From positions 1 through 46,131 of IMG/VR virus record IMGVR_UViG_3300031825_000255: DNA of 46,131 nucleotides; one strand, 5' to 3'. The position numbers were made by a program, and so were the translations under genes. Under the pieces are notes generated by a model, which worked only from the letters and a program-made list of their open reading frames with translations, was not told where the DNA came from and did no database searches. Positions 1 through 46,131 of the stretch are shown piece by piece; position 1 is the stretch's first letter; every line of letters starts with the position of its first letter. Source of the DNA: a virus.

Positions 1-20
1 TAGGGCGCTTAAACGTTTGA

Positions 21-94
21 GGCCGGGTGGCAGAGTGGTCATGCAGCGGATTGCAAATCCGTGTACGCCGGTTCGATTCCGACCTCGGCCTCCA
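21..94 (+). tRNA. tRNA-Cys (anticodon GCA), intact
   Basis: A 74-nt cloverleaf can be folded by eye. The acceptor stem GGCCGGG pairs with CTCGGCC with one G-T pair, the anticodon loop is TTGCAAA (anticodon GCA, cysteine), the T-arm carries GGTTCGATTCC, and CCA is encoded at the end. This is the integration target of the prophage. Its 3' half from position 47 lies inside the att repeat, so the functional gene consists of host 5' sequence joined to a 3' part that the phage restores. The copy at the right end has only the 3' 48 nt. Confidence 0.97.
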
Positions 95-139
95 CTATGA
101 AAGCCCCGTAGATTCAGGTCTACGGGGCTTTTTCATTTC
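47..139. repeat. attL: attL: left 93-bp attachment repeat
   Basis: Positions 47-139 match 45393-45485 base for base. The repeat starts in the tRNA anticodon stem and runs through the T-arm, the CCA end and the tRNA terminator. Flanks differ on both sides (AG before the left copy and AT before the right; C after the left and T after the right). Strand exchange must have occurred inside it. The distance between copies gives an element of 45,346 bp. Confidence 0.95.
101..133 (+). terminator. Rho-independent terminator of tRNA-Cys
   Basis: The arms 101-112 and 119-130 form a perfect 12-bp stem (AAGCCCCGTAGA with TCTACGGGGCTT) around a 6-nt loop, followed by a T-run at 129-133. The hairpin is fully inside the att repeat, so integration restores both the tRNA and its terminator. 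Confidence 0.9.
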
Positions 140-157
140 CAGCTTGTGCAGATGCGA

Positions 158-185
158 TTTCCATTATTTTGGGATCGTTTCCACT
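158..185 (+). promoter_or_regulatory. candidate integrase arm-type sites, left arm
   Basis: TTTCCATT (158-165) and TTTCCACT (178-185) lie between attL and the integrase stop codon. The exact 8-mer TTTCCACT returns on the far side of the core at 45280-45287 and inverted at 45344-45351. In the excised circle these would flank the attP core on both sides, as arm-type sites of tyrosine integrases do. Binding is inferred from position and repetition only. Confidence 0.45.
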
Positions 186-194
186 ATTCGGACG

Positions 195-1265
195 TCAGCG
201 GGTTGGGTTCACAACTTCGCCGACACGCCGGTAAACCGTCTTGGTGATCTGCTCCTTGGTGTGTCCAAGAAGTCGGCTGGCCTCGGTCAGGCTATCGATT
301 TCACTGGCCGCCTTCGGCCGGATATCACTAAAGCGGAACTGCTTGATCCGCTGGGCCAGGGGCTCGTCGCCAGTCGCCAATGCCGTGGTTGCAGCCTTCG
401 ATCTAGCCTCGTCCCATCGGTTACGCATCATGGCGTAGCTCATGCGCAGACCTCCGGCGTTGGTGATCAGCCTGGAGCTGGTTATGCCCGCAAGCTTGCG
501 CCTTTCCAGCAAGCCGTCGATGAACTGGCCAAGGCCTGTCGCCCGCTCCCCATCGTAGAGCCGGATACGGAGCTTTTTGTTCGTCTTGCCCTGGGCCACC
601 AGCAGGAACTCTCCACTCAGATCGCCAGTGCATGCCTTTAGGGTATCGGCAGGCCGCTGGCCGGTGAGGTAGGCCAGATCCATCGCATCGCGCAGTTCCT
701 GGCAGGCCTGGGCGTAGACTGCCGACCAGACGTCGTCCGCTGCGTAGTAGCCCCTGGCTTTTTCCTTGTTACGCCGCACGCGAGCGCAGGGGTTTTCCTT
801 GTCGGTGTGGCCCCACTCACGAGCCATCGTGAAAACGTGGGACAGCAAGGCGATCTCGCGGTTGCCGCGGGTTTTCGCGGAGCGACCATCTCGGTACTGG
901 GCAACGATGTGCGGCGTGATTGCCTCGATTGGAGCAGAGTCAAACGCCCTACGCAGATTCTTCAGTTCGGTCCGGTTATCGGCCTGGGTACGGGGGGCCT
1001 TGGTGGGAATGATCTCGCGCTCATACCGGTCGAATAGCTCCTTCATGAAGCGGACGACCTTCGGAGTGGTTGTGCGCTCCAGGCGGGCCCACTCGATACG
1101 TGCCTCGTTGAGGTCGGTCCCGAGAGGGATTTCCTTGCGCTTGCCGTTCTCGTCCTTGCCCAGGTAGTAGTACCCGACCCAGAGCTTGCCGGACTTCAGT
1201 TTTCGTTTGCGGGATATCATCCGAATCGGTAGGTCCCGGTTCTCTGGGCTCTTCTGCCTTCCCAT
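195..1265 (-). CDS. int: tyrosine-type site-specific integrase
   Basis: A phage integrase of about 356 aa (358 if a TTG six bases upstream is used) that would recombine attP with the tRNA-Cys attB. The C-terminal catalytic domain carries Arg in LTGQRPAD (about residue 204), a Lys-rich beta-hairpin (QGKTNKK), Arg in DIRPKAASE (about 316), His in LLGHT (about 335) and the Tyr nucleophile in TVYRR (about 345). The usual box II His, three residues before Arg, is Ser; the second integrase in this window has Arg there, so the change looks like a family trait rather than damage. The N-terminal third is the arm- and core-binding region. The gene points toward attL and follows the excisionase candidate directly: an in-frame TTG overlaps that gene's stop, and an ATG lies two codons on. 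Confidence 0.95.
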   Translation of the reverse strand: MGRQKSPENRDLPIRMISRKRKLKSGKLWVGYYYLGKDENGKRKEIPLGTDLNEARIEWARLERTTTPKVVRFMKELFDRYEREIIPTKAPRTQADNRTELKNLRRAFDSAPIEAITPHIVAQYRDGRSAKTRGNREIALLSHVFTMAREWGHTDKENPCARVRRNKEKARGYYAADDVWSAVYAQACQELRDAMDLAYLTGQRPADTLKACTGDLSGEFLLVAQGKTNKKLRIRLYDGERATGLGQFIDGLLERRKLAGITSSRLITNAGGLRMSYAMMRNRWDEARSKAATTALATGDEPLAQRIKQFRFSDIRPKAASEIDSLTEASRLLGHTKEQITKTVYRRVGEVVNPTR

Positions 1266-1267
1266 GT

Positions 1268-1504
1268 TCAACTGACTCGCGACAGATCAAGGGTCCAGGG
1301 TTCCTCTACGGCTACGGCTCCATTCGGCCGCACGCCGGCCAACTTCAGGCGGGCGTAGATGCGCCCAACAATCGGCTTGTGTGCCGCGTTGAGTTCGTAT
1401 TTCCAGCCGCGGATGGTCAGCCATTCAATCTGCTTCTTGGCTGAACTGGCGCCGATCATATCGGCCAGCTCTTTTCGTGAGAGGAACTCAGATGGAGTTT
1501 CCAT
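1268..1504 (-). CDS. DUF4224 family protein, probable excisionase or integration cofactor
   Basis: A small basic protein (78 aa from ATG) with the DUF4224 pattern: FLSRKELADMIG, then KKQIEWL, GWKYELN and PIVGRIYARLKL. Genes of this family usually sit immediately before a tyrosine integrase, as here, and an excisionase or directionality role is the usual guess; I see no direct proof. The start is ambiguous. An AAGGAG lies 5 nt before an in-frame TTG at 1510 but 11 nt before the ATG at 1504, so the TTG fits the ribosome site better. It is part of the leftward early operon. Confidence 0.8.
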   Translation of the reverse strand: METPSEFLSRKELADMIGASSAKKQIEWLTIRGWKYELNAAHKPIVGRIYARLKLAGVRPNGAVAVEEPWTLDLSRVS

Positions 1505-1555
1505 AGGCAATACTTCTCCTTCCTGGCGATGGCCATGGAGTGAGGGGGGTATGGA

Positions 1556-1888
1556 TTAGGCGGGGACTGCCGTGAGTGACTTACGTGCTGGAAAGGCCTT
1601 TCCTTCCCAGCGACCTGCCGGTCCCCTGATGTCTGCTTGAGGTTGGTAGGCCCGCTGGCGCTTTCCGTCGAAATGCTCCTGGCACGCCTGGAACAGCTCG
1701 ACCTCGTCGCCGATACCCATTAAGGCCTGTCCGGTGTTTGAGCCGATCTGCACCCGGCCGTCCTTAACCTTGCCATGCTGACTTGTCCGGTAAAGGTAGT
1801 AGCGACGGCCACCGCGGCTGCCGTCGCTGGCCTCGTTGAGATAGAACGCGACGTCGCCTTGGCGAACCCGGAGAGCTGACTTAGCCAT
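1556..1888 (-). CDS. small hypothetical phage protein
   Basis: A 110-aa protein rich in charged and aromatic residues that I do not recognise. It reads as a compact beta-rich domain (RVRQGDVAFYLNEA, RRYYLYRTSQHG) with a basic tail. Its ATG overlaps the last codons of the upstream gene by 8 nt, which indicates translational coupling in the leftward early operon. A 51-nt gap separates it from the DUF4224 gene. No transmembrane segment or cysteine motif is visible. Confidence 0.7.
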   Translation of the reverse strand: MAKSALRVRQGDVAFYLNEASDGSRGGRRYYLYRTSQHGKVKDGRVQIGSNTGQALMGIGDEVELFQACQEHFDGKRQRAYQPQADIRGPAGRWEGKAFPARKSLTAVPA

Positions 1889-2573
1889 TTGGCTGCTCCT
1901 TCCCAGGGTGATCTAGCAGGTTGTCGACGATAGTCTCGTCGTGCAGTGTCAGCGCAGGCCGCGTGGTGAAGACCTGGCCGTTGCCGTCCACCATCCTGAT
2001 CGGCTTCCCGTAGAGTGGGCCGCTCGGCGCGAATGGATCCGGCATGAGCTCTGGGTGCTCCAGCGAGAAAGAAACCATCAGCTCGAGCACGCAGTGGAAA
2101 AGCGGCCCCTCCTTCACGGGCGATTGGCGCTTTGCGTTCTTGTGGGTGGCGCTGTCCTCTAGCCCAGCGACAAACGCGATGTGGTCGAGCGCGCGGCCTT
2201 TTTTAGCCTCCGTGAGCCCTCTTCGGTGCACTGGGTTGACGGCCAGAGCATCGCAGATCCCGCTGACGCCGATTTTTTTCTCGATGTCGGCGCTGGTGCT
2301 CATCAGCCACTCACCGATGACTAAACGCGCCTGCTGGCGCAATGCGCACTGATTTCTGTAGTCCTGCTCCAGCTTGTCGATCGTTGACTTCGTGAATGGC
2401 AGCCCCTTCTTGAGGTCACGCATGAGGCGCGATAGCAGCAGCCCATCGATCTCATCAATAAGGTCGTACTGGCGGACTAGCCTGCGCGAGATCAGGAGCT
2501 TGGCTCGGGGCGAAAGCTCAGGTTGGCGCCAGATCCTGACCATCTTCCGGAAGTACTCAGGCTTTATCAGCAC
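1881..2573 (-). CDS. hypothetical early protein, unknown function
   Basis: The reading frame is open from 2696, but its first part overlaps the conserved-looking upstream gene. A GTG at 2573 preceded by GGAGG is the most likely start and gives 230 aa; an ATG at 2543 is the alternative. The protein begins VLIKPEYFRK, is largely helical and basic in the first half (SRRLVRQYDLIDEIDG, LMRDLKKGLPF), and has a C-terminal half with LFHCVLELMVSF and a Pro/Gly-rich stretch. I do not recognise the family. It overlaps both neighbours, so it belongs to the same operon. Confidence 0.7.
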   Translation of the reverse strand: MLIKPEYFRKMVRIWRQPELSPRAKLLISRRLVRQYDLIDEIDGLLLSRLMRDLKKGLPFTKSTIDKLEQDYRNQCALRQQARLVIGEWLMSTSADIEKKIGVSGICDALAVNPVHRRGLTEAKKGRALDHIAFVAGLEDSATHKNAKRQSPVKEGPLFHCVLELMVSFSLEHPELMPDPFAPSGPLYGKPIRMVDGNGQVFTTRPALTLHDETIVDNLLDHPGKEQPNG

Positions 2574-2769
2574 GGAAGCCGTCCTCCACCACCTTGATGC
2601 GCAGATCCAGGCCGCAAGCCTTGGCCAGCGGTACCAACTGCTCGATGGTGCTTTCCCCGTTCTGCAGAGCGAGCCCCAGCTGTACCAGGCGATCACCCAG
2701 GGCGGCGAAGGGGCTGGCGCTGGCCGGCGCGGGAGAGCGGTGCGCCGGGGCGTGTGCGGTCATGGTCAT
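2557..2769 (-). CDS. small Ala/Pro-rich hypothetical protein
   Basis: About 70 aa starting MTMTAHAPAHRSPAP. A disordered His/Pro/Ala N-terminus is followed by a helical segment (LGDRLVQLGLALQNGESTIEQL) and a short mixed C-terminus (GLDLRIKVVEDGF). The start at 2769 lies just before the stop of the upstream membrane protein (2766), a 4-nt overlap typical of coupled phage genes. No function can be assigned; the helical middle could mediate protein contacts. Confidence 0.65.
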   Translation of the reverse strand: MTMTAHAPAHRSPAPASASPFAALGDRLVQLGLALQNGESTIEQLVPLAKACGLDLRIKVVEDGFRADKA

Positions 2770-2987
2770 AGGATGAACCTCGGGTGTGGGAGCTGCTGGC
2801 CGGTGGCTATTGGTGCCTTTTGCTTGGGGCACGTGACCACTAAGGCGTTGCCGCTCATTTCGATTACAGGCTTCGCCAGTCGCTTGGCTTCATCGCGTTG
2901 GTAAAGCGCCACCTGCGCAATGTAGAAGCTCGCCATGGCAGCGATACCCATCAGCCAGTGGCAGAACCAGTGCTGTCGGCTGCTCAC
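2766..2987 (-). CDS. small membrane-anchored hypothetical protein
   Basis: A 73-aa product read from GTG at 2987, preceded by an excellent AGGAGGTGA site six bases upstream, which decides the start. A hydrophobic N-terminal stretch (about residues 7-28, LMGIAAMASFYIAQVAL) should span the membrane, followed by a short soluble domain. The GTG overlaps the stop of the upstream gene (GTGA). Such single-pass proteins are common in early phage operons; the role is unknown. Confidence 0.65.
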   Translation of the reverse strand: MSSRQHWFCHWLMGIAAMASFYIAQVALYQRDEAKRLAKPVIEMSGNALVVTCPKQKAPIATGQQLPHPRFIL

Positions 2988-3607
2988 CCTTCACCTCCTG
3001 GCGTCATCGCTTCGCCTTCTCCATCAACAGGCGAGCCACCGCAGAAGCTGCAGGGCTTGAGCGCTACCGGATCGGGGCCATGCTCACGCAGACTGGCGGC
3101 CACTCGCTCGATCTGCGCCAAGTGCTCGGCTTCATCGGGGAGTTGAGCGGCAGGCCTCTCGCCTGCCAGGCTGGCGGTTCCCGTAATCACGTCGAAGATC
3201 GAGCGAGTGCTGGACTTGTCTTGCTGCGCCACGATTTCAGCGTGTTCGGAATCGTGGCGCAGCTCACCGGGTTGCATCGCAGAGCCCCAGATACTCGCCA
3301 GCTCCTTGATCTGGCCCAGCGTTTCCGCTGCGCGTATCGGTGATCCGGTCTGGCCCGCCTGTGCTAGTTCTTCAATCGTGCGAAATGCTTCCCCGGCCTG
3401 CTCGATGACGAACTCCAGGCTGTTTGCGCCGCGCTGGTACTCGGCGACCAGTTGCAGCAGTCCGGCAGGAGCATCGCCCTCAGCCAGGCTGGCGATCACG
3501 GCTCCGCCTCGGCCGATGGCCACCGCTGCGCCGAGTTGCAGAGCAGGACGCATGGCCTCGAAGTTCAGGCCCAGGCCGGGCTTCAGTACCACGGTGATCT
3601 TTTCCAT
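2984..3607 (-). CDS. hypothetical protein with C-terminal PCSFCGG zinc-knuckle remnant
   Basis: A 207-aa, mostly helical Ala/Glu-rich protein starting MEKITVVLKPG. Near the C-terminus it reads ALKPCSFCGGSPV and then ends after about 17 more residues. That motif matches the first CxxC half of Lar-type (restriction alleviation) zinc ribbons, but the second half is missing, so it is either a partial fusion or a convergent two-Cys motif. The gene starts 2 nt after the csrA stop and overlaps the next gene, so it is co-translated with them. I do not assign a function. Confidence 0.7.
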   Translation of the reverse strand: MEKITVVLKPGLGLNFEAMRPALQLGAAVAIGRGGAVIASLAEGDAPAGLLQLVAEYQRGANSLEFVIEQAGEAFRTIEELAQAGQTGSPIRAAETLGQIKELASIWGSAMQPGELRHDSEHAEIVAQQDKSSTRSIFDVITGTASLAGERPAAQLPDEAEHLAQIERVAASLREHGPDPVALKPCSFCGGSPVDGEGEAMTPGGEG

Positions 3608-3609
3608 GG

Positions 3610-3807
3610 TCAGGTCCTCGCGACTACCGGTTGGCGGCTCCGCTCCGAGCCATGGATGCGCTGGTAGATCTCCTCGCGGTGGACATCGACGTCTTTGGGC
3701 GCCTTGATGCCGAGGCGGACTTGGTCGCCTTGGTAGCCGAGCACAACGACCTCGATGTCGTCCCCGATAATCAGTTTCTCGCCGACCCTTCTGGTCAAAA
3801 TCAGCAT
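3610..3807 (-). CDS. csrA: CsrA/RsmA-family RNA-binding translational regulator
   Basis: A 65-aa protein beginning [20 protein letters not shown], the classic CsrA N-terminus, with Leu4 and Arg44 (in VHREEIY), the residues known to contact GGA-containing hairpins. CsrA/RsmA dimers bind GGA motifs in mRNA leaders and usually block translation. The ATG at 3807 is supported by AAAGGAG seven bases upstream; a TTG further up is unlikely. It is the second gene of the leftward early operon, after a LuxR-type regulator. Compared with chromosomal CsrA the core is intact, with a short basic tail ([12 protein letters not shown]). It could bind phage mRNAs or interfere with the host Rsm system. Confidence 0.93.
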
Positions 3808-3924
3808 GTGAATCTCCTTTTTTCTGGGCAAGCCAAAGGCCTGCCGACGTTCATGGCTTTGCCGAATTGATGGTTGATTAGGTTGTTGCCTGGCTGCGCC
3901 CTGGCTATGGGCGCACGCCGCTGA

Positions 3925-4311
3925 TCACGCGGCTATCAAGCCTGTCTCTCCGCAGCTCCGACCGGGCTGGTGCTGTTCCGTCTTGCGCTCCGGCTGGCGG
4001 AAGTCGCGGCGTGTTGGGGCGCTGTCGACGGTTGGGTGGAGGGCGGTCACGCTATTCAGCATCAGCACGCATGCTGGGGTGATGATCTGGCGGCGGAAGG
4101 CCTCAAGCACCAGACCGCGAACGGTCTTGGCTCCAAGCTTGAACCGAGCATCATCAAGTCGCTTTTGCGCCGTTCCCGGGGCAATACCCATCTCGCGGGC
4201 GATCTCCTTTGCGCTCAGGTCTCCCGCAGCTAACAGAGTGGCCTCTAGCTCACGCGGGGCGAGCCCCATGCCCAAGTGGCCCTTCCAGTTGCCTGCAATA
4301 ATGGTGTCCAT
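3925..4311 (-). CDS. LuxR/GerE-type helix-turn-helix regulator
   Basis: A 128-aa protein. Residues about 17-75 form a LuxR-type DNA-binding domain: LAPRELEATLLAAGDLSAKEIAREMG followed by a recognition-helix region (APGTAQKRLDDARFKLG). No receiver or autoinducer-binding domain is present, so it is a stand-alone HTH. The C-terminal 40 residues are Arg/Thr-rich and look disordered. It is the first gene after the leftward early promoter and has AGAGGG before its ATG. By position it could control the integrase operon or act on host promoters; which is not visible. Confidence 0.8.
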   Translation of the reverse strand: MDTIIAGNWKGHLGMGLAPRELEATLLAAGDLSAKEIAREMGIAPGTAQKRLDDARFKLGAKTVRGLVLEAFRRQIITPACVLMLNSVTALHPTVDSAPTRRDFRQPERKTEQHQPGRSCGETGLIAA

Positions 4312-4340
4312 GTCGCCCTCTCGAGTGTCCGCTTGTGCGT

Positions 4341-4396
4341 AATATGAGTAATCTCATAATGGCGCGTCAATGGGTAATGTCATATTTTTATGAGTT
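4341..4396 (-). promoter_or_regulatory. leftward early promoter with CI-like operators (PL/OL candidate)
   Basis: On the minus strand a TTGACG -35 (4365-4370) and CATATT -10 (4341-4346) are 18 bp apart, and a perfect dyad TATGAG-TAAT-CTCATA (4343-4358) lies over the -10 and spacer. Upstream, AACTCATAAAA (4386-4396) is identical to 11 nt of the cro-side operator at 12310-12320. Shared half-sites at two divergent early promoters are what a lambda-like repressor needs. Promoter boxes are seen; repressor binding is inferred. Confidence 0.6.
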
Positions 4397-4429
4397 CGCC
4401 GTTCCGTTGCGATGGCGAGTTCCGTATTG

Positions 4430-4449
4430 TACTGTTTATGCATACAGTA
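4430..4449 (+). promoter_or_regulatory. LexA (SOS) box
   Basis: TACTG-N10-CAGTA with the inner sequence CTGT-N8-ACAG matches the gammaproteobacterial LexA operator (CTG-N10-CAG). It ends 13 nt before the ATG of the DUF1654 gene and next to its AAAGGAG site. A TTGCGA at 4407-4412 could be the -35, with the box covering the -10 area, so LexA would block transcription until DNA damage. Confidence 0.75.
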
Positions 4450-4462
4450 AAAGGAGTGGCAC

Positions 4463-4774
4463 ATGGCCAAGCAGAAAACCAAGCAGCAGCCTCAAGAGCT
4501 CTCACCGTTCGAGAAATTGGGGCTACGTGTCTCGTCGATGATTAACGCGCCGAAGGCGCAGCTTGAGCGTCAGGTGACTATTCACCGGCTGGACACCGAC
4601 CCGGACGAGGCGTGGGAGGGGGTTTTGGAGCTACTGGTCGAGACTGATGGCCTGGAAATGACCCGGAATTCGGATGGCACGGTAACTCTCAGATGGGATC
4701 GTCCAGCAGATGACGATGTTCAGGTGCGTAATGCGGAGCTTGAACCTGTCGCTGAAGACGAAGCCGCGTTCTGA
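4463..4774 (+). CDS. DUF1654 family protein, SOS-controlled
   Basis: A 103-aa protein with the DUF1654 pattern known mainly from Pseudomonas: SPFEKLGLRVSSMIN, then RQVTIHRLDTDPDEAWEGVLELL and a short beta segment (GTVTLRWD), with an acidic tail. AAAGGAG precedes the ATG. The LexA box directly upstream agrees with my recollection that members of this family belong to the Pseudomonas SOS regulon. Molecular function is unknown. It faces away from the leftward early operon and would be expressed on induction of the prophage or on DNA damage. Confidence 0.85.
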   Translation: MAKQKTKQQPQELSPFEKLGLRVSSMINAPKAQLERQVTIHRLDTDPDEAWEGVLELLVETDGLEMTRNSDGTVTLRWDRPADDDVQVRNAELEPVAEDEAAF

Positions 4775-4887
4775 TGATGTGGAGGCACGGTCAAGCAGGA
4801 GGAAGAGGTCTCGCGACAGGAGTATCAAGCTAATCGCTCGGTGTGTATTGTGTGTATAATATCGGCAAGCAGCGCGGGGAGACGGCA

Positions 4888-5070
4888 ATGCGAAGTCGGG
4901 AGGTAATCGAGCTGCTGGAGGCGGATGGTTGGTACGAGGTGGCCGTGAAAGGCAGTCACCACCAGTTCAGACATCCGACCAAGTCGGGCAGGGTGACGGT
5001 TCCGCACCCGAAGTCGGACCTGCCGAAAGGCACCTACCAGAGCATCCTGAAGCAAGCTGGCCTCAAGTGA
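4888..5070 (+). CDS. hicA: HicA-family mRNA interferase toxin
   Basis: A 60-aa protein with the YcfA/HicA fold signature: MRSREVIELLEADGW, then VKGSHHQFRHP containing the catalytic His (GSHHQF), and VTVPHPKSDLPKGTYQSILKQAGL. HicA is a double-stranded-RNA-binding-like fold ribonuclease that cuts mRNA. The ATG at 4888 follows GGGGAG; a longer frame upstream has no support. A TATAAT at 4855-4860 could be its -10 box. It is followed 31 nt later by hicB. It probably acts as an addiction or phage-exclusion module of the lysogen. Confidence 0.92.
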   Translation: MRSREVIELLEADGWYEVAVKGSHHQFRHPTKSGRVTVPHPKSDLPKGTYQSILKQAGLK

Positions 5071-5101
5071 GGCTGGCTATACCACCCAAGAGGGGAACAC
5101 C

Positions 5102-5506
5102 ATGAAATATCCCGTCGTCATCCACAAAGAGCCTGGCAGCGACTACGGCGTGACCGTGCCGGATGTGCCCGGCTGCTTCTCCGCCGGCGAGACGATGGCT
5201 GAGGCGCTGGAGAATGTGCGCGAGGCGCTTGAGCTGCATTTCGAGGGGCTGGTGGCGGACGGAGAACCGCTCCCGCAGCCGCAGGAGGTCGACGTGCATG
5301 CGGCGAACCCGGACTATGCCGGCGGCGTGTGGGCGCTGGTCGACTTCGATGTGACGCCCTACCTGGGCAAGGCTGTGCGCTTCAACGCCACCTTGCCAGA
5401 GCATCTGCTGGCGCGGATCGACGCCTACGTGAAGAGCCACCCGGAGCAGAAGAGCCGATCAGGATTCCTGGCCGAGGCGGCCTTGCGGGTATTGCAGCAC
5501 GGCTGA
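5102..5506 (+). CDS. hicB: HicB-family antitoxin
   Basis: A 134-aa protein: an N-terminal partial RNase H-like domain (KYPVVIHKEPGSDYGVTVPDVPGCFSAG split over strands, then ETMAEALENVREALELH) that binds HicA, and a C-terminal ribbon-helix-helix segment (VRFNATLPEHLLARID, SRSGFLAEAALRVL) that binds DNA. The GAGGGGAACACC before the ATG is a good ribosome site. RHH-type HicB proteins usually repress their own operon, so autoregulation at the 4855 promoter is likely. Confidence 0.93.
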   Translation: MKYPVVIHKEPGSDYGVTVPDVPGCFSAGETMAEALENVREALELHFEGLVADGEPLPQPQEVDVHAANPDYAGGVWALVDFDVTPYLGKAVRFNATLPEHLLARIDAYVKSHPEQKSRSGFLAEAALRVLQHG

Positions 5507-5547
5507 GGGCAGAAACAAAAAAGGACGAGCAAACCATCGTCACTGAG

Positions 5548-5580
5548 AAGGGCCTAGGCATTGATTGGGCCTTTTCTTTT
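5548..5580 (+). terminator. possible terminator after hicAB
   Basis: AAGGGCC (5548-5554) pairs with GGGCCTT (5567-5573) with one internal mismatch, followed by TTTTCTTTT. Position fits the end of hicAB. The imperfect stem keeps confidence modest. Confidence 0.45.
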
Positions 5581-5701
5581 GTGGGTCTCCCCTCTCGAAG
5601 GAGAGAGAGCTCGCATTTATTATCTTGTGCTAGGGCTGAAAACAGCCAGAAGCAAGCAGTAAGCTTATTGCTTGTGTTCGATTATTAATCTAACGTAAGC
5701 C

Positions 5702-6901
5702 CTAGCGTTGCGCCAAAGCTATACAGTAAGAATAAAAAAATAGCAAGCCTTCTAATCGCGACTGTATGAAATCCAAATTACCTGATAATCCTTTGCTAAA
5801 CATTTCGCTCGACTTTAAACCAAATAAAATGAATGGATCCATAACTTGGGTGAAAGGAATTCTATCGTGATACAAGGAAATGTGCGGAATGTTAGTCGAT
5901 AGCACTGGCGCATCATTGACTTTTACTGCCAATGCTGATGGTGCGGTAGCATTGCCCTGCCCAATATTTGCAGAGATTCGATCCATGAGCACTAGATCCT
6001 CTCGCAATGTTATTTGATAATAACCGTTAATATGGCTATCTTCCAATACCGCTACGTCAACTTTTCCGCCGCTAGGCGAGTGTGCAAATTTTCTTCTTAA
6101 TAAAGTAATGCTTGGCTCAATAGGTTTTACGCCATTGATTTTAAGACCACTATCAGAAATGTATTCTGACTCTTTGTAGTGCTCGACTCCGAGGTTGTTA
6201 TGCAAATAGAAAGGCTGGTCGGTATTAAATCTAAGATCCACAGCGCCATGGGTGACATTTATCAATGCTGGAGTGGCAGCCAGGCCGATGGCAAGCGGCT
6301 GACTTATGTTGACCCCAAACCAAGGTTCGTCATAAGGATGCATTAAAGTGTCATTCATCACTATTATATAGTACTCATTACCTGTAATCAGTCCCTTTTC
6401 AAGGTAACGTAAATAATCCTCTTTCTTCCGATTTATGGCTGATGCTATACGTAAACACCTGTGGTTATACATTTTCGCTGGATCAGCAGAGCTGTTTCTT
6501 CCTTGACAAACCCATTCAAAATGCTCTGGGTCTGGCGTTGGCGTCACTACTTCAAAACAGTAGCTTTTCCCTTCTTTTTTGGCGAAAAAATCTGGTCCTT
6601 CTGACGCACTTGATATTTCTGTAAAACCACTCCTTAGAAGATGATAATAAAATAAAATCTCCGACATCCTCTGCTCATAGCTATGTCCTGATTGCATGAT
6701 TTGCTTATTGAAGTGCTTATCTTTAAAGGGGCGAAAAGCTTGATATATACTTGCTAATCTTTCAACGGCCTCTTCGATTAATAAGGCTACTACAGTTTCA
6801 TGTTTGCCTGAGCAAAAGAACCGCATTCTTCTTGATAAGACGTCAAGCCACTTCTCTTTTAGATAGGCTTCACACTCTTCATCAGTAACTCGCTTTGCCA
6901 T
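5702..6901 (-). CDS. unknown accessory protein with a possible nuclease-like core
   Basis: A 399-aa protein that I cannot place in a known family. Residues about 70-125 contain a helix (YEQRMSEILFYYHLLRSG) and then SEGPDFFAKKEGKSYCFEVV. This resembles the Asp...beta-hairpin...Glu core of PD-(D/E)xK nucleases, although the usual ExK Lys is absent (EVV). The C-terminal half is rich in aromatics and beta segments and ends in a hydrophobic helix (LEGLLFFYSYCIALA). Base composition is clearly more AT-rich than the structural genes, indicating recent acquisition. It is transcribed alone on the minus strand, within the zone that is active in lysogens. A defence or exclusion role is possible but unproven. 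Confidence 0.85.
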   Translation of the reverse strand: MAKRVTDEECEAYLKEKWLDVLSRRMRFFCSGKHETVVALLIEEAVERLASIYQAFRPFKDKHFNKQIMQSGHSYEQRMSEILFYYHLLRSGFTEISSASEGPDFFAKKEGKSYCFEVVTPTPDPEHFEWVCQGRNSSADPAKMYNHRCLRIASAINRKKEDYLRYLEKGLITGNEYYIIVMNDTLMHPYDEPWFGVNISQPLAIGLAATPALINVTHGAVDLRFNTDQPFYLHNNLGVEHYKESEYISDSGLKINGVKPIEPSITLLRRKFAHSPSGGKVDVAVLEDSHINGYYQITLREDLVLMDRISANIGQGNATAPSALAVKVNDAPVLSTNIPHISLYHDRIPFTQVMDPFILFGLKSSEMFSKGLSGNLDFIQSRLEGLLFFYSYCIALAQR

Positions 6902-7322
6902 CAGGTATCCCTACTTTGAAACAGTTTTATCAGCATAATCTTATACAAATTAACTGTGCGTTTCCTTCTCCCTTTTCGTATTTGGCCTCACGCATGTCCA
7001 TGTCATGCAAGCCTCAAAGGCATTCCCTTACCAATCAGCCTGAAAAATCATCCAGAGCCTCAATTGGGGGTGACCATTGCTGACGATGCCTTCCTGCGAA
7101 TTACTGTAAAGGTGCAATAACAGGCACTGAATCATTTTTCCGCGGCCAGCGCGTTATAGCTCGCGAACTGCCTTCGGCAGCCGAGGTGCGGGCAAATAGT
7201 CGATAAACCCTACCTAGGCGTGACGCTGGTACTTACCAAGCAGACGTCTGAGCAACTGGATTTAAGACATACGCCAGTCGTTAGATTTCTGCCATTCTTA
7301 ATCATCGAGCCCAGCCTGCCGA
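6902..7322 (-). other. gene-poor AT-rich spacer upstream of the 5702-6901 gene
   Basis: 421 bp with no convincing coding frame. The part next to 6901 should hold the promoter of the minus-strand gene: AGGGATACCTG precedes the ATG, and several TATAAG/TATGCT-like hexamers occur on the minus strand at about 6925-6950. A small 5-bp hairpin (CTGCC-TTC-GGCAG) lies near 7170. Otherwise I see nothing. Confidence 0.5.
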
Positions 7323-7994
7323 TTAATCCACTTTTATAGGGCCATACATCCCTGTGTAGATGAGCGCCTCCCAGATCTTCTTCATTTTCTGCCCGGTGTC
7401 CTGGCTCACAAATAGCGATGAGCGACTGCCATGCGGTGCCCCGAGAAAATAACGGCGCATCGTCTCCCACGTCTCGGCAACCTCAGCGGTTTTCCAGAAC
7501 GGAAGCTCCTTCTCCAAGAGTAAAGGCATGGCGAGCGAGATCGGAATCAGCTTGTCCATGGGAAGGTCTTTGTCCCAAATGCACTTCACCAAAATGGAGG
7601 TCGCTTCAGGGTTGTAGAACTTCACATCCAGCCGCTCAGCTGTGATAGTGGCGATGCCACTCCACGGTAGAGCCTCGACCGAATCGATCACGTCCTGCCC
7701 ATCGCCATAGGGGCAAGTGATGAAGCCGTGAGCCAAGTACATAGTATGGTCGAGGCCTCGATATCCGCAGTCTGGGCTAGGTACAGTCACTGGGCTGCGG
7801 CCTTCATGATTGCTGACCAAAGGGTGCCAAGTGGGGTATGAATCTACCACTGGCCCCAATTCATCCGTGATCTGCCGGAATGCATTTTTGGCGCGCGCTC
7901 GCAGAACCTCGTCCGCATATCTAGGCCCGGGAACCAGGTAACTCTCTGCCTGCTCGTAGTTACGTACTGCCGCTTCGTCTGCCCGGAATGCCAT
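7323..7994 (-). CDS. unknown accessory protein
   Basis: A 223-aa soluble protein that I do not recognise. It has a helical N-terminus (VRNYEQAESYLV, DEVLRARAKNAFRQITDEL), a Trp/Pro/Tyr-rich central part (YPTWHPLVSN, DCGYRGLDHTMYLAHGF, LPWSGIATI) and a helical C-terminus (FWKTAEVAETWETMRRYFLG, GQKMKKIWEALI). No signal peptide or transmembrane segment. It stands alone on the minus strand between two gene-poor stretches and has its own promoter with a dyad at 8013-8035. The context suggests a gene expressed by the prophage for the benefit of the lysogen. Confidence 0.75.
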   Translation of the reverse strand: MAFRADEAAVRNYEQAESYLVPGPRYADEVLRARAKNAFRQITDELGPVVDSYPTWHPLVSNHEGRSPVTVPSPDCGYRGLDHTMYLAHGFITCPYGDGQDVIDSVEALPWSGIATITAERLDVKFYNPEATSILVKCIWDKDLPMDKLIPISLAMPLLLEKELPFWKTAEVAETWETMRRYFLGAPHGSRSSLFVSQDTGQKMKKIWEALIYTGMYGPIKVD

Positions 7995-8437
7995 CGTGCA
8001 CCTCGCTCTGTGATCAAGTTTTGCATGATCTTGATATCTTATGCATAAAGCAACATTTTTATGTGGGAATTATAATGATGTGCGATGGTATTTTTCGGCG
8101 CACTGAAGACCTGATAGAGGGACGCTATTCCCCTTTGTAGATCGCCATGAGTCATTGTTTTCGATAAAGAGAGCCAGATACAGGGCATCTGTCGATTGGG
8201 ATGCCCCTGACGGAAGCCGGCTGCAATCTGATCTGTAAGCGGCAAGGCGGGCTTGTTTACGGAGGTCCTATTTCTTCTTCAGGCCAAATTCTGCCGTGCC
8301 AACAAGCAGTTATGCAGCCTGATGTCTACCCATATAGCGGCTATGTGTGATTTATCGCAATCTCAGGCGGTATGTGTAGGAAATATGACAAAGCACGGTT
8401 AAATTGCAGCCATGGTATGGCCAGGGACGATCTAGCG
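7995..8437 (-). promoter_or_regulatory. gene-poor stretch with promoter and dyad for the 7323-7994 gene
   Basis: On the minus strand TTGCTT (8048-8053) and GATCAT (8025-8030) are 17 bp apart. The inverted repeat ATCAAG (8013-8018) / CTTGAT (8030-8035) with an 11-bp spacer covers the -10 element, so an operator is plausible. The rest, to 8437, has no convincing gene; a 68-aa minus-strand frame at 8039-8245 lacks support. Confidence 0.45.
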
Positions 8438-8770
8438 ATGGCCGACCTTTTTTCATTGTTCCTCGGTTGTTGCGGTTTATTTTTGACGGGGCTCTATTGG
8501 GAGCGAGTGATGCGCCCTGCCGTGCTTTCGGCGTCAGAGCATCAGGATGCACAGGACAGGGAGTGGCTACTCTGGGGATGGGATTCTCTATCTCTGTCGG
8601 AGCGGTGCTTACGTTTCGCGTTGTTTCTGCGAGAGGTACAGGCACAGGTTGCAGAGCAGGAGAGGGTATGGCTGAGGGCGCAGTTGCAGGAGGCGAGAGC
8701 TCACATCGAAATCAGGAACTCGGCTGAGCAAATTCTCCAGCAGCCCAGCGATGCTCGAAGTCTTTCCTGA
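8438..8770 (+). CDS. small membrane-associated hypothetical protein
   Basis: About 110 aa from ATG 8438 (an ATG at 8417 is possible; AGGGA lies 10 nt before 8438). The N-terminus is a hydrophobic segment (LFSLFLGCCGLFLTGLYW), followed by a soluble helical region with heptad-like spacing (FALFLREVQAQVAEQERVWLRAQLQEA), so a membrane-anchored coiled coil is likely. It converges with the minus-strand gene 8712-9170 and overlaps its 3' end by 59 nt. Function unknown; I judge the frame real because of its coherent topology. Confidence 0.5.
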   Translation: MADLFSLFLGCCGLFLTGLYWERVMRPAVLSASEHQDAQDREWLLWGWDSLSLSERCLRFALFLREVQAQVAEQERVWLRAQLQEARAHIEIRNSAEQILQQPSDARSLS

Positions 8771-9170
8771 ACCTTGCCTGCCGGCTTGAACACACGTCAA
8801 AGCGCGTTGGTGACTCAGGGTGTTTGCAGGCCTCTGGTGGGATGTAGAAACGCTCCCACGCTGCATCCTTGAGTCGCTGCTGTTCGATCTGCCGCTGTAA
8901 GTCAGCAGTTCTTTGCGCTTCAATCTCCGCAGCCCTCTGAGCTTCATATGGAGACATTGTTTGGCTCTGCTGGATCGTGTGTGGCTGAGCTTCCTGATGA
9001 GCTTGAGACGCACTCATCTTCGCTTGGGCTGCTTGGAAGTTTAGTGTAATCGCCCCCTGCATGATGGCGAACGAGCGTTTTATCGCTGGACCACCTATGA
9101 CTAAGAGGAAAATGGCGGGGAGTAGGCCTTGAAGAAGGCGCAGGTAAATGGGCTTGCGGCGTCGTGCCAT
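8712..9170 (-). CDS. membrane-anchored coiled-coil hypothetical protein
   Basis: A 152-aa protein with a basic start (MARRRKPIYLRLLQG), one transmembrane helix (LLPAIFLLVIGGPAI, about residues 15-30), a Gln/Ala-rich coiled coil (AAEIEAQRTADLQRQIEQQRL) and a C-terminal conserved-looking part with WERFYIPPEACKHPES and a second Cys (FDVCSSRQ), which may form a disulfide outside the membrane. AAGGAG seven bases before the ATG gives a clear start. It is a typical lysogen-expressed gene of unknown role. Confidence 0.8.
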   Translation of the reverse strand: MARRRKPIYLRLLQGLLPAIFLLVIGGPAIKRSFAIMQGAITLNFQAAQAKMSASQAHQEAQPHTIQQSQTMSPYEAQRAAEIEAQRTADLQRQIEQQRLKDAAWERFYIPPEACKHPESPTRFDVCSSRQARFRKDFEHRWAAGEFAQPSS

Positions 9171-9237
9171 AATGGCGCTCCTTGCTGATCAAGGCAAAAT
9201 GCTATCTCAGAGGGGGCGGCTGGTGGAAGGTAGAAAC

Positions 9238-9264
9238 AAAAAGCCCCGCTGGGGAAGCGGGGCC
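9238..9264 (-). terminator. terminator of the HTH-ImmA operon
   Basis: GCCCCGCT (9243-9250) and AGCGGGGC (9256-9263) form a perfect 8-bp stem with a 5-nt loop; read on the minus strand it is followed by TTTTTG. It lies about 120 nt past the stop of the 9382-10455 gene. Confidence 0.85.
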
Positions 9265-9381
9265 AAATAATGCACAACACAACCTCTGTAGGTTAGGGGT
9301 TGTGGCGTGAACGTTTCGTCATGTTGGCGTTAGGAAAACGAGAAGCCCCACGGGGTGAAGCCTATTTCCCCTCTATCGTGG

Positions 9382-10455
9382 CTAGACCACGCGCAAAGAT
9401 GGAATGGATTTTTCTCTTTCTATTCCGGCTTCTCCTCCGAGAACTCCGCGTAACAGTGAGTCAACTTCGTCAAGTGGAAGATTTAGTTCATCCGCTATTT
9501 TCTCTTTCGTGAATCGCTCTTTCCAGAGTTCTTCTAATACTTTTTTCCAAAGCACAGAGCTCTCTCTAGGCCTGGATTCTGGCTCATGCTTTCTGTATCC
9601 GCGTTCGCCGATTTGCTTGCAGAACTCTCTATAATGCCAGTCTGTAATTAGTCCCGCATCCTTAGTGGTTCGTGCTAGGGCAGCCAAAGATACTCCCCAT
9701 CTGGCCTTTGCTGCTATTAGTTGGCTAAGAGAAATAACTCTCTGAAGGTTGGACAGTAGATCTTCTCTGGGAACAAGGAGGTGTGAGGCGAATTGGTCTG
9801 CCTCTCTTTCAACTTCTCGGCCCTCATGATATCCATGAACATGTAACAGCAAATGGCCCAGTTCATGGGCAGCGTCGAATCTACTTCTTTCAGCAGATTT
9901 CAGTGTGTTTAAAAAAATATAAGGTGTTCCATCTCTCCAAAAAGAGAATGCGTCGACATCCTTGCCTTCAGCAAGGGTAAATACTCTAACTCCTTTTGCC
10001 TCAAGGAGTTTTATTAGGTTTGGGATCGGCTTGAATCCAATTCCCCAATGTCTGCGTATAGCCGCAGCGGCGGTTTCAGGATCTTCAGTTCTTAGCTCAG
10101 GCAGATCAGGAGTTGGTAAGTTAAAGCGCCCAGAGACCCAGTCGTTGAATAGGTATCCCAGCACGCCGCTAGCGAGAGCTGCGTCCCGTTGCCTTGCTGT
10201 CATAGAAGATAGGCTTCTAAAGCTAACTTGTTTAGCTTGCAGTTCTTCAATGTCATCCTGATAAAAAAAATCGACAGGATATCGTAGGGCTTTCGCTAGC
10301 GCTGATACTGTTTCCTCGCTGGGAATTAGAGTATCCCCTTTGTCAATTCTGGTTAGGGTGACTTGTGATATTCCTGCTAGTTCGGAAAGTTCCTTTTTTG
10401 TTAGCTTTCTGCGCTTCCTGGCAAAGGCTAAGCGATTAAGGTTAAGCGTTGCCAT
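9382..10455 (-). CDS. XRE helix-turn-helix fused to ImmA/IrrE (M78) metallopeptidase
   Basis: 357 aa. Residues about 6-65 are an XRE-type HTH (KLTKKELSELAGISQVTLTRIDKG). Residues about 140-230 are an ImmA/IrrE zinc-protease domain with HELGH at 197-201 and the third ligand Glu in EREAD (about 218), so the active site is complete. The C-terminal 90 residues are helical and basic with a second HTH-like stretch (FTKEKIADELNLPLDEVDSLL). ImmA proteases are known to cleave phage or ICE repressors. Fused HTH-ImmA proteins also occur in toxin-antitoxin-like pairs. The start overlaps the end of the upstream gene by 14 nt, so the two are made together from the promoter at 11143-11170. Confidence 0.92.
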   Translation of the reverse strand: MATLNLNRLAFARKRRKLTKKELSELAGISQVTLTRIDKGDTLIPSEETVSALAKALRYPVDFFYQDDIEELQAKQVSFRSLSSMTARQRDAALASGVLGYLFNDWVSGRFNLPTPDLPELRTEDPETAAAAIRRHWGIGFKPIPNLIKLLEAKGVRVFTLAEGKDVDAFSFWRDGTPYIFLNTLKSAERSRFDAAHELGHLLLHVHGYHEGREVEREADQFASHLLVPREDLLSNLQRVISLSQLIAAKARWGVSLAALARTTKDAGLITDWHYREFCKQIGERGYRKHEPESRPRESSVLWKKVLEELWKERFTKEKIADELNLPLDEVDSLLRGVLGGEAGIEREKSIPSLRVV

Positions 10456-11107
10456 TTGGTTTTCTGGATACCGTTACTTCAAGGTCATCCAGCTCCTCTA
10501 TTTCATCATCGGCTGCTGACTCTACGGCTTCTGCATTCTCGTTAAGTACAAATATTCTTTCAAAGAATCCCTTGAAGTTAGGTCCGTCAAATGGTTTTGG
10601 ACGAGAGACTTCAACTTGTAGGGTGTCGATGCTGGCCGCGACGCAGATAAACCATACTACCGGATGGAGGCCGGGATTTTTCCTCTCTAAATTTGTGGTG
10701 CTTTTCGAATTGAAAAGATCCTCTTGATACGGGAGCGCTACCAGGCTTCTGGTTCCTGGGCCGCGCTCAGAAATGGACTGTGGATCGCATCCTTCTTGGC
10801 ATGCCTTATCAACATTCTGAAACCCCAGCATTAAGCCGAGCTGGTAGTTAATGACCACTTCAATGTTCCTGAAGCGACCGGTTTCCCATCCAGCAGGCAG
10901 CATCTCAAGGCGGAGCTGCCTAATCCCTGCCTGGTAAGCCTTGATACCGGGAGCGTTTGCCGGATCGATTCCGTCCAGATACTCAGCCCTGGCAGCAATG
11001 ACAGCTTCAGCGATGCGCCTGGCTTGGGCCTCGGTGAGGCCAATTTGCTTCAAGGCGAATCTGGCTTGTTTACCTTGTGGGATTGGCGAGCTACTTGCCG
11101 TCTGCAT
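10442..11107 (-). CDS. unknown partner protein of the HTH-ImmA protease
   Basis: 221 aa from ATG 11107 (AAGGA ten bases upstream); a longer open frame to 11266 would run through the promoter and is unlikely. The N-terminal third is helical (LTEAQARRIAEAVIAARAEY). The middle is beta-rich with NIEVVINYQLGLMLGF and VVWFICVAASID, which reads like a globular domain of two sheets. The tail is acidic (ESAADDEIEELDDLEV). No catalytic motif is recognised. Gene order (unknown protein first, HTH protein second, overlapping) and a palindromic promoter are typical of toxin-antitoxin operons, so it may be the effector, the substrate or the sensor of the protease. Confidence 0.8.
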   Translation of the reverse strand: MQTASSSPIPQGKQARFALKQIGLTEAQARRIAEAVIAARAEYLDGIDPANAPGIKAYQAGIRQLRLEMLPAGWETGRFRNIEVVINYQLGLMLGFQNVDKACQEGCDPQSISERGPGTRSLVALPYQEDLFNSKSTTNLERKNPGLHPVVWFICVAASIDTLQVEVSRPKPFDGPNFKGFFERIFVLNENAEAVESAADDEIEELDDLEVTVSRKPNGNA

Positions 11108-11123
11108 GTGGCGATATCCTTGT

Positions 11124-11170
11124 GTTAATTTTTTCAGGCTACATTGTAGGTCTAAAAAATTAACGTTCAA
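11124..11170 (-). promoter_or_regulatory. promoter with nested palindromic operator of the HTH-ImmA operon
   Basis: Minus-strand TTGAAC (11165-11170) and TACAAT (11143-11148) are 16 bp apart. GTTAATTTTTT (11124-11134) and AAAAAATTAAC (11154-11164) are a perfect 11-bp inverted repeat enclosing the -10 box. A second perfect dyad CTACA-T-TGTAG (11140-11150) is centred on it. The symmetry argues for tight control by a dimeric HTH protein, most simply the HTH-ImmA product itself. Confidence 0.7.
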
Positions 11171-11227
11171 GGGGGTGACTAGCCATTGATCAGATTTAGC
11201 TGGTTCACCGCCACAATCCACCAAAGT

Positions 11228-11255
11228 ACATCTCGTCAATTGAGTGACGAGATGT
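11228..11255. other. perfect 11-bp stem-loop between cI and the ImmA operon
   Basis: ACATCTCGTCA (11228-11238) pairs perfectly with TGACGAGATGT (11245-11255) around ATTGAG. There is no T-run on either strand, so it is not a standard terminator. It lies past the cI stop and upstream of the ImmA-operon promoter. It could slow or insulate transcription, or bind a protein. Confidence 0.5.
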
Positions 11256-11349
11256 GCGCCTACCACGGACAGGATGGGAAATTCGGGAGGGGAAATGCGT
11301 ACAGCGATCGCATAATGCTTCCTTGCAGAGTGTTGTTGATGCGTGAGGC

Positions 11350-12243
11350 TTACAGCAGGTGTGCATTCCAGACCAGTAACACCCGGGCGTGGATGTAGGT
11401 CTCGTCTATGCGGATGATTCGGGTGCGGTGCTTGGCGTTGTCCGAGATCATTTCGAAGTGGTCTTCGTCCTGCACCTGCAGTCGCTTGATGTAGAGGTGC
11501 CCCTGCCAGGTGAAGAGATAGATCCCATCGCCAGTGAATTCTCTGATGCTGACGTCGACAATGAGCGGATCACGGTGCCTGATGGTGGGCTCCATCGACT
11601 GGCCCCAGCCGGTGACCACCTTTAGGTGGTTCGGGTCGCTAAACGTGACGCCCAGCTCTCGCAGGTGCTGCTGGCTTACCTTCACATCGCGGAGCATCTC
11701 GGCATAGTCGGCCGGCACCTGGCCGCCACCCATGGCGCCGCGCACGTCGTAGTGTGCCAGGCTGATCTCGTCGCCCACCAAGCCCGGTCGGGCGAAGTCA
11801 GCCACTATGACGTTACTCGGACTTGGCGCGGGAGGCAGCTGAATGGTCTCGGCAACTGCTCTTCGGATTTTCTCCTTGTCCGCATCGCTCATGCGGCTTC
11901 CTATCCTTTTCAGCATTGCCAGTACCTGATCGCCAGCAGACCGTTGTTCCTTAACCAATCCCGGGCCGCTCTTTGGGCGCATCTCCAGCTCGATCTCAAT
12001 GTCGTGTATGGCCTGCTCGGATTCCAGGGCTGAGACCATCTCGCCTTTCCCTGTTTCCAGCCAATAGGCATTCACCCCGCAAGCTGCTGCGAGGCGCGCG
12101 CTAAACGAGGTGCCCTGAGTCTTCCTGCGCTCAAGGTTCGAAATCGAGGTCTGGTCGATTCCCACCTTTTTAGCAAGCTCCGACTGTGTCAGGCGGGCGA
12201 ATTTGCGGGCTTCCTTGAGTCGATCGGAGAATGTGTTGTTCAT
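11350..12243 (-). CDS. cI: CI-like repressor with S24 (LexA-type) self-cleavage domain
   Basis: 297 aa from ATG 12243; the open frame extends 12 codons further, but those lie in the promoter. Residues about 5-65 are an XRE HTH ([24 protein letters not shown]). After a charged linker, the C-terminal S24 domain has a cleavage-type sequence RGAMGGG (about 168-174), nucleophile Ser216 in GQSMEP and Lys253 in YIKRL, 37 residues apart as in LexA. It should keep the lytic promoters off and be inactivated by RecA during SOS. Divergent cro and matching operators at 4341-4396 and 12262-12320 support this. It is the master switch of the prophage. Confidence 0.93.
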
Positions 12244-12261
12244 AGCTCGATTCTTCAGGAG

Positions 12262-12320
12262 AAAACTCATATCTTGCAAATGAGTTTTGTCATAGTTATT
12301 TTATGGGGAAACTCATAAAA
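12262..12320. promoter_or_regulatory. cI-cro divergent promoter/operator region (PRM, PR, OR)
   Basis: Half-sites AAAACTCAT (12262-12270) and ATGAGTTTT (12280-12288) form a perfect 9-bp inverted repeat, and a third half-site AAACTCAT lies at 12309-12316. Rightward: TTGCAA (12274-12279), 17 bp, TATTTT (12297-12302). Leftward for cI: ATGACA (12288-12293), 16 bp, TATGAG (12266-12271). The half-sites lie inside or beside these boxes, so one bound repressor would block PR and adjust PRM. Confidence 0.65.
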
Positions 12321-12330
12321 GGCTGTGGCA

Positions 12331-12606
12331 ATGTCCGGCATTTTCTTTGAGCTGGTGGCTCACTTCGGTACCCAGCAGCGCACTGCGCAAGCTCTCTCTG
12401 TAGACCAATCCACTGTTTCCGGCTGGTGTCGGGGATGTTGGAGCATGTCCGCTGCGACCGCTCTTCGCGCGGAGAAAGTCACCGGCGGCCTGTTCTCTCG
12501 CAAGGCTCTTTGTCCTGGCTTTCCGTGGGACTCATTCATTCCTGCTGCTGGCGACCATGGGGTGAAAGATAGCCGCGACCCGTCTGACTCGGTAGGTGAG
12601 CGCTAA
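12331..12606 (+). CDS. cro: Cro-like HTH protein (YdaS type)
   Basis: 91 aa from ATG 12331, preceded by AAAAGG. The N-terminal half has the YdaS/Cro arrangement: FELVAHFGTQQRTAQALSVD, then QSTVSGWCRG, and a recognition-helix region ending SAATALRAEKVTGG. Being divergent to cI across shared operators makes it the lytic partner that would shut down cI transcription. The C-terminal 30 residues are Pro/Asp-rich and unstructured. It begins the rightward early transcript, which then crosses a 485-bp gene-poor stretch and a terminator before the next gene. Confidence 0.8.
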   Translation: MSGIFFELVAHFGTQQRTAQALSVDQSTVSGWCRGCWSMSAATALRAEKVTGGLFSRKALCPGFPWDSFIPAAGDHGVKDSRDPSDSVGER

Positions 12607-13091
12607 TGCTGGTGATTCATCCAGTACTTACACTGGCCGGTTGGCCGATCGCACAACAATGCGCGGCGGCGGTTTTTCCGCGCATGCGCGGAAGCGCGAG
12701 TTCGCATCCGAAATCTGAACACTGTGGGGCGAAAATTTTTTTCGGGGATACTCCGGATTTCCTCCAGTTTGGGGGCTGTGGATTCGCACTTATGTACAAG
12801 GGATGCCAATTCCGCTTTCGGCGCATGGGATTCCCCAGGGTGGTCAGGGTGTTTGTGACCACGATTTGTTCAGCAGCCATGGGGTGTCTTGCACTTTGAC
12901 CAACCGTGATACGCGCGTAAGCGACCATCAATTCAGGCCGCCGTAACGGCTTGCCCTTTCGTGGACCCGCGGATGATAGGGAGTTTCCCCTGACTCGCGG
13001 ACACAAAAAAACCCGCTTGGCGGCGGGTTTTTTCAACTGCCACCCGTTGGCGCGGGTGGAACACCTTTCATCGTCTGTGGAGGACGAGGAA
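12607..13091. other. 485-bp stretch without a clear gene; perfect 18-bp palindrome
   Basis: Both strands have long open frames here (plus 12606-12899, minus 12617-13036), but neither has a ribosome site, a recognisable domain or a sensible start: the minus frame begins inside the terminator hairpin. TTCCGCGCATGCGCGGAA (12676-12693) is a perfect 18-bp palindrome. It lies just after cro, where antitermination or leader RNA elements often occur. Confidence 0.45.
13005..13034. terminator. strong, probably bidirectional terminator
   Basis: ACCCGC (13011-13016) and GCGGGT (13023-13028) form a stem flanked by A7 on the left and T6 on the right, so it can work on both strands. It stands between cro and the rest of the early operon, a position that implies antitermination or a second promoter for the downstream genes. 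Confidence 0.85.
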
Positions 13092-13409
13092 TTGACTCAC
13101 ATTGAAAATACCAAAGCGCCTGCTGAGGCGCAACAGTTGCAAACCACGGCCCAATCGTTCGCCAACATGGGGCATGGCGATCTTCTTGCCGTCAGGCCCG
13201 GTGTTCCTGCATCCGAGGCTCTAGGCATGGCACGCAATTTGGCGAACGGCCTGCAGCAGCTTTGTGAGCACTTGGGTGACGTCGTCAACTGTGGTGGAGA
13301 CGTCAGCTTCCTGGACGAGTTGCGCACGCTGAGTTTCCTCGGGGAAACCGTAAGCGCCCTGATTTTTTCGGTGGAGCATAGCATTGAGTTCAATGGGGGT
13401 GAGGTATGA
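13092..13409 (+). CDS. DUF3077 family protein
   Basis: 105 aa read from TTG 13092, where GGAGGACGAGGAA gives the only good ribosome site after the terminator. The pattern RPGVPASEALGMARNLANGLQQL followed by a helical region (LSFLGETVSALIFSVEHSI) matches the DUF3077 proteins common in Pseudomonas genomes and prophages, whose function is unknown. The stop overlaps the next ATG by 4 nt, beginning a chain of coupled early genes. Confidence 0.75.
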   Translation: MTHIENTKAPAEAQQLQTTAQSFANMGHGDLLAVRPGVPASEALGMARNLANGLQQLCEHLGDVVNCGGDVSFLDELRTLSFLGETVSALIFSVEHSIEFNGGEV

Positions 13410-13705
13410 CCGCCGCCATCCCCTCAGCGCTGGAGGCTAGGGTCTCCGCTGCCGCTGTTCAGCAGTTTTCCCCCCTGATTTGCTGCGAAAGCCCGTTCGC
13501 CCCGGTGGCGGGGCTCACCGTGGAGGACTGCCTGAACGGCAGCAGTAACCTGCTTGCCGGCTGCGAGCACCTGACGCGCCTGATTGTCGATGGTGCCCCG
13601 GAAGACGCAAGGCAGTCCGCTTACTGCCTGGGCTTCCTGTTGGAGGGGGCAAAAGCGCTGCTCGACTCCGCCAACTCCCAACTGAACAAGGGGGTTAAGC
13701 CATGA
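13406..13705 (+). CDS. DUF3077-like small hypothetical protein
   Basis: 99 aa, coupled to the previous gene by an ATGA overlap. Two helices (VEDCLNGSSNLLAGCEHLTRL and SAYCLGFLLEGAKALLDSA) are laid out like the C-terminal half of DUF3077 proteins, so it may be a diverged paralogue of its neighbour. Four Cys residues are spread without a metal-site pattern. No function can be given. Confidence 0.65.
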   Translation: MTAAIPSALEARVSAAAVQQFSPLICCESPFAPVAGLTVEDCLNGSSNLLAGCEHLTRLIVDGAPEDARQSAYCLGFLLEGAKALLDSANSQLNKGVKP

Positions 13706-13935
13706 CGCCCATCCCATCCAAGATGGCAGACGAAATCGAGCTGCAAATCATCACCATGGGCAACCTGGCCGAGCTGCTGCTTGAGAACGGAGCGCTTAAG
13801 GGATCGATACCTGGGCCTCAGATCGATGATCGGGGGGAGGAGGCAATCAAGTACGCCATCTGCGCCTTGTCAAAGACCGCCCATGACGGCTTCTGCCGCC
13901 TAACGAGCCATCTGGAGGCGCAGGAGAAGGCATGA
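13702..13935 (+). CDS. small hypothetical early protein
   Basis: 77 aa starting MTPIPSKMADEIELQI, predominantly helical (ITMGNLAELLLENG, EEAIKYAICALSKTAHDGF). It overlaps the genes on both sides by 4 nt, so it is certainly translated as part of the chain. I do not recognise it. Confidence 0.65.
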   Translation: MTPIPSKMADEIELQIITMGNLAELLLENGALKGSIPGPQIDDRGEEAIKYAICALSKTAHDGFCRLTSHLEAQEKA

Positions 13936-14756
13936 GCAAACCAACGATGCGATCCATCATGACGACCACAATCACTCACAGTGACGGCGACGCCGTCACC
14001 ATGACCAGCCTGGAGCTGCTCGAGCTAGTGAATCAGGTTCGCGCCGAGTTCGGCGAGAGCAAGGTGCGGCACAACGATTTCGCCGCGCGCTGCCGCGATG
14101 AACTGGACGGCGAATTTTACGAAACTTTCGTAATAAAGCCGGAGGGCCGCGGGCGCCCATCAGAAGCCCTGCGGATGACTGCCGACCAGTGCAAACTGGT
14201 GGCAATGCGCGAATCCAAGGGTGTGCGCCGTCGTGTTCTGGCCCGCTTGAGTGAGCTCGAGCGGGCCGTGACAAGTCACGGCTTCACCGTTCCGCAGACC
14301 CGGGCCGAGGCCCTGCGCCTGGCGGCCGATCTCGAAGAGCAGAATGCCCAGCTGCTGCTGGAGAACCAGCAGCAGGCCCTGCGGATCGAGAGCATGGCGT
14401 CGATCTTCCAGGCCGGCATGACGCCGACGCAGTTCTGCAAGCGGCTCAACGGCGTGAACACCCAGCAGGTGAATGGTGCGCTTCTGGCCATCGGCTGGAT
14501 CTACGACGCGGAGCGTGACCCCAAGCGGTCGGCCAAATACCGGGTGTCCAGCAAGTCCCGGGACAAGTACCTGACCGAGGGTGTGATCAGCATCGAGAAG
14601 GAGGGCGGCAATCCCCTCGTGAAGTACACGCTGGTGCTGCTCCAGAAGGGCGCCGCCCGTCTGCACGAACTGTACCTGCAGGAGGCGCTGCCCATGAAGG
14701 CCGATTGGGACGGGAAATTCACCCATGCCAAACTCGCCCTGGGAGGTCGGCAATGA
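13932..14756 (+). CDS. Rha-like phage regulatory protein / antirepressor
   Basis: 274 aa. Residues about 25-110 have the Rha-type layout: MTSLELLELVNQVRAEFGE, the long middle with FYETFVIKPEGRGRP, MTADQCKLVAM and VRRRVLARLSELE. A coiled coil follows (LRLAADLEEQNAQLLLENQQQ, about 130-155). The C-terminal domain (MTPTQFCKRLNGVNTQQVN through a basic winged segment) resembles the ANT/KilAC DNA-binding tails of antirepressors. Such proteins usually counter the phage or host repressors. It is coupled to the replication genes downstream. Confidence 0.75.
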   Translation: MSKPTMRSIMTTTITHSDGDAVTMTSLELLELVNQVRAEFGESKVRHNDFAARCRDELDGEFYETFVIKPEGRGRPSEALRMTADQCKLVAMRESKGVRRRVLARLSELERAVTSHGFTVPQTRAEALRLAADLEEQNAQLLLENQQQALRIESMASIFQAGMTPTQFCKRLNGVNTQQVNGALLAIGWIYDAERDPKRSAKYRVSSKSRDKYLTEGVISIEKEGGNPLVKYTLVLLQKGAARLHELYLQEALPMKADWDGKFTHAKLALGGRQ

Positions 14757-15520
14757 GCGTACAAGCCATGACCTGGGCCCTGGAACAGAAGGTCGTCAGC
14801 GATGCCACGGCGCGCCACGTGCTGTTGTGTCTGGCCAACTATGCCGACAAAGGCGGCAAGGCGGCGTTCCCTTCGGTGAAGAGCCTGAGCGACGACACCG
14901 GGCTTTCCGAGCGGACCGTCCGTTACAAGCTCGACTTGCTCGAGGAGGCGGGCGTGATCGTCAAGGGTAACCAGGCGATCGCTGCCGCCCACATCGACCG
15001 TCATGACCGTCGCCCGGTGGTGTACGACATCGTCATGGCGCGGGGTGCAGGAGCTGCATGCCGTGACGAACGGGGTGCAAATGAAGACGCACCGGGGTGC
15101 AGCTCACGACAGAACAGGGTGCAAACGAAGACAGAACGGGGTGCAGGAGCTGCACCCAATCTGTCATTGAACCGTCCTTTACCCGTCAATGAACCGTCTT
15201 TGTCCGATTTCGACCGGTTCTGGACGCTGTACCCGAAGAAGGTCAAGCGCAAGGACGCGCTCAAGGCCTGGACGAAACTCAAGCCGAGCGCCGAGCTCCA
15301 GCAGACCCTGATCGCCGCCCTGGGGAGGCACTGCGTCTCGCAGGACTGGATCAAGCACGGCGGCCAGTACATCCCGCTGGCCAGCTCCTGGCTCAACGGC
15401 GAGCGCTGGGAAGACGATCTCAAGCCGGGGGCTGCCGCGGGACAACCGTCGGCTTACACCAACCTGCCCCAGCACACCCCCGAGATGTACCAGGGAGGCT
15501 CCGATGGCCCGCAGTTCTAA
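14753..15520 (+). CDS. phage replication initiator-like protein (winged HTH)
   Basis: 255 aa from ATG 14753 (GGGAGG six bases upstream). Residues about 5-85 are a winged helix-turn-helix: ATARHVLLCLANYAD, FPSVKSLSDDTGLSERTVRYKLDLLEEAG. The linker is low-complexity with three GAGAA-type Cys/Ala motifs (RGAGAA). The C-terminus (FDRFWTLYPKKVKRKDALKAWTKL) is the conserved tail seen in lambda O/DnaT-like phage replication proteins. It probably binds the phage origin and recruits the loader encoded next. Its 3' end overlaps the loader gene by 17 nt. Confidence 0.85.
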   Translation: MSVQAMTWALEQKVVSDATARHVLLCLANYADKGGKAAFPSVKSLSDDTGLSERTVRYKLDLLEEAGVIVKGNQAIAAAHIDRHDRRPVVYDIVMARGAGAACRDERGANEDAPGCSSRQNRVQTKTERGAGAAPNLSLNRPLPVNEPSLSDFDRFWTLYPKKVKRKDALKAWTKLKPSAELQQTLIAALGRHCVSQDWIKHGGQYIPLASSWLNGERWEDDLKPGAAAGQPSAYTNLPQHTPEMYQGGSDGPQF

Positions 15521-16319
15521 CTTCACCCGTCGTCCGGAAGTGGGGGAGCGTGACGCGCTGCTGACCACCTGCCCGGTACCAAGGCACGGTGGCTACATGG
15601 CCGCCGAGGTCGAGCAGTTCGACGGCTCCTACCGGCGGCAAGGGTGTCCGAAATGCCTCTGGGAGGCCCTGAATCTTGCTCCGATCGGGAGCGATGCCCG
15701 TGCCCAGGCGGCAGCCATGAAACGCGCTGAGCGCGTCAATGCGCTGCTGGTCGGCTCGGGGATCAGTCCGCGGTTCCGCGAGTGCACGCTGGAGAACTAC
15801 CGCACGGAAGGTAACGCGGCCATGGTCTCGGCGCTGGAAACCTGCCGGCAGTACGTCGAGCGGTTCGAAGAGCACTACGCCGCCGGCCGTTGCCTGCTGC
15901 TGCTGGGGAATGTCGGTACCGGGAAAACCCACCTGGCCAGTGCCATGGCTCAGGCGCTGATTCGGCAGCATCTGGCGGCGGTGGTGATCACCACGGCCGG
16001 CGAGGTGATCCGCGTCGCCAAGGAAGCGATGGACCGCAAGGCCGGTTACACCGAGCGCGACGTGTTGAACGAGCTGGCCGGCTTCGACCTGCTGGTGCTG
16101 GACGAGGTCGGGGCCCAGGCGGGCACGGAGTACGAGCGAGGCCTGCTGCACGAGGTGATCGACCGTCGTTACCAGTCGGTGCTGCCGACCATCCTGATCT
16201 CCAACCTGTGCGCCGCGGATCTGGCCAAGTACATCGGCGACCGCGCCCTCGATCGTCTGCGCCAGGGCGGCGGCCTGAGGGCGGGATTCACCTGGGAATC
16301 GCTCCGGAGGCGTGCATGA
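15504..16319 (+). CDS. DnaC/IstB-like helicase loader ATPase
   Basis: 271 aa. An N-terminal Cys pair region (CPVPRHGG and CPKC, about residues 23-51) may bind zinc. The AAA+ core has Walker A GNVGTGKT (135-142), Walker B LLVLDEVG and sensor-type ISNL. This is the DnaC family that loads the replicative helicase. The stop overlaps the ATG of the helicase gene (ATGA), which guarantees stoichiometric production with its partner. Confidence 0.92.
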   Translation: MARSSNFTRRPEVGERDALLTTCPVPRHGGYMAAEVEQFDGSYRRQGCPKCLWEALNLAPIGSDARAQAAAMKRAERVNALLVGSGISPRFRECTLENYRTEGNAAMVSALETCRQYVERFEEHYAAGRCLLLLGNVGTGKTHLASAMAQALIRQHLAAVVITTAGEVIRVAKEAMDRKAGYTERDVLNELAGFDLLVLDEVGAQAGTEYERGLLHEVIDRRYQSVLPTILISNLCAADLAKYIGDRALDRLRQGGGLRAGFTWESLRRRA

Positions 16320-17692
16320 GAGTGGATCTCTACAGCGAAGAGTCGGAGTACGGCGTCATCGGCGCCATGCTACTGCAGGCCGAGCTGATCGAGGCGGTGA
16401 CCGAGCGCCTGGTGGTGGGCGACTTCTACGATCCGGTCTGCCAGGAGCTGTTCCAGCTGATCCGCGCCTGTCACGAGCAGAGCCTGCCGGTCGACGTGGT
16501 GACCCTGTCCGAGCAGAAGCCGGTGCTGGCCTGCGGCGAGCGCACGCTCTTCGTGACAGGCACCATCGCGAGCAATACCCCGAGCACGGCGAATTGGGAA
16601 ACCTACGCCAAGATCGTCAAGCAGCGCTCCGTCGCTCGGAAGGTGGTGGCGGCCGCCGACCAGATCAAGCAGCGCATGGAGGAGGGCCTGTCGCTGGACG
16701 AGGTGCTCGCCTTCGGGCAGCAGGCTTGGGTGGAGCTCGAGGCCGAGGGGACGACCGCACGCAAGGAGTACCGCTTCATCGGCGAGATCCTCCCGGCGGC
16801 CGTCGACGGAATCGATGCCCGCTTCAACCGGCAGGTGATTCTCGGACACGACACCGGCCTGACCGATCTGGATGGGTTGGTGCCGGGGCTTTGCCCGGGG
16901 CACATGGTGGTGGTCGGCGGCCTCCCGGGCCTCGGTAAAACTACCCTGGGCCTGGGGTTTGCCGAGCGCATTGCGGTCCAGCACCAACGTCCGGCGCTGG
17001 TGTTCAGCCTGGAGATGACGGACGTGGAGTTGGTGAACCGCTCCATCGCCGCGGCGGGCAGCGTTCCGCTCAAGCGGATCAACGAGGGGCATTCCCTCGA
17101 GGACGGGGACTGGACCGGCATCACCTCGGCCGTCTCCCGGCTCAAGGACGCCCCGCTGATCATCTGCGACGACGCCTCGCTGACGCTCCGCGGTATCCGG
17201 CGCATCGCGCGATCGGTGAAGCGCGAGCATGGCCTGGATGTGGTGGTGATCGACTACATCGGCCTAATCGAGGCTGACCAGAAGTCGGGCAGCCGCTATC
17301 AGGACGTGACGGAGATCAGCAGGGGGATCAAGCGGCTCGCCAAGGAGCTGGCGGTGCCGATCGTGCTGCTGGCGCAGCTCAACCGGGGATCGACCAGCCG
17401 GCCCGGGAAGAAGCCCACCAAGAGCGACCTGCGCGACTCCGGACAGATCGAGGCGGATGCCGACATCGTGATCCTGGTCCATCGCGACATGGAAAGCGAG
17501 GCCGGGCAGAACGGGGTCACGGAGTTGATCGTCGACAAGAACCGCCACGGCCCGGTGGGGAGCTGCTTTGTCCAGCACCAGGGCGCCTATCACCGATTTG
17601 TCAATCTCGCCGGCCCGCGAGAAGTTAGTCAGGAGGAGGTCGAGATGGGCCGCACCTTCGCCAGCAAGTTCAAGGGGAGAAAGACCGCATGA
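16316..17692 (+). CDS. DnaB-like replicative helicase
   Basis: 458 aa from ATG 16316; the frame is open earlier, but that part overlaps the loader gene. The N-terminal domain (YSEESEYGVIGAMLLQ, LSEQKPVL) is the DnaB N-domain. The RecA-like core has Walker A GLPGLGKTT, FSLEMTDVELVNR, Walker B VVVIDYIGLI, VLLAQLNRG and DLRDSGQIEADADIVILVHR. It unwinds DNA at the phage fork. Full length for the family, so functional by sequence. Confidence 0.95.
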   Translation: MRVDLYSEESEYGVIGAMLLQAELIEAVTERLVVGDFYDPVCQELFQLIRACHEQSLPVDVVTLSEQKPVLACGERTLFVTGTIASNTPSTANWETYAKIVKQRSVARKVVAAADQIKQRMEEGLSLDEVLAFGQQAWVELEAEGTTARKEYRFIGEILPAAVDGIDARFNRQVILGHDTGLTDLDGLVPGLCPGHMVVVGGLPGLGKTTLGLGFAERIAVQHQRPALVFSLEMTDVELVNRSIAAAGSVPLKRINEGHSLEDGDWTGITSAVSRLKDAPLIICDDASLTLRGIRRIARSVKREHGLDVVVIDYIGLIEADQKSGSRYQDVTEISRGIKRLAKELAVPIVLLAQLNRGSTSRPGKKPTKSDLRDSGQIEADADIVILVHRDMESEAGQNGVTELIVDKNRHGPVGSCFVQHQGAYHRFVNLAGPREVSQEEVEMGRTFASKFKGRKTA

Positions 17693-17970
17693 GTAAGGTA
17701 ACAGCGGCATTGCCGCGCAAGAGCATGACCGCCCTGGAGCGCCAGTTTCTCAAGATCGCGGGTGAAGAACTGGCCAAGGTGATGATCGGCGGCCCGCTGG
17801 CCTTGGCCACCCTGCTGGACATCGTGGCCAGTTGGCACGCCAGCCGAACGAGTCTCTGCTTCCATGACTATGGCAAGTCCTGGCTGCAGGAAGGCAATGC
17901 GAAGAACAAGGTGGCCGATCGTCTGTTGCGCGATCTATTCGGGGTGAGCGGTGGGGGGAGTGTGGCATGA
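17689..17970 (+). CDS. small hypothetical protein after the helicase
   Basis: 93 aa, basic N-terminus (MSKVTAALPRKSMTALERQFLKIAGEEL in two helices) and a middle hydrophobic helix (PLALATLLDIVASW). The start overlaps the helicase stop by 4 nt and the end overlaps the next gene by 4 nt. No recognisable domain; co-transcription with replication genes suggests an accessory or regulatory role. Confidence 0.65.
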   Translation: MSKVTAALPRKSMTALERQFLKIAGEELAKVMIGGPLALATLLDIVASWHASRTSLCFHDYGKSWLQEGNAKNKVADRLLRDLFGVSGGGSVA

Positions 17971-18524
17971 CAGGAATCTATCGCGATGTGATGCCCGCCA
18001 TCGTCCGTATCCTGGCGGCCGATGCGATTGACAATACGGCGAAGCAGAGCTGGCAAAAGCTGATTGACCGCAAGGTGGATGGGGGGTGGCGTGCAGTGCT
18101 TTCGGCCCGTGATCAGTTCGAGTTCGACTGCCTCCTACATGCTCTTCTGCACCGGGAGTTGCTGCAGGTCGAATGGGACGTACTGCATGCGCGCTACTCG
18201 ACACACAATGCGCGCCGCGTTCAGGCCGTCGGCCGCCTGGTTCCGCGCGTAAGCAGCCCGGCGCCACACCTGTTCCTCAGCAAGGCGGTGGCGGCCTGGG
18301 CTATCCCCAAGATGAAGGGCGTGAATGGGAAGCGCTCAACGGATGTTCTGCGGCTATCCGCTGAGTTCTACGACATCAATACCTGGGACACCGAGGCGCG
18401 GCCGGACTCCACTCGGAGTCGTTGGCGTCGCGATATCTGGAAGGCGCTGGACCGTCTTGAGGAACAGGCGGTGGTGCACGTCACCGAGATTCTGGAGCGT
18501 GAAAAACTGCTAGAGGTGGCATAG
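17967..18524 (+). CDS. unknown protein at end of early operon; candidate late regulator
   Basis: 185 aa, rich in Arg/Trp, helical, with a basic C-terminal part (RLSAEFYDINTWDTEARP, RSRWRRDIWKALDRLEEQAVV) that could form a DNA-binding helix pair. I do not recognise the family. As the last gene of the early operon, before terminators and the late genes, it occupies the place where lambdoid phages encode their Q-type antiterminator; that is positional inference only. Confidence 0.7.
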   Translation: MTGIYRDVMPAIVRILAADAIDNTAKQSWQKLIDRKVDGGWRAVLSARDQFEFDCLLHALLHRELLQVEWDVLHARYSTHNARRVQAVGRLVPRVSSPAPHLFLSKAVAAWAIPKMKGVNGKRSTDVLRLSAEFYDINTWDTEARPDSTRSRWRRDIWKALDRLEEQAVVHVTEILEREKLLEVA

Positions 18525-18544
18525 GTGAATGGAGGTAGTCATCG

Positions 18545-18596
18545 GAATGATCAAGTAATATCATTCTGATGCTATCGCCTAGCTATAGAGGCTAGG
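18545..18596. other. two adjacent stem-loops after the early operon
   Basis: GAATGAT (18545-18551) / ATCATTC (18560-18566) and CCTAGC (18578-18583) / GCTAGG (18591-18596) are perfect short stems without a T-run. They lie between the early operon and the membrane-protein gene and may weaken read-through. Confidence 0.35.
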
Positions 18597-18644
18597 TGTT
18601 GGCTTTCGCAATCTGCTGGGCAGGAAGCTTTAAGGAAAACTCAG

Positions 18645-19001
18645 ATGCAGAACTTTATCCGCATGACTTTTGGCGGCCTTTCAAAACAGTATTTTTTCCG
18701 ACAGCTTTTCTTCGGGTCGTTTTTCTTTGCGATGATCATTTGGGTACAGGTTATGAACCCGCAGCAGATCAAATACGACCTCATCGTAGTATCAGCCATT
18801 TGTACTCTGCTCTATCCGTACTCCCGATTCGTTTATGAGCGAATCATTGGTTTCATCGTGGGAGAGAACGTGTTTTTCGTTGCCGCGCCATTCATGCTCT
18901 TTGTGAAACTCTTCACGATGTTGCTTTGCTGGGCTTTCGCGATCTTTGTTGCCCCAGTTGGGCTGGTCTACCTGTATTTCCATCATAGTAGGGCGGTATA
19001 A
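18645..19001 (+). CDS. small multi-pass membrane protein
   Basis: 118 aa with about three hydrophobic segments: YFFRQLFFGSFFFAMIIWVQ, YDLIVVSAICTLLYPY and the long FVKLFTMLLCWAFAIFVAPVGLVYLYF split over the last third. AAGGAAAA precedes the ATG. Its AT-rich composition differs from its neighbours, which marks it as an accessory gene. Such phage membrane proteins can act in superinfection exclusion or lysis timing; nothing in the sequence decides. Confidence 0.7.
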   Translation: MQNFIRMTFGGLSKQYFFRQLFFGSFFFAMIIWVQVMNPQQIKYDLIVVSAICTLLYPYSRFVYERIIGFIVGENVFFVAAPFMLFVKLFTMLLCWAFAIFVAPVGLVYLYFHHSRAV

Positions 19002-19097
19002 GCTGATTTCCTCTTGAGTAGTGCTTGACTCATGTGAGCGAATGAGCGAGATTTACCACCATCTTCTGATCCGTGCGTATCGCGGTGATAGCTAAAT

Positions 19098-19123
19098 AAA
19101 ACCCGACCTAGTGTCGGGTTTTT
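19098..19123. terminator. terminator after the membrane-protein gene
   Basis: AACCCGAC (19100-19107) pairs with GTCGGGTT (19113-19120), loop CTAGT, with A-rich left and T5 right flank, so it could act on both strands. Confidence 0.8.
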
Positions 19124-19474
19124 GCTTAAGTGCAAGTCTTTGGGCTGCGGACTTATCCTCTGGTATCTCAATTGAATACCTTCTGGCAGGGTTTCAGACG
19201 GAAAGCTTTCTCGCCTGAATAGCTTCATCTCTAGGCCCTGGTCATCCTTCCCCTAGTAGCAAAACACCTTTTCCGTTCTTGAGCGCAGAGAGACGCCTCG
19301 GAACCCCGACCATTGTGTCGGGGTTTTTCTTTTTCGTTTCTGCGCGCCACGTTTCTGTACTCGATGAAACGTGGCGCGACACGTTTGCTTTCTGCAGTTT
19401 TCATGAGATTTCCTGCTGAAAGCCTGTTGACCGTCTTCCTTGACGATAGCCTAGCCATCAAGCTGGCTTTTTCG
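19124..19474. other. untranslated stretch between terminators, before the late genes
   Basis: About 350 bp with no credible gene. It contains the second strong terminator (19302-19328) and a weaker plus-strand hairpin with T5 (19455-19473, AGCC...GGCT). Together with the first, three stops stand in series ahead of the late operon, as expected of a leader under antitermination control. Confidence 0.45.
19302..19328 (+). terminator. second terminator ahead of the late operon
   Basis: AACCCCGAC (19302-19310) and GTCGGGGTT (19317-19325) form a 9-bp stem with loop CATTGT and a T5 tail. Very similar to the hairpin at 19098-19123. Confidence 0.85.
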
Positions 19475-19723
19475 TTATACGGGTTTTAACCCGTATACCT
19501 TATCGAGCCAGTTGTTCAGATCATCGCGTTTAAACGGAGCTCGGCCTGGTGCGTTTTCGAGCTTGTCAGCAACTAAGTCGCGATTTTTATTGCTGATATC
19601 ACGGCCCCTCGTTTTTAGATAATGATCGATGAAGTATTCGACTTCCCATGATTCCGTCATAGAGACGAACACCCGATCGATTTTCCCGCGGTACCGTTTG
19701 TTGTCCTCTCGACTCCAAGCCAT
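19475..19723 (-). CDS. small hypothetical minus-strand accessory protein
   Basis: 82 aa, highly charged (MAWSREDNKRYRGKIDRVFV, then NKNRDLVADKLENAP, KRDDLNNWLDKVYGL). GAGGTGA before the ATG gives a clear start. It runs against the late genes and ends in a near-perfect palindrome (TATACGGGTT-TT-AACCCGTATA, 19476-19497) that contains the last codons; no T-run follows. It looks like an independently expressed accessory gene. Not recognised. Confidence 0.6.
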   Translation of the reverse strand: MAWSREDNKRYRGKIDRVFVSMTESWEVEYFIDHYLKTRGRDISNKNRDLVADKLENAPGRAPFKRDDLNNWLDKVYGLKPV

Positions 19724-20003
19724 GGATCACCTCTTCAATGATATGAACGGCTAACTGCCATCAGTGTTCATAACACCGCGTTAATGACAGATCAATATCG
19801 TTTTTAGACCTTGAGCCTTGCCTAATTTTTTACGGCCTTTGCCCATTTGCCTTTAGGCAGGACTAAGCCGAGAGGGAGTCTATTTCTCTCTCCAAAAGGC
19901 TGCCTCTCTTCACTTTAGATCGCCTCAACTAGGCCCCTCGCTCCTTTGCTATCCCAGCGGGTTGCGATGCGGGCCGCCTATTCGCCCGAGAGGGCTATCG
20001 AGT

Positions 20004-20387
20004 ATGCAAACCATGACCGAACCCGCATCCACCGCTGCTGGTGGGATCGCCCTATACAAGCTCGGCATTCTCGCGGCTATCGGTTCCGCCGTCGGCGCGT
20101 TCGTGGTGATGGCGATGACTGCCCCGCGCACGGCTCGCGAGTTCGTCGTGGCGATGATCTGCACGATCGTCTCCAGTATCTGCGGCGGTGCCGGGGTGGT
20201 GCGCTGGTTCGACCTATCCAGCTGGGTGCTGGACGACATCGGCATGGTGGCCATCGGCGGGATCATCTTCGCCTGCGGCCTGCCGGCCTGGGTGATCGTG
20301 CGCGCCTGGTTCAACTGGAGCGAGGCGCGCAAAACCGTCCCGCTGCCGGAGATGGTCAAGGAGTTCCGCGAGGACACGGGGGTGTGA
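20004..20387 (+). CDS. putative holin
   Basis: 127 aa from ATG 20004 (GAGAGGG nine bases upstream). Three hydrophobic helices: LYKLGILAAIGSAVGAFVVM, FVVAMICTIVSSICGGAGVV and VAIGGIIFACGLPAWVIV, with a charged C-terminal tail (RKTVPLPEMVKEFRED), which is holin-like topology. It would form membrane lesions that release or activate the endolysin. It opens the late operon, far from the endolysin and spanin genes at 44198-45210. Confidence 0.7.
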   Translation: MQTMTEPASTAAGGIALYKLGILAAIGSAVGAFVVMAMTAPRTAREFVVAMICTIVSSICGGAGVVRWFDLSSWVLDDIGMVAIGGIIFACGLPAWVIVRAWFNWSEARKTVPLPEMVKEFREDTGV

Positions 20388-20854
20388 TGAATCTGCTTTC
20401 CAAAATCTGGCGGCGGATGTTCCGCAGCCAATCAACCGAGGATGAGGCTATGCCCGAACAAGATCTTGCTCCTGTTGTTCCTACTCCCGCCGCTCTTGGC
20501 ATCCCTGCTACCGCTGTTGCTGCCCCCGTTGCAGGCCCTGCTACTCAGGTGGAAAGTCTCGCACCTGCCAAGGCTGAAGCTGCGGTGGCAGGCGCTGATG
20601 CTGCGTCTTTGTCTATCACGATCAATCATTCCGTCGATGACATCGACGCTCTTAAGGCGGCCATTGCTGCAGATACCGCTGCTGGTCGTCTGTCTGTTAT
20701 CGAGGCAGCTCCTGCCGCCCCTGTTGCCGAGCGCGCCGACTTCGTCGAACGCCAGCTCAATACCGATACCATGCGCGATCTGCTCAAGGCCCTTGGTCAC
20801 GACATCGGTGACGTGTGGGACGATGTCGTGAAGCTGGCCAAGAAGGCGATCTGA
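20387..20854 (+). CDS. Ala/Pro-rich hypothetical late protein
   Basis: 155 aa starting MNLLSKIWRRMFR, coupled to the holin gene (TGATG). The first 14 residues are an amphipathic basic helix, then a long Ala/Pro/Val linker, a small conserved-looking segment (LSITINHSVDDIDALKAAI) and a C-terminal helix (TMRDLLKALGHDIGDVWDDVVKLAKKAI). An internal ATG at 20450 could give a shorter form. Its place beside the holin suggests a role in lysis control or in the first head steps; unproven. Confidence 0.6.
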   Translation: MNLLSKIWRRMFRSQSTEDEAMPEQDLAPVVPTPAALGIPATAVAAPVAGPATQVESLAPAKAEAAVAGADAASLSITINHSVDDIDALKAAIAADTAAGRLSVIEAAPAAPVAERADFVERQLNTDTMRDLLKALGHDIGDVWDDVVKLAKKAI

Positions 20855-20858
20855 TCGA

Positions 20859-21488
20859 ATGGCGAGCCCGATTGAAATCTCTGTCCGGGCGGACGTGAAG
20901 GCGATCAGCCGCCAGCTGTCCAGTCTGGCGCAGAAGCAATTGCGGTTCGCCACTGCCCAGGCGCTGACGGAGCTGGCCAAGGAGGTCAGGGCGGACGAGT
21001 CGCAGAACATCGCGCACACGTTCAACCGGCCGAAGAAGTTCACAGTCAACTCCATCGGCGTCCAGGGCGCTCGCAAGGACACCATGACTGCCAAGGTTTA
21101 TGTGAAGCCGGTGGCCGCCAAGTACCTGCAGCCCTACGAGGACGGCGGCTCGCACTTCCTGCCCGGGCGAGCATTGCTGAACCCGAAGAACATCAAGCTG
21201 GACAAGAATGGCCAGCTCCCGCGCCGAGTGCTGGATCGGCTGAAGGCGCGGAAAGACACCTACATCGGCAAGGTCAAGACCAAGAGCGGCGAGGTCAATG
21301 GCGTGTGGCAGCGAGTGCCGGCGGCGAAAGGAAAGCCGGCGCACATAAAGTTGCTGATCCGCTTCGGCGATGCTCTGGCTGTTAACAAGCGGCTGAACTA
21401 CCGGAGCCGGGCGCAGGCGCTGATCAATCGTCGCTTCAATGCCGTGTTCGGCGCCGCGATGGCCAGGGCGCTGGCGACGGCGCGCTGA
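20859..21488 (+). CDS. conserved-type phage virion assembly protein (gpZ/HK97 gp10-like candidate)
   Basis: 209 aa, very basic. It begins IEISVRADVKAISRQLSSLAQKQ and contains a helix with ALTELAKEVRADE, followed by beta segments (KVYVKPVAA, VWQRVP). The layout recalls tail-completion proteins of the gpZ/gp10 type, but its place before the small terminase gene is unusual for that family. It starts 5 nt after the previous stop. Confident as a gene, weak on function. Confidence 0.65.
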   Translation: MASPIEISVRADVKAISRQLSSLAQKQLRFATAQALTELAKEVRADESQNIAHTFNRPKKFTVNSIGVQGARKDTMTAKVYVKPVAAKYLQPYEDGGSHFLPGRALLNPKNIKLDKNGQLPRRVLDRLKARKDTYIGKVKTKSGEVNGVWQRVPAAKGKPAHIKLLIRFGDALAVNKRLNYRSRAQALINRRFNAVFGAAMARALATAR

Positions 21489-21609
21489 CCTGCCGTGACA
21501 GGGGAGGGGTACCCCCCCTTCTTGGGTCCTTCCTGGGCTCTGATGCATCGAGGGCATTGCGCGCCTCGATGTTCCCCCAGCTATAGGGTCTGAAAGGTGT
21601 TCGCACTCC
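21489..21609. other. gap before the terminase genes; candidate cohesive-end region
   Basis: 121 bp containing the palindrome GGGGTACCCC (21506-21515) in a G/C-run context, the inverted repeat CATCGAGG/CCTCGATG (21546-21571), and one inverted TGCGAACA element (21598-21605). Lambda-type terminases cut at a cos site next to the small-subunit gene, so this gap is the natural place for cosN. Inference from position. Confidence 0.35.
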
Positions 21610-21856
21610 ATGAAGCAAGGCATTTCCATCCGCGAGTTCGCGCGCCGAGAAGGCGTGTCCGACACGCTCGTGCGCAGAGCGCTGAAAACCGCGCGGCTCA
21701 AGGCTTTCGACGATGGTTCGCTCGATCCGAATTTGGTCGGAACGGCGTGGTGCGAAGCCAACGCCAAGGGTGCGAACACCAGTGCGAACACCAGTGCGAA
21801 CACCAAGACGAAAAATGCGAACACCCCGGCGAAGTGTTCGCACCCTGCTGTTCGCA
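21597..21856. repeat. TGCGAACA 8-mer array in both orientations
   Basis: The 8-mer occurs forward at 21771, 21783, 21795 and 21816 and inverted (TGTTCGCA) at 21598, 21835 and 21849. Most copies are extended to TGCGAACACC, and the second and third follow at exact 12-bp steps. Six copies fall within 86 bp of the small-terminase gene. In protein they encode a low-complexity Ala-Asn-Thr linker. The mixed orientation cannot come from protein coding alone, so binding sites for the terminase (cosB/pac-like) are a good explanation. Confidence 0.6.
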
Positions 21857-22248
21857 CCAAAAAGCCGTCGCCGCTCCCGGTTGAGGACGACGAGTCGCTG
21901 GAGGCTGAGGCTCGGCGTCTGCTCGACAGCGGGGGCGTGGCGAGCCTCGATTACGCCGAAGCCCTGCGGCGCAAAGAGAACTATCTGGCGCTCCTGCGGC
22001 AGCTGGAATACGAACAAAAGTCGGGCGTCCTCGTTGAGCTGGAGGTGGCCGAGAAAATTCTGTTCGAGCAGGCTCGCGCCCAGCGCGACGCCTGGTTGAA
22101 CTGGCCCACTCGCGTGGGCCCCCTATTGGCGGCCGAGCTTGGCCTGGAGGCTGATCGAGTGACTGGAGCGCTGACGGAGTATGTCCATCGACACATCAGC
22201 CAGCTCGGAGAGCCTGAAACCGAGGTTGCATTCCGAAGCGAAGATTGA
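21610..22248 (+). CDS. terminase small subunit (Nu1-like)
   Basis: 212 aa. The N-terminus is a winged helix-turn-helix (ISIREFARREGVSDTLVRRALKTARL) as in Nu1-type proteins that recognise packaging sites. Residues about 55-90 are a low-complexity linker. The C-terminal half is helical (YAEALRRKENYLALLRQLEYEQ, VEKKI-like VAEKILFEQARAQRDAWLNWP), typical of the part that binds the large subunit. It overlaps the large-subunit gene by 68 nt. It also contains the TGCGAACA array. Confidence 0.85.
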   Translation: MKQGISIREFARREGVSDTLVRRALKTARLKAFDDGSLDPNLVGTAWCEANAKGANTSANTSANTKTKNANTPAKCSHPAVRTKKPSPLPVEDDESLEAEARRLLDSGGVASLDYAEALRRKENYLALLRQLEYEQKSGVLVELEVAEKILFEQARAQRDAWLNWPTRVGPLLAAELGLEADRVTGALTEYVHRHISQLGEPETEVAFRSED

Positions 22249-24331
22249 CCGGCTGGGCCTGGCCTACCGGCGCGGCTTCACCCCGCCGCCGCGGATCAGC
22301 GTGCCGGAGTGGGCCGACCGCTACCGCCGGCTGGCGAAGGAGGCGGGGGCTATCTCCGGCAACTGGGAAACCGCGACCGTGGAAGTCGCCCGCGGCCCGA
22401 TGCTGGCCGTGACCGAACCGGGCGTGCACATCATCACGGTGATGGTCAGCACCCAGCTGCTGAAAACCGCCCTGCTGGAGAACATCTTCGGCTACTACGC
22501 GCATCTGGACCCATGTCCGATGCTGCTGCTGCAGCCCAAGGAGGATGCCGCCGAGCAGTTCAGCAAGGAGCGCATCACGCCCTTGGTGAAGTCCACCCCG
22601 GTGCTGCGCGGGCTTGTCGGCAGCGGCAAGACCCGCTCGGCGGACGAGACGCTGCTGTACAAGGCCTTTCCCGGCGGCTTCCTGGCCCTGGCCGGCGCCG
22701 GTAGCCCGGACAACCTGGCCCGCCGGCCGATCCGCATCCTGCTGAGCGACGAGGTCGACAAGTACCCGATCACCCGCGAGGGCGATCCGATCATGCTGGC
22801 CGAGGAGCGGACCGCGAGCTTCGGGGCCAACTGGCTGTCGGTGCGCGCCTGCTCGCCGACCGTCGAGGACGAATCCCGGATCGAGAAAAGCTATCTGGCG
22901 TCCGACCAGCGCCGGGCCTCGCTGGCCTGCCCGCACTGCGGACACCGGCAGTTCCCGGACTTCTTCAAGCACGTCCACTGGCAGAAGGACGACCAGGGGC
23001 ATCACCTGCCCAAGACCGCCCGCATGTATTGCGAGGGATGCGGGGTGGAGTGGTCCGAAGGCGATCGCCTCAAGGCGCTGCGCTCGATCCGCTGGCATCA
23101 GACCCGTCCCTATCAGTGCTGCGGCGAACGGCATGTGCCCCTGGAGCAGTACGAGGCCGCCTGGCAGCAGGAGCGCGACGGCGCCGTCGCGCGGATCTGG
23201 ACCTGGTGGGCCAGTGAGCGTTACGCGGTCTATCTGGCCCGCTGCCCGCACTGCAACAGCCACCCGGTTGACCGGGAGCATGCCGGCTTCACCGCCTCCA
23301 AGTTGTACAGCCCCTGGAGCAAGGACAAGCCGGCCGACATCGCCCGCAAATGGCTGGCCTGCGGCGACGACGAGGACATGAAGCTGGCGTTCTACAACAC
23401 CCAGCTCGGCCTGCCGTACCGCAAGCACTCCGGACGCGAGATCCAGATCGAGGCGTTGGCGGCCCGAGGCGAGGTCTGGAGTGCCGAGGTGCCCGACGGC
23501 GTCGCGCTGATCACGGTCGGCATCGACACCCAGGACTACCGCCTGGAGCTGGAGGTGATCGGCTGGGGGATGAACGAGGAGAGCTGGTCGATCGACTATC
23601 ACGTCATCGACGGCGAGTTCGACCAGCCCGAGGTCCAGGCGCAGCTGGATGCCTATCTCAAGCGCATCTGGTACCGCGCCGACGGACATGGCTTCGCCGT
23701 CATGGCGGCCTGTATGGACTCTGGCGGCCACCACACCCAGGCGGTCTACTCATTCTGCAAGGCGCGCATCGGTCGGCGCATCTGGGCGATCAAGGGCGAA
23801 TCGGCGCGCAATGGCAAGCGCTCGCCGGTCTGGCCGACCAAAGTGCCAAGCCGACGCAGCAAGGCCAGCTACCGGCCGGTGATCCTCGGCGTCAACGCGG
23901 CCAAGGACACCATCATCGGCCGCCTGATGAAGGACAAACCAGGCCCGGGCTACATGCACTTCCCGGCCGACCGGGACATCAACTACTACGCCCAGCTGAC
24001 GGCCGAGCGCTCGGTGGTGAAGGTCACCGCCGGCGTGAAGTACCGCGTCTGGGAACCCCGCCCGGGCCGGGCCAACGAGGCCCTGGACTGCCGCGTCTAC
24101 GGTTACGGCGCATTGCAGGGCCTGCTGCAGGCAGGGCTCAAGCTGAACAAGCGGGCCGAGGAACTGGCCAAGAGCATGGGCCATCCCGTTCCGCGTCCGT
24201 TACCCGTAACGGATGAGTCGGCGGAGGCGGAGGAGGTGCCCGATCCGGCGGCGCCGACGGCTCCCCAGGGGCCGTCGGTCACGACGGCGGCCGAGCAGCG
24301 CCGCAAATCACTCGCCAGTCGCCTGGCGTAA
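22181..24331 (+). CDS. terminase large subunit (lambda gpA family)
   Basis: 716 aa, the usual length for gpA-type large terminases. It begins with an adaptor segment (ISVPEWADRYRRLAKEAG, the PxW motif of the family). The ATPase region has VSTQLLKTALLENIF, LLLQPKEDAAEQFSKERI and ILLSDEVDKYP (Walker B). A four-Cys zinc segment follows (CPHCGH ... CEGCG). The nuclease domain has TVGIDTQDYRLELEVIGWG and ACMDSGGH. It translocates DNA into the prohead and cuts concatemers. GGAG lies very close to its ATG; coupling to the small subunit probably helps translation. Confidence 0.96.
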   Translation: MSIDTSASSESLKPRLHSEAKIDRLGLAYRRGFTPPPRISVPEWADRYRRLAKEAGAISGNWETATVEVARGPMLAVTEPGVHIITVMVSTQLLKTALLENIFGYYAHLDPCPMLLLQPKEDAAEQFSKERITPLVKSTPVLRGLVGSGKTRSADETLLYKAFPGGFLALAGAGSPDNLARRPIRILLSDEVDKYPITREGDPIMLAEERTASFGANWLSVRACSPTVEDESRIEKSYLASDQRRASLACPHCGHRQFPDFFKHVHWQKDDQGHHLPKTARMYCEGCGVEWSEGDRLKALRSIRWHQTRPYQCCGERHVPLEQYEAAWQQERDGAVARIWTWWASERYAVYLARCPHCNSHPVDREHAGFTASKLYSPWSKDKPADIARKWLACGDDEDMKLAFYNTQLGLPYRKHSGREIQIEALAARGEVWSAEVPDGVALITVGIDTQDYRLELEVIGWGMNEESWSIDYHVIDGEFDQPEVQAQLDAYLKRIWYRADGHGFAVMAACMDSGGHHTQAVYSFCKARIGRRIWAIKGESARNGKRSPVWPTKVPSRRSKASYRPVILGVNAAKDTIIGRLMKDKPGPGYMHFPADRDINYYAQLTAERSVVKVTAGVKYRVWEPRPGRANEALDCRVYGYGALQGLLQAGLKLNKRAEELAKSMGHPVPRPLPVTDESAEAEEVPDPAAPTAPQGPSVTTAAEQRRKSLASRLA

Positions 24332-24346
24332 TTGGAGCGAACCACC

Positions 24347-24613
24347 ATGAGCCGATACGACCCCAGCAGTCTGCTGGCGGGTATGCCCGTCGAGCAACTG
24401 CGGACAGCCCTGAAAAACGCCCAGCAGGCCTATCTGGAGCTGTCGAGCGGGAACAAGGTCGAGAGCGCGAGCTACACCCAGGGAGACGGTACGCGCAGCG
24501 TCACCTACACCCGAGCCGAGCTTCCCCAGCTGGCCAATGTGATCCAGCAGCTGCAGAGGCAGCTGGGCATCGTTCCCCGGGCGCGCAGGCCTATCCGACC
24601 CTGGTACCAATGA
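24347..24613 (+). CDS. gpW-like head-tail joining protein
   Basis: 88 aa from ATG 24347 (GGAGCG upstream). Two helices around a short beta hairpin (LRTALKNAQQAYLELSSGNKVESASY split, YTQGDGTRSVTYTRAELPQLANVIQQL) are the gpW fold signature. gpW closes the portal channel after packaging. It lies between terminase and portal exactly as in lambda, and its stop overlaps the portal ATG. Confidence 0.88.
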   Translation: MSRYDPSSLLAGMPVEQLRTALKNAQQAYLELSSGNKVESASYTQGDGTRSVTYTRAELPQLANVIQQLQRQLGIVPRARRPIRPWYQ

Positions 24614-26262
24614 TGAACAAACCCGTGACCATCCTCGGCCTCGACGGCAGGCCGCTGCCTCCCGTGCGGCCGAGCCGGAGCCAGATGCTGGCCCCGGGCG
24701 GCAATGCACCGTATGACGCGGCGGATATCTTCGGCGAGCATGTGGCGGCCTGGCGGCCCTACCTGTATTCGCCGGATGGCGAACTCAACCTGTACCGGGA
24801 CCGCATCGTCGCCCGGGTGCGCGATCTGGTCCGCAACGATGGCTGGGCCTCCGGGGCGGTCACGCGCATCCTCGACAACGCCATCGGCGGCCACTTCCGG
24901 CCGCTGATCAAGCCGGACTGGCGGGCGCTGCGGGCCTATACCGGAATTCGGGCGTTCGATGCGACCTGGGCGCACGAGTTCAGCCAGGTGTCCACCGCCA
25001 ACTGGCGGTCCTGGGCGTTCGACCAGGGGCGTTACTGCGATGCCGAGCGCAAGCTGAGCATCGTGCAGATGCTGCGCCTGGGCTTCCGGCACAAGCTGAT
25101 CGACGGCGACTCGCTGATCCAGGTCTGCTGGATTCCTGAGCGCATCGGCATCGGCCGGGCCCGCTACGCCACGGCGATGCAACTGATCGACCCGGACCGG
25201 CTGAGCAACCCGCAGCAGCAGTTCGATACGAACAGCTCGCGGGGCGGGGTAGCGGTCGACGAGTACGGCGCTGCCTGCGGCTACCACATCCGCAAGGCCC
25301 ACCAGGGCGACTGGTGGGCGGCGGCCGACAGCGTGACCTGGGAGTACGTGCCGCGCGAGGACCCGTATGGGCGGCCGTACATCATCCACGACTTCGATGC
25401 CGATCGCGCCGGCCAGCACCGGGGCGGGGCGGGGATTTTCACGCCCGTGCTGCAGCGCATGAAGATGCTGGCCAAGTACGACAGCGTGGAGCTGTCGGCG
25501 GCGGTGATCAACTCCATCTTCGGCGCCTACATCGAGTCGCCCTACGACCACTCGCTGGTGGCCGAGGCCGTCGGTGACGACGTGGACCTGTCGGCCTACC
25601 AGGATCAACGGGCGGAATATCACACCGGGCGCAAGACCATGCTCGGCGAATCGCGAATCCCGATCCTGTTTCCGGGCGAGAAGATCACCACCGTGGCCGC
25701 AACCCGGCCGAATGGCAATTTCGCCGCGTTCGAGAAGTCCTTCCTGCGCAACTTCGCCTCGGCCACCGGCCTGTCGGCCCAGCAGATGAGCCACGACTGG
25801 TCTGACACCAACTACAGCTCGGCGCGCGGTGCCCTGCTGGAGGCCTACAAGACCCTGACCCGGCGGCGCAACGACTTCGCCATGAACAGCGCCCAGCCGA
25901 TCCTCTGCTGCTTCCTGGAGGAGTCCATGGAGGTGGACGACTACCCGCTGCCGCACGGGGCGCCGGATTTTATGGAATGCCGTTCCATGTATGCCCGCGC
26001 CGATTGGATGGGGCCGGCCCGCGGCTGGATCGATCCGGTGGCCGAGAAGCAGGGCGCGGTGCTGGGGATGGATGCCGGCCTGTCGACGCTGCAGCAGGAG
26101 TGCATGGAGCAGGGCCTCGACTACGAAGAGGTTCTCGAGCAGCGCAAACGGGAAATCGACAAGTTCAAGGAGCTGGGCATTCCGACCCCGACCTGGGCCG
26201 GGATGCAGGTGCCGGGCTACACCCCTGCCAGCCAGACCATCACACCGCCGGAGGCCACATGA
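24610..26262 (+). CDS. portal protein (lambda gpB family)
   Basis: 550 aa. Lambda-portal features: LNLYRDRIVARVRDLVRNDGWASGAV near the N-terminus, DGDSLIQVCWIPER, LIDPDRLSNP, and the late NYSSARGALLEAYKTLTRRR segment. It forms the dodecameric vertex through which DNA enters and to which gpW binds. ATGATG start overlaps the gpW stop, and the end overlaps the protease start. Confidence 0.95.
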   Translation: MMNKPVTILGLDGRPLPPVRPSRSQMLAPGGNAPYDAADIFGEHVAAWRPYLYSPDGELNLYRDRIVARVRDLVRNDGWASGAVTRILDNAIGGHFRPLIKPDWRALRAYTGIRAFDATWAHEFSQVSTANWRSWAFDQGRYCDAERKLSIVQMLRLGFRHKLIDGDSLIQVCWIPERIGIGRARYATAMQLIDPDRLSNPQQQFDTNSSRGGVAVDEYGAACGYHIRKAHQGDWWAAADSVTWEYVPREDPYGRPYIIHDFDADRAGQHRGGAGIFTPVLQRMKMLAKYDSVELSAAVINSIFGAYIESPYDHSLVAEAVGDDVDLSAYQDQRAEYHTGRKTMLGESRIPILFPGEKITTVAATRPNGNFAAFEKSFLRNFASATGLSAQQMSHDWSDTNYSSARGALLEAYKTLTRRRNDFAMNSAQPILCCFLEESMEVDDYPLPHGAPDFMECRSMYARADWMGPARGWIDPVAEKQGAVLGMDAGLSTLQQECMEQGLDYEEVLEQRKREIDKFKELGIPTPTWAGMQVPGYTPASQTITPPEAT

Positions 26263-27140
26263 TGCAATTCGGACACCTGGCCCAACGGCTGTTCAACACG
26301 CCCGTGGCGATCCGCCCGGAGAAGGCCGAGGTCATCATCGCCGCCCTGGGCGAGCGGCTGGGCATTACCCGCATGCTACGGCTCAACGGCGACGCCATCG
26401 AGCTGACACCGCAGGCCCTGACGGGCGACGGCTACAACTACGCCGACCGCGAGTCCTACGACAACGGCTACGACCTGGTCGGTGGCGTTGCCGTCATTCC
26501 GGTGCACGGCACCCTGGTACAGAAGACCGGGACCCTGCGGCCCTGGTCCGGCATGACCGGCTATGACGGCATCCGCCAGGCCTTCCTGACTGCGCTCTAC
26601 GACCCCAAGGTCGAGGCCATCGTGCTCGATGTCGACTCGCCGGGCGGCGAGGTGGCGGGCTGCTTCGACCTGGTCGACACCCTCTACGCGGCGCGCGGCG
26701 ACAAGCCGATCTGGTCGGTTCTCAACGAGTCGGCCTACTCGGCGGCCTATGCGATTGCCAGTGCGGCGGACCGGATCTACGTGCCGCGCACGGGCGGTAC
26801 CGGCTCCATCGGCGTCATCACCATGCACGTCGATTTCTCCAAGGCGCTGACCGAGGCCGGCATCCAGGTGACGTTCATCACCTATGGCGACTGCAAGGCC
26901 GACGGCCACCCGGAGATCCCGCTGAGCGATCCGGCGCTCAAGCGCTTCCAGGCGGATATCGACGCCATGGGCGAGCTGTTCGTCGAGACCGTCGCCCGCA
27001 ATCGCAACATCGCGGCCAGCCGGGTGCGTGACACCCAGGCCGCCACCTATCTGGGCAAGGCCGGCGTCGAGATCGGCCTGGCCGATGCCGTCGCGGCGCC
27101 TGATGCCGCTTTCCGGGCGCTGCTCGCCGAGCTGGCCTGA
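26259..27140 (+). CDS. S49-family head maturation protease (lambda gpC-like)
   Basis: 293 aa from the first of two ATGs at 26259. It shows the SppA-like core: GVAVIPVHGTL, IVLDVDSPGGEV, the nucleophile Ser in NESAYSAAY (about 161), and GGTGSIGVITMHVDFSKALTEAG with the candidate catalytic Lys (about 195). It should cleave scaffold and portal during head maturation. The complete motif set indicates an active enzyme. Followed by the scaffold-like gene, the same order as lambda C-Nu3. Confidence 0.94.
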   Translation: MMQFGHLAQRLFNTPVAIRPEKAEVIIAALGERLGITRMLRLNGDAIELTPQALTGDGYNYADRESYDNGYDLVGGVAVIPVHGTLVQKTGTLRPWSGMTGYDGIRQAFLTALYDPKVEAIVLDVDSPGGEVAGCFDLVDTLYAARGDKPIWSVLNESAYSAAYAIASAADRIYVPRTGGTGSIGVITMHVDFSKALTEAGIQVTFITYGDCKADGHPEIPLSDPALKRFQADIDAMGELFVETVARNRNIAASRVRDTQAATYLGKAGVEIGLADAVAAPDAAFRALLAELA

Positions 27141-27162
27141 ACCTACCATCAGAGGTACCCAC

Positions 27163-27819
27163 ATGAAGAAACGCAGCTTGATGAGTGCGCCGTTCGCTCA
27201 TTTGTTCGGCCTGGCTCCGCGGGCCGAAGAGGACGATCCGAAGTCGCGCAAGGCCAAGGTCCGCCGCGCCGAAGACGAGGACGACGACCCGGACGCCGAG
27301 GAAGACGAGGACGAGCCCAAGTCGAAGAAGGCCAAGGGCAAGCGCGCCGAGGACGATGAGTCGGGCCAGGATGCCGAGGAGGACGACCCGGACGCCGAGG
27401 AAGACGAGGACGAGCCCAAGTCGAGGAAGGCCAAGGGCAAGGGCAAGCGCGCCGAAGAGGACGACGAGGACCCCGATGCCGAGGAGGAGGAAGACGAGCC
27501 GAAAAGCGCTCGCGCGGCCGTTGCCGCCGACCGCCGCCGCTGCGCCAGGATCGTCGCCCACGGCCTCAAGCACAACAACGTCGAGCAGGCCTGCGTGTTC
27601 GCGTTCGACACCAATATGTCGGCGACCAGTGCGATCAGCGCCCTGAATGCCGCCGGCGCGGCCGGCGGGGCTCGGGGTGGCCGCAGCCGGCTGCAGGAGC
27701 GCATGGCCGCCGGAGCAGTCAAGCCGGTCGGCAGCGACGATGGCGACCAGACGCCGGCGGGCATGACCGCCACCGCCGCCGCCATCGTCCGCGCGGCAGA
27801 GCGGGCCCAGGGCCGCTAA
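27163..27819 (+). CDS. acidic repeat protein, probable scaffold (Nu3-like position)
   Basis: 218 aa from ATG 27163 (GAGGTACCCAC before it). Residues about 25-120 are an extreme charged region of alternating Asp/Glu and Lys/Arg blocks (DDDPDAEEDEDEPKS, KAKGKRAE) repeated about three times. The C-terminal 90 residues are a helical Ala-rich domain (RRRCARIVAHGLKHNNVEQACVF in two pieces) that looks conserved. By position after the protease it should be the scaffold. The charged part carries a 60-bp DNA duplication. Confidence 0.8.
   Translation: MKKRSLMSAPFAHLFGLAPRAEEDDPKSRKAKVRRAEDEDDDPDAEEDEDEPKSKKAKGKRAEDDESGQDAEEDDPDAEEDEDEPKSRKAKGKGKRAEEDDEDPDAEEEEDEPKSARAAVAADRRRCARIVAHGLKHNNVEQACVFAFDTNMSATSAISALNAAGAAGGARGGRSRLQERMAAGAVKPVGSDDGDQTPAGMTATAAAIVRAAERAQGR
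27283..27441 (+). repeat. 60-bp direct duplication in the scaffold-like gene
   Basis: 27283-27342 and 27382-27441 are identical except one A/G difference, 99 bp apart and in the same reading phase. The duplication extends the charged Asp/Glu-Lys region without frame change and could easily expand or contract. Confidence 0.8.
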
Positions 27820-27845
27820 CCCTCCCATTTCCAGAGAGATAAGCC

Positions 27846-28535
27846 ATGAGCGAAAGCTTCATTCGCGACAACCCGCAGCAGCCTGGCATGTCCGCCCAGG
27901 TCTACATCCCCGATCAGCTGATCGCCGATGCGCGCAACCTGGTGACCCAGCCGATCCTGCTCAGCGCTGGTTCGCTCAAGCGCGGCACCGTGCTCGGTCA
28001 GCAGACCGTCAACCCGGTGCAGCCCGTTCCCGGGGCGAACAACACCGGCGACGGCACGCTGGGCGCCATCAGCGTCGGCAGCGCGGTCCAGGTCGGCAGC
28101 TATACCCTGACGGCCGTGGACGCCACCAACTTCACGGTCACCAACCCGGAAGGCACCGCTATCGGCACCGCCACCGTCGGCGCCCCGTTCGCCGGCAACG
28201 AGGTCGGCTTCACCCTCACGGCGGGCGCGACCGCGTTCGCTGCCGGCGACAGCTTCGTGATCAACGTGTTCGATGCGGTCGGCACCTATGTCGCCTGCGT
28301 GCGCACCGCCACCGACGGCAGCCAGAACCCGGTGGCGATCCTGGCCGACGATGCGGACGCGACGGCGGGGCCGGTGACCACCGGTGGCTACCTGGCCGGC
28401 GAGTTCAACGACCGGGCGCTGACCTTCGACGCCTCCTGGACCCTGCAGCAGCTGGTCGCCGCCATGCGGCCCTACGGGCTGTTCGCCAAAACCTCGATGT
28501 CGGCGGCTTCGCCGGCAAACAACACGGCGCCGTAA
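27846..28535 (+). CDS. head decoration protein (lambda gpD family) with inserted beta domain
   Basis: 229 aa, about twice the size of lambda gpD. The ends match gpD: N-terminal ILLSAGSLKRGTVLGQQT and C-terminal VAILADDADATAGPVTTGGYLAGEFND. Between them (about 60-145) lies an inserted beta-rich segment with Val/Thr/Gly strands (GSYTLTAVDATNFTVTNPEG, VGFTLTAGATAFAAGD). gpD trimers clamp the capsid at three-fold sites; the insert should project from the surface. Confidence 0.9.
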   Translation: MSESFIRDNPQQPGMSAQVYIPDQLIADARNLVTQPILLSAGSLKRGTVLGQQTVNPVQPVPGANNTGDGTLGAISVGSAVQVGSYTLTAVDATNFTVTNPEGTAIGTATVGAPFAGNEVGFTLTAGATAFAAGDSFVINVFDAVGTYVACVRTATDGSQNPVAILADDADATAGPVTTGGYLAGEFNDRALTFDASWTLQQLVAAMRPYGLFAKTSMSAASPANNTAP

Positions 28536-28559
28536 GGCTCGCCGCAACGCCCCAACCAG

Positions 28560-28580
28560 GCCGCCTACGGGCGGCTTTTT
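28560..28580 (+). terminator. intra-operon terminator-like hairpin after gpD
   Basis: GCCGCC-TACG-GGCGGC followed by T5. Nearly the same hairpin recurs after the sheath gene (32670-32692). Both follow an abundant virion protein gene, so partial termination or mRNA 3'-end protection may set expression ratios. Confidence 0.7.
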
Positions 28581-28616
28581 GGTGGGCGCGATTTTTCGTT
28601 TCTTTCGGAGAGTCCT

Positions 28617-29696
28617 ATGACCGCCGCTAGTTCGTTTCCGTTTTCCACGATCGACCTGATCCAGGTCGTGCCGACGCTCAAGCGGCCGACCAAGTTCCTG
28701 CTCGACAAGTTCTTCCCCAACATCAAGATGAGCGAGACCGAATTCGTCGCCATCGATGTGGATGTTGGTCTGCGCCGGATAGCGCCGTTCGTCTCGCCGT
28801 TGGTCCAGGGCAGGCTGGTCGAGCAGCGCCGCTACCAGACCAACGAATACAAGCCGGCCTATCTCAAGGACAAGCGCGCACCCGACCTGCGCAAGCCGGT
28901 CATGCGCCAGATCGGCGAGCGCATCGGTGGCGGCGTCATGAGTGGTGCCGAGCGCGAGCAGGCCAACATCGCCTTCGAAATGGCCGACCAGATCGATATG
29001 ATTGACCGCCGCCTGGAGTGGATGGCCGCCTCGGCCCTGCGGACCGGCAAGGTCATCGTTGAGGGTGAGGGTTTCCCCTCCGAACTGATCGACTTCGGCC
29101 GCGACGGCCAACTGACCGTCGCCTTGACCGGCAACAACCAGTGGGGCGTCAAGGCCAACTTCAACACTGCCGGCCGCGACGTGGTGCCGGCCAACAGCAT
29201 CGAGGAGTGGCAGACCACACTGCTGCGGCTTTCGGGCGCCCAGGCCACCGACCTGGTCTTCACCACCAGCGCCTGGAAGGCCTTCGCCAACGACGAGAAG
29301 GTCTTCGGGGCGATCTTCTTCCCGAAACAGTCCGATGCCGGAAACGTCAACGTCGGCCCGCAGATCGCGCCCGGGGCGGTCTACAAGGGCAAATGGGGGC
29401 AGTACGACCTGTGGCTGTACAACGAGTGGTTCATCGACGAGAACGGCGTCGAACAGCCGATGCTGCCCGATGGCACCGTGCTGATGTCCGGTTCGGCGCT
29501 GATGGGCGTCCGGGCCTTCGGCCAGATCCTCGATCCCGAGTTCAACTACGCCGCGCTGCCCTATGCGCCGAAGACCTGGGTCGAGAAGGACCCGGCCCAG
29601 CGCATCATCCTGATGCAGTCCTCGCCGCTGGTGATCCCGAGCCGGGTCAACGCCTGCCTGGCGGCGACCGTCTGCGCTCCGGCGGGCGCTAACTGA
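28617..29696 (+). CDS. major capsid protein (lambda gpE family)
   Basis: 359 aa with the gpE signature: FPFSTIDLIQVVPTLKRPTKFLLD at the N-terminus, FVAIDVDVGLRRIAPFVSP, YQTNEYKPAYLKDKR, a helical spine region and the late MLPDGTVLMSGSALMGVRAFG. It forms the icosahedral shell with the gpD protein. A strong ribosome site (CGGAGAG) supports high expression. Confidence 0.96.
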   Translation: MTAASSFPFSTIDLIQVVPTLKRPTKFLLDKFFPNIKMSETEFVAIDVDVGLRRIAPFVSPLVQGRLVEQRRYQTNEYKPAYLKDKRAPDLRKPVMRQIGERIGGGVMSGAEREQANIAFEMADQIDMIDRRLEWMAASALRTGKVIVEGEGFPSELIDFGRDGQLTVALTGNNQWGVKANFNTAGRDVVPANSIEEWQTTLLRLSGAQATDLVFTTSAWKAFANDEKVFGAIFFPKQSDAGNVNVGPQIAPGAVYKGKWGQYDLWLYNEWFIDENGVEQPMLPDGTVLMSGSALMGVRAFGQILDPEFNYAALPYAPKTWVEKDPAQRIILMQSSPLVIPSRVNACLAATVCAPAGAN

Positions 29697-29935
29697 TGGC
29701 GGCCGGGTCAGCAGCGGGCACCTTGATTGAGGTGCTCGTGGCCCCGGGCCGAACCATCGTGGACGAGACCGGCGCACAGGTGCCGGCCGGCCAGCCGGCC
29801 AAGATCGCCAAGGCCGACCTCAAACGCCTCCAGGCGCTGGGCTTCATCGCCGACGAGCCGCCGGCCGAGGGCGAGGTCCGGCCCGGTCCGCGCGTGACGG
29901 TCACGGAAGGCCCGACGGTGAGGCGCGCGCCATGA
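29696..29935 (+). CDS. small head-completion-region protein (FI-like position)
   Basis: 79 aa starting at the ATG that overlaps the capsid stop. It contains a short beta part (LIEVLVAPGRTIVDETG) and a helix (KIAKADLKRLQALGFI) that reads like a small hub-binding domain; the tail is Pro/Glu-rich. It lies where lambda has FI. Function not recognised. Confidence 0.65.
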   Translation: MAAGSAAGTLIEVLVAPGRTIVDETGAQVPAGQPAKIAKADLKRLQALGFIADEPPAEGEVRPGPRVTVTEGPTVRRAP

Positions 29936-30267
29936 TCGACTGGGATCGCCTGGTCCTGGGACCGCTGGAGAGCATTTTCGGTGAAGGCGAGCAGGGCAAC
30001 GAGCCGGTGATGTACTACCCGGTCACTGGCGATCCCTTCCCGATCGACGGCGTGTTCGACGCCGCCTATCGCGATGCCGAGCTGATCGATCCGGTGTCCG
30101 CCAACACCACCCAGCCGGTCCTGGGCGTGCGACTGGCCCGCTTTGTCGCGCCCCCGCAACAGGACGACCAGGTGCACATCCCGCGCACCGGGAAGACCTA
30201 CCTGGTCACTGATGTACGCCCCGACAGCCATGGCGGGGCCAAGCTCATGCTCGGAGAAATGACATGA
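29932..30267 (+). CDS. head-tail joining protein (lambda gpFII-like)
   Basis: 111 aa, beta-barrel type: VMYYPVTGDPFPIDGVFD, LGVRLARFVAPPQQDDQVHI and KTYLVTDVRPDSHGGAKLML are the strands and final KxML-type strand seen in FII-like attachment proteins. It would form the connector between gpW and the tail terminator. ATG overlaps the previous stop and the end overlaps the next ATG. Confidence 0.8.
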   Translation: MIDWDRLVLGPLESIFGEGEQGNEPVMYYPVTGDPFPIDGVFDAAYRDAELIDPVSANTTQPVLGVRLARFVAPPQQDDQVHIPRTGKTYLVTDVRPDSHGGAKLMLGEMT

Positions 30268-30947
30268 CCACCTCCTCGGATCTTCGGCGGCTCGCTGCCG
30301 AAGCCCTCAAGGACAAGACGGCCGCCGGCGCGAATGTGTTCTCGCCGCGGACCTGGTCGACCTGGAACGGCAGCTACCCGCTGGTCTACCTGAACGTCTC
30401 GGGCGAGGACATGGACTCGCTCGGCCGGCATGCGCCGGAGTTCACCGTAACGGCAACGCTGCGGGTCAGTGCCCGGGTCTCGGTCAAGCAGTTGCCGAAC
30501 AACGCCGGCGCAGCCCAGGCCCAGCTGGAACTGGAGGCGCTGCAGGACCAGATCAAGCGGGCGCTGATCAATAACCCGGCGCTGATGACGCGCATCCAGC
30601 AGTTCCCGTTCGTCCGCTCGGAGTTCAAGGAGGACGGCGAGGGCGTAACCGAGCTGGCCGAGCTGGTGATGGAGGTGGGCCTGGAGTTCTACCAGGGGCC
30701 GGAAGACTTCTATCCCCTGGCGGGCGAGGCGCCCCCGGCGCCGGTCGACGCCGCGGCGGAAATTGCCGCGATTCAGCCGATCGTGCCACTCGACGGCATC
30801 GACATCACCGTCGACCTGGTCAACGTCGCCGACCCCACTGGCACCTATCCCGATGCCGCCTTCCCGGCGGCGGTCACGCCGGCTCCTCGCACCGAGGGGC
30901 CGGATGGCCGCGCCGAGGGCGGTCTTTCCATCGACCTGACGCAATAG
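30264..30947 (+). CDS. tail terminator / tail completion protein (gpU-like)
   Basis: 227 aa. The first 150 residues fit a tail-terminator: LVYLNVSGEDMDSLG, FTVTATLRVSARVS, a helix AQAQLELEALQDQIKRAL and the closing ELVMEVGLEFYQGPEDF strand. The last 75 residues are Pro/Ala-rich with an extra beta stretch (LDGIDITVDLVNVAD). It should cap the contractile tail at the head side. The long tail extension is an oddity. Confidence 0.75.
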   Translation: MTTSSDLRRLAAEALKDKTAAGANVFSPRTWSTWNGSYPLVYLNVSGEDMDSLGRHAPEFTVTATLRVSARVSVKQLPNNAGAAQAQLELEALQDQIKRALINNPALMTRIQQFPFVRSEFKEDGEGVTELAELVMEVGLEFYQGPEDFYPLAGEAPPAPVDAAAEIAAIQPIVPLDGIDITVDLVNVADPTGTYPDAAFPAAVTPAPRTEGPDGRAEGGLSIDLTQ

Positions 30948-30956
30948 GACTAGCCC

Positions 30957-31175
30957 ATGCGTGTGTATCCCTCTCCGGGCCGGCTGGTCCGGGACCCGGT
31001 CCGCCGCGACTTCCTGCCCGAGGACGGGCGCGACGTACCCGACGGCGATCGCTACTGGCTGCGCCGCCTGGCCTGTGGCGATGCCACCAAAACGCCGACG
31101 GCGGCCACGGTTGCCACGGTCTCGGCTGACAGCCAGCCGCTGGCCCCTACCCCTGACACCGGGAGCGTCCAATGA
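30957..31175 (+). CDS. DUF2635 family tail protein (Mu gp38-like)
   Basis: 72 aa. MRVYPSPGRLVRDPVRRDFLP then DGDRYWLRRLACGDA is the DUF2635 pattern found just upstream of Mu-type sheath genes. Its C-terminal 25 residues are Thr/Pro-rich. The end overlaps the sheath ATG by 4 nt. Function unknown; position marks the switch from the lambda-like head to the Mu-like tail block. Confidence 0.85.
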   Translation: MRVYPSPGRLVRDPVRRDFLPEDGRDVPDGDRYWLRRLACGDATKTPTAATVATVSADSQPLAPTPDTGSVQ

Positions 31176-32650
31176 CTGTCCCCTTCAACAACACCCCCGA
31201 GAACCTGCGGGTCCCGCTGTTCTACGCCGAGGTCGACAACAGTCAGGCCAACAGCGGCGCACAGAATCAGCGCACCCTGCTGATCGGGCAGGTCATCGCC
31301 GCCGGCAATGCCGTGGTGAACATCCCGGTCCTGGGCCAGGGTGTCAGCGATGCCAAGGCCAAGGGCGGCGAGGGCTCCATGCTCGCGCTGATGGCCGAGG
31401 CGTACAAGAAAGCCGACAGCTTCGGCGAGGTCTGGTTTCTGCCACTGGCCGATGCCGAGGGCTCCGTCGCCGCCAGCGGCTCGATCACCCTGGCCGGGAG
31501 CCCGTCGGAAACCGGCGTGCTGTACCTCTACGTCGCCGGCCAGCGCATCGCGCTGACCGTGGTCGCCAAGGACACGCCCGCCGCGATCGCCACGGCGCTG
31601 GCCGCGCTGATCAACGGCACGGCCCGTCTGCCGGTCACGGCGACGGCGGCGGATGCCATCGTGACGGTCACGGCGAAGAACAAGGGGCTGGCGGGCAACG
31701 AGATCGACCTGCGCCTCAATTACCTGGGGACCGCCGGCGGGGAATCGACGCCGGCCGGGATTACCGTGACCATCACGACGATGGCTGGCGGTCTGACTAA
31801 TCCGACGCTGGACGCCGCCCTGGCCAACTTGGGCGATCAGCCGTTCGACTTCATCATCAGCCCCTACACCGATACCGCCTCGCTCAATGCGCTGCGGGAT
31901 CTGCTGAGCGACAAGGGCGGGCGCTGGAGTTATGCCAGTCAGCTCTACGGCCATGTGTTCGCCGCCCAGCGCGGCACGCTCGCCACCCTGGCGACGGCAG
32001 GCAATGCCCGCAATAACCAGCACGAGACCATCCTCGGCTTCGACGACTCGCCGTCGCCGGCCTGGATCTGGGCGGCCGACCTGGCCGGCACGGCGGCTGT
32101 GGCCCTTCGCGCCGACCCGGGGCGGCCACTGCAGACGCTGACCCTGAGCACCGCTTTGGCGCCGCCGCTGGCGTCGCGCTTCGAGCTGGGCGAGCGCAAT
32201 ACCCTGCTGTGGGACGGCATCTCGACGTTCACCGTGCAGAGCGATGGCACCGTGGCGCTGGAGAACGTCATCACGACCTACCAGCAGAACGCCTTCGGGT
32301 CGCCGGATGACAGCTATCTGGAGATCGAGACGCTGTTCCTGCTGATGTACGTGCTTCGCGCCCAGCGCGCGCTGGTGACCAGCAAGTACGCCCGCGTCAA
32401 GCTGGCCGCCGACGGGACGCGCTTCGCACCGGGCTCGGCCATCGTCACGCCGAAGATCATCAGGGCCGATCTGATCGCCCAGTACCAGGAGCTGGAGTAC
32501 GCGGGCTTCGTTCAGGATGCGCAGGCTTTCGCCCAGGCGCTGATCGTCGAGAAGAACGGCAGCAATCCGAACCGGGTCGACGTGCTCTGGCCGGGAACCC
32601 TGATGAACCAGCTGCGGATCTTCGCGCTGCTCGCCCAGTTCCGCCTGTAA
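31172..32650 (+). CDS. contractile tail sheath protein (Mu gpL-like)
   Basis: 492 aa. N-terminal VPLFYAEVDNSQANSG and RTLLIGQV, a long inserted beta domain with Thr/Ala repeats (about 85-205), the conserved FDFIISPYTDTASLNALRDLL core and the C-terminal handshake region with VFQDAQ-like FVQDAQAFAQALIVEKNG. Sheath rings contract to drive the tube through the envelope. Presence of a sheath makes this a myovirus. Confidence 0.95.
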   Translation: MTVPFNNTPENLRVPLFYAEVDNSQANSGAQNQRTLLIGQVIAAGNAVVNIPVLGQGVSDAKAKGGEGSMLALMAEAYKKADSFGEVWFLPLADAEGSVAASGSITLAGSPSETGVLYLYVAGQRIALTVVAKDTPAAIATALAALINGTARLPVTATAADAIVTVTAKNKGLAGNEIDLRLNYLGTAGGESTPAGITVTITTMAGGLTNPTLDAALANLGDQPFDFIISPYTDTASLNALRDLLSDKGGRWSYASQLYGHVFAAQRGTLATLATAGNARNNQHETILGFDDSPSPAWIWAADLAGTAAVALRADPGRPLQTLTLSTALAPPLASRFELGERNTLLWDGISTFTVQSDGTVALENVITTYQQNAFGSPDDSYLEIETLFLLMYVLRAQRALVTSKYARVKLAADGTRFAPGSAIVTPKIIRADLIAQYQELEYAGFVQDAQAFAQALIVEKNGSNPNRVDVLWPGTLMNQLRIFALLAQFRL

Positions 32651-32669
32651 CCCGAGTACCTATCCACCA

Positions 32670-32692
32670 GCCGCCTGCGGGCGGCTTTTTTT
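32670..32692 (+). terminator. terminator-like hairpin after the sheath gene
   Basis: GCCGCC-TGCG-GGCGGC followed by T7, near copy of the hairpin at 28560-28580. Likely limits read-through from the highly expressed sheath gene into the tube gene. Confidence 0.75.
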
Positions 32693-32707
32693 CGCCAGGA
32701 GAACACC

Positions 32708-33076
32708 GTGGGAAATACCACCAACCGCCTCGCGGGAACGGCCTACCTGTCCGTCGACGGCAAGTCCTTCATGCTGGTCGGCGACTTCTCTTACAAGACC
32801 AGCGGCGTGTCCCGCGAGACCTTGTCGGGCATGGACGCCGTCCATGGCTACAGCGAGAAGCCGGCCGCGGGCGCGATCAGTGGAACCATCCGCGACTCGA
32901 ACGGGTTGAGCATGGCCGAGCTGAACGGCATGACCAACGTGACCGTCGTGTGCGAGCTGGCCAACGGCAAGACCGTGATCGGCCGCAATATGTGGTCGAT
33001 CGACCAACCGGAAAACAAGGCCTCCGAGGCCACCATCGAGATGAAGTGGGAAGGCCCCACCGTCACGGAGAACTGA
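32708..33076 (+). CDS. tail tube protein (Mu gpM-like)
   Basis: 122 aa from GTG 32708 (CAGGAGAACACC upstream). The beta-barrel pattern matches the tail tube family: RLAGTAYLSVDGKSFMLVGDF, KPAAGAISGTIRD and EMKWEGPTV at the end. It polymerises into the inner tube of the contractile tail. Small, complete and in the expected order after the sheath. Confidence 0.92.
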   Translation: MGNTTNRLAGTAYLSVDGKSFMLVGDFSYKTSGVSRETLSGMDAVHGYSEKPAAGAISGTIRDSNGLSMAELNGMTNVTVVCELANGKTVIGRNMWSIDQPENKASEATIEMKWEGPTVTEN

Positions 33077-33079
33077 TCC

Positions 33080-33373
33080 ATGCAGCAAGAAGAACTTACT
33101 CTCACCCTGAGCAAGCCGGTCACCATCGGTTCCGGCGAGGCTGCCATGACTTACGACCAGCTCGACCTGCGCGAGCCCACCGCCGGCGAGTTGGAGAAGG
33201 CCAGCCGGGCGGACACCTCCATCGGGGTGGCCATTAACCTGATCCAGCTGATCGCCAAGGTCCCGCGCTCTGTAGTCGAGCGGCTTTGCCAGCGTGATCT
33301 GGCACGTGCCAATGCGTTCCTCGAGTCTTTTACCAACGCTGGCCAGCCGGAGGCGGAGGCTGGCCAGAACTGA
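33080..33373 (+). CDS. tail assembly chaperone, short form (Mu gp41-like)
   Basis: 97 aa. ELTLTLSKPVTIGSGE, TYDQLDLREPTAGELEKAS and AINLIQLIAKVPRSVVERL fit the tail assembly chaperone family of Mu/P2-type phages. It coats the tape measure before tail assembly. A second frame (33298-33498, -1) encodes the conserved extension, so a longer form made by ribosomal frameshifting is expected. Confidence 0.85.
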   Translation: MQQEELTLTLSKPVTIGSGEAAMTYDQLDLREPTAGELEKASRADTSIGVAINLIQLIAKVPRSVVERLCQRDLARANAFLESFTNAGQPEAEAGQN

Positions 33374-33498
33374 TCGCCGAGCTGACCAAATTCTACGGCT
33401 GGGGGCCACGCGAGGCGTGGTCCCTGACCCTGGGCGAGCTGGACTGGTGGAACCGCCAGGCCCTGCGTATGGAGGGGCACGGGAATGGCCAACAATAG
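33298..33498 (+). CDS. tail assembly chaperone C-terminal extension, -1 frame
   Basis: In the frame one base back from the 33080-33373 gene, an open stretch runs from 33298 to a TAG at 33498 and encodes LIAELTKFYGWGPREAWSLT, then LGELDWWNRQALRMEG. This resembles gpE'/T-type extensions. It has no start codon or ribosome site of its own. A T-run (TTTT, 33328-33331) within the overlap is a candidate slip point. It overlaps the tape-measure start by 14 nt. Confidence 0.7.
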   Translation, partial: SGTCQCVPRVFYQRWPAGGGGWPELIAELTKFYGWGPREAWSLTLGELDWWNRQALRMEGHGNGQQ

Positions 33499-35425
33499 CT
33501 TCACGATCACCATCAGCGCGGTGGACAAGGCGACGGCTACCGTTCGCAAGGTCAACCAGGCCATCGACCGCCTGACCCGGCCTTTCACCCAGGTCGGCAA
33601 GTCGTTCAAGGGATTGGGGCGCGAGCTGGGCTTTGACCGGATCGGTCGGGACCTGGGTCATATCGGCCGCGAGGCCGGTAGCGCGGCGCGCGGGATCGGT
33701 TCGATCGTCGCGCCCATGGCCGCCATCACCAGCGTCGGCTCGGTGGCTGGCATTGCCGCCCTGGCCGACAACTGGGCCCGACTGGGGCGCTCAATCGACA
33801 ACAGCGCGGCCGGTATCGGCATTTCGACCGGGCAGCTGCAGAGCTTCCAGGGCGCCGCCCGGCTCGCGGGGATCTCCAGCGAGACGATGACCGGCAGCCT
33901 GGATGCACTGGCGACCACCATGCAGAACGCCAAATGGGGGCGGGATCAGGGGGCGCTGCTGCTGTTCAGCAAGCTCGGCGTCAGCATGGACCGCACGGCC
34001 AAGGGCAGCAACGATGTCGTCGGCGCATTCCGCTCCATTGCCGATGCCATCGGCAAGGAGACCAACCCGCAGGTGCAGGCGCTGATCGCCAACCGCCTGG
34101 GGCTGGGGGCCATGCTGCCGTTCCTGCGGCAGGGATCGGCCGGCATCGCCGAGTATCAGGTCACGGTCCAGCGCCTGGGCTACGTGATGAGTGACGAGGC
34201 GGTGCAGCGCTCGAAGGCCTTCGCGCTGAGTCTGGCGGGGCTAGAGATTGCCATCGAGGGCACGAAAAACGCCATCGGCGATGCGCTGATTCCGGCGATC
34301 AAGCCGCTGGCCGATCAGTTCGCCACCTGGATCGCCCAGAACCGCGAGCTGATCGCCATCAACGTGGGCGAGTGGGCGGGAGGGTTCGCCCAGTGGGTCA
34401 ACGGCATCGACTGGAAGGGCGTCGGCCAGGGGATCAAGGACTTCACCAGCGGCATCGGGCAGATCGTCGACTGGCTGGGCGGCTGGAAAAACGCGGCGAT
34501 CGCCTTGGCGATAACGATGAATGCCGGACTGATCGTCAGCGTCGCCTCGCTCGGCCTCGGCGTGGCCAAGGCCGGGGTAGGCGTGCTGTCTTTCGTCGGG
34601 CTGCTCTGGAAGTGGCAGGCCGCCGCGAAGGCCGCGCTCGCTGCCCAGGGGGCGCTGTCCGTGGGCGCCGCTGTGGGAGGATTGGCCGCTCAGGCGGGCC
34701 TCGTCGGCTTGGCCGGCCTGGCCGGCTATGGGGTCGGCACGCTGATCAACGACAAGCTGCTCTCTGGAACCAAGGCTGGCGACTGGATTGGCGATAAGGT
34801 CGCGCGGACCGCGGCTTTCTTCGGTGTCGATGAAGCCAAGGCGGCCGTCGAGGCGACGGATCGCGCCAAGGCCCTGGAGAAGTTCAACAAGCTGGAGTCG
34901 CAGTTCCGCCTGCCGTCCGGCCTGCTGGACAGCATGTGGAGCAAGGAATCGAGCCGTGGCACGAACATGGTGTCGCCCGCCGGCGCGCGCGGGCACTTCC
35001 AGTTCATGCCCGATACGGCCAAGCAGTACGGGGTGCGCAATCCGAACGACCTGGATCAGTCGGCGGCCGGGGCGGCGCGGATGATGCGCGAGCTGCTCGA
35101 TGCCAATGGCAACAATCTGGATCGAGCGCTGGCCGGCTACAACTGGGGGCAAGGAAACCTCTCCCGCAAGGGCCTGGGTGCTGCGCCGACCGAGACCGTC
35201 AATTACATCCGCGACGTGAAGGCCGGTATGGCGGGCGCTTCCGGTAATGGTCCTGCACCGCAGGGGCCGATCACGGGTAGGGACGTCCAGGCGCAGAACA
35301 GCAAGATCCAGCTGGAGGTCGAGCTGAAGAACGCGCCGGAAGGCACCAAGGCCCGTGTCAAATCGACGGAGGGCATCCCGGTGTCGAGCCGCATTTCGCT
35401 GACAGGCGTAGGAGGAATCGCATGA
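33485..35425 (+). CDS. tape measure protein with lytic transglycosylase domain
   Basis: 646 aa. N-terminus NSFTITISAVDKATATVRKVNQAI is typical of Mu-type tape measures. The middle has long helices and several hydrophobic stretches (VGSVAGIAALADNWA, AIALAITMNAGLIVSVASLGLG). Residues about 473-580 are an SLT lysozyme-like domain: LPSGLLDSMWSKESSRG with catalytic Glu about 488, GHFQFMPDTAKQYG and YNWGQGNL. The protein sets the tail length and probably opens peptidoglycan during DNA entry. The small size implies a short tail. Confidence 0.92.
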   Translation: MANNSFTITISAVDKATATVRKVNQAIDRLTRPFTQVGKSFKGLGRELGFDRIGRDLGHIGREAGSAARGIGSIVAPMAAITSVGSVAGIAALADNWARLGRSIDNSAAGIGISTGQLQSFQGAARLAGISSETMTGSLDALATTMQNAKWGRDQGALLLFSKLGVSMDRTAKGSNDVVGAFRSIADAIGKETNPQVQALIANRLGLGAMLPFLRQGSAGIAEYQVTVQRLGYVMSDEAVQRSKAFALSLAGLEIAIEGTKNAIGDALIPAIKPLADQFATWIAQNRELIAINVGEWAGGFAQWVNGIDWKGVGQGIKDFTSGIGQIVDWLGGWKNAAIALAITMNAGLIVSVASLGLGVAKAGVGVLSFVGLLWKWQAAAKAALAAQGALSVGAAVGGLAAQAGLVGLAGLAGYGVGTLINDKLLSGTKAGDWIGDKVARTAAFFGVDEAKAAVEATDRAKALEKFNKLESQFRLPSGLLDSMWSKESSRGTNMVSPAGARGHFQFMPDTAKQYGVRNPNDLDQSAAGAARMMRELLDANGNNLDRALAGYNWGQGNLSRKGLGAAPTETVNYIRDVKAGMAGASGNGPAPQGPITGRDVQAQNSKIQLEVELKNAPEGTKARVKSTEGIPVSSRISLTGVGGIA

Positions 35426-36885
35426 GTCTGCTATCGGACATCGTCCAGGCGGCCAAGGACAGCAACAAGGACTGGCGCAAGGATATTCGGCGGGCGTCGT
35501 TTCGCGGGGTACCCTTCGCGGTCTATGGCGGCGAGGGGATCTTCGGCCGCCGGATAGCCCTGCATGAGTACCCCGGCCGGGACAAGCCCTACATCGAGGA
35601 CATGGGGCGCTCGACGCGCCGCATCCGGCTGTCGGGCTTCCTAGTCTCGAACAGTCTGGTCTACGGTGGCGGCGATGCCAAGGCCCAGCGCGACGCCATG
35701 GTCGATGCGGTGGAGCGCCCAGGCCCCGGGGTGCTGGTCCATCCCACGCTCGGCGAACTGATCGTCAACGTCCCGGACGGCGGCCTGCAGGTGATCGAGC
35801 GCTGGGACATGGGGCGCTACTTCGAGCTGAGCTTCATCTTCATCGAATACGGCCAGCACATTTTCCCTGCCACCGCCCCGTCGAAGGTCAGCCTGCTCGA
35901 CAAGCTGGCCAAGAAGCTGCACCTGTCCGCTGCACTGGACTTCGCCCGTAAGGTGATCGGGACGGTGAGCAAGGTGGTGGGAAAGGTGATGAGCGCCGTC
36001 AACACGGTGCTGAACACGGTCGAGGGCGTGATCCGATTCGGCAAGGCGGTGGTCGGCGCCGTGGTCAACACGGTGGCCGGCTTTGCCGAGGTCGTCGGCC
36101 GGGTCGCGCGGGATATGCGCAACGTCACCAGCCTCGGCAGCCTGCTGACGGGCAATTTCGGCCGCTATGCCCATGGCAACGTGAGCAGCGCCCTGGTCAA
36201 GAGCCAGAAGGCGACGAACAGCGGGGCGACCATCGACGACCTGCTGGCCAGCCATACGCAGAACCTGGCTGCGGTCGATCGCGCGAGCGCGACGCTGAGT
36301 GCTGCGGCAGCCAATCTAGATGCTGATGGCGGCGATGTCTTCACGGCGGCTGCCCAGGCGCTGATGGATGCCCTGGTGGCCACTATCCCCGATCCGGGTA
36401 TCGCCGTGTCGCTGCTGGGCGAACTGGTCAGCTATCAGCCCGTGGCGTTCTCAAGCGATAGCGCGATCGGCAATGCCCAGGCCATTGCGCGGGACGCTAC
36501 CTCGGCGCTGCTGCGCCGTGGCGCCATGGCTGCAATGGCCCAGCAGGTGGCCACCTATGCGCCGTCCTCCCACGATGAGGCCGTGGCGCTGATGGGGACC
36601 GTTGCCGGCTATCTCGATGCCGAGATCCTGACCGCCGGCGATGCCGGGGACGACGAGAGCTATGCGGCGCTGATCGGGCTGCGGCAGGACGTTGTTGACT
36701 ACCTGTCCACCGCCGGCGCCACGTTGCCCCGCCTGGAGACGTTCCAGTTCAAGACCGCACTGCCTTCCCTGGTCATGGCGAGCCGGCTCTACGGGGACGC
36801 CGCCCGCGCCGAGGAGCTGGTGGAGCAGGCCGACCCGATTCATCCGGCGTTCATGCCGACTACGGTGAGGGTATTGTCCAGCTAG
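35422..36885 (+). CDS. DNA circularisation / tail protein (Mu gpN-like)
   Basis: 487 aa. The N-terminal 130 residues match the DNA-circularisation N-domain family: DWRKDIRRASFRGVPFAVYG, RRIALHEYPGRDKPYIEDMG and FIFIEYGQHIFPA. In contractile phages this protein is a baseplate hub part. The C-terminal part is Ala-rich and helical. Start overlaps the tape-measure stop by 4 nt. After it the operon is interrupted by a minus-strand gene. Confidence 0.92.
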   Translation: MSLLSDIVQAAKDSNKDWRKDIRRASFRGVPFAVYGGEGIFGRRIALHEYPGRDKPYIEDMGRSTRRIRLSGFLVSNSLVYGGGDAKAQRDAMVDAVERPGPGVLVHPTLGELIVNVPDGGLQVIERWDMGRYFELSFIFIEYGQHIFPATAPSKVSLLDKLAKKLHLSAALDFARKVIGTVSKVVGKVMSAVNTVLNTVEGVIRFGKAVVGAVVNTVAGFAEVVGRVARDMRNVTSLGSLLTGNFGRYAHGNVSSALVKSQKATNSGATIDDLLASHTQNLAAVDRASATLSAAAANLDADGGDVFTAAAQALMDALVATIPDPGIAVSLLGELVSYQPVAFSSDSAIGNAQAIARDATSALLRRGAMAAMAQQVATYAPSSHDEAVALMGTVAGYLDAEILTAGDAGDDESYAALIGLRQDVVDYLSTAGATLPRLETFQFKTALPSLVMASRLYGDAARAEELVEQADPIHPAFMPTTVRVLSS

Positions 36886-36904
36886 ATTGCCGGATACCAA
36901 TGCC

Positions 36905-37483
36905 CTATATCCGCCCAGGAAATAACCGAGCATCGAGGACCTTCTTGGAGGTCGGATCAAAGTCGCACTCATAGATGAATCCTTGATAGGCGCCAAATTG
37001 GTTTTGAACTTCAATCTTGTCGCCTATGAATGTGATCTTTCCGGTCGATTGATCGATCCATCGAATTCTTGAGAACTTTGGCTCCAGGAATCCATCGGTC
37101 CAGCGATGGGAAAAGTTAGGCATCCGTTCTATTGCTCTGACGCAGGGCAGTGAGGCGTCATACAGTGTGCGCTCGGACCAGCATTGAATGTCCTTCATGC
37201 ATTCGGCGTCGCTGATTTTGGGCTGCGTAGGTTGCTCAGTTTTCTGTTCCTGCTTCGGAGGTGCCGCAGTCTGCTGGTCGCTTTCCCGATTGTTGTTGGC
37301 GAGTTTCGCGAAGAGGAACATTAACAATAATGAGCCAGCTACTATCCCGAATATAATTCTAAAAAGACTTTTAATAATTCCTGTCGGGTTAACTTTCGTC
37401 GGTACAGGTGCGCCGCAATTGGGGCATATTTTGGCTTTTGTTGAAATATCTTTACCGCATTCTTTGCACTTTATCAGCGCCAT
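36905..37483 (-). CDS. zinc-ribbon membrane protein, antisense accessory gene
   Basis: 192 aa from ATG 37483 (CAGGAG seven bases upstream). An N-terminal zinc ribbon (IKCKECGKDISTKAKICPNCG) is followed by a hydrophobic helix (IIFGIVAGSLLLMFLFA, about 42-62), a Gln/Lys linker and a C-terminal domain with two Cys pairs (DAECMKDIQC, ECDF) and RIRWIDQSTGKITFIGDK. It runs against the tail genes between gpN and gpP, where Mu-type operons have no gene, and is more AT-rich. Its own promoter lies at 37523-37550. It is probably expressed in the lysogen. Confidence 0.85.
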   Translation of the reverse strand: MALIKCKECGKDISTKAKICPNCGAPVPTKVNPTGIIKSLFRIIFGIVAGSLLLMFLFAKLANNNRESDQQTAAPPKQEQKTEQPTQPKISDAECMKDIQCWSERTLYDASLPCVRAIERMPNFSHRWTDGFLEPKFSRIRWIDQSTGKITFIGDKIEVQNQFGAYQGFIYECDFDPTSKKVLDARLFPGRI

Positions 37484-37522
37484 TGCGAACTCCTGATTGT
37501 TACCCATTCTTGGACGGTGGCC

Positions 37523-37550
37523 ATGATATGGCCATTGTCGAAGAAGTCCA
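37523..37550 (-). promoter_or_regulatory. candidate promoter of the antisense zinc-ribbon gene
   Basis: Minus-strand TGGACT (37545-37550) and TATCAT (37523-37528) are 16 bp apart. A TGGCCA-TGATA-TGGCCA duplication of a palindrome surrounds the -10 box. It lies 40 nt before the ATG at 37483. Confidence 0.5.
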
Positions 37551-37601
37551 TGTTGAGCTTCAGGCACAGGTTCCCGCTTGGTTAGCGCTTTAAGAGGAAA
37601 A

Positions 37602-38672
37602 ATGGCAGACGAAGACTTATACCTGACCATCGGCGATCAGGTCGTCACCGGCTGGACCAGTATCCGCGTGACCCGTGGCATCGAGCGTGTGCCGAGCGAT
37701 TTCGACATCAGCCTGACTGAGCGCTACCCGGACGAGTTGGATCGGTTGGTCATCGAGCCCGGCATGGCCTGTGAGGTCAGGCTGGGCGACGACCTGGTGA
37801 TTACCGGCTGGGCGGACCATTTCGTCCCGGGCTTTTCCGCGGACGACCACACGATACGCGTCGCCGGCCGCTCCCGCTGCGCCGACCTGGTCGACTGCTC
37901 AGCCGAGTGGCCGGGTGGTCAGATCAGTAATGCCACGGTGCTCGGTGTGGCGCAGAAGCTGGCCTCGGTCTACCAGGGCATTGCCGTCTCGACCGATGTA
38001 TCCGACCTGGTCGTGCTGCCGCAGACCAACGTCATGCTCGGCGAGTCGGCCTTCGAGGTCATTGACCGGATGGCCCGATACAGCGCCGTGCTGGCCTACG
38101 ACCTGCCCGACGGCGGCCTGTTCCTGACCCGCGTCGGCACCCAACGTGCCGCCAGCGGCTTTGCTGAAGGGAAAAACGTGCAGGGGGCCTATGTCGACTA
38201 CTCGGCTCACCAGCGGTACTCGACCGTTACGGGCTACCTGCAGTCGTTCGATACCCTGCTCGACATGGGCGAGGCAGGGAACGAGCTATACACGGCCGTT
38301 GACCTGAACGTGAAGCGTCACCGCGGCTTGGCTGTTATCTCCGAAGGCGGCGGCCTGGGGCTCGACATTCTCAGGCAGCGCGTGGACTGGGAGATTGCCC
38401 GCCGGGCAGGGCGCTCGCGCATCGTGCACCTGATCACCGACAGCTGGCGTGATGCGGCGGGGGCGCTGTGGGCGCCCAACACCTTGGTGCCGGTCTCGCT
38501 GCCGCGCCTGAAACTGGAGGCCGAAGGTCTGCTGATCAGCGAAGTGACCTACGAGCGTAGCGATAGGCGCGGCACGACGGCCCGGCTCACGCTGATGGCG
38601 CCGGAGGCCTTCCTGCCGCGGCCAATCAACCTGACCCCGCTATGGGGCGATGTCATGCAGGTGATCCCATGA
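37602..38672 (+). CDS. baseplate hub protein (Mu gpP-like)
   Basis: 356 aa from ATG 37602 (AAGAGGAAAA upstream). It fits the gp44/gpP hub family: [50 protein letters not shown] and [19 protein letters not shown], then [20 protein letters not shown]. It forms the central hub under the spike. Start is downstream of the minus-strand accessory gene. Confidence 0.93.
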
Positions 38673-39253
38673 GTGGAGTGATGGACCCGGAAGGGGTCAT
38701 GCGGCGTCTATGGCGCCGCATGCAACTGGTCGTCGGCTGGGCGCGGGTGACGGTCAGCGACGACAGTCGCAGCGCCCAGGTGCTGCAGCTCAAGCTGAAT
38801 AACGCCGAAACCCGGGATGGTACGCCAAGGCTGGCCGAGTTCGGCTTCACCTCGCGGCCGCCGGCCGGCGCCGACGTAGTCGTCGTATTCGCCGGCGGCG
38901 ATCGCTCGAAAGCGGTGGTCATCGCCACCGGCGACCAGGCCACCCGGCCGCGGGATCTGGCCATCGGCGAGACCCAGCTGTACGACCTGTGGGGCAAGTA
39001 CATCCATCTGACCGAGAAGGACGGCGGCATCGTGATCGAGGCCAAGGACACGCCCGTCACGGTCAACAATGCCACCACCGTGACCGTCAACGCCGCGACG
39101 AAGGTGGTGATGAATACCCCGCTGCTGGAGGTCTCCGGCGACATCAAGGCCGGTGGTGACATTACCGACAAGGTGCGCAGCATGCAGGCGGATCGCGAGA
39201 TTTATGACGGACACGACCACGGAGGCGGCCCGACGCCGACGCAGCAGCAATGA
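38669..39253 (+). CDS. baseplate spike protein (Mu gp45-like)
   Basis: 194 aa from ATG 38669. An OB-like first part ([40 protein letters not shown]), then a beta-helix-type repeat ([18 protein letters not shown]), and a C-terminal HDHGGG metal-binding tip, as in Mu and P2 spikes that hold iron at the apex. It pierces the outer membrane. ATG overlaps the gpP stop. Confidence 0.92.
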
Positions 39254-39693
39254 CCGATATCACAACCGTCTGGGTCGTCGAGCGCGGCGAAGGCGACTGG
39301 GCCATCAGCGGCGGCGCGCTGGCCAGCGGCAACGACCTGGCCAGCGCGGTGCTGATCAGCCTGTTCACCGATCGTCGCGCCAATGATGACGACGTGCTGC
39401 CCGATGCCAGTCCCGACCGCCGGGGCTGGTGGGGCGATCTGGACCAGGACGTGCCGATCGGCTCGCGCCTCTGGCTGCTGTCCCGCTCGCGCCTGACCCT
39501 GGACGTAGCCAACACGGCCAAGGGCTATGCCGCCGAAGCGCTGAAATGGCTGCTCGACGACCAGGTCGTGGCCCGCGTGGGCGTGGAGGCATTCATCGTT
39601 CCGCGCAACCGGCTCGATCTGCTCGTGACCCTCACGCGACACGACGGCTCGGTCGTCCCGCTCAAATACAGCTGGGTCTGGTCGCAGGCCTGA
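39250..39693 (+). CDS. baseplate wedge protein (Mu gp46-like)
   Basis: 147 aa: [41 protein letters not shown] and the C-terminal [17 protein letters not shown] match the GP46 family (gp25-like wedge). It starts within the last codon of gp45 (ATGA). Confidence 0.92.
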
Positions 39694-39708
39694 TCCGTTC
39701 GCTCCATG

Positions 39709-39729
39709 ACCGCCGCCAGGCGGTTTTTT
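39709..39729 (+). terminator. hairpin with T-run before the gp47 gene
   Basis: ACCGCC-GCCA-GGCGGT followed by T6, 16 nt after the gp46 stop. Probably a partial terminator, as the tail operon continues. Confidence 0.65.
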
Positions 39730-39745
39730 GTTTCTGGAGTTTCCT

Positions 39746-40876
39746 ATGCCATACCCGCGCCCCTCGCTCTCCGAGCTGCGCGCCCAGGCGGCGGCAGATA
39801 TCACGGCTGGTTTGCCGACTGCCGACGGTCTGCTGCGTTTCAGCAACCTCAAAATCATCGGAACCGCCGTGGCCGGCATGGCCCACCTGAACTACGGCTA
39901 TCTCGACTGGATCGCCAAGCAGGCCTGTCCCTACACCGCAACCGGCGAGTTCCTGCGCGCTTGGGCGGCGCTGAAAAAGGTCTACCCCAAGCAGGCCACG
40001 GCCGGGCACGGGCAGGTCACGTTCCTCGGTGCAGTCCCAGGCACGCTGATCGATGCTGGCACCGAGATCGTCCGCGGGGATGCGGTGGCCTATACCGTCG
40101 ACGAAACCGCGACTGTGGCGAGCGACGGTAGTGCGGCGCTGTCCGTGACCGCCGTCAATCCGGGGGACGCAGGCAACACGCCGGCCGGCACCCAGATGAC
40201 GCTGGGGTCAGCCATCAACGGCGTGCCTTCGACCGGCGCCGTGACGGTCACGATCACCGGCGGCGCCGACCAGGAGAGCGACGAATCCTTGTTTGCGCGC
40301 ATGCTGGAGGCCTACCAGAAGCCACCGAATGGCGGATCGAGGGATGACTATGTCGCCTGGGCCCTGGCTATTCCGGGCGTGACCAGGGCCTGGTGCAACC
40401 CAGTGGGATTCGGCGCCGGGACCGTGGTGGTCTATGTCATGTTCGACGAGGCTAACGCGGACTATGCGGGTTTCCCCCAGGGCAGGGATGGCATTTCCGC
40501 GAGCGACAACCGTGTGACGGTCGGCAGTGTGGCCGCCGGGGATCAGCTGACCGTCGCCGACAGTATCTTCGCCGTGCAGCCGGTCACGGCCATGGTCTAC
40601 GTGTGTAGCCCAATCCCGCGGCCTATCGACTTTGTCATTAGCGGTCTGGGTAGCGCATCGATCGCCACACGCACGGCCATTGCTGCTCTCATTCGGGAGG
40701 CTTTCATCGAGTATGGATCGCCGCTCAATGACGGCAGCATCGTGCCTCTGTCGGCCATCGAATCGGCCATCTCGGCGATCTCTGGAACCGTGGGCTTTGT
40801 GATCGAGACCCCGGCCGGAAACATTGCCAACACCCTCGGCTACCTGCCCGTCTTGGGCGATATCACCTACAGCTGA
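39746..40876 (+). CDS. baseplate J-like protein (Mu gp47-like)
   Basis: 376 aa from ATG 39746 (TCTGGAG seven bases upstream). It shows the Baseplate_J pattern: PSLSELRAQAAADITAGLP, FLRAWAALKKVYPKQATAG, GDAGNTPAGTQMTL, QESDESLFARMLEAYQKPPNGGSR split around DDYVAWALAIPGVTRAW. It connects the wedge ring to the fibres. Confidence 0.95.
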   Translation: MPYPRPSLSELRAQAAADITAGLPTADGLLRFSNLKIIGTAVAGMAHLNYGYLDWIAKQACPYTATGEFLRAWAALKKVYPKQATAGHGQVTFLGAVPGTLIDAGTEIVRGDAVAYTVDETATVASDGSAALSVTAVNPGDAGNTPAGTQMTLGSAINGVPSTGAVTVTITGGADQESDESLFARMLEAYQKPPNGGSRDDYVAWALAIPGVTRAWCNPVGFGAGTVVVYVMFDEANADYAGFPQGRDGISASDNRVTVGSVAAGDQLTVADSIFAVQPVTAMVYVCSPIPRPIDFVISGLGSASIATRTAIAALIREAFIEYGSPLNDGSIVPLSAIESAISAISGTVGFVIETPAGNIANTLGYLPVLGDITYS

Positions 40877-40881
40877 CGCCT

Positions 40882-41418
40882 ATGAAACCATCCTTTTCCA
40901 GTGCGGATTTCACCTCCGCGCTGCTCGGGCTGCTGCCTCGCGGTCGAGTCTGGTCCAGGGACCCGGGCAGTGTTCAGGTCCAGACGGTGGCCTGTTTCGC
41001 GCCGACCTTCCAGCGTCTGAGCGACAGGGCCGTGGGGCTGTTGGATGACGCCTTCCCGGCAACGGCCGGCGGTCTGCTGCCCGAGTGGGAAGCCACGCTT
41101 GGGCTACCCGATCCCTGTGCTGGGCCTTCGCCTACCCTGCAGGCGCGGCGCAATCAGGTGGTGGTTCGTCTGACCAACAACGGCGGTCAGTCCATCGCCT
41201 ACTTCGAGTCCTTCGCAGCGGGGCTCGGTTACGCCGTGACCGTCACGCAGTATGCCCCGTTTCGTTGCGGGCAAAGCGCCTGCGGTCAGCAGCTGGGCGG
41301 CGAGGACTGGTTTTTTACCTGGGCCATCAATGCCCCTCTGGCGGGAAATCCCATCCTGAGTTGCGAGCTGCGGACGGCGCAGCCGGCCCACACCATTCTG
41401 CAATTCCACTACGCGTAA
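40882..41418 (+). CDS. baseplate protein (Mu gp48/YmfQ-like)
   Basis: 178 aa: LLGLLPRGRVWSRDPGS at the N-terminus and LLPEWEATLGLPDPCAG in the middle are diagnostic of the YmfQ/DUF2313 family. The C-terminal part has FRCGQSACGQQLGGEDWFFTW. It is the outer wedge part to which the tail fibre attaches; the fibre gene follows after 13 nt. Confidence 0.93.
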   Translation: MKPSFSSADFTSALLGLLPRGRVWSRDPGSVQVQTVACFAPTFQRLSDRAVGLLDDAFPATAGGLLPEWEATLGLPDPCAGPSPTLQARRNQVVVRLTNNGGQSIAYFESFAAGLGYAVTVTQYAPFRCGQSACGQQLGGEDWFFTWAINAPLAGNPILSCELRTAQPAHTILQFHYA

Positions 41419-41431
41419 CACGCGAGGATCT

Positions 41432-42700
41432 ATGTATCGAATCGACGTGCCGTCAGCAGCGACGGATCTGCCCGCCAGTACCCCCGAGGGTCGACCGGGA
41501 TTCTTCACCGACGGGAATCCAGCGATAGGCGAGCCAGCCACCATCGTGCCAGCCGAGTGGCTGAACATGATCATGATGGAAATCCTGAACGTGGTCACCG
41601 CGGCCAATATCGGCCCCCTGAAAAGCGACAACACCCAGTTGCTGAAGGCGATCAACTGGATTGCCACGCCTACCCGCTGGAAGGCGGTAGCCAGCGGCTA
41701 TGTGGCCAAGCCGTGGGACTTGCTCATGCTCAACAACCGCGTGGACTCGCCCACCTTGCTCCTGCCCGAGGCGCCGCTCTACGGCCAGGAGGTGCGGGTA
41801 ATGCCGTATCCCTACACCCAATACAGCCGGTTCCCCGTGACGGTGGACGGCAACGGGCACCCCATCATGGGCCTGAACGAGACGATGGCCATCAACGAGG
41901 ACAATGTCATGTGTTCCTGCAAGTTCCTGGGAGCAATCAAGGGCTGGCTGATCGAAAAGATGGGCTATTCGGGCAATTCGTTCACCATCGACAACTACAC
42001 GGCGCGCGCTTACGGACCCAATGCCATCCAGAAATTCGACGCGCGTATCGTCAAAGGGGCGCCGTTGGTGATGATGGTCCATGGCGGCGGATGGGTCTCT
42101 GGCGATCGGGCGGCGGCTAACCTGGGCGGCGGGGTCTATCTCCAGCAGTTCCCGGATCAATATGGCTTCGGCTTCGCGTCCATCGAGTACACGCTCGCCG
42201 ACGCCTCGAACCACTCCTACCCGACGGCCGTCAATGACGTGATCGCCGCCGCGGACTATTTCAAGGCCACGCTCGGCGTTACCGACATCCACATCCTGGG
42301 CACGTCGGCCGGTGCCAATCTGGCCGCGCTAGCGGTGATCGCCCGGCCGGATCTGTTCTCCTCATTCATCGGCTATTACGGCGCCTACGACCTGACCAAG
42401 CTGAGCGAATTCTCCGTCGACGTGCAGACCGACATCGGCTACTTCGCTGCCGACCCGTCCGCTGCCAGTCCTGCGCTGCAGGCGGGGACTTGGAACACGC
42501 CGTCCCTCCTGATCCACGGCGATGCGGACACGACGGTCAATATCCAGCAGACCCTCGATTTCGGGGCGGCTATCGGGGTGAGCCCCATCACGGTTGCCGG
42601 GGCGGCGCATGCATTTCCGATCTTTGGTGATCCTGCGGGCGTGTTGCCCGATTTTGCCAAGTCCGTATTCAAATTTATCGATGGGGTGACTGAGAAGTGA
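41432..42700 (+). CDS. tail fibre with C-terminal alpha/beta-hydrolase (esterase) domain
   Basis: 422 aa. Residues 1-80 are a fibre attachment region of the type seen in Pseudomonas phages (MYRIDVPSAATDLPAST, EWLNMIMMEILNVVTAANI). Residues 80-175 are a short shaft (RVMPYPYTQYSRFPVTVDG). From about 185 to the end the protein is an alpha/beta hydrolase: oxyanion motif HGGGW (217-221), nucleophile Ser292 in GTSAG, Asp366 in HGDAD, and His393 in GAAHAF. All three triad residues are in the right order, so it should be active, probably removing acyl groups from the surface polysaccharide that serves as receptor. Family analogy is to carbohydrate/acetyl esterases; the substrate is inference. Confidence 0.9.
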   Translation: MYRIDVPSAATDLPASTPEGRPGFFTDGNPAIGEPATIVPAEWLNMIMMEILNVVTAANIGPLKSDNTQLLKAINWIATPTRWKAVASGYVAKPWDLLMLNNRVDSPTLLLPEAPLYGQEVRVMPYPYTQYSRFPVTVDGNGHPIMGLNETMAINEDNVMCSCKFLGAIKGWLIEKMGYSGNSFTIDNYTARAYGPNAIQKFDARIVKGAPLVMMVHGGGWVSGDRAAANLGGGVYLQQFPDQYGFGFASIEYTLADASNHSYPTAVNDVIAAADYFKATLGVTDIHILGTSAGANLAALAVIARPDLFSSFIGYYGAYDLTKLSEFSVDVQTDIGYFAADPSAASPALQAGTWNTPSLLIHGDADTTVNIQQTLDFGAAIGVSPITVAGAAHAFPIFGDPAGVLPDFAKSVFKFIDGVTEK

Positions 42701-43668
42701 GTTTTTTTACGGATTTCTTTCCGCAGAGTGGACAAAGCGGGCCCAATAATGCCGCTGGCGGTAATATCTTCGCGGGTATTAGGCCACCGAAGTTTGCAAG
42801 TTTCGGAAACAGCGAGAACTTTTCCAAGGCCGGCAACTGGATGACGGAGAACTTCGTCATTCCCAACCACCTCGGTTATATCCTCGGGATCAACTTCGGC
42901 TACAAAGTCACTGTCGCGACGTGGAACAACACGCTCGTCTGGTACGTTACCGACGGGAGCTTGGGGGCAAACTCGGTAATTAGCGCCCTGATCTATAACC
43001 AGGTGCTGGATAAATGGTACATCTCCTCGACTGGCGCGTTTGTCGGCGTATATGAGGTGAATATCCTGACCGGCGCTCGCACATTGGTTACGCCTACCGT
43101 CCCCGCATTCCTGGCTCAAGCGTTTCCGAACTATGCCTGCCTCTCGTACTGCAATGCCGAAGGGCTCTATGAGTGGCGCGACGGCAATACCATCCGCAAA
43201 TACTCCCAGAATTTCGTGGAAGTGCAGAATCGGGCGTTCGTCGCGGCGAACAACGTCAACGACGCGAACTGGTACTACACCGAGGACTGCAAGATTCGGG
43301 CGCAGTCGATAACCAGCTGGAAGGGGCAGGGAACCTCGAACACTACCACGGTGACCCCCGTCAGTCCTCGGCTACTGATCGAGCGCTACGGTAGCCGCCG
43401 GTTGGTCGATCTGACCGCGGCGATGGTCTTCAGCGCCAGAAACGACGACCTATCCGCCTCGAACATGACGCCCATGGTGCCCACCATGTCGACCGGAGCG
43501 TTTCTGGGAAACGCGGTTCGACTCGGGGTTTACGCCCGAGATGTGAGCGTGATTGCCGACCCCTACCTCCTGGACCGCGTGGATTATGACCGCTGGCTGA
43601 GCGACGTCGCCGACGCACTGGGCATGCCGGATGCTCCGGCCTTCTATGGAGACTGGACCAATGTCTAA
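42697..43668 (+). CDS. second tail protein, probable receptor-binding or fibre-tip protein
   Basis: 323 aa from a GTG that overlaps the fibre stop (GTGA). It is rich in aromatics, Asn and Ser with long predicted beta stretches (LGYILGINFGYKVTVATWNN, LIYNQVLDKWYISSTGAFVG, YEWRDGNTIRKYSQNFVEVQ) and resembles the C-terminal, variable parts of fibres or surface-binding proteins. I know no family for it. Coupling to the esterase fibre suggests that both are needed in equal amounts, perhaps as a tip or cofactor. Confidence 0.75.
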   Translation: MSFFTDFFPQSGQSGPNNAAGGNIFAGIRPPKFASFGNSENFSKAGNWMTENFVIPNHLGYILGINFGYKVTVATWNNTLVWYVTDGSLGANSVISALIYNQVLDKWYISSTGAFVGVYEVNILTGARTLVTPTVPAFLAQAFPNYACLSYCNAEGLYEWRDGNTIRKYSQNFVEVQNRAFVAANNVNDANWYYTEDCKIRAQSITSWKGQGTSNTTTVTPVSPRLLIERYGSRRLVDLTAAMVFSARNDDLSASNMTPMVPTMSTGAFLGNAVRLGVYARDVSVIADPYLLDRVDYDRWLSDVADALGMPDAPAFYGDWTNV

Positions 43669-44092
43669 ATTCGTTTCGTTCCCGCTGCAGCAGGATGACC
43701 TTCGGATCGTCTACCCGGACGATATCGCACTGTTCGCGGACACGGTCGTCGATGGCGAGACTGTTCATGCCCGATACCTCGGCGCCCTGGATCTGTCTCC
43801 CTCGGACTATTTCCGCCAACAGCTGGCAGCCAGCGCCATCCAGAACATCAAGGCTGCCGCGTTCGTGGCGATCAACGAACTCGACGGCGAGGGCGGCTGG
43901 CGTCGCCAGAGGGCCGACGACAAGAAGGCACTGGGGGACTCGACGCTTTTCGATCAGTTGCTAGCCAGTCGAGAGGCCATCCGCTCCCGCTCCAATGACC
44001 TGGAAGCGGAAGTGGCGGCGATGACGTATGACGAACTGCTGGCGTTCGATCCGCTGGCCGACCTGCGGAAGGCCGCAGGTCCCCAGCTGTAG
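43661..44092 (+). CDS. tail fibre assembly-like protein
   Basis: 143 aa from ATG 43661, overlapping the previous gene by 8 nt. A beta-rich N-terminus (FVSFPLQQDDLRIVYPDDIA) precedes a helical C-terminal part with the pattern common to fibre chaperones (GGWRRQRADDKKALGDSTLF, SNDLEAEVAAMTYDELLAF). Position after the fibre genes fits a chaperone or a cap protein. Homology is not certain by eye. Confidence 0.6.
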   Translation: MSKFVSFPLQQDDLRIVYPDDIALFADTVVDGETVHARYLGALDLSPSDYFRQQLAASAIQNIKAAAFVAINELDGEGGWRRQRADDKKALGDSTLFDQLLASREAIRSRSNDLEAEVAAMTYDELLAFDPLADLRKAAGPQL

Positions 44093-44127
44093 GACGGCTA
44101 TCGCTGAATCACCCGCTATAACCTGCA

Positions 44128-44178
44128 ACCCGCTCCGGCGGGTATTTTTTTGCCCGAAACCCGGCCCTGTGCCGGGTT
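44128..44178 (+). terminator. two hairpins between fibre and lysis genes
   Basis: ACCCGC-TCCG-GCGGGT followed by A T7 (44128-44151) is a good terminator. A second perfect stem AACCCGGC-CCTGT-GCCGGGTT (44158-44178) follows at once without a T-run. They separate the tail block from the lysis genes. Confidence 0.7.
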
Positions 44179-44197
44179 ATTCGTTTCTGGAGATCCC

Positions 44198-44671
44198 ATG
44201 ACCCTTTCCGAGATCCGCGCTGCCGCCATCAAGCCAGCGCTCGCGCTGATGCCTATGCGTATGACCAGCCCCCAGGCGGAAATCCAGTTGCTCGCCATCG
44301 GCCTGCAGGAGTCAGGATTCGCCGCCCGTCATCAGCTCGGCGGGCCCGCCCACGGCTTCTGGCAGTTCGAGCAGGGCGGCGTGCGCGGGGTGCTACAGCA
44401 TCCGCAGAGCCGGGCCCAGGCCATGGCTATCTGCGTAGATCGAGGCGTCGAGGCGGACGCAGCATCCGTCCATGCCGCGCTCGAGCATGATGACATCCTT
44501 GCCGCGGCATTCGCCCGTCTGCTGTTCTGGATTGATCCGTCTCCGTTGCCTGCGGTAGGGGACGCAGGACGGTCCTGGGATCTGTACCTGCGCACCTGGC
44601 GGCCGGGCCGGCCCCGACGCGATAGCTGGGATGCCTTCTATGCCAGGGCGGTTGGCGAGGTATCGCCATGA
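44198..44671 (+). CDS. putative endolysin (lysozyme/transglycosylase-like)
   Basis: 157 aa from ATG 44198 (TGGAGATCCC upstream). It has the Glu-containing motif LLAIGLQESGFAARHQLGG followed by GFWQFEQGG, the arrangement of lytic transglycosylase-like phage muramidases (catalytic Glu then GxxQF). The helical C-terminus ends WDLYLRTWRPGRPRRDSWDAF. No signal peptide, so it depends on the holin. The stop overlaps the Rz start. Family assignment is by motif and position. Confidence 0.75.
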   Translation: MTLSEIRAAAIKPALALMPMRMTSPQAEIQLLAIGLQESGFAARHQLGGPAHGFWQFEQGGVRGVLQHPQSRAQAMAICVDRGVEADAASVHAALEHDDILAAAFARLLFWIDPSPLPAVGDAGRSWDLYLRTWRPGRPRRDSWDAFYARAVGEVSP

Positions 44672-45210
44672 GCTTGACCGATCTGATCCCTGTGCAATAC
44701 CGGCTGCTGGCCGCCGGCGGCATCGCCCTGGCTCTGCTGCTGGCCGGCGCCGCTGCGGGATGGGCTGTCAATGGATGGCGTCTTGGTCGGGAGTTCGCAG
44801 CTATCAAGCAGCAACACGCCGAGCAGCTCGCCAAGAACGAGCAGGTGGCCAATGCCGCCTTCCGCGAGCAGCAGCAGGCCCGCCAGCAGCTCGAAAACAA
44901 ACTCTCACTGCTCGACCAGCAGCGCTATGGAGAACTGCAGAATGCCCAAGCCAATACTGATCGCCTGTCTGCTGATCTCGCTGATGCTCGTCAGCGGATG
45001 CGCGTCACCATTACCGCCAGCAGCTGCCAGCAACTGTCCGGAGCAGGAAAAGTCGCCGGCGCCGACCGCGTGGATGATGGAACCATCACAGTCGAACTTC
45101 TCCCAGCGACTGCAGCAGATCTTGCCCGTCTCGCCGGAGACGCAGACGCCTGTGCAGTGAAACTGACCGCGCTGCAGGGATGGGCACGGGAGATTACGAA
45201 GGGGGATTGA
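44668..45210 (+). CDS. Rz: i-spanin (Rz)
   Basis: 180 aa. One N-terminal transmembrane helix (LLAAGGIALALLLAGAAAGWAV, about residues 9-32) and then a long coiled coil (FAAIKQQHAEQLAKNEQVAN, EQQQARQQLENKLSLLDQQR) followed by a small periplasmic domain with two Cys. With the nested Rz1 it spans the periplasm and fuses the membranes at the last step of lysis. Start overlaps the endolysin stop (ATGA). Confidence 0.88.
   Translation: MSLTDLIPVQYRLLAAGGIALALLLAGAAAGWAVNGWRLGREFAAIKQQHAEQLAKNEQVANAAFREQQQARQQLENKLSLLDQQRYGELQNAQANTDRLSADLADARQRMRVTITASSCQQLSGAGKVAGADRVDDGTITVELLPATAADLARLAGDADACAVKLTALQGWAREITKGD
44942..45160 (+). CDS. Rz1: o-spanin lipoprotein (Rz1), nested in Rz
   Basis: 72 aa in the +1 frame entirely inside Rz; the ATG at 44942 follows GGAGAACTGC. 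Signal peptide MPKPILIACLLISLMLVSGC has the lipobox LVSGC with the lipid-modified Cys at residue 20, followed by a Pro-rich periplasmic segment (ASPLPPAAAS). This is the classic Rz1 design. The larger open frame from 44771 is only the frame extension. Confidence 0.85.
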   Translation: MPKPILIACLLISLMLVSGCASPLPPAAASNCPEQEKSPAPTAWMMEPSQSNFSQRLQQILPVSPETQTPVQ

Positions 45211-45392
45211 GATTGCCCGGACGGGCGAGGAGGGGGAGAAAACTCGTCCAGAACGGGGCCTGGAATGCGGGGGAAATCGTTTCCACTTGGGGAAAGCGAG
45301 GCCGCGTGGCTCTAGGGCTGTAAGCAAGACAAAATTTCCAAGTAGTGGAAATGGGATATTGCTAACTTATTGATATGAAACAGAAATAGTAT
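45211..45392. promoter_or_regulatory. attP left-arm region with TTTCCACT-type sites
   Basis: 182 bp between Rz and attR without a gene. It holds GGAAA-TCG-TTTCC (45272-45284), TTTCCACT (45280-45287), and the perfect dyad TTTCCA-AGTAG-TGGAAA (45335-45351), which includes the inverted AGTGGAAA (45344-45351). These repeat the motif next to attL, so they are the candidate integrase or host-factor arm sites. Confidence 0.45.
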
Positions 45393-45485
45393 CGGATTGC
45401 AAATCCGTGTACGCCGGTTCGATTCCGACCTCGGCCTCCACTATGAAAGCCCCGTAGATTCAGGTCTACGGGGCTTTTTCATTTC
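45393..45485. repeat. attR: attR: right 93-bp attachment repeat with truncated tRNA-Cys
   Basis: Exact copy of 47-139. It carries only the 3' 48 nt of tRNA-Cys (no 5' acceptor strand or D-arm) and the terminator hairpin (45447-45480), so it makes no tRNA. Since a second integrase follows directly, this copy also looks like attL of the neighbouring element. Confidence 0.95.
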
Positions 45486-45510
45486 TGCACCAAAGCCGTG
45501 TTATTGCATT

Positions 45511-45534
45511 AGTTTTCACACGCGTGCGAAAACT
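45511..45534. other. imperfect 24-bp palindrome next to the second integrase
   Basis: AGTTTTC-(10 bp)-GAAAACT with the self-complementary core CACGCGTG. It lies 25 bp right of the att repeat and 5 bp before the stop codon of the second integrase, the position that holds TTTCCACT-type sites in the first element, so it may be the arm-type site of element 2. Confidence 0.4.
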
Positions 45535-45538
45535 TTCG

Positions 45539-46131
45539 CTATTTCGATGGCTTGGCGATGGCGCCGACGCGCCGATAGACACGCTTGGTAATGCCTTCGG
45601 TCGAGTGCCCGAGCAGAACGCTTGCGTCTGACAAGTCTCGAATTTCGCTGGCAGCCTTTGGCCGGATATCCCGGAACTGGAACTGCCTGATCCTCACAGC
45701 CAGCTCTTGCTCACCAGCTTCTGCTGCCTTGATGGCAGCCGACTCACGAGCATCGTCCCAGCGATTCCGAAGCATCGGCCATGACACGCGCTGGCCGCGT
45801 CGGTTGATGACCAGGAACGGCGAAAGGTGCTCGACATTCCCTTTATTGATCCTCTCGACCAGCTTGCCGAGGCTGTTGGGTTCGCCATCGACCTCGACCT
45901 GGATGCGCAGTTTCTTGTCGGTCTTTCCCTGCCGCACCAGCAGGTAGCCGTCGACAATGTCGTCGCGGCGCATCGCGAGCACGTCAGCCGGTCTTTGGCC
46001 GGTTAGCAGAGCCAGATCCATGGCATCACGTAGCTCATGGCAGGCCTGCGCATAGACCGCTTTCCAGACTGCATCATTGGCGTAGTAGTCGCGCGGTTTT
46101 TCCTTGTTCTTGCGTACCCCTTGACAGGGGT
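45539..46131 (-). CDS. int: second tyrosine integrase, partial (continues past the window)
   Basis: The C-terminal 197 residues or so of an integrase; the frame is open to the window end (PCQGVRKNKEKPRDYYAND at the edge). Catalytic residues: Arg in LTGQRPAD, Lys-rich QGKTDKK, Arg in FRDIRPKAASE, His in LLGHS and Tyr in RVYRRVG. It is clearly homologous to the first integrase (both share GQRPAD, MRNRWD/LRNRWD, IRPKAASEI and VYRRVG) but not a recent copy. It lies 54 bp from its att repeat against 56 bp for the first, in the same orientation. Confidence 0.93.
   Translation of the reverse strand, partial: PCQGVRKNKEKPRDYYANDAVWKAVYAQACHELRDAMDLALLTGQRPADVLAMRRDDIVDGYLLVRQGKTDKKLRIQVEVDGEPNSLGKLVERINKGNVEHLSPFLVINRRGQRVSWPMLRNRWDDARESAAIKAAEAGEQELAVRIRQFQFRDIRPKAASEIRDLSDASVLLGHSTEGITKRVYRRVGAIAKPSK

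Follow-up and report, generated by a model that had tools for sequence, protein, structure and literature searches.

Phage fibers that carry a deacetylase of the SGNH family have been described in several systems. The fiber gp63.1 of coliphage G7C deacetylates O-antigen, and two SGNH fibers from Klebsiella prophages hydrolyze p-nitrophenyl acetate (PMC13123978). According to PMC11058221, gp41 of Acinetobacter phage Aristophanes is an SGNH-hydrolase deacetylase fiber or tailspike, and the tailspikes of Moo19 and B2 have esterase activity as well (PMC11654681). Virion-associated lipases have also been predicted (Pires et al. 2016, cited in PMC5380687); these were experimentally unvalidated as of PMC5380687. 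The founder of the BD-FAE family of esterases strips acetyl and feruloyl groups from xylan, and its authors caution that neither family nor fold predicts catalytic function confidently (PMC8165983). Among fiber adapters, TSP4 of phage CBA120 contains an XD1 domain (residues 80-178), a trimeric beta-sandwich that apparently serves as a spacer (PMC8825819).

We analyzed a stretch of 46,131 bases (the window) that makes up IMG/VR virus record IMGVR_UViG_3300031825_000255. Its genes encode a lambda-type terminase and portal, a major capsid protein E and a contractile sheath. The baseplate genes (GpP, Baseplate_J and Gp48) are Mu-like, and there are integrases, a CI-type repressor and an antirepressor. 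Given these genes, we take the window to be a temperate contractile-tailed phage. The nearest relatives of its portal protein are those of Citrobacter phage phiNP, Serratia phage BZS1 and Acetobacter phage phiAP1. Related integrase sequences are found at both ends (47-770 and 45393-46108) and, at 67.6% DNA identity, they are two diverged integrase genes rather than terminal repeats. The tail region includes a 646-aa protein in the tape-measure position with a transglycosylase SLT domain (33485-35425). An Rz-like spanin gene (44668-45210) is overlapped by a frame at 44771-45160 that has a lipobox-like LISLMLVSGCASP and is therefore probably an embedded Rz1. A diverged short tandem repeat of ~100 bases, with 78-85% identity, lies at 27226-27503.

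Genes directly after Baseplate_J and Gp48 occupy the customary place for a phage fiber gene. The open reading frame at 41432-42700 (+ strand, 422 aa), which we found exactly as originally delimited, holds that place in the window. The features of the locus are as follows.

39728-40876, + strand: Baseplate_J gene, upstream context (PF04865, 6e-61)
40882-41418, + strand: Mu Gp48-type baseplate gene, upstream context (PF10076, 5e-29)
41432-41671, + strand: tail-attachment module, aa 1-80 (PHROG tail-fiber families, best 2.8e-15)
41672-41980, + strand: XD1-like adapter domain, aa 81-183 (similarity to CBA120 TSP4)
41981-42697, + strand: alpha/beta-hydrolase (esterase) domain, aa 184-422 (PF20434 BD-FAE, 2.2e-17; AF2 model; PDB fold matches)
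42080-42094, + strand: HGGGW oxyanion-hole motif, aa 217-221 (invariant in seven phage sequences)
42305-42307, + strand: predicted nucleophile Ser292 in GTSAG, aa 290-294 (alignment; between strand 286-291 and helix 293-304 in the model)
42527-42529, + strand: predicted catalytic acid Asp366 in HGDAD, aa 362-366 (invariant acid in the alignment of seven phage sequences)
42608-42610, + strand: predicted catalytic His393 in GAAHAF, aa 390-395 (alignment of seven phage sequences)
42697-43668, + strand: second cassette gene, 323 aa, proposed receptor-binding partner (GTG start overlaps the fiber-gene stop)
43661-44092, + strand: third gene of the cassette, 143 aa, with a proposed role in assembly (overlapped at its start by the second gene)
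41675-44079, + strand: exchanged cassette of adapter, esterase and the two following genes (the sole DNA match between the window and contig L003, 86.4% by blastn)

The N-terminal part of the protein points to a phage tail fiber, with a tail-attachment module at the fiber locus. Acetobacter phage phiAP1 and Bordetella phages, PY223 among them, have the same module (aa 1-80) in the same place, attached there to unrelated C-terminal parts. The segment that follows resembles the XD1 domain of the TSP4-type branched tailspike adapter: aa 82-176 match residues 100-176 of CBA120 TSP4 with an E value of 6e-7 (~1e-9 by profile). The match stops at TSP4 residue 176, where XD1 ends, and the tailspike-docking modules XD2 and XD3 are missing; the esterase comes next. 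The confidence of the AF2 model was low over aa 1-184, so assignment of the adapter fold rests on sequence likeness to TSP4. Another environmental phage (L007, 6037-6270) has an XD1-like segment with 33% identity and a GNGHPIMGLNE stretch in common; there the segment closes a 243-aa protein that lacks an esterase.

The C-terminal part is a complete alpha/beta hydrolase. Pfam matches to the domain were far beyond chance, with E values of 2.2e-17 for BD-FAE, 3e-11 for Peptidase_S9 and 1e-10 for Abhydrolase_3, and the BD-FAE score was 63.7 bits compared with a gathering cut-off of 26.8. The AF2 model had a pLDDT of about 90 over most of aa 190-400, and a search of the PDB with this model returned 1,458 fold matches at E<=0.001, down to 6e-13, including the BD-FAE crystal structures 6tkx and 6xyc. 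The fold and the Ser-Asp-His triad that characterize BD-FAE were thus found by model, fold search and alignment. The HGGGWV and GTSAGAN motifs, Asp366 and His393 are invariant in all seven aligned phage sequences. Asp366 rather than Asp364 is the predicted catalytic acid, being the invariant one in that alignment. The original prediction had described a fiber attachment domain joined to a full hydrolase, with the same four motifs and the same three residues, and had named a different fold, or related fibers lacking the triad, as findings that would count against it. Family matches, the confidently predicted hydrolase fold and the triad kept in the seven phage sequences all bear it out.

These results also speak to whether the domain is an enzyme at all. 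The hydrolase fold could have been retained purely for carbohydrate binding, as several fold relatives bind without hydrolyzing and the rice GID1 receptor was among the fold matches. We consider this very improbable, given that the triad and the oxyanion motif are complete and invariant across divergent homologs. The hydrolase part is under purifying selection, with a dN/dS of ~0.17-0.20 against two relatives.

No SGNH family was among the Pfam, PHROG or NCBIfam matches of the fiber reading frame, and the domain belongs with BD-FAE/Abhydrolase rather than with SGNH/GDSL. It is best explained as a predicted serine esterase of the BD-FAE or hormone-sensitive-lipase-like group of alpha/beta hydrolases. 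A fold of this kind cannot separate a lipase from a carbohydrate esterase, and the domain might instead be a lipase or phospholipase that attacks outer-membrane lipids, not sugars, to aid penetration. Lipases and carboxylesterases were among the top fold matches, and the best sub-threshold NCBIfam matches were to hormone-sensitive-lipase families such as LipP1. However, the NCBIfam matches were all far under their cut-offs and the best Pfam family is BD-FAE, whose founder is a carbohydrate esterase, making action on lipids improbable in our estimate. Xylan deacylation by that founder leads us to favor glycan deacylation over lipid hydrolysis, despite the authors' caution about predicting function.

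The same fusion of adapter and esterase recurs in two more IMG/VR contigs, at 70% over the full length in L002 and at 81% over the cassette part in L003. The 617-aa fiber of L003, a P2-like phage, begins with a P2-type tail-collar fiber domain (PF12571, 5e-58). When the window reading frames were compared with the whole 37.75 kb L003 contig, every match (E<1e-4) fell inside 41675-44079. These matches comprised the adapter-esterase and the proteins of 323 and 143 aa, along with overlapping frames. Because L003 shares nothing else detectable with the window, the adapter-esterase and the two following genes constitute an exchangeable three-gene cassette. In L002, the three cassette proteins are 68-72% identical to those of the window whereas the tail genes are 29-42% identical, indicating that the cassette has its own history. 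The cassette itself is mosaic, as dS between the window and L003 is unequal along it (0.60 in the esterase and 0.25 in the second gene). The best explanation is that the three genes, judged by their sequences, travel between unrelated phages as a host-recognition cassette. Scans of genome contigs found only cellular BD-FAE-like esterases and no prophage fusion.

Recurrence of the junction also bears on whether the fiber and esterase genes were joined by an error of assembly or annotation. The window is one environmental virus record, and the fusion is in no isolate of the phage collection. Nevertheless, we give an artefact almost no credence; it is already contradicted by the same junction in the two other contigs (70-81% identity), both with the two downstream genes conserved.

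The downstream genes appear to be partners of the fiber. The second gene encodes a protein with 93-94% identity to its counterpart in L003 and 69% in L002, and the third gene product has 86% and 72% identity, respectively. The original prediction had coupled the esterase fiber to the protein that follows it, a link that overlapping frames, joint transfer and a distant, similarly placed counterpart in two other phages now reinforce. The 323-aa protein matched no Pfam, PHROG or NCBIfam family. It had no match at E<1e-5 among 50,697 phage records, and a search with its profile came back empty for 369 genomes from a single class and 399 from a single order around G005. Profiles of the 323-aa and 143-aa proteins gave chance-level matches only against the PDB. 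A beta-propeller guess for the 323-aa protein, made from its strand pattern, was dropped, the AF2 model having a pLDDT of only 33. We propose that the 143-aa protein is an assembly factor, its position being the basis for this proposal.

Two other phages, L017 and L018, have what appears to be a split form of the same arrangement. In both, the baseplate genes are followed by an adapter-like protein, a 347-aa protein, a small gene and a separate 262-aa esterase. The adapter-like protein (167-168 aa) is 26% identical to aa 33-181 of the window fiber, and its end aligns with the end of XD1. This short protein had no PDB match and aligned weakly by hhalign, and its kinship to the window rests on the BLASTP E value of 3e-4 and on gene order. 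The 347-aa protein is the counterpart of the 323-aa protein (E 4e-6), with the C-terminal pattern DRVDxDRW...AFF. The free esterase is 33-35% identical to the hydrolase domain of the window, and its N-terminus, judged by eye, resembles a signal peptide; from its sequence, the enzyme is probably secreted. Two scans of IMG/VR that used the free esterases as queries recovered nothing beyond the query records themselves. In L017 the free esterase adjoins a class 3 lipase (5814-6527; PF01764, 1e-11), which places two unrelated ester hydrolases in a phage late region.

The esterase is fused to the fiber in three contigs and clusters with fiber genes in two more, a pattern that supports a functional link between them. 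The esterase could instead have a receptor-destroying role, acting mainly late, when it would deacylate the receptor glycans of debris and neighboring cells so that progeny are not trapped or superinfection is prevented, with carriage on the fiber being secondary. In favor of this, L017 and L018 encode the esterase separately, with its signal-peptide-like N-terminus and neighboring late genes of the lipase/amidase type, and a separate, probably secreted enzyme leaves room for a non-virion role of the enzyme family. In contrast, the three contigs that fuse the esterase to a tail-attachment adapter, one of them on a different fiber N-terminus, point to action from the particle, and we regard a mainly late role as unlikely for the window protein.

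No fiber with a BD-FAE-type hydrolase was found in 50,697 phage records, although absence from that collection does not equal rarity. A tblastn search of these records with the hydrolase domain (E<1) identified nine, none of which was among the listed records matched by the attachment or XD1 segments of the complete protein. Those of the nine that were inspected encode the esterase as a gene of its own. Several candidates were set aside: MT838141 and MT836767, which look like bacterial contigs; MW202657, in which the esterase gene stands by itself on the other strand, adjoining tail genes but unfused; and the 4A7 hydrolase, located in a replication/antitermination region. There was no Cellulophaga record among the tblastn matches at E<1, and hence no link to the predicted virion lipases. 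The 694-aa 'Esterase' of Arthrobacter phage Seahorse (BFVD A0A3G3M533) matches the modeled fold and could bear on novelty if it were a tail-protein fusion. A separate locus, L004 (3-10115; IMGVR_UViG_3300010354_000118), consists of one open frame, 3,371 aa or longer, that runs off both ends. By eye, it has an HGGGW hydrolase-like stretch, into which other sequence has apparently been inserted, and two subtilisin-like stretches.

We consider it reasonably probable that the protein, as a fiber or as a short side fiber or spike, is an esterase of the virion, which removes acyl groups from a surface glycan of the host during adsorption and is encoded, together with two partner genes, in an exchangeable cassette. 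The N-terminus of the fiber would dock on the baseplate of the Mu-like tail, and the XD1 module may act as both spacer and trimerizing adapter. A trimeric fiber would present several esterase domains. These virion-borne esterases would remove O-acyl groups, most likely acetyl, from the host surface glycan during adsorption. The 323-aa protein may serve in recognition as a receptor binder, and the product of the third gene may help assembly. Sequence and model supply the modules, the intact conserved triad, the hydrolase fold, the cassette exchange and the purifying selection; we infer presence in the virion, trimerization, the glycan substrate and the roles of both partner genes. The original prediction is thus supported in part. 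It was right about the hydrolase fusion and the link to the next gene; O-antigen or exopolysaccharide as the substrate, and a second tail protein as the partner, are possibilities that it raised; and it missed XD1, the third gene, the exchange and the split form.

Compared with CBA120 TSP4, the window fiber likewise has XD1 behind a baseplate-anchoring N-terminus. In TSP4, however, the modules after XD1 are XD2 and XD3, to which other spikes dock (PMC8825819), and in the window fiber the esterase comes directly after it. The hydrolase domain belongs to the same Pfam family as BD-FAE (PDB 6TKX/6XYC) and cellular PF20434 proteins, and like them it is a Ser-Asp-His alpha/beta hydrolase; BD-FAE acts on xylan as a free, secreted enzyme (PMC8165983), whereas the window domain is fused to a phage fiber. 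The predicted virion lipases are similar to the window fiber in being ester hydrolases predicted on phage virions.

SGNH deacetylase fibers share with the window fiber a tail-attachment N-terminus and a C-terminal esterase. By analogy, they also share the proposed deacylation of surface glycan that leaves the chain uncut. They differ in the catalytic domain, which in the window is a BD-FAE-type alpha/beta hydrolase with HGGGW and GTSAG. A broader view, which we put forward tentatively and do not hold firmly, is that BD-FAE-type fibers would be a class of virion enzymes apart from the SGNH deacetylase fibers. They would be accompanied by an assembly factor and by a new receptor-binding family, that of the 323-aa protein, be swapped across phage types at the XD1 boundary, and occur in fused (virion) and split (probably secreted) forms. 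The comparison suggests that an unrelated esterase fold was recruited for the job of the SGNH deacetylase fibers, in which acylated surface sugars are recognized or passed. The locus also illustrates clearly how an entire recognition cassette has moved, with a domain boundary as the joint, between contractile-tailed phages that are unrelated, and the fused and split forms offer a means to tell action of the esterase from the particle from action in the lysate. Esterase fibers are thus a known kind to which this one, encoded in an exchangeable cassette, adds a catalytic fold that is not SGNH and is not usually reported on phage tails.
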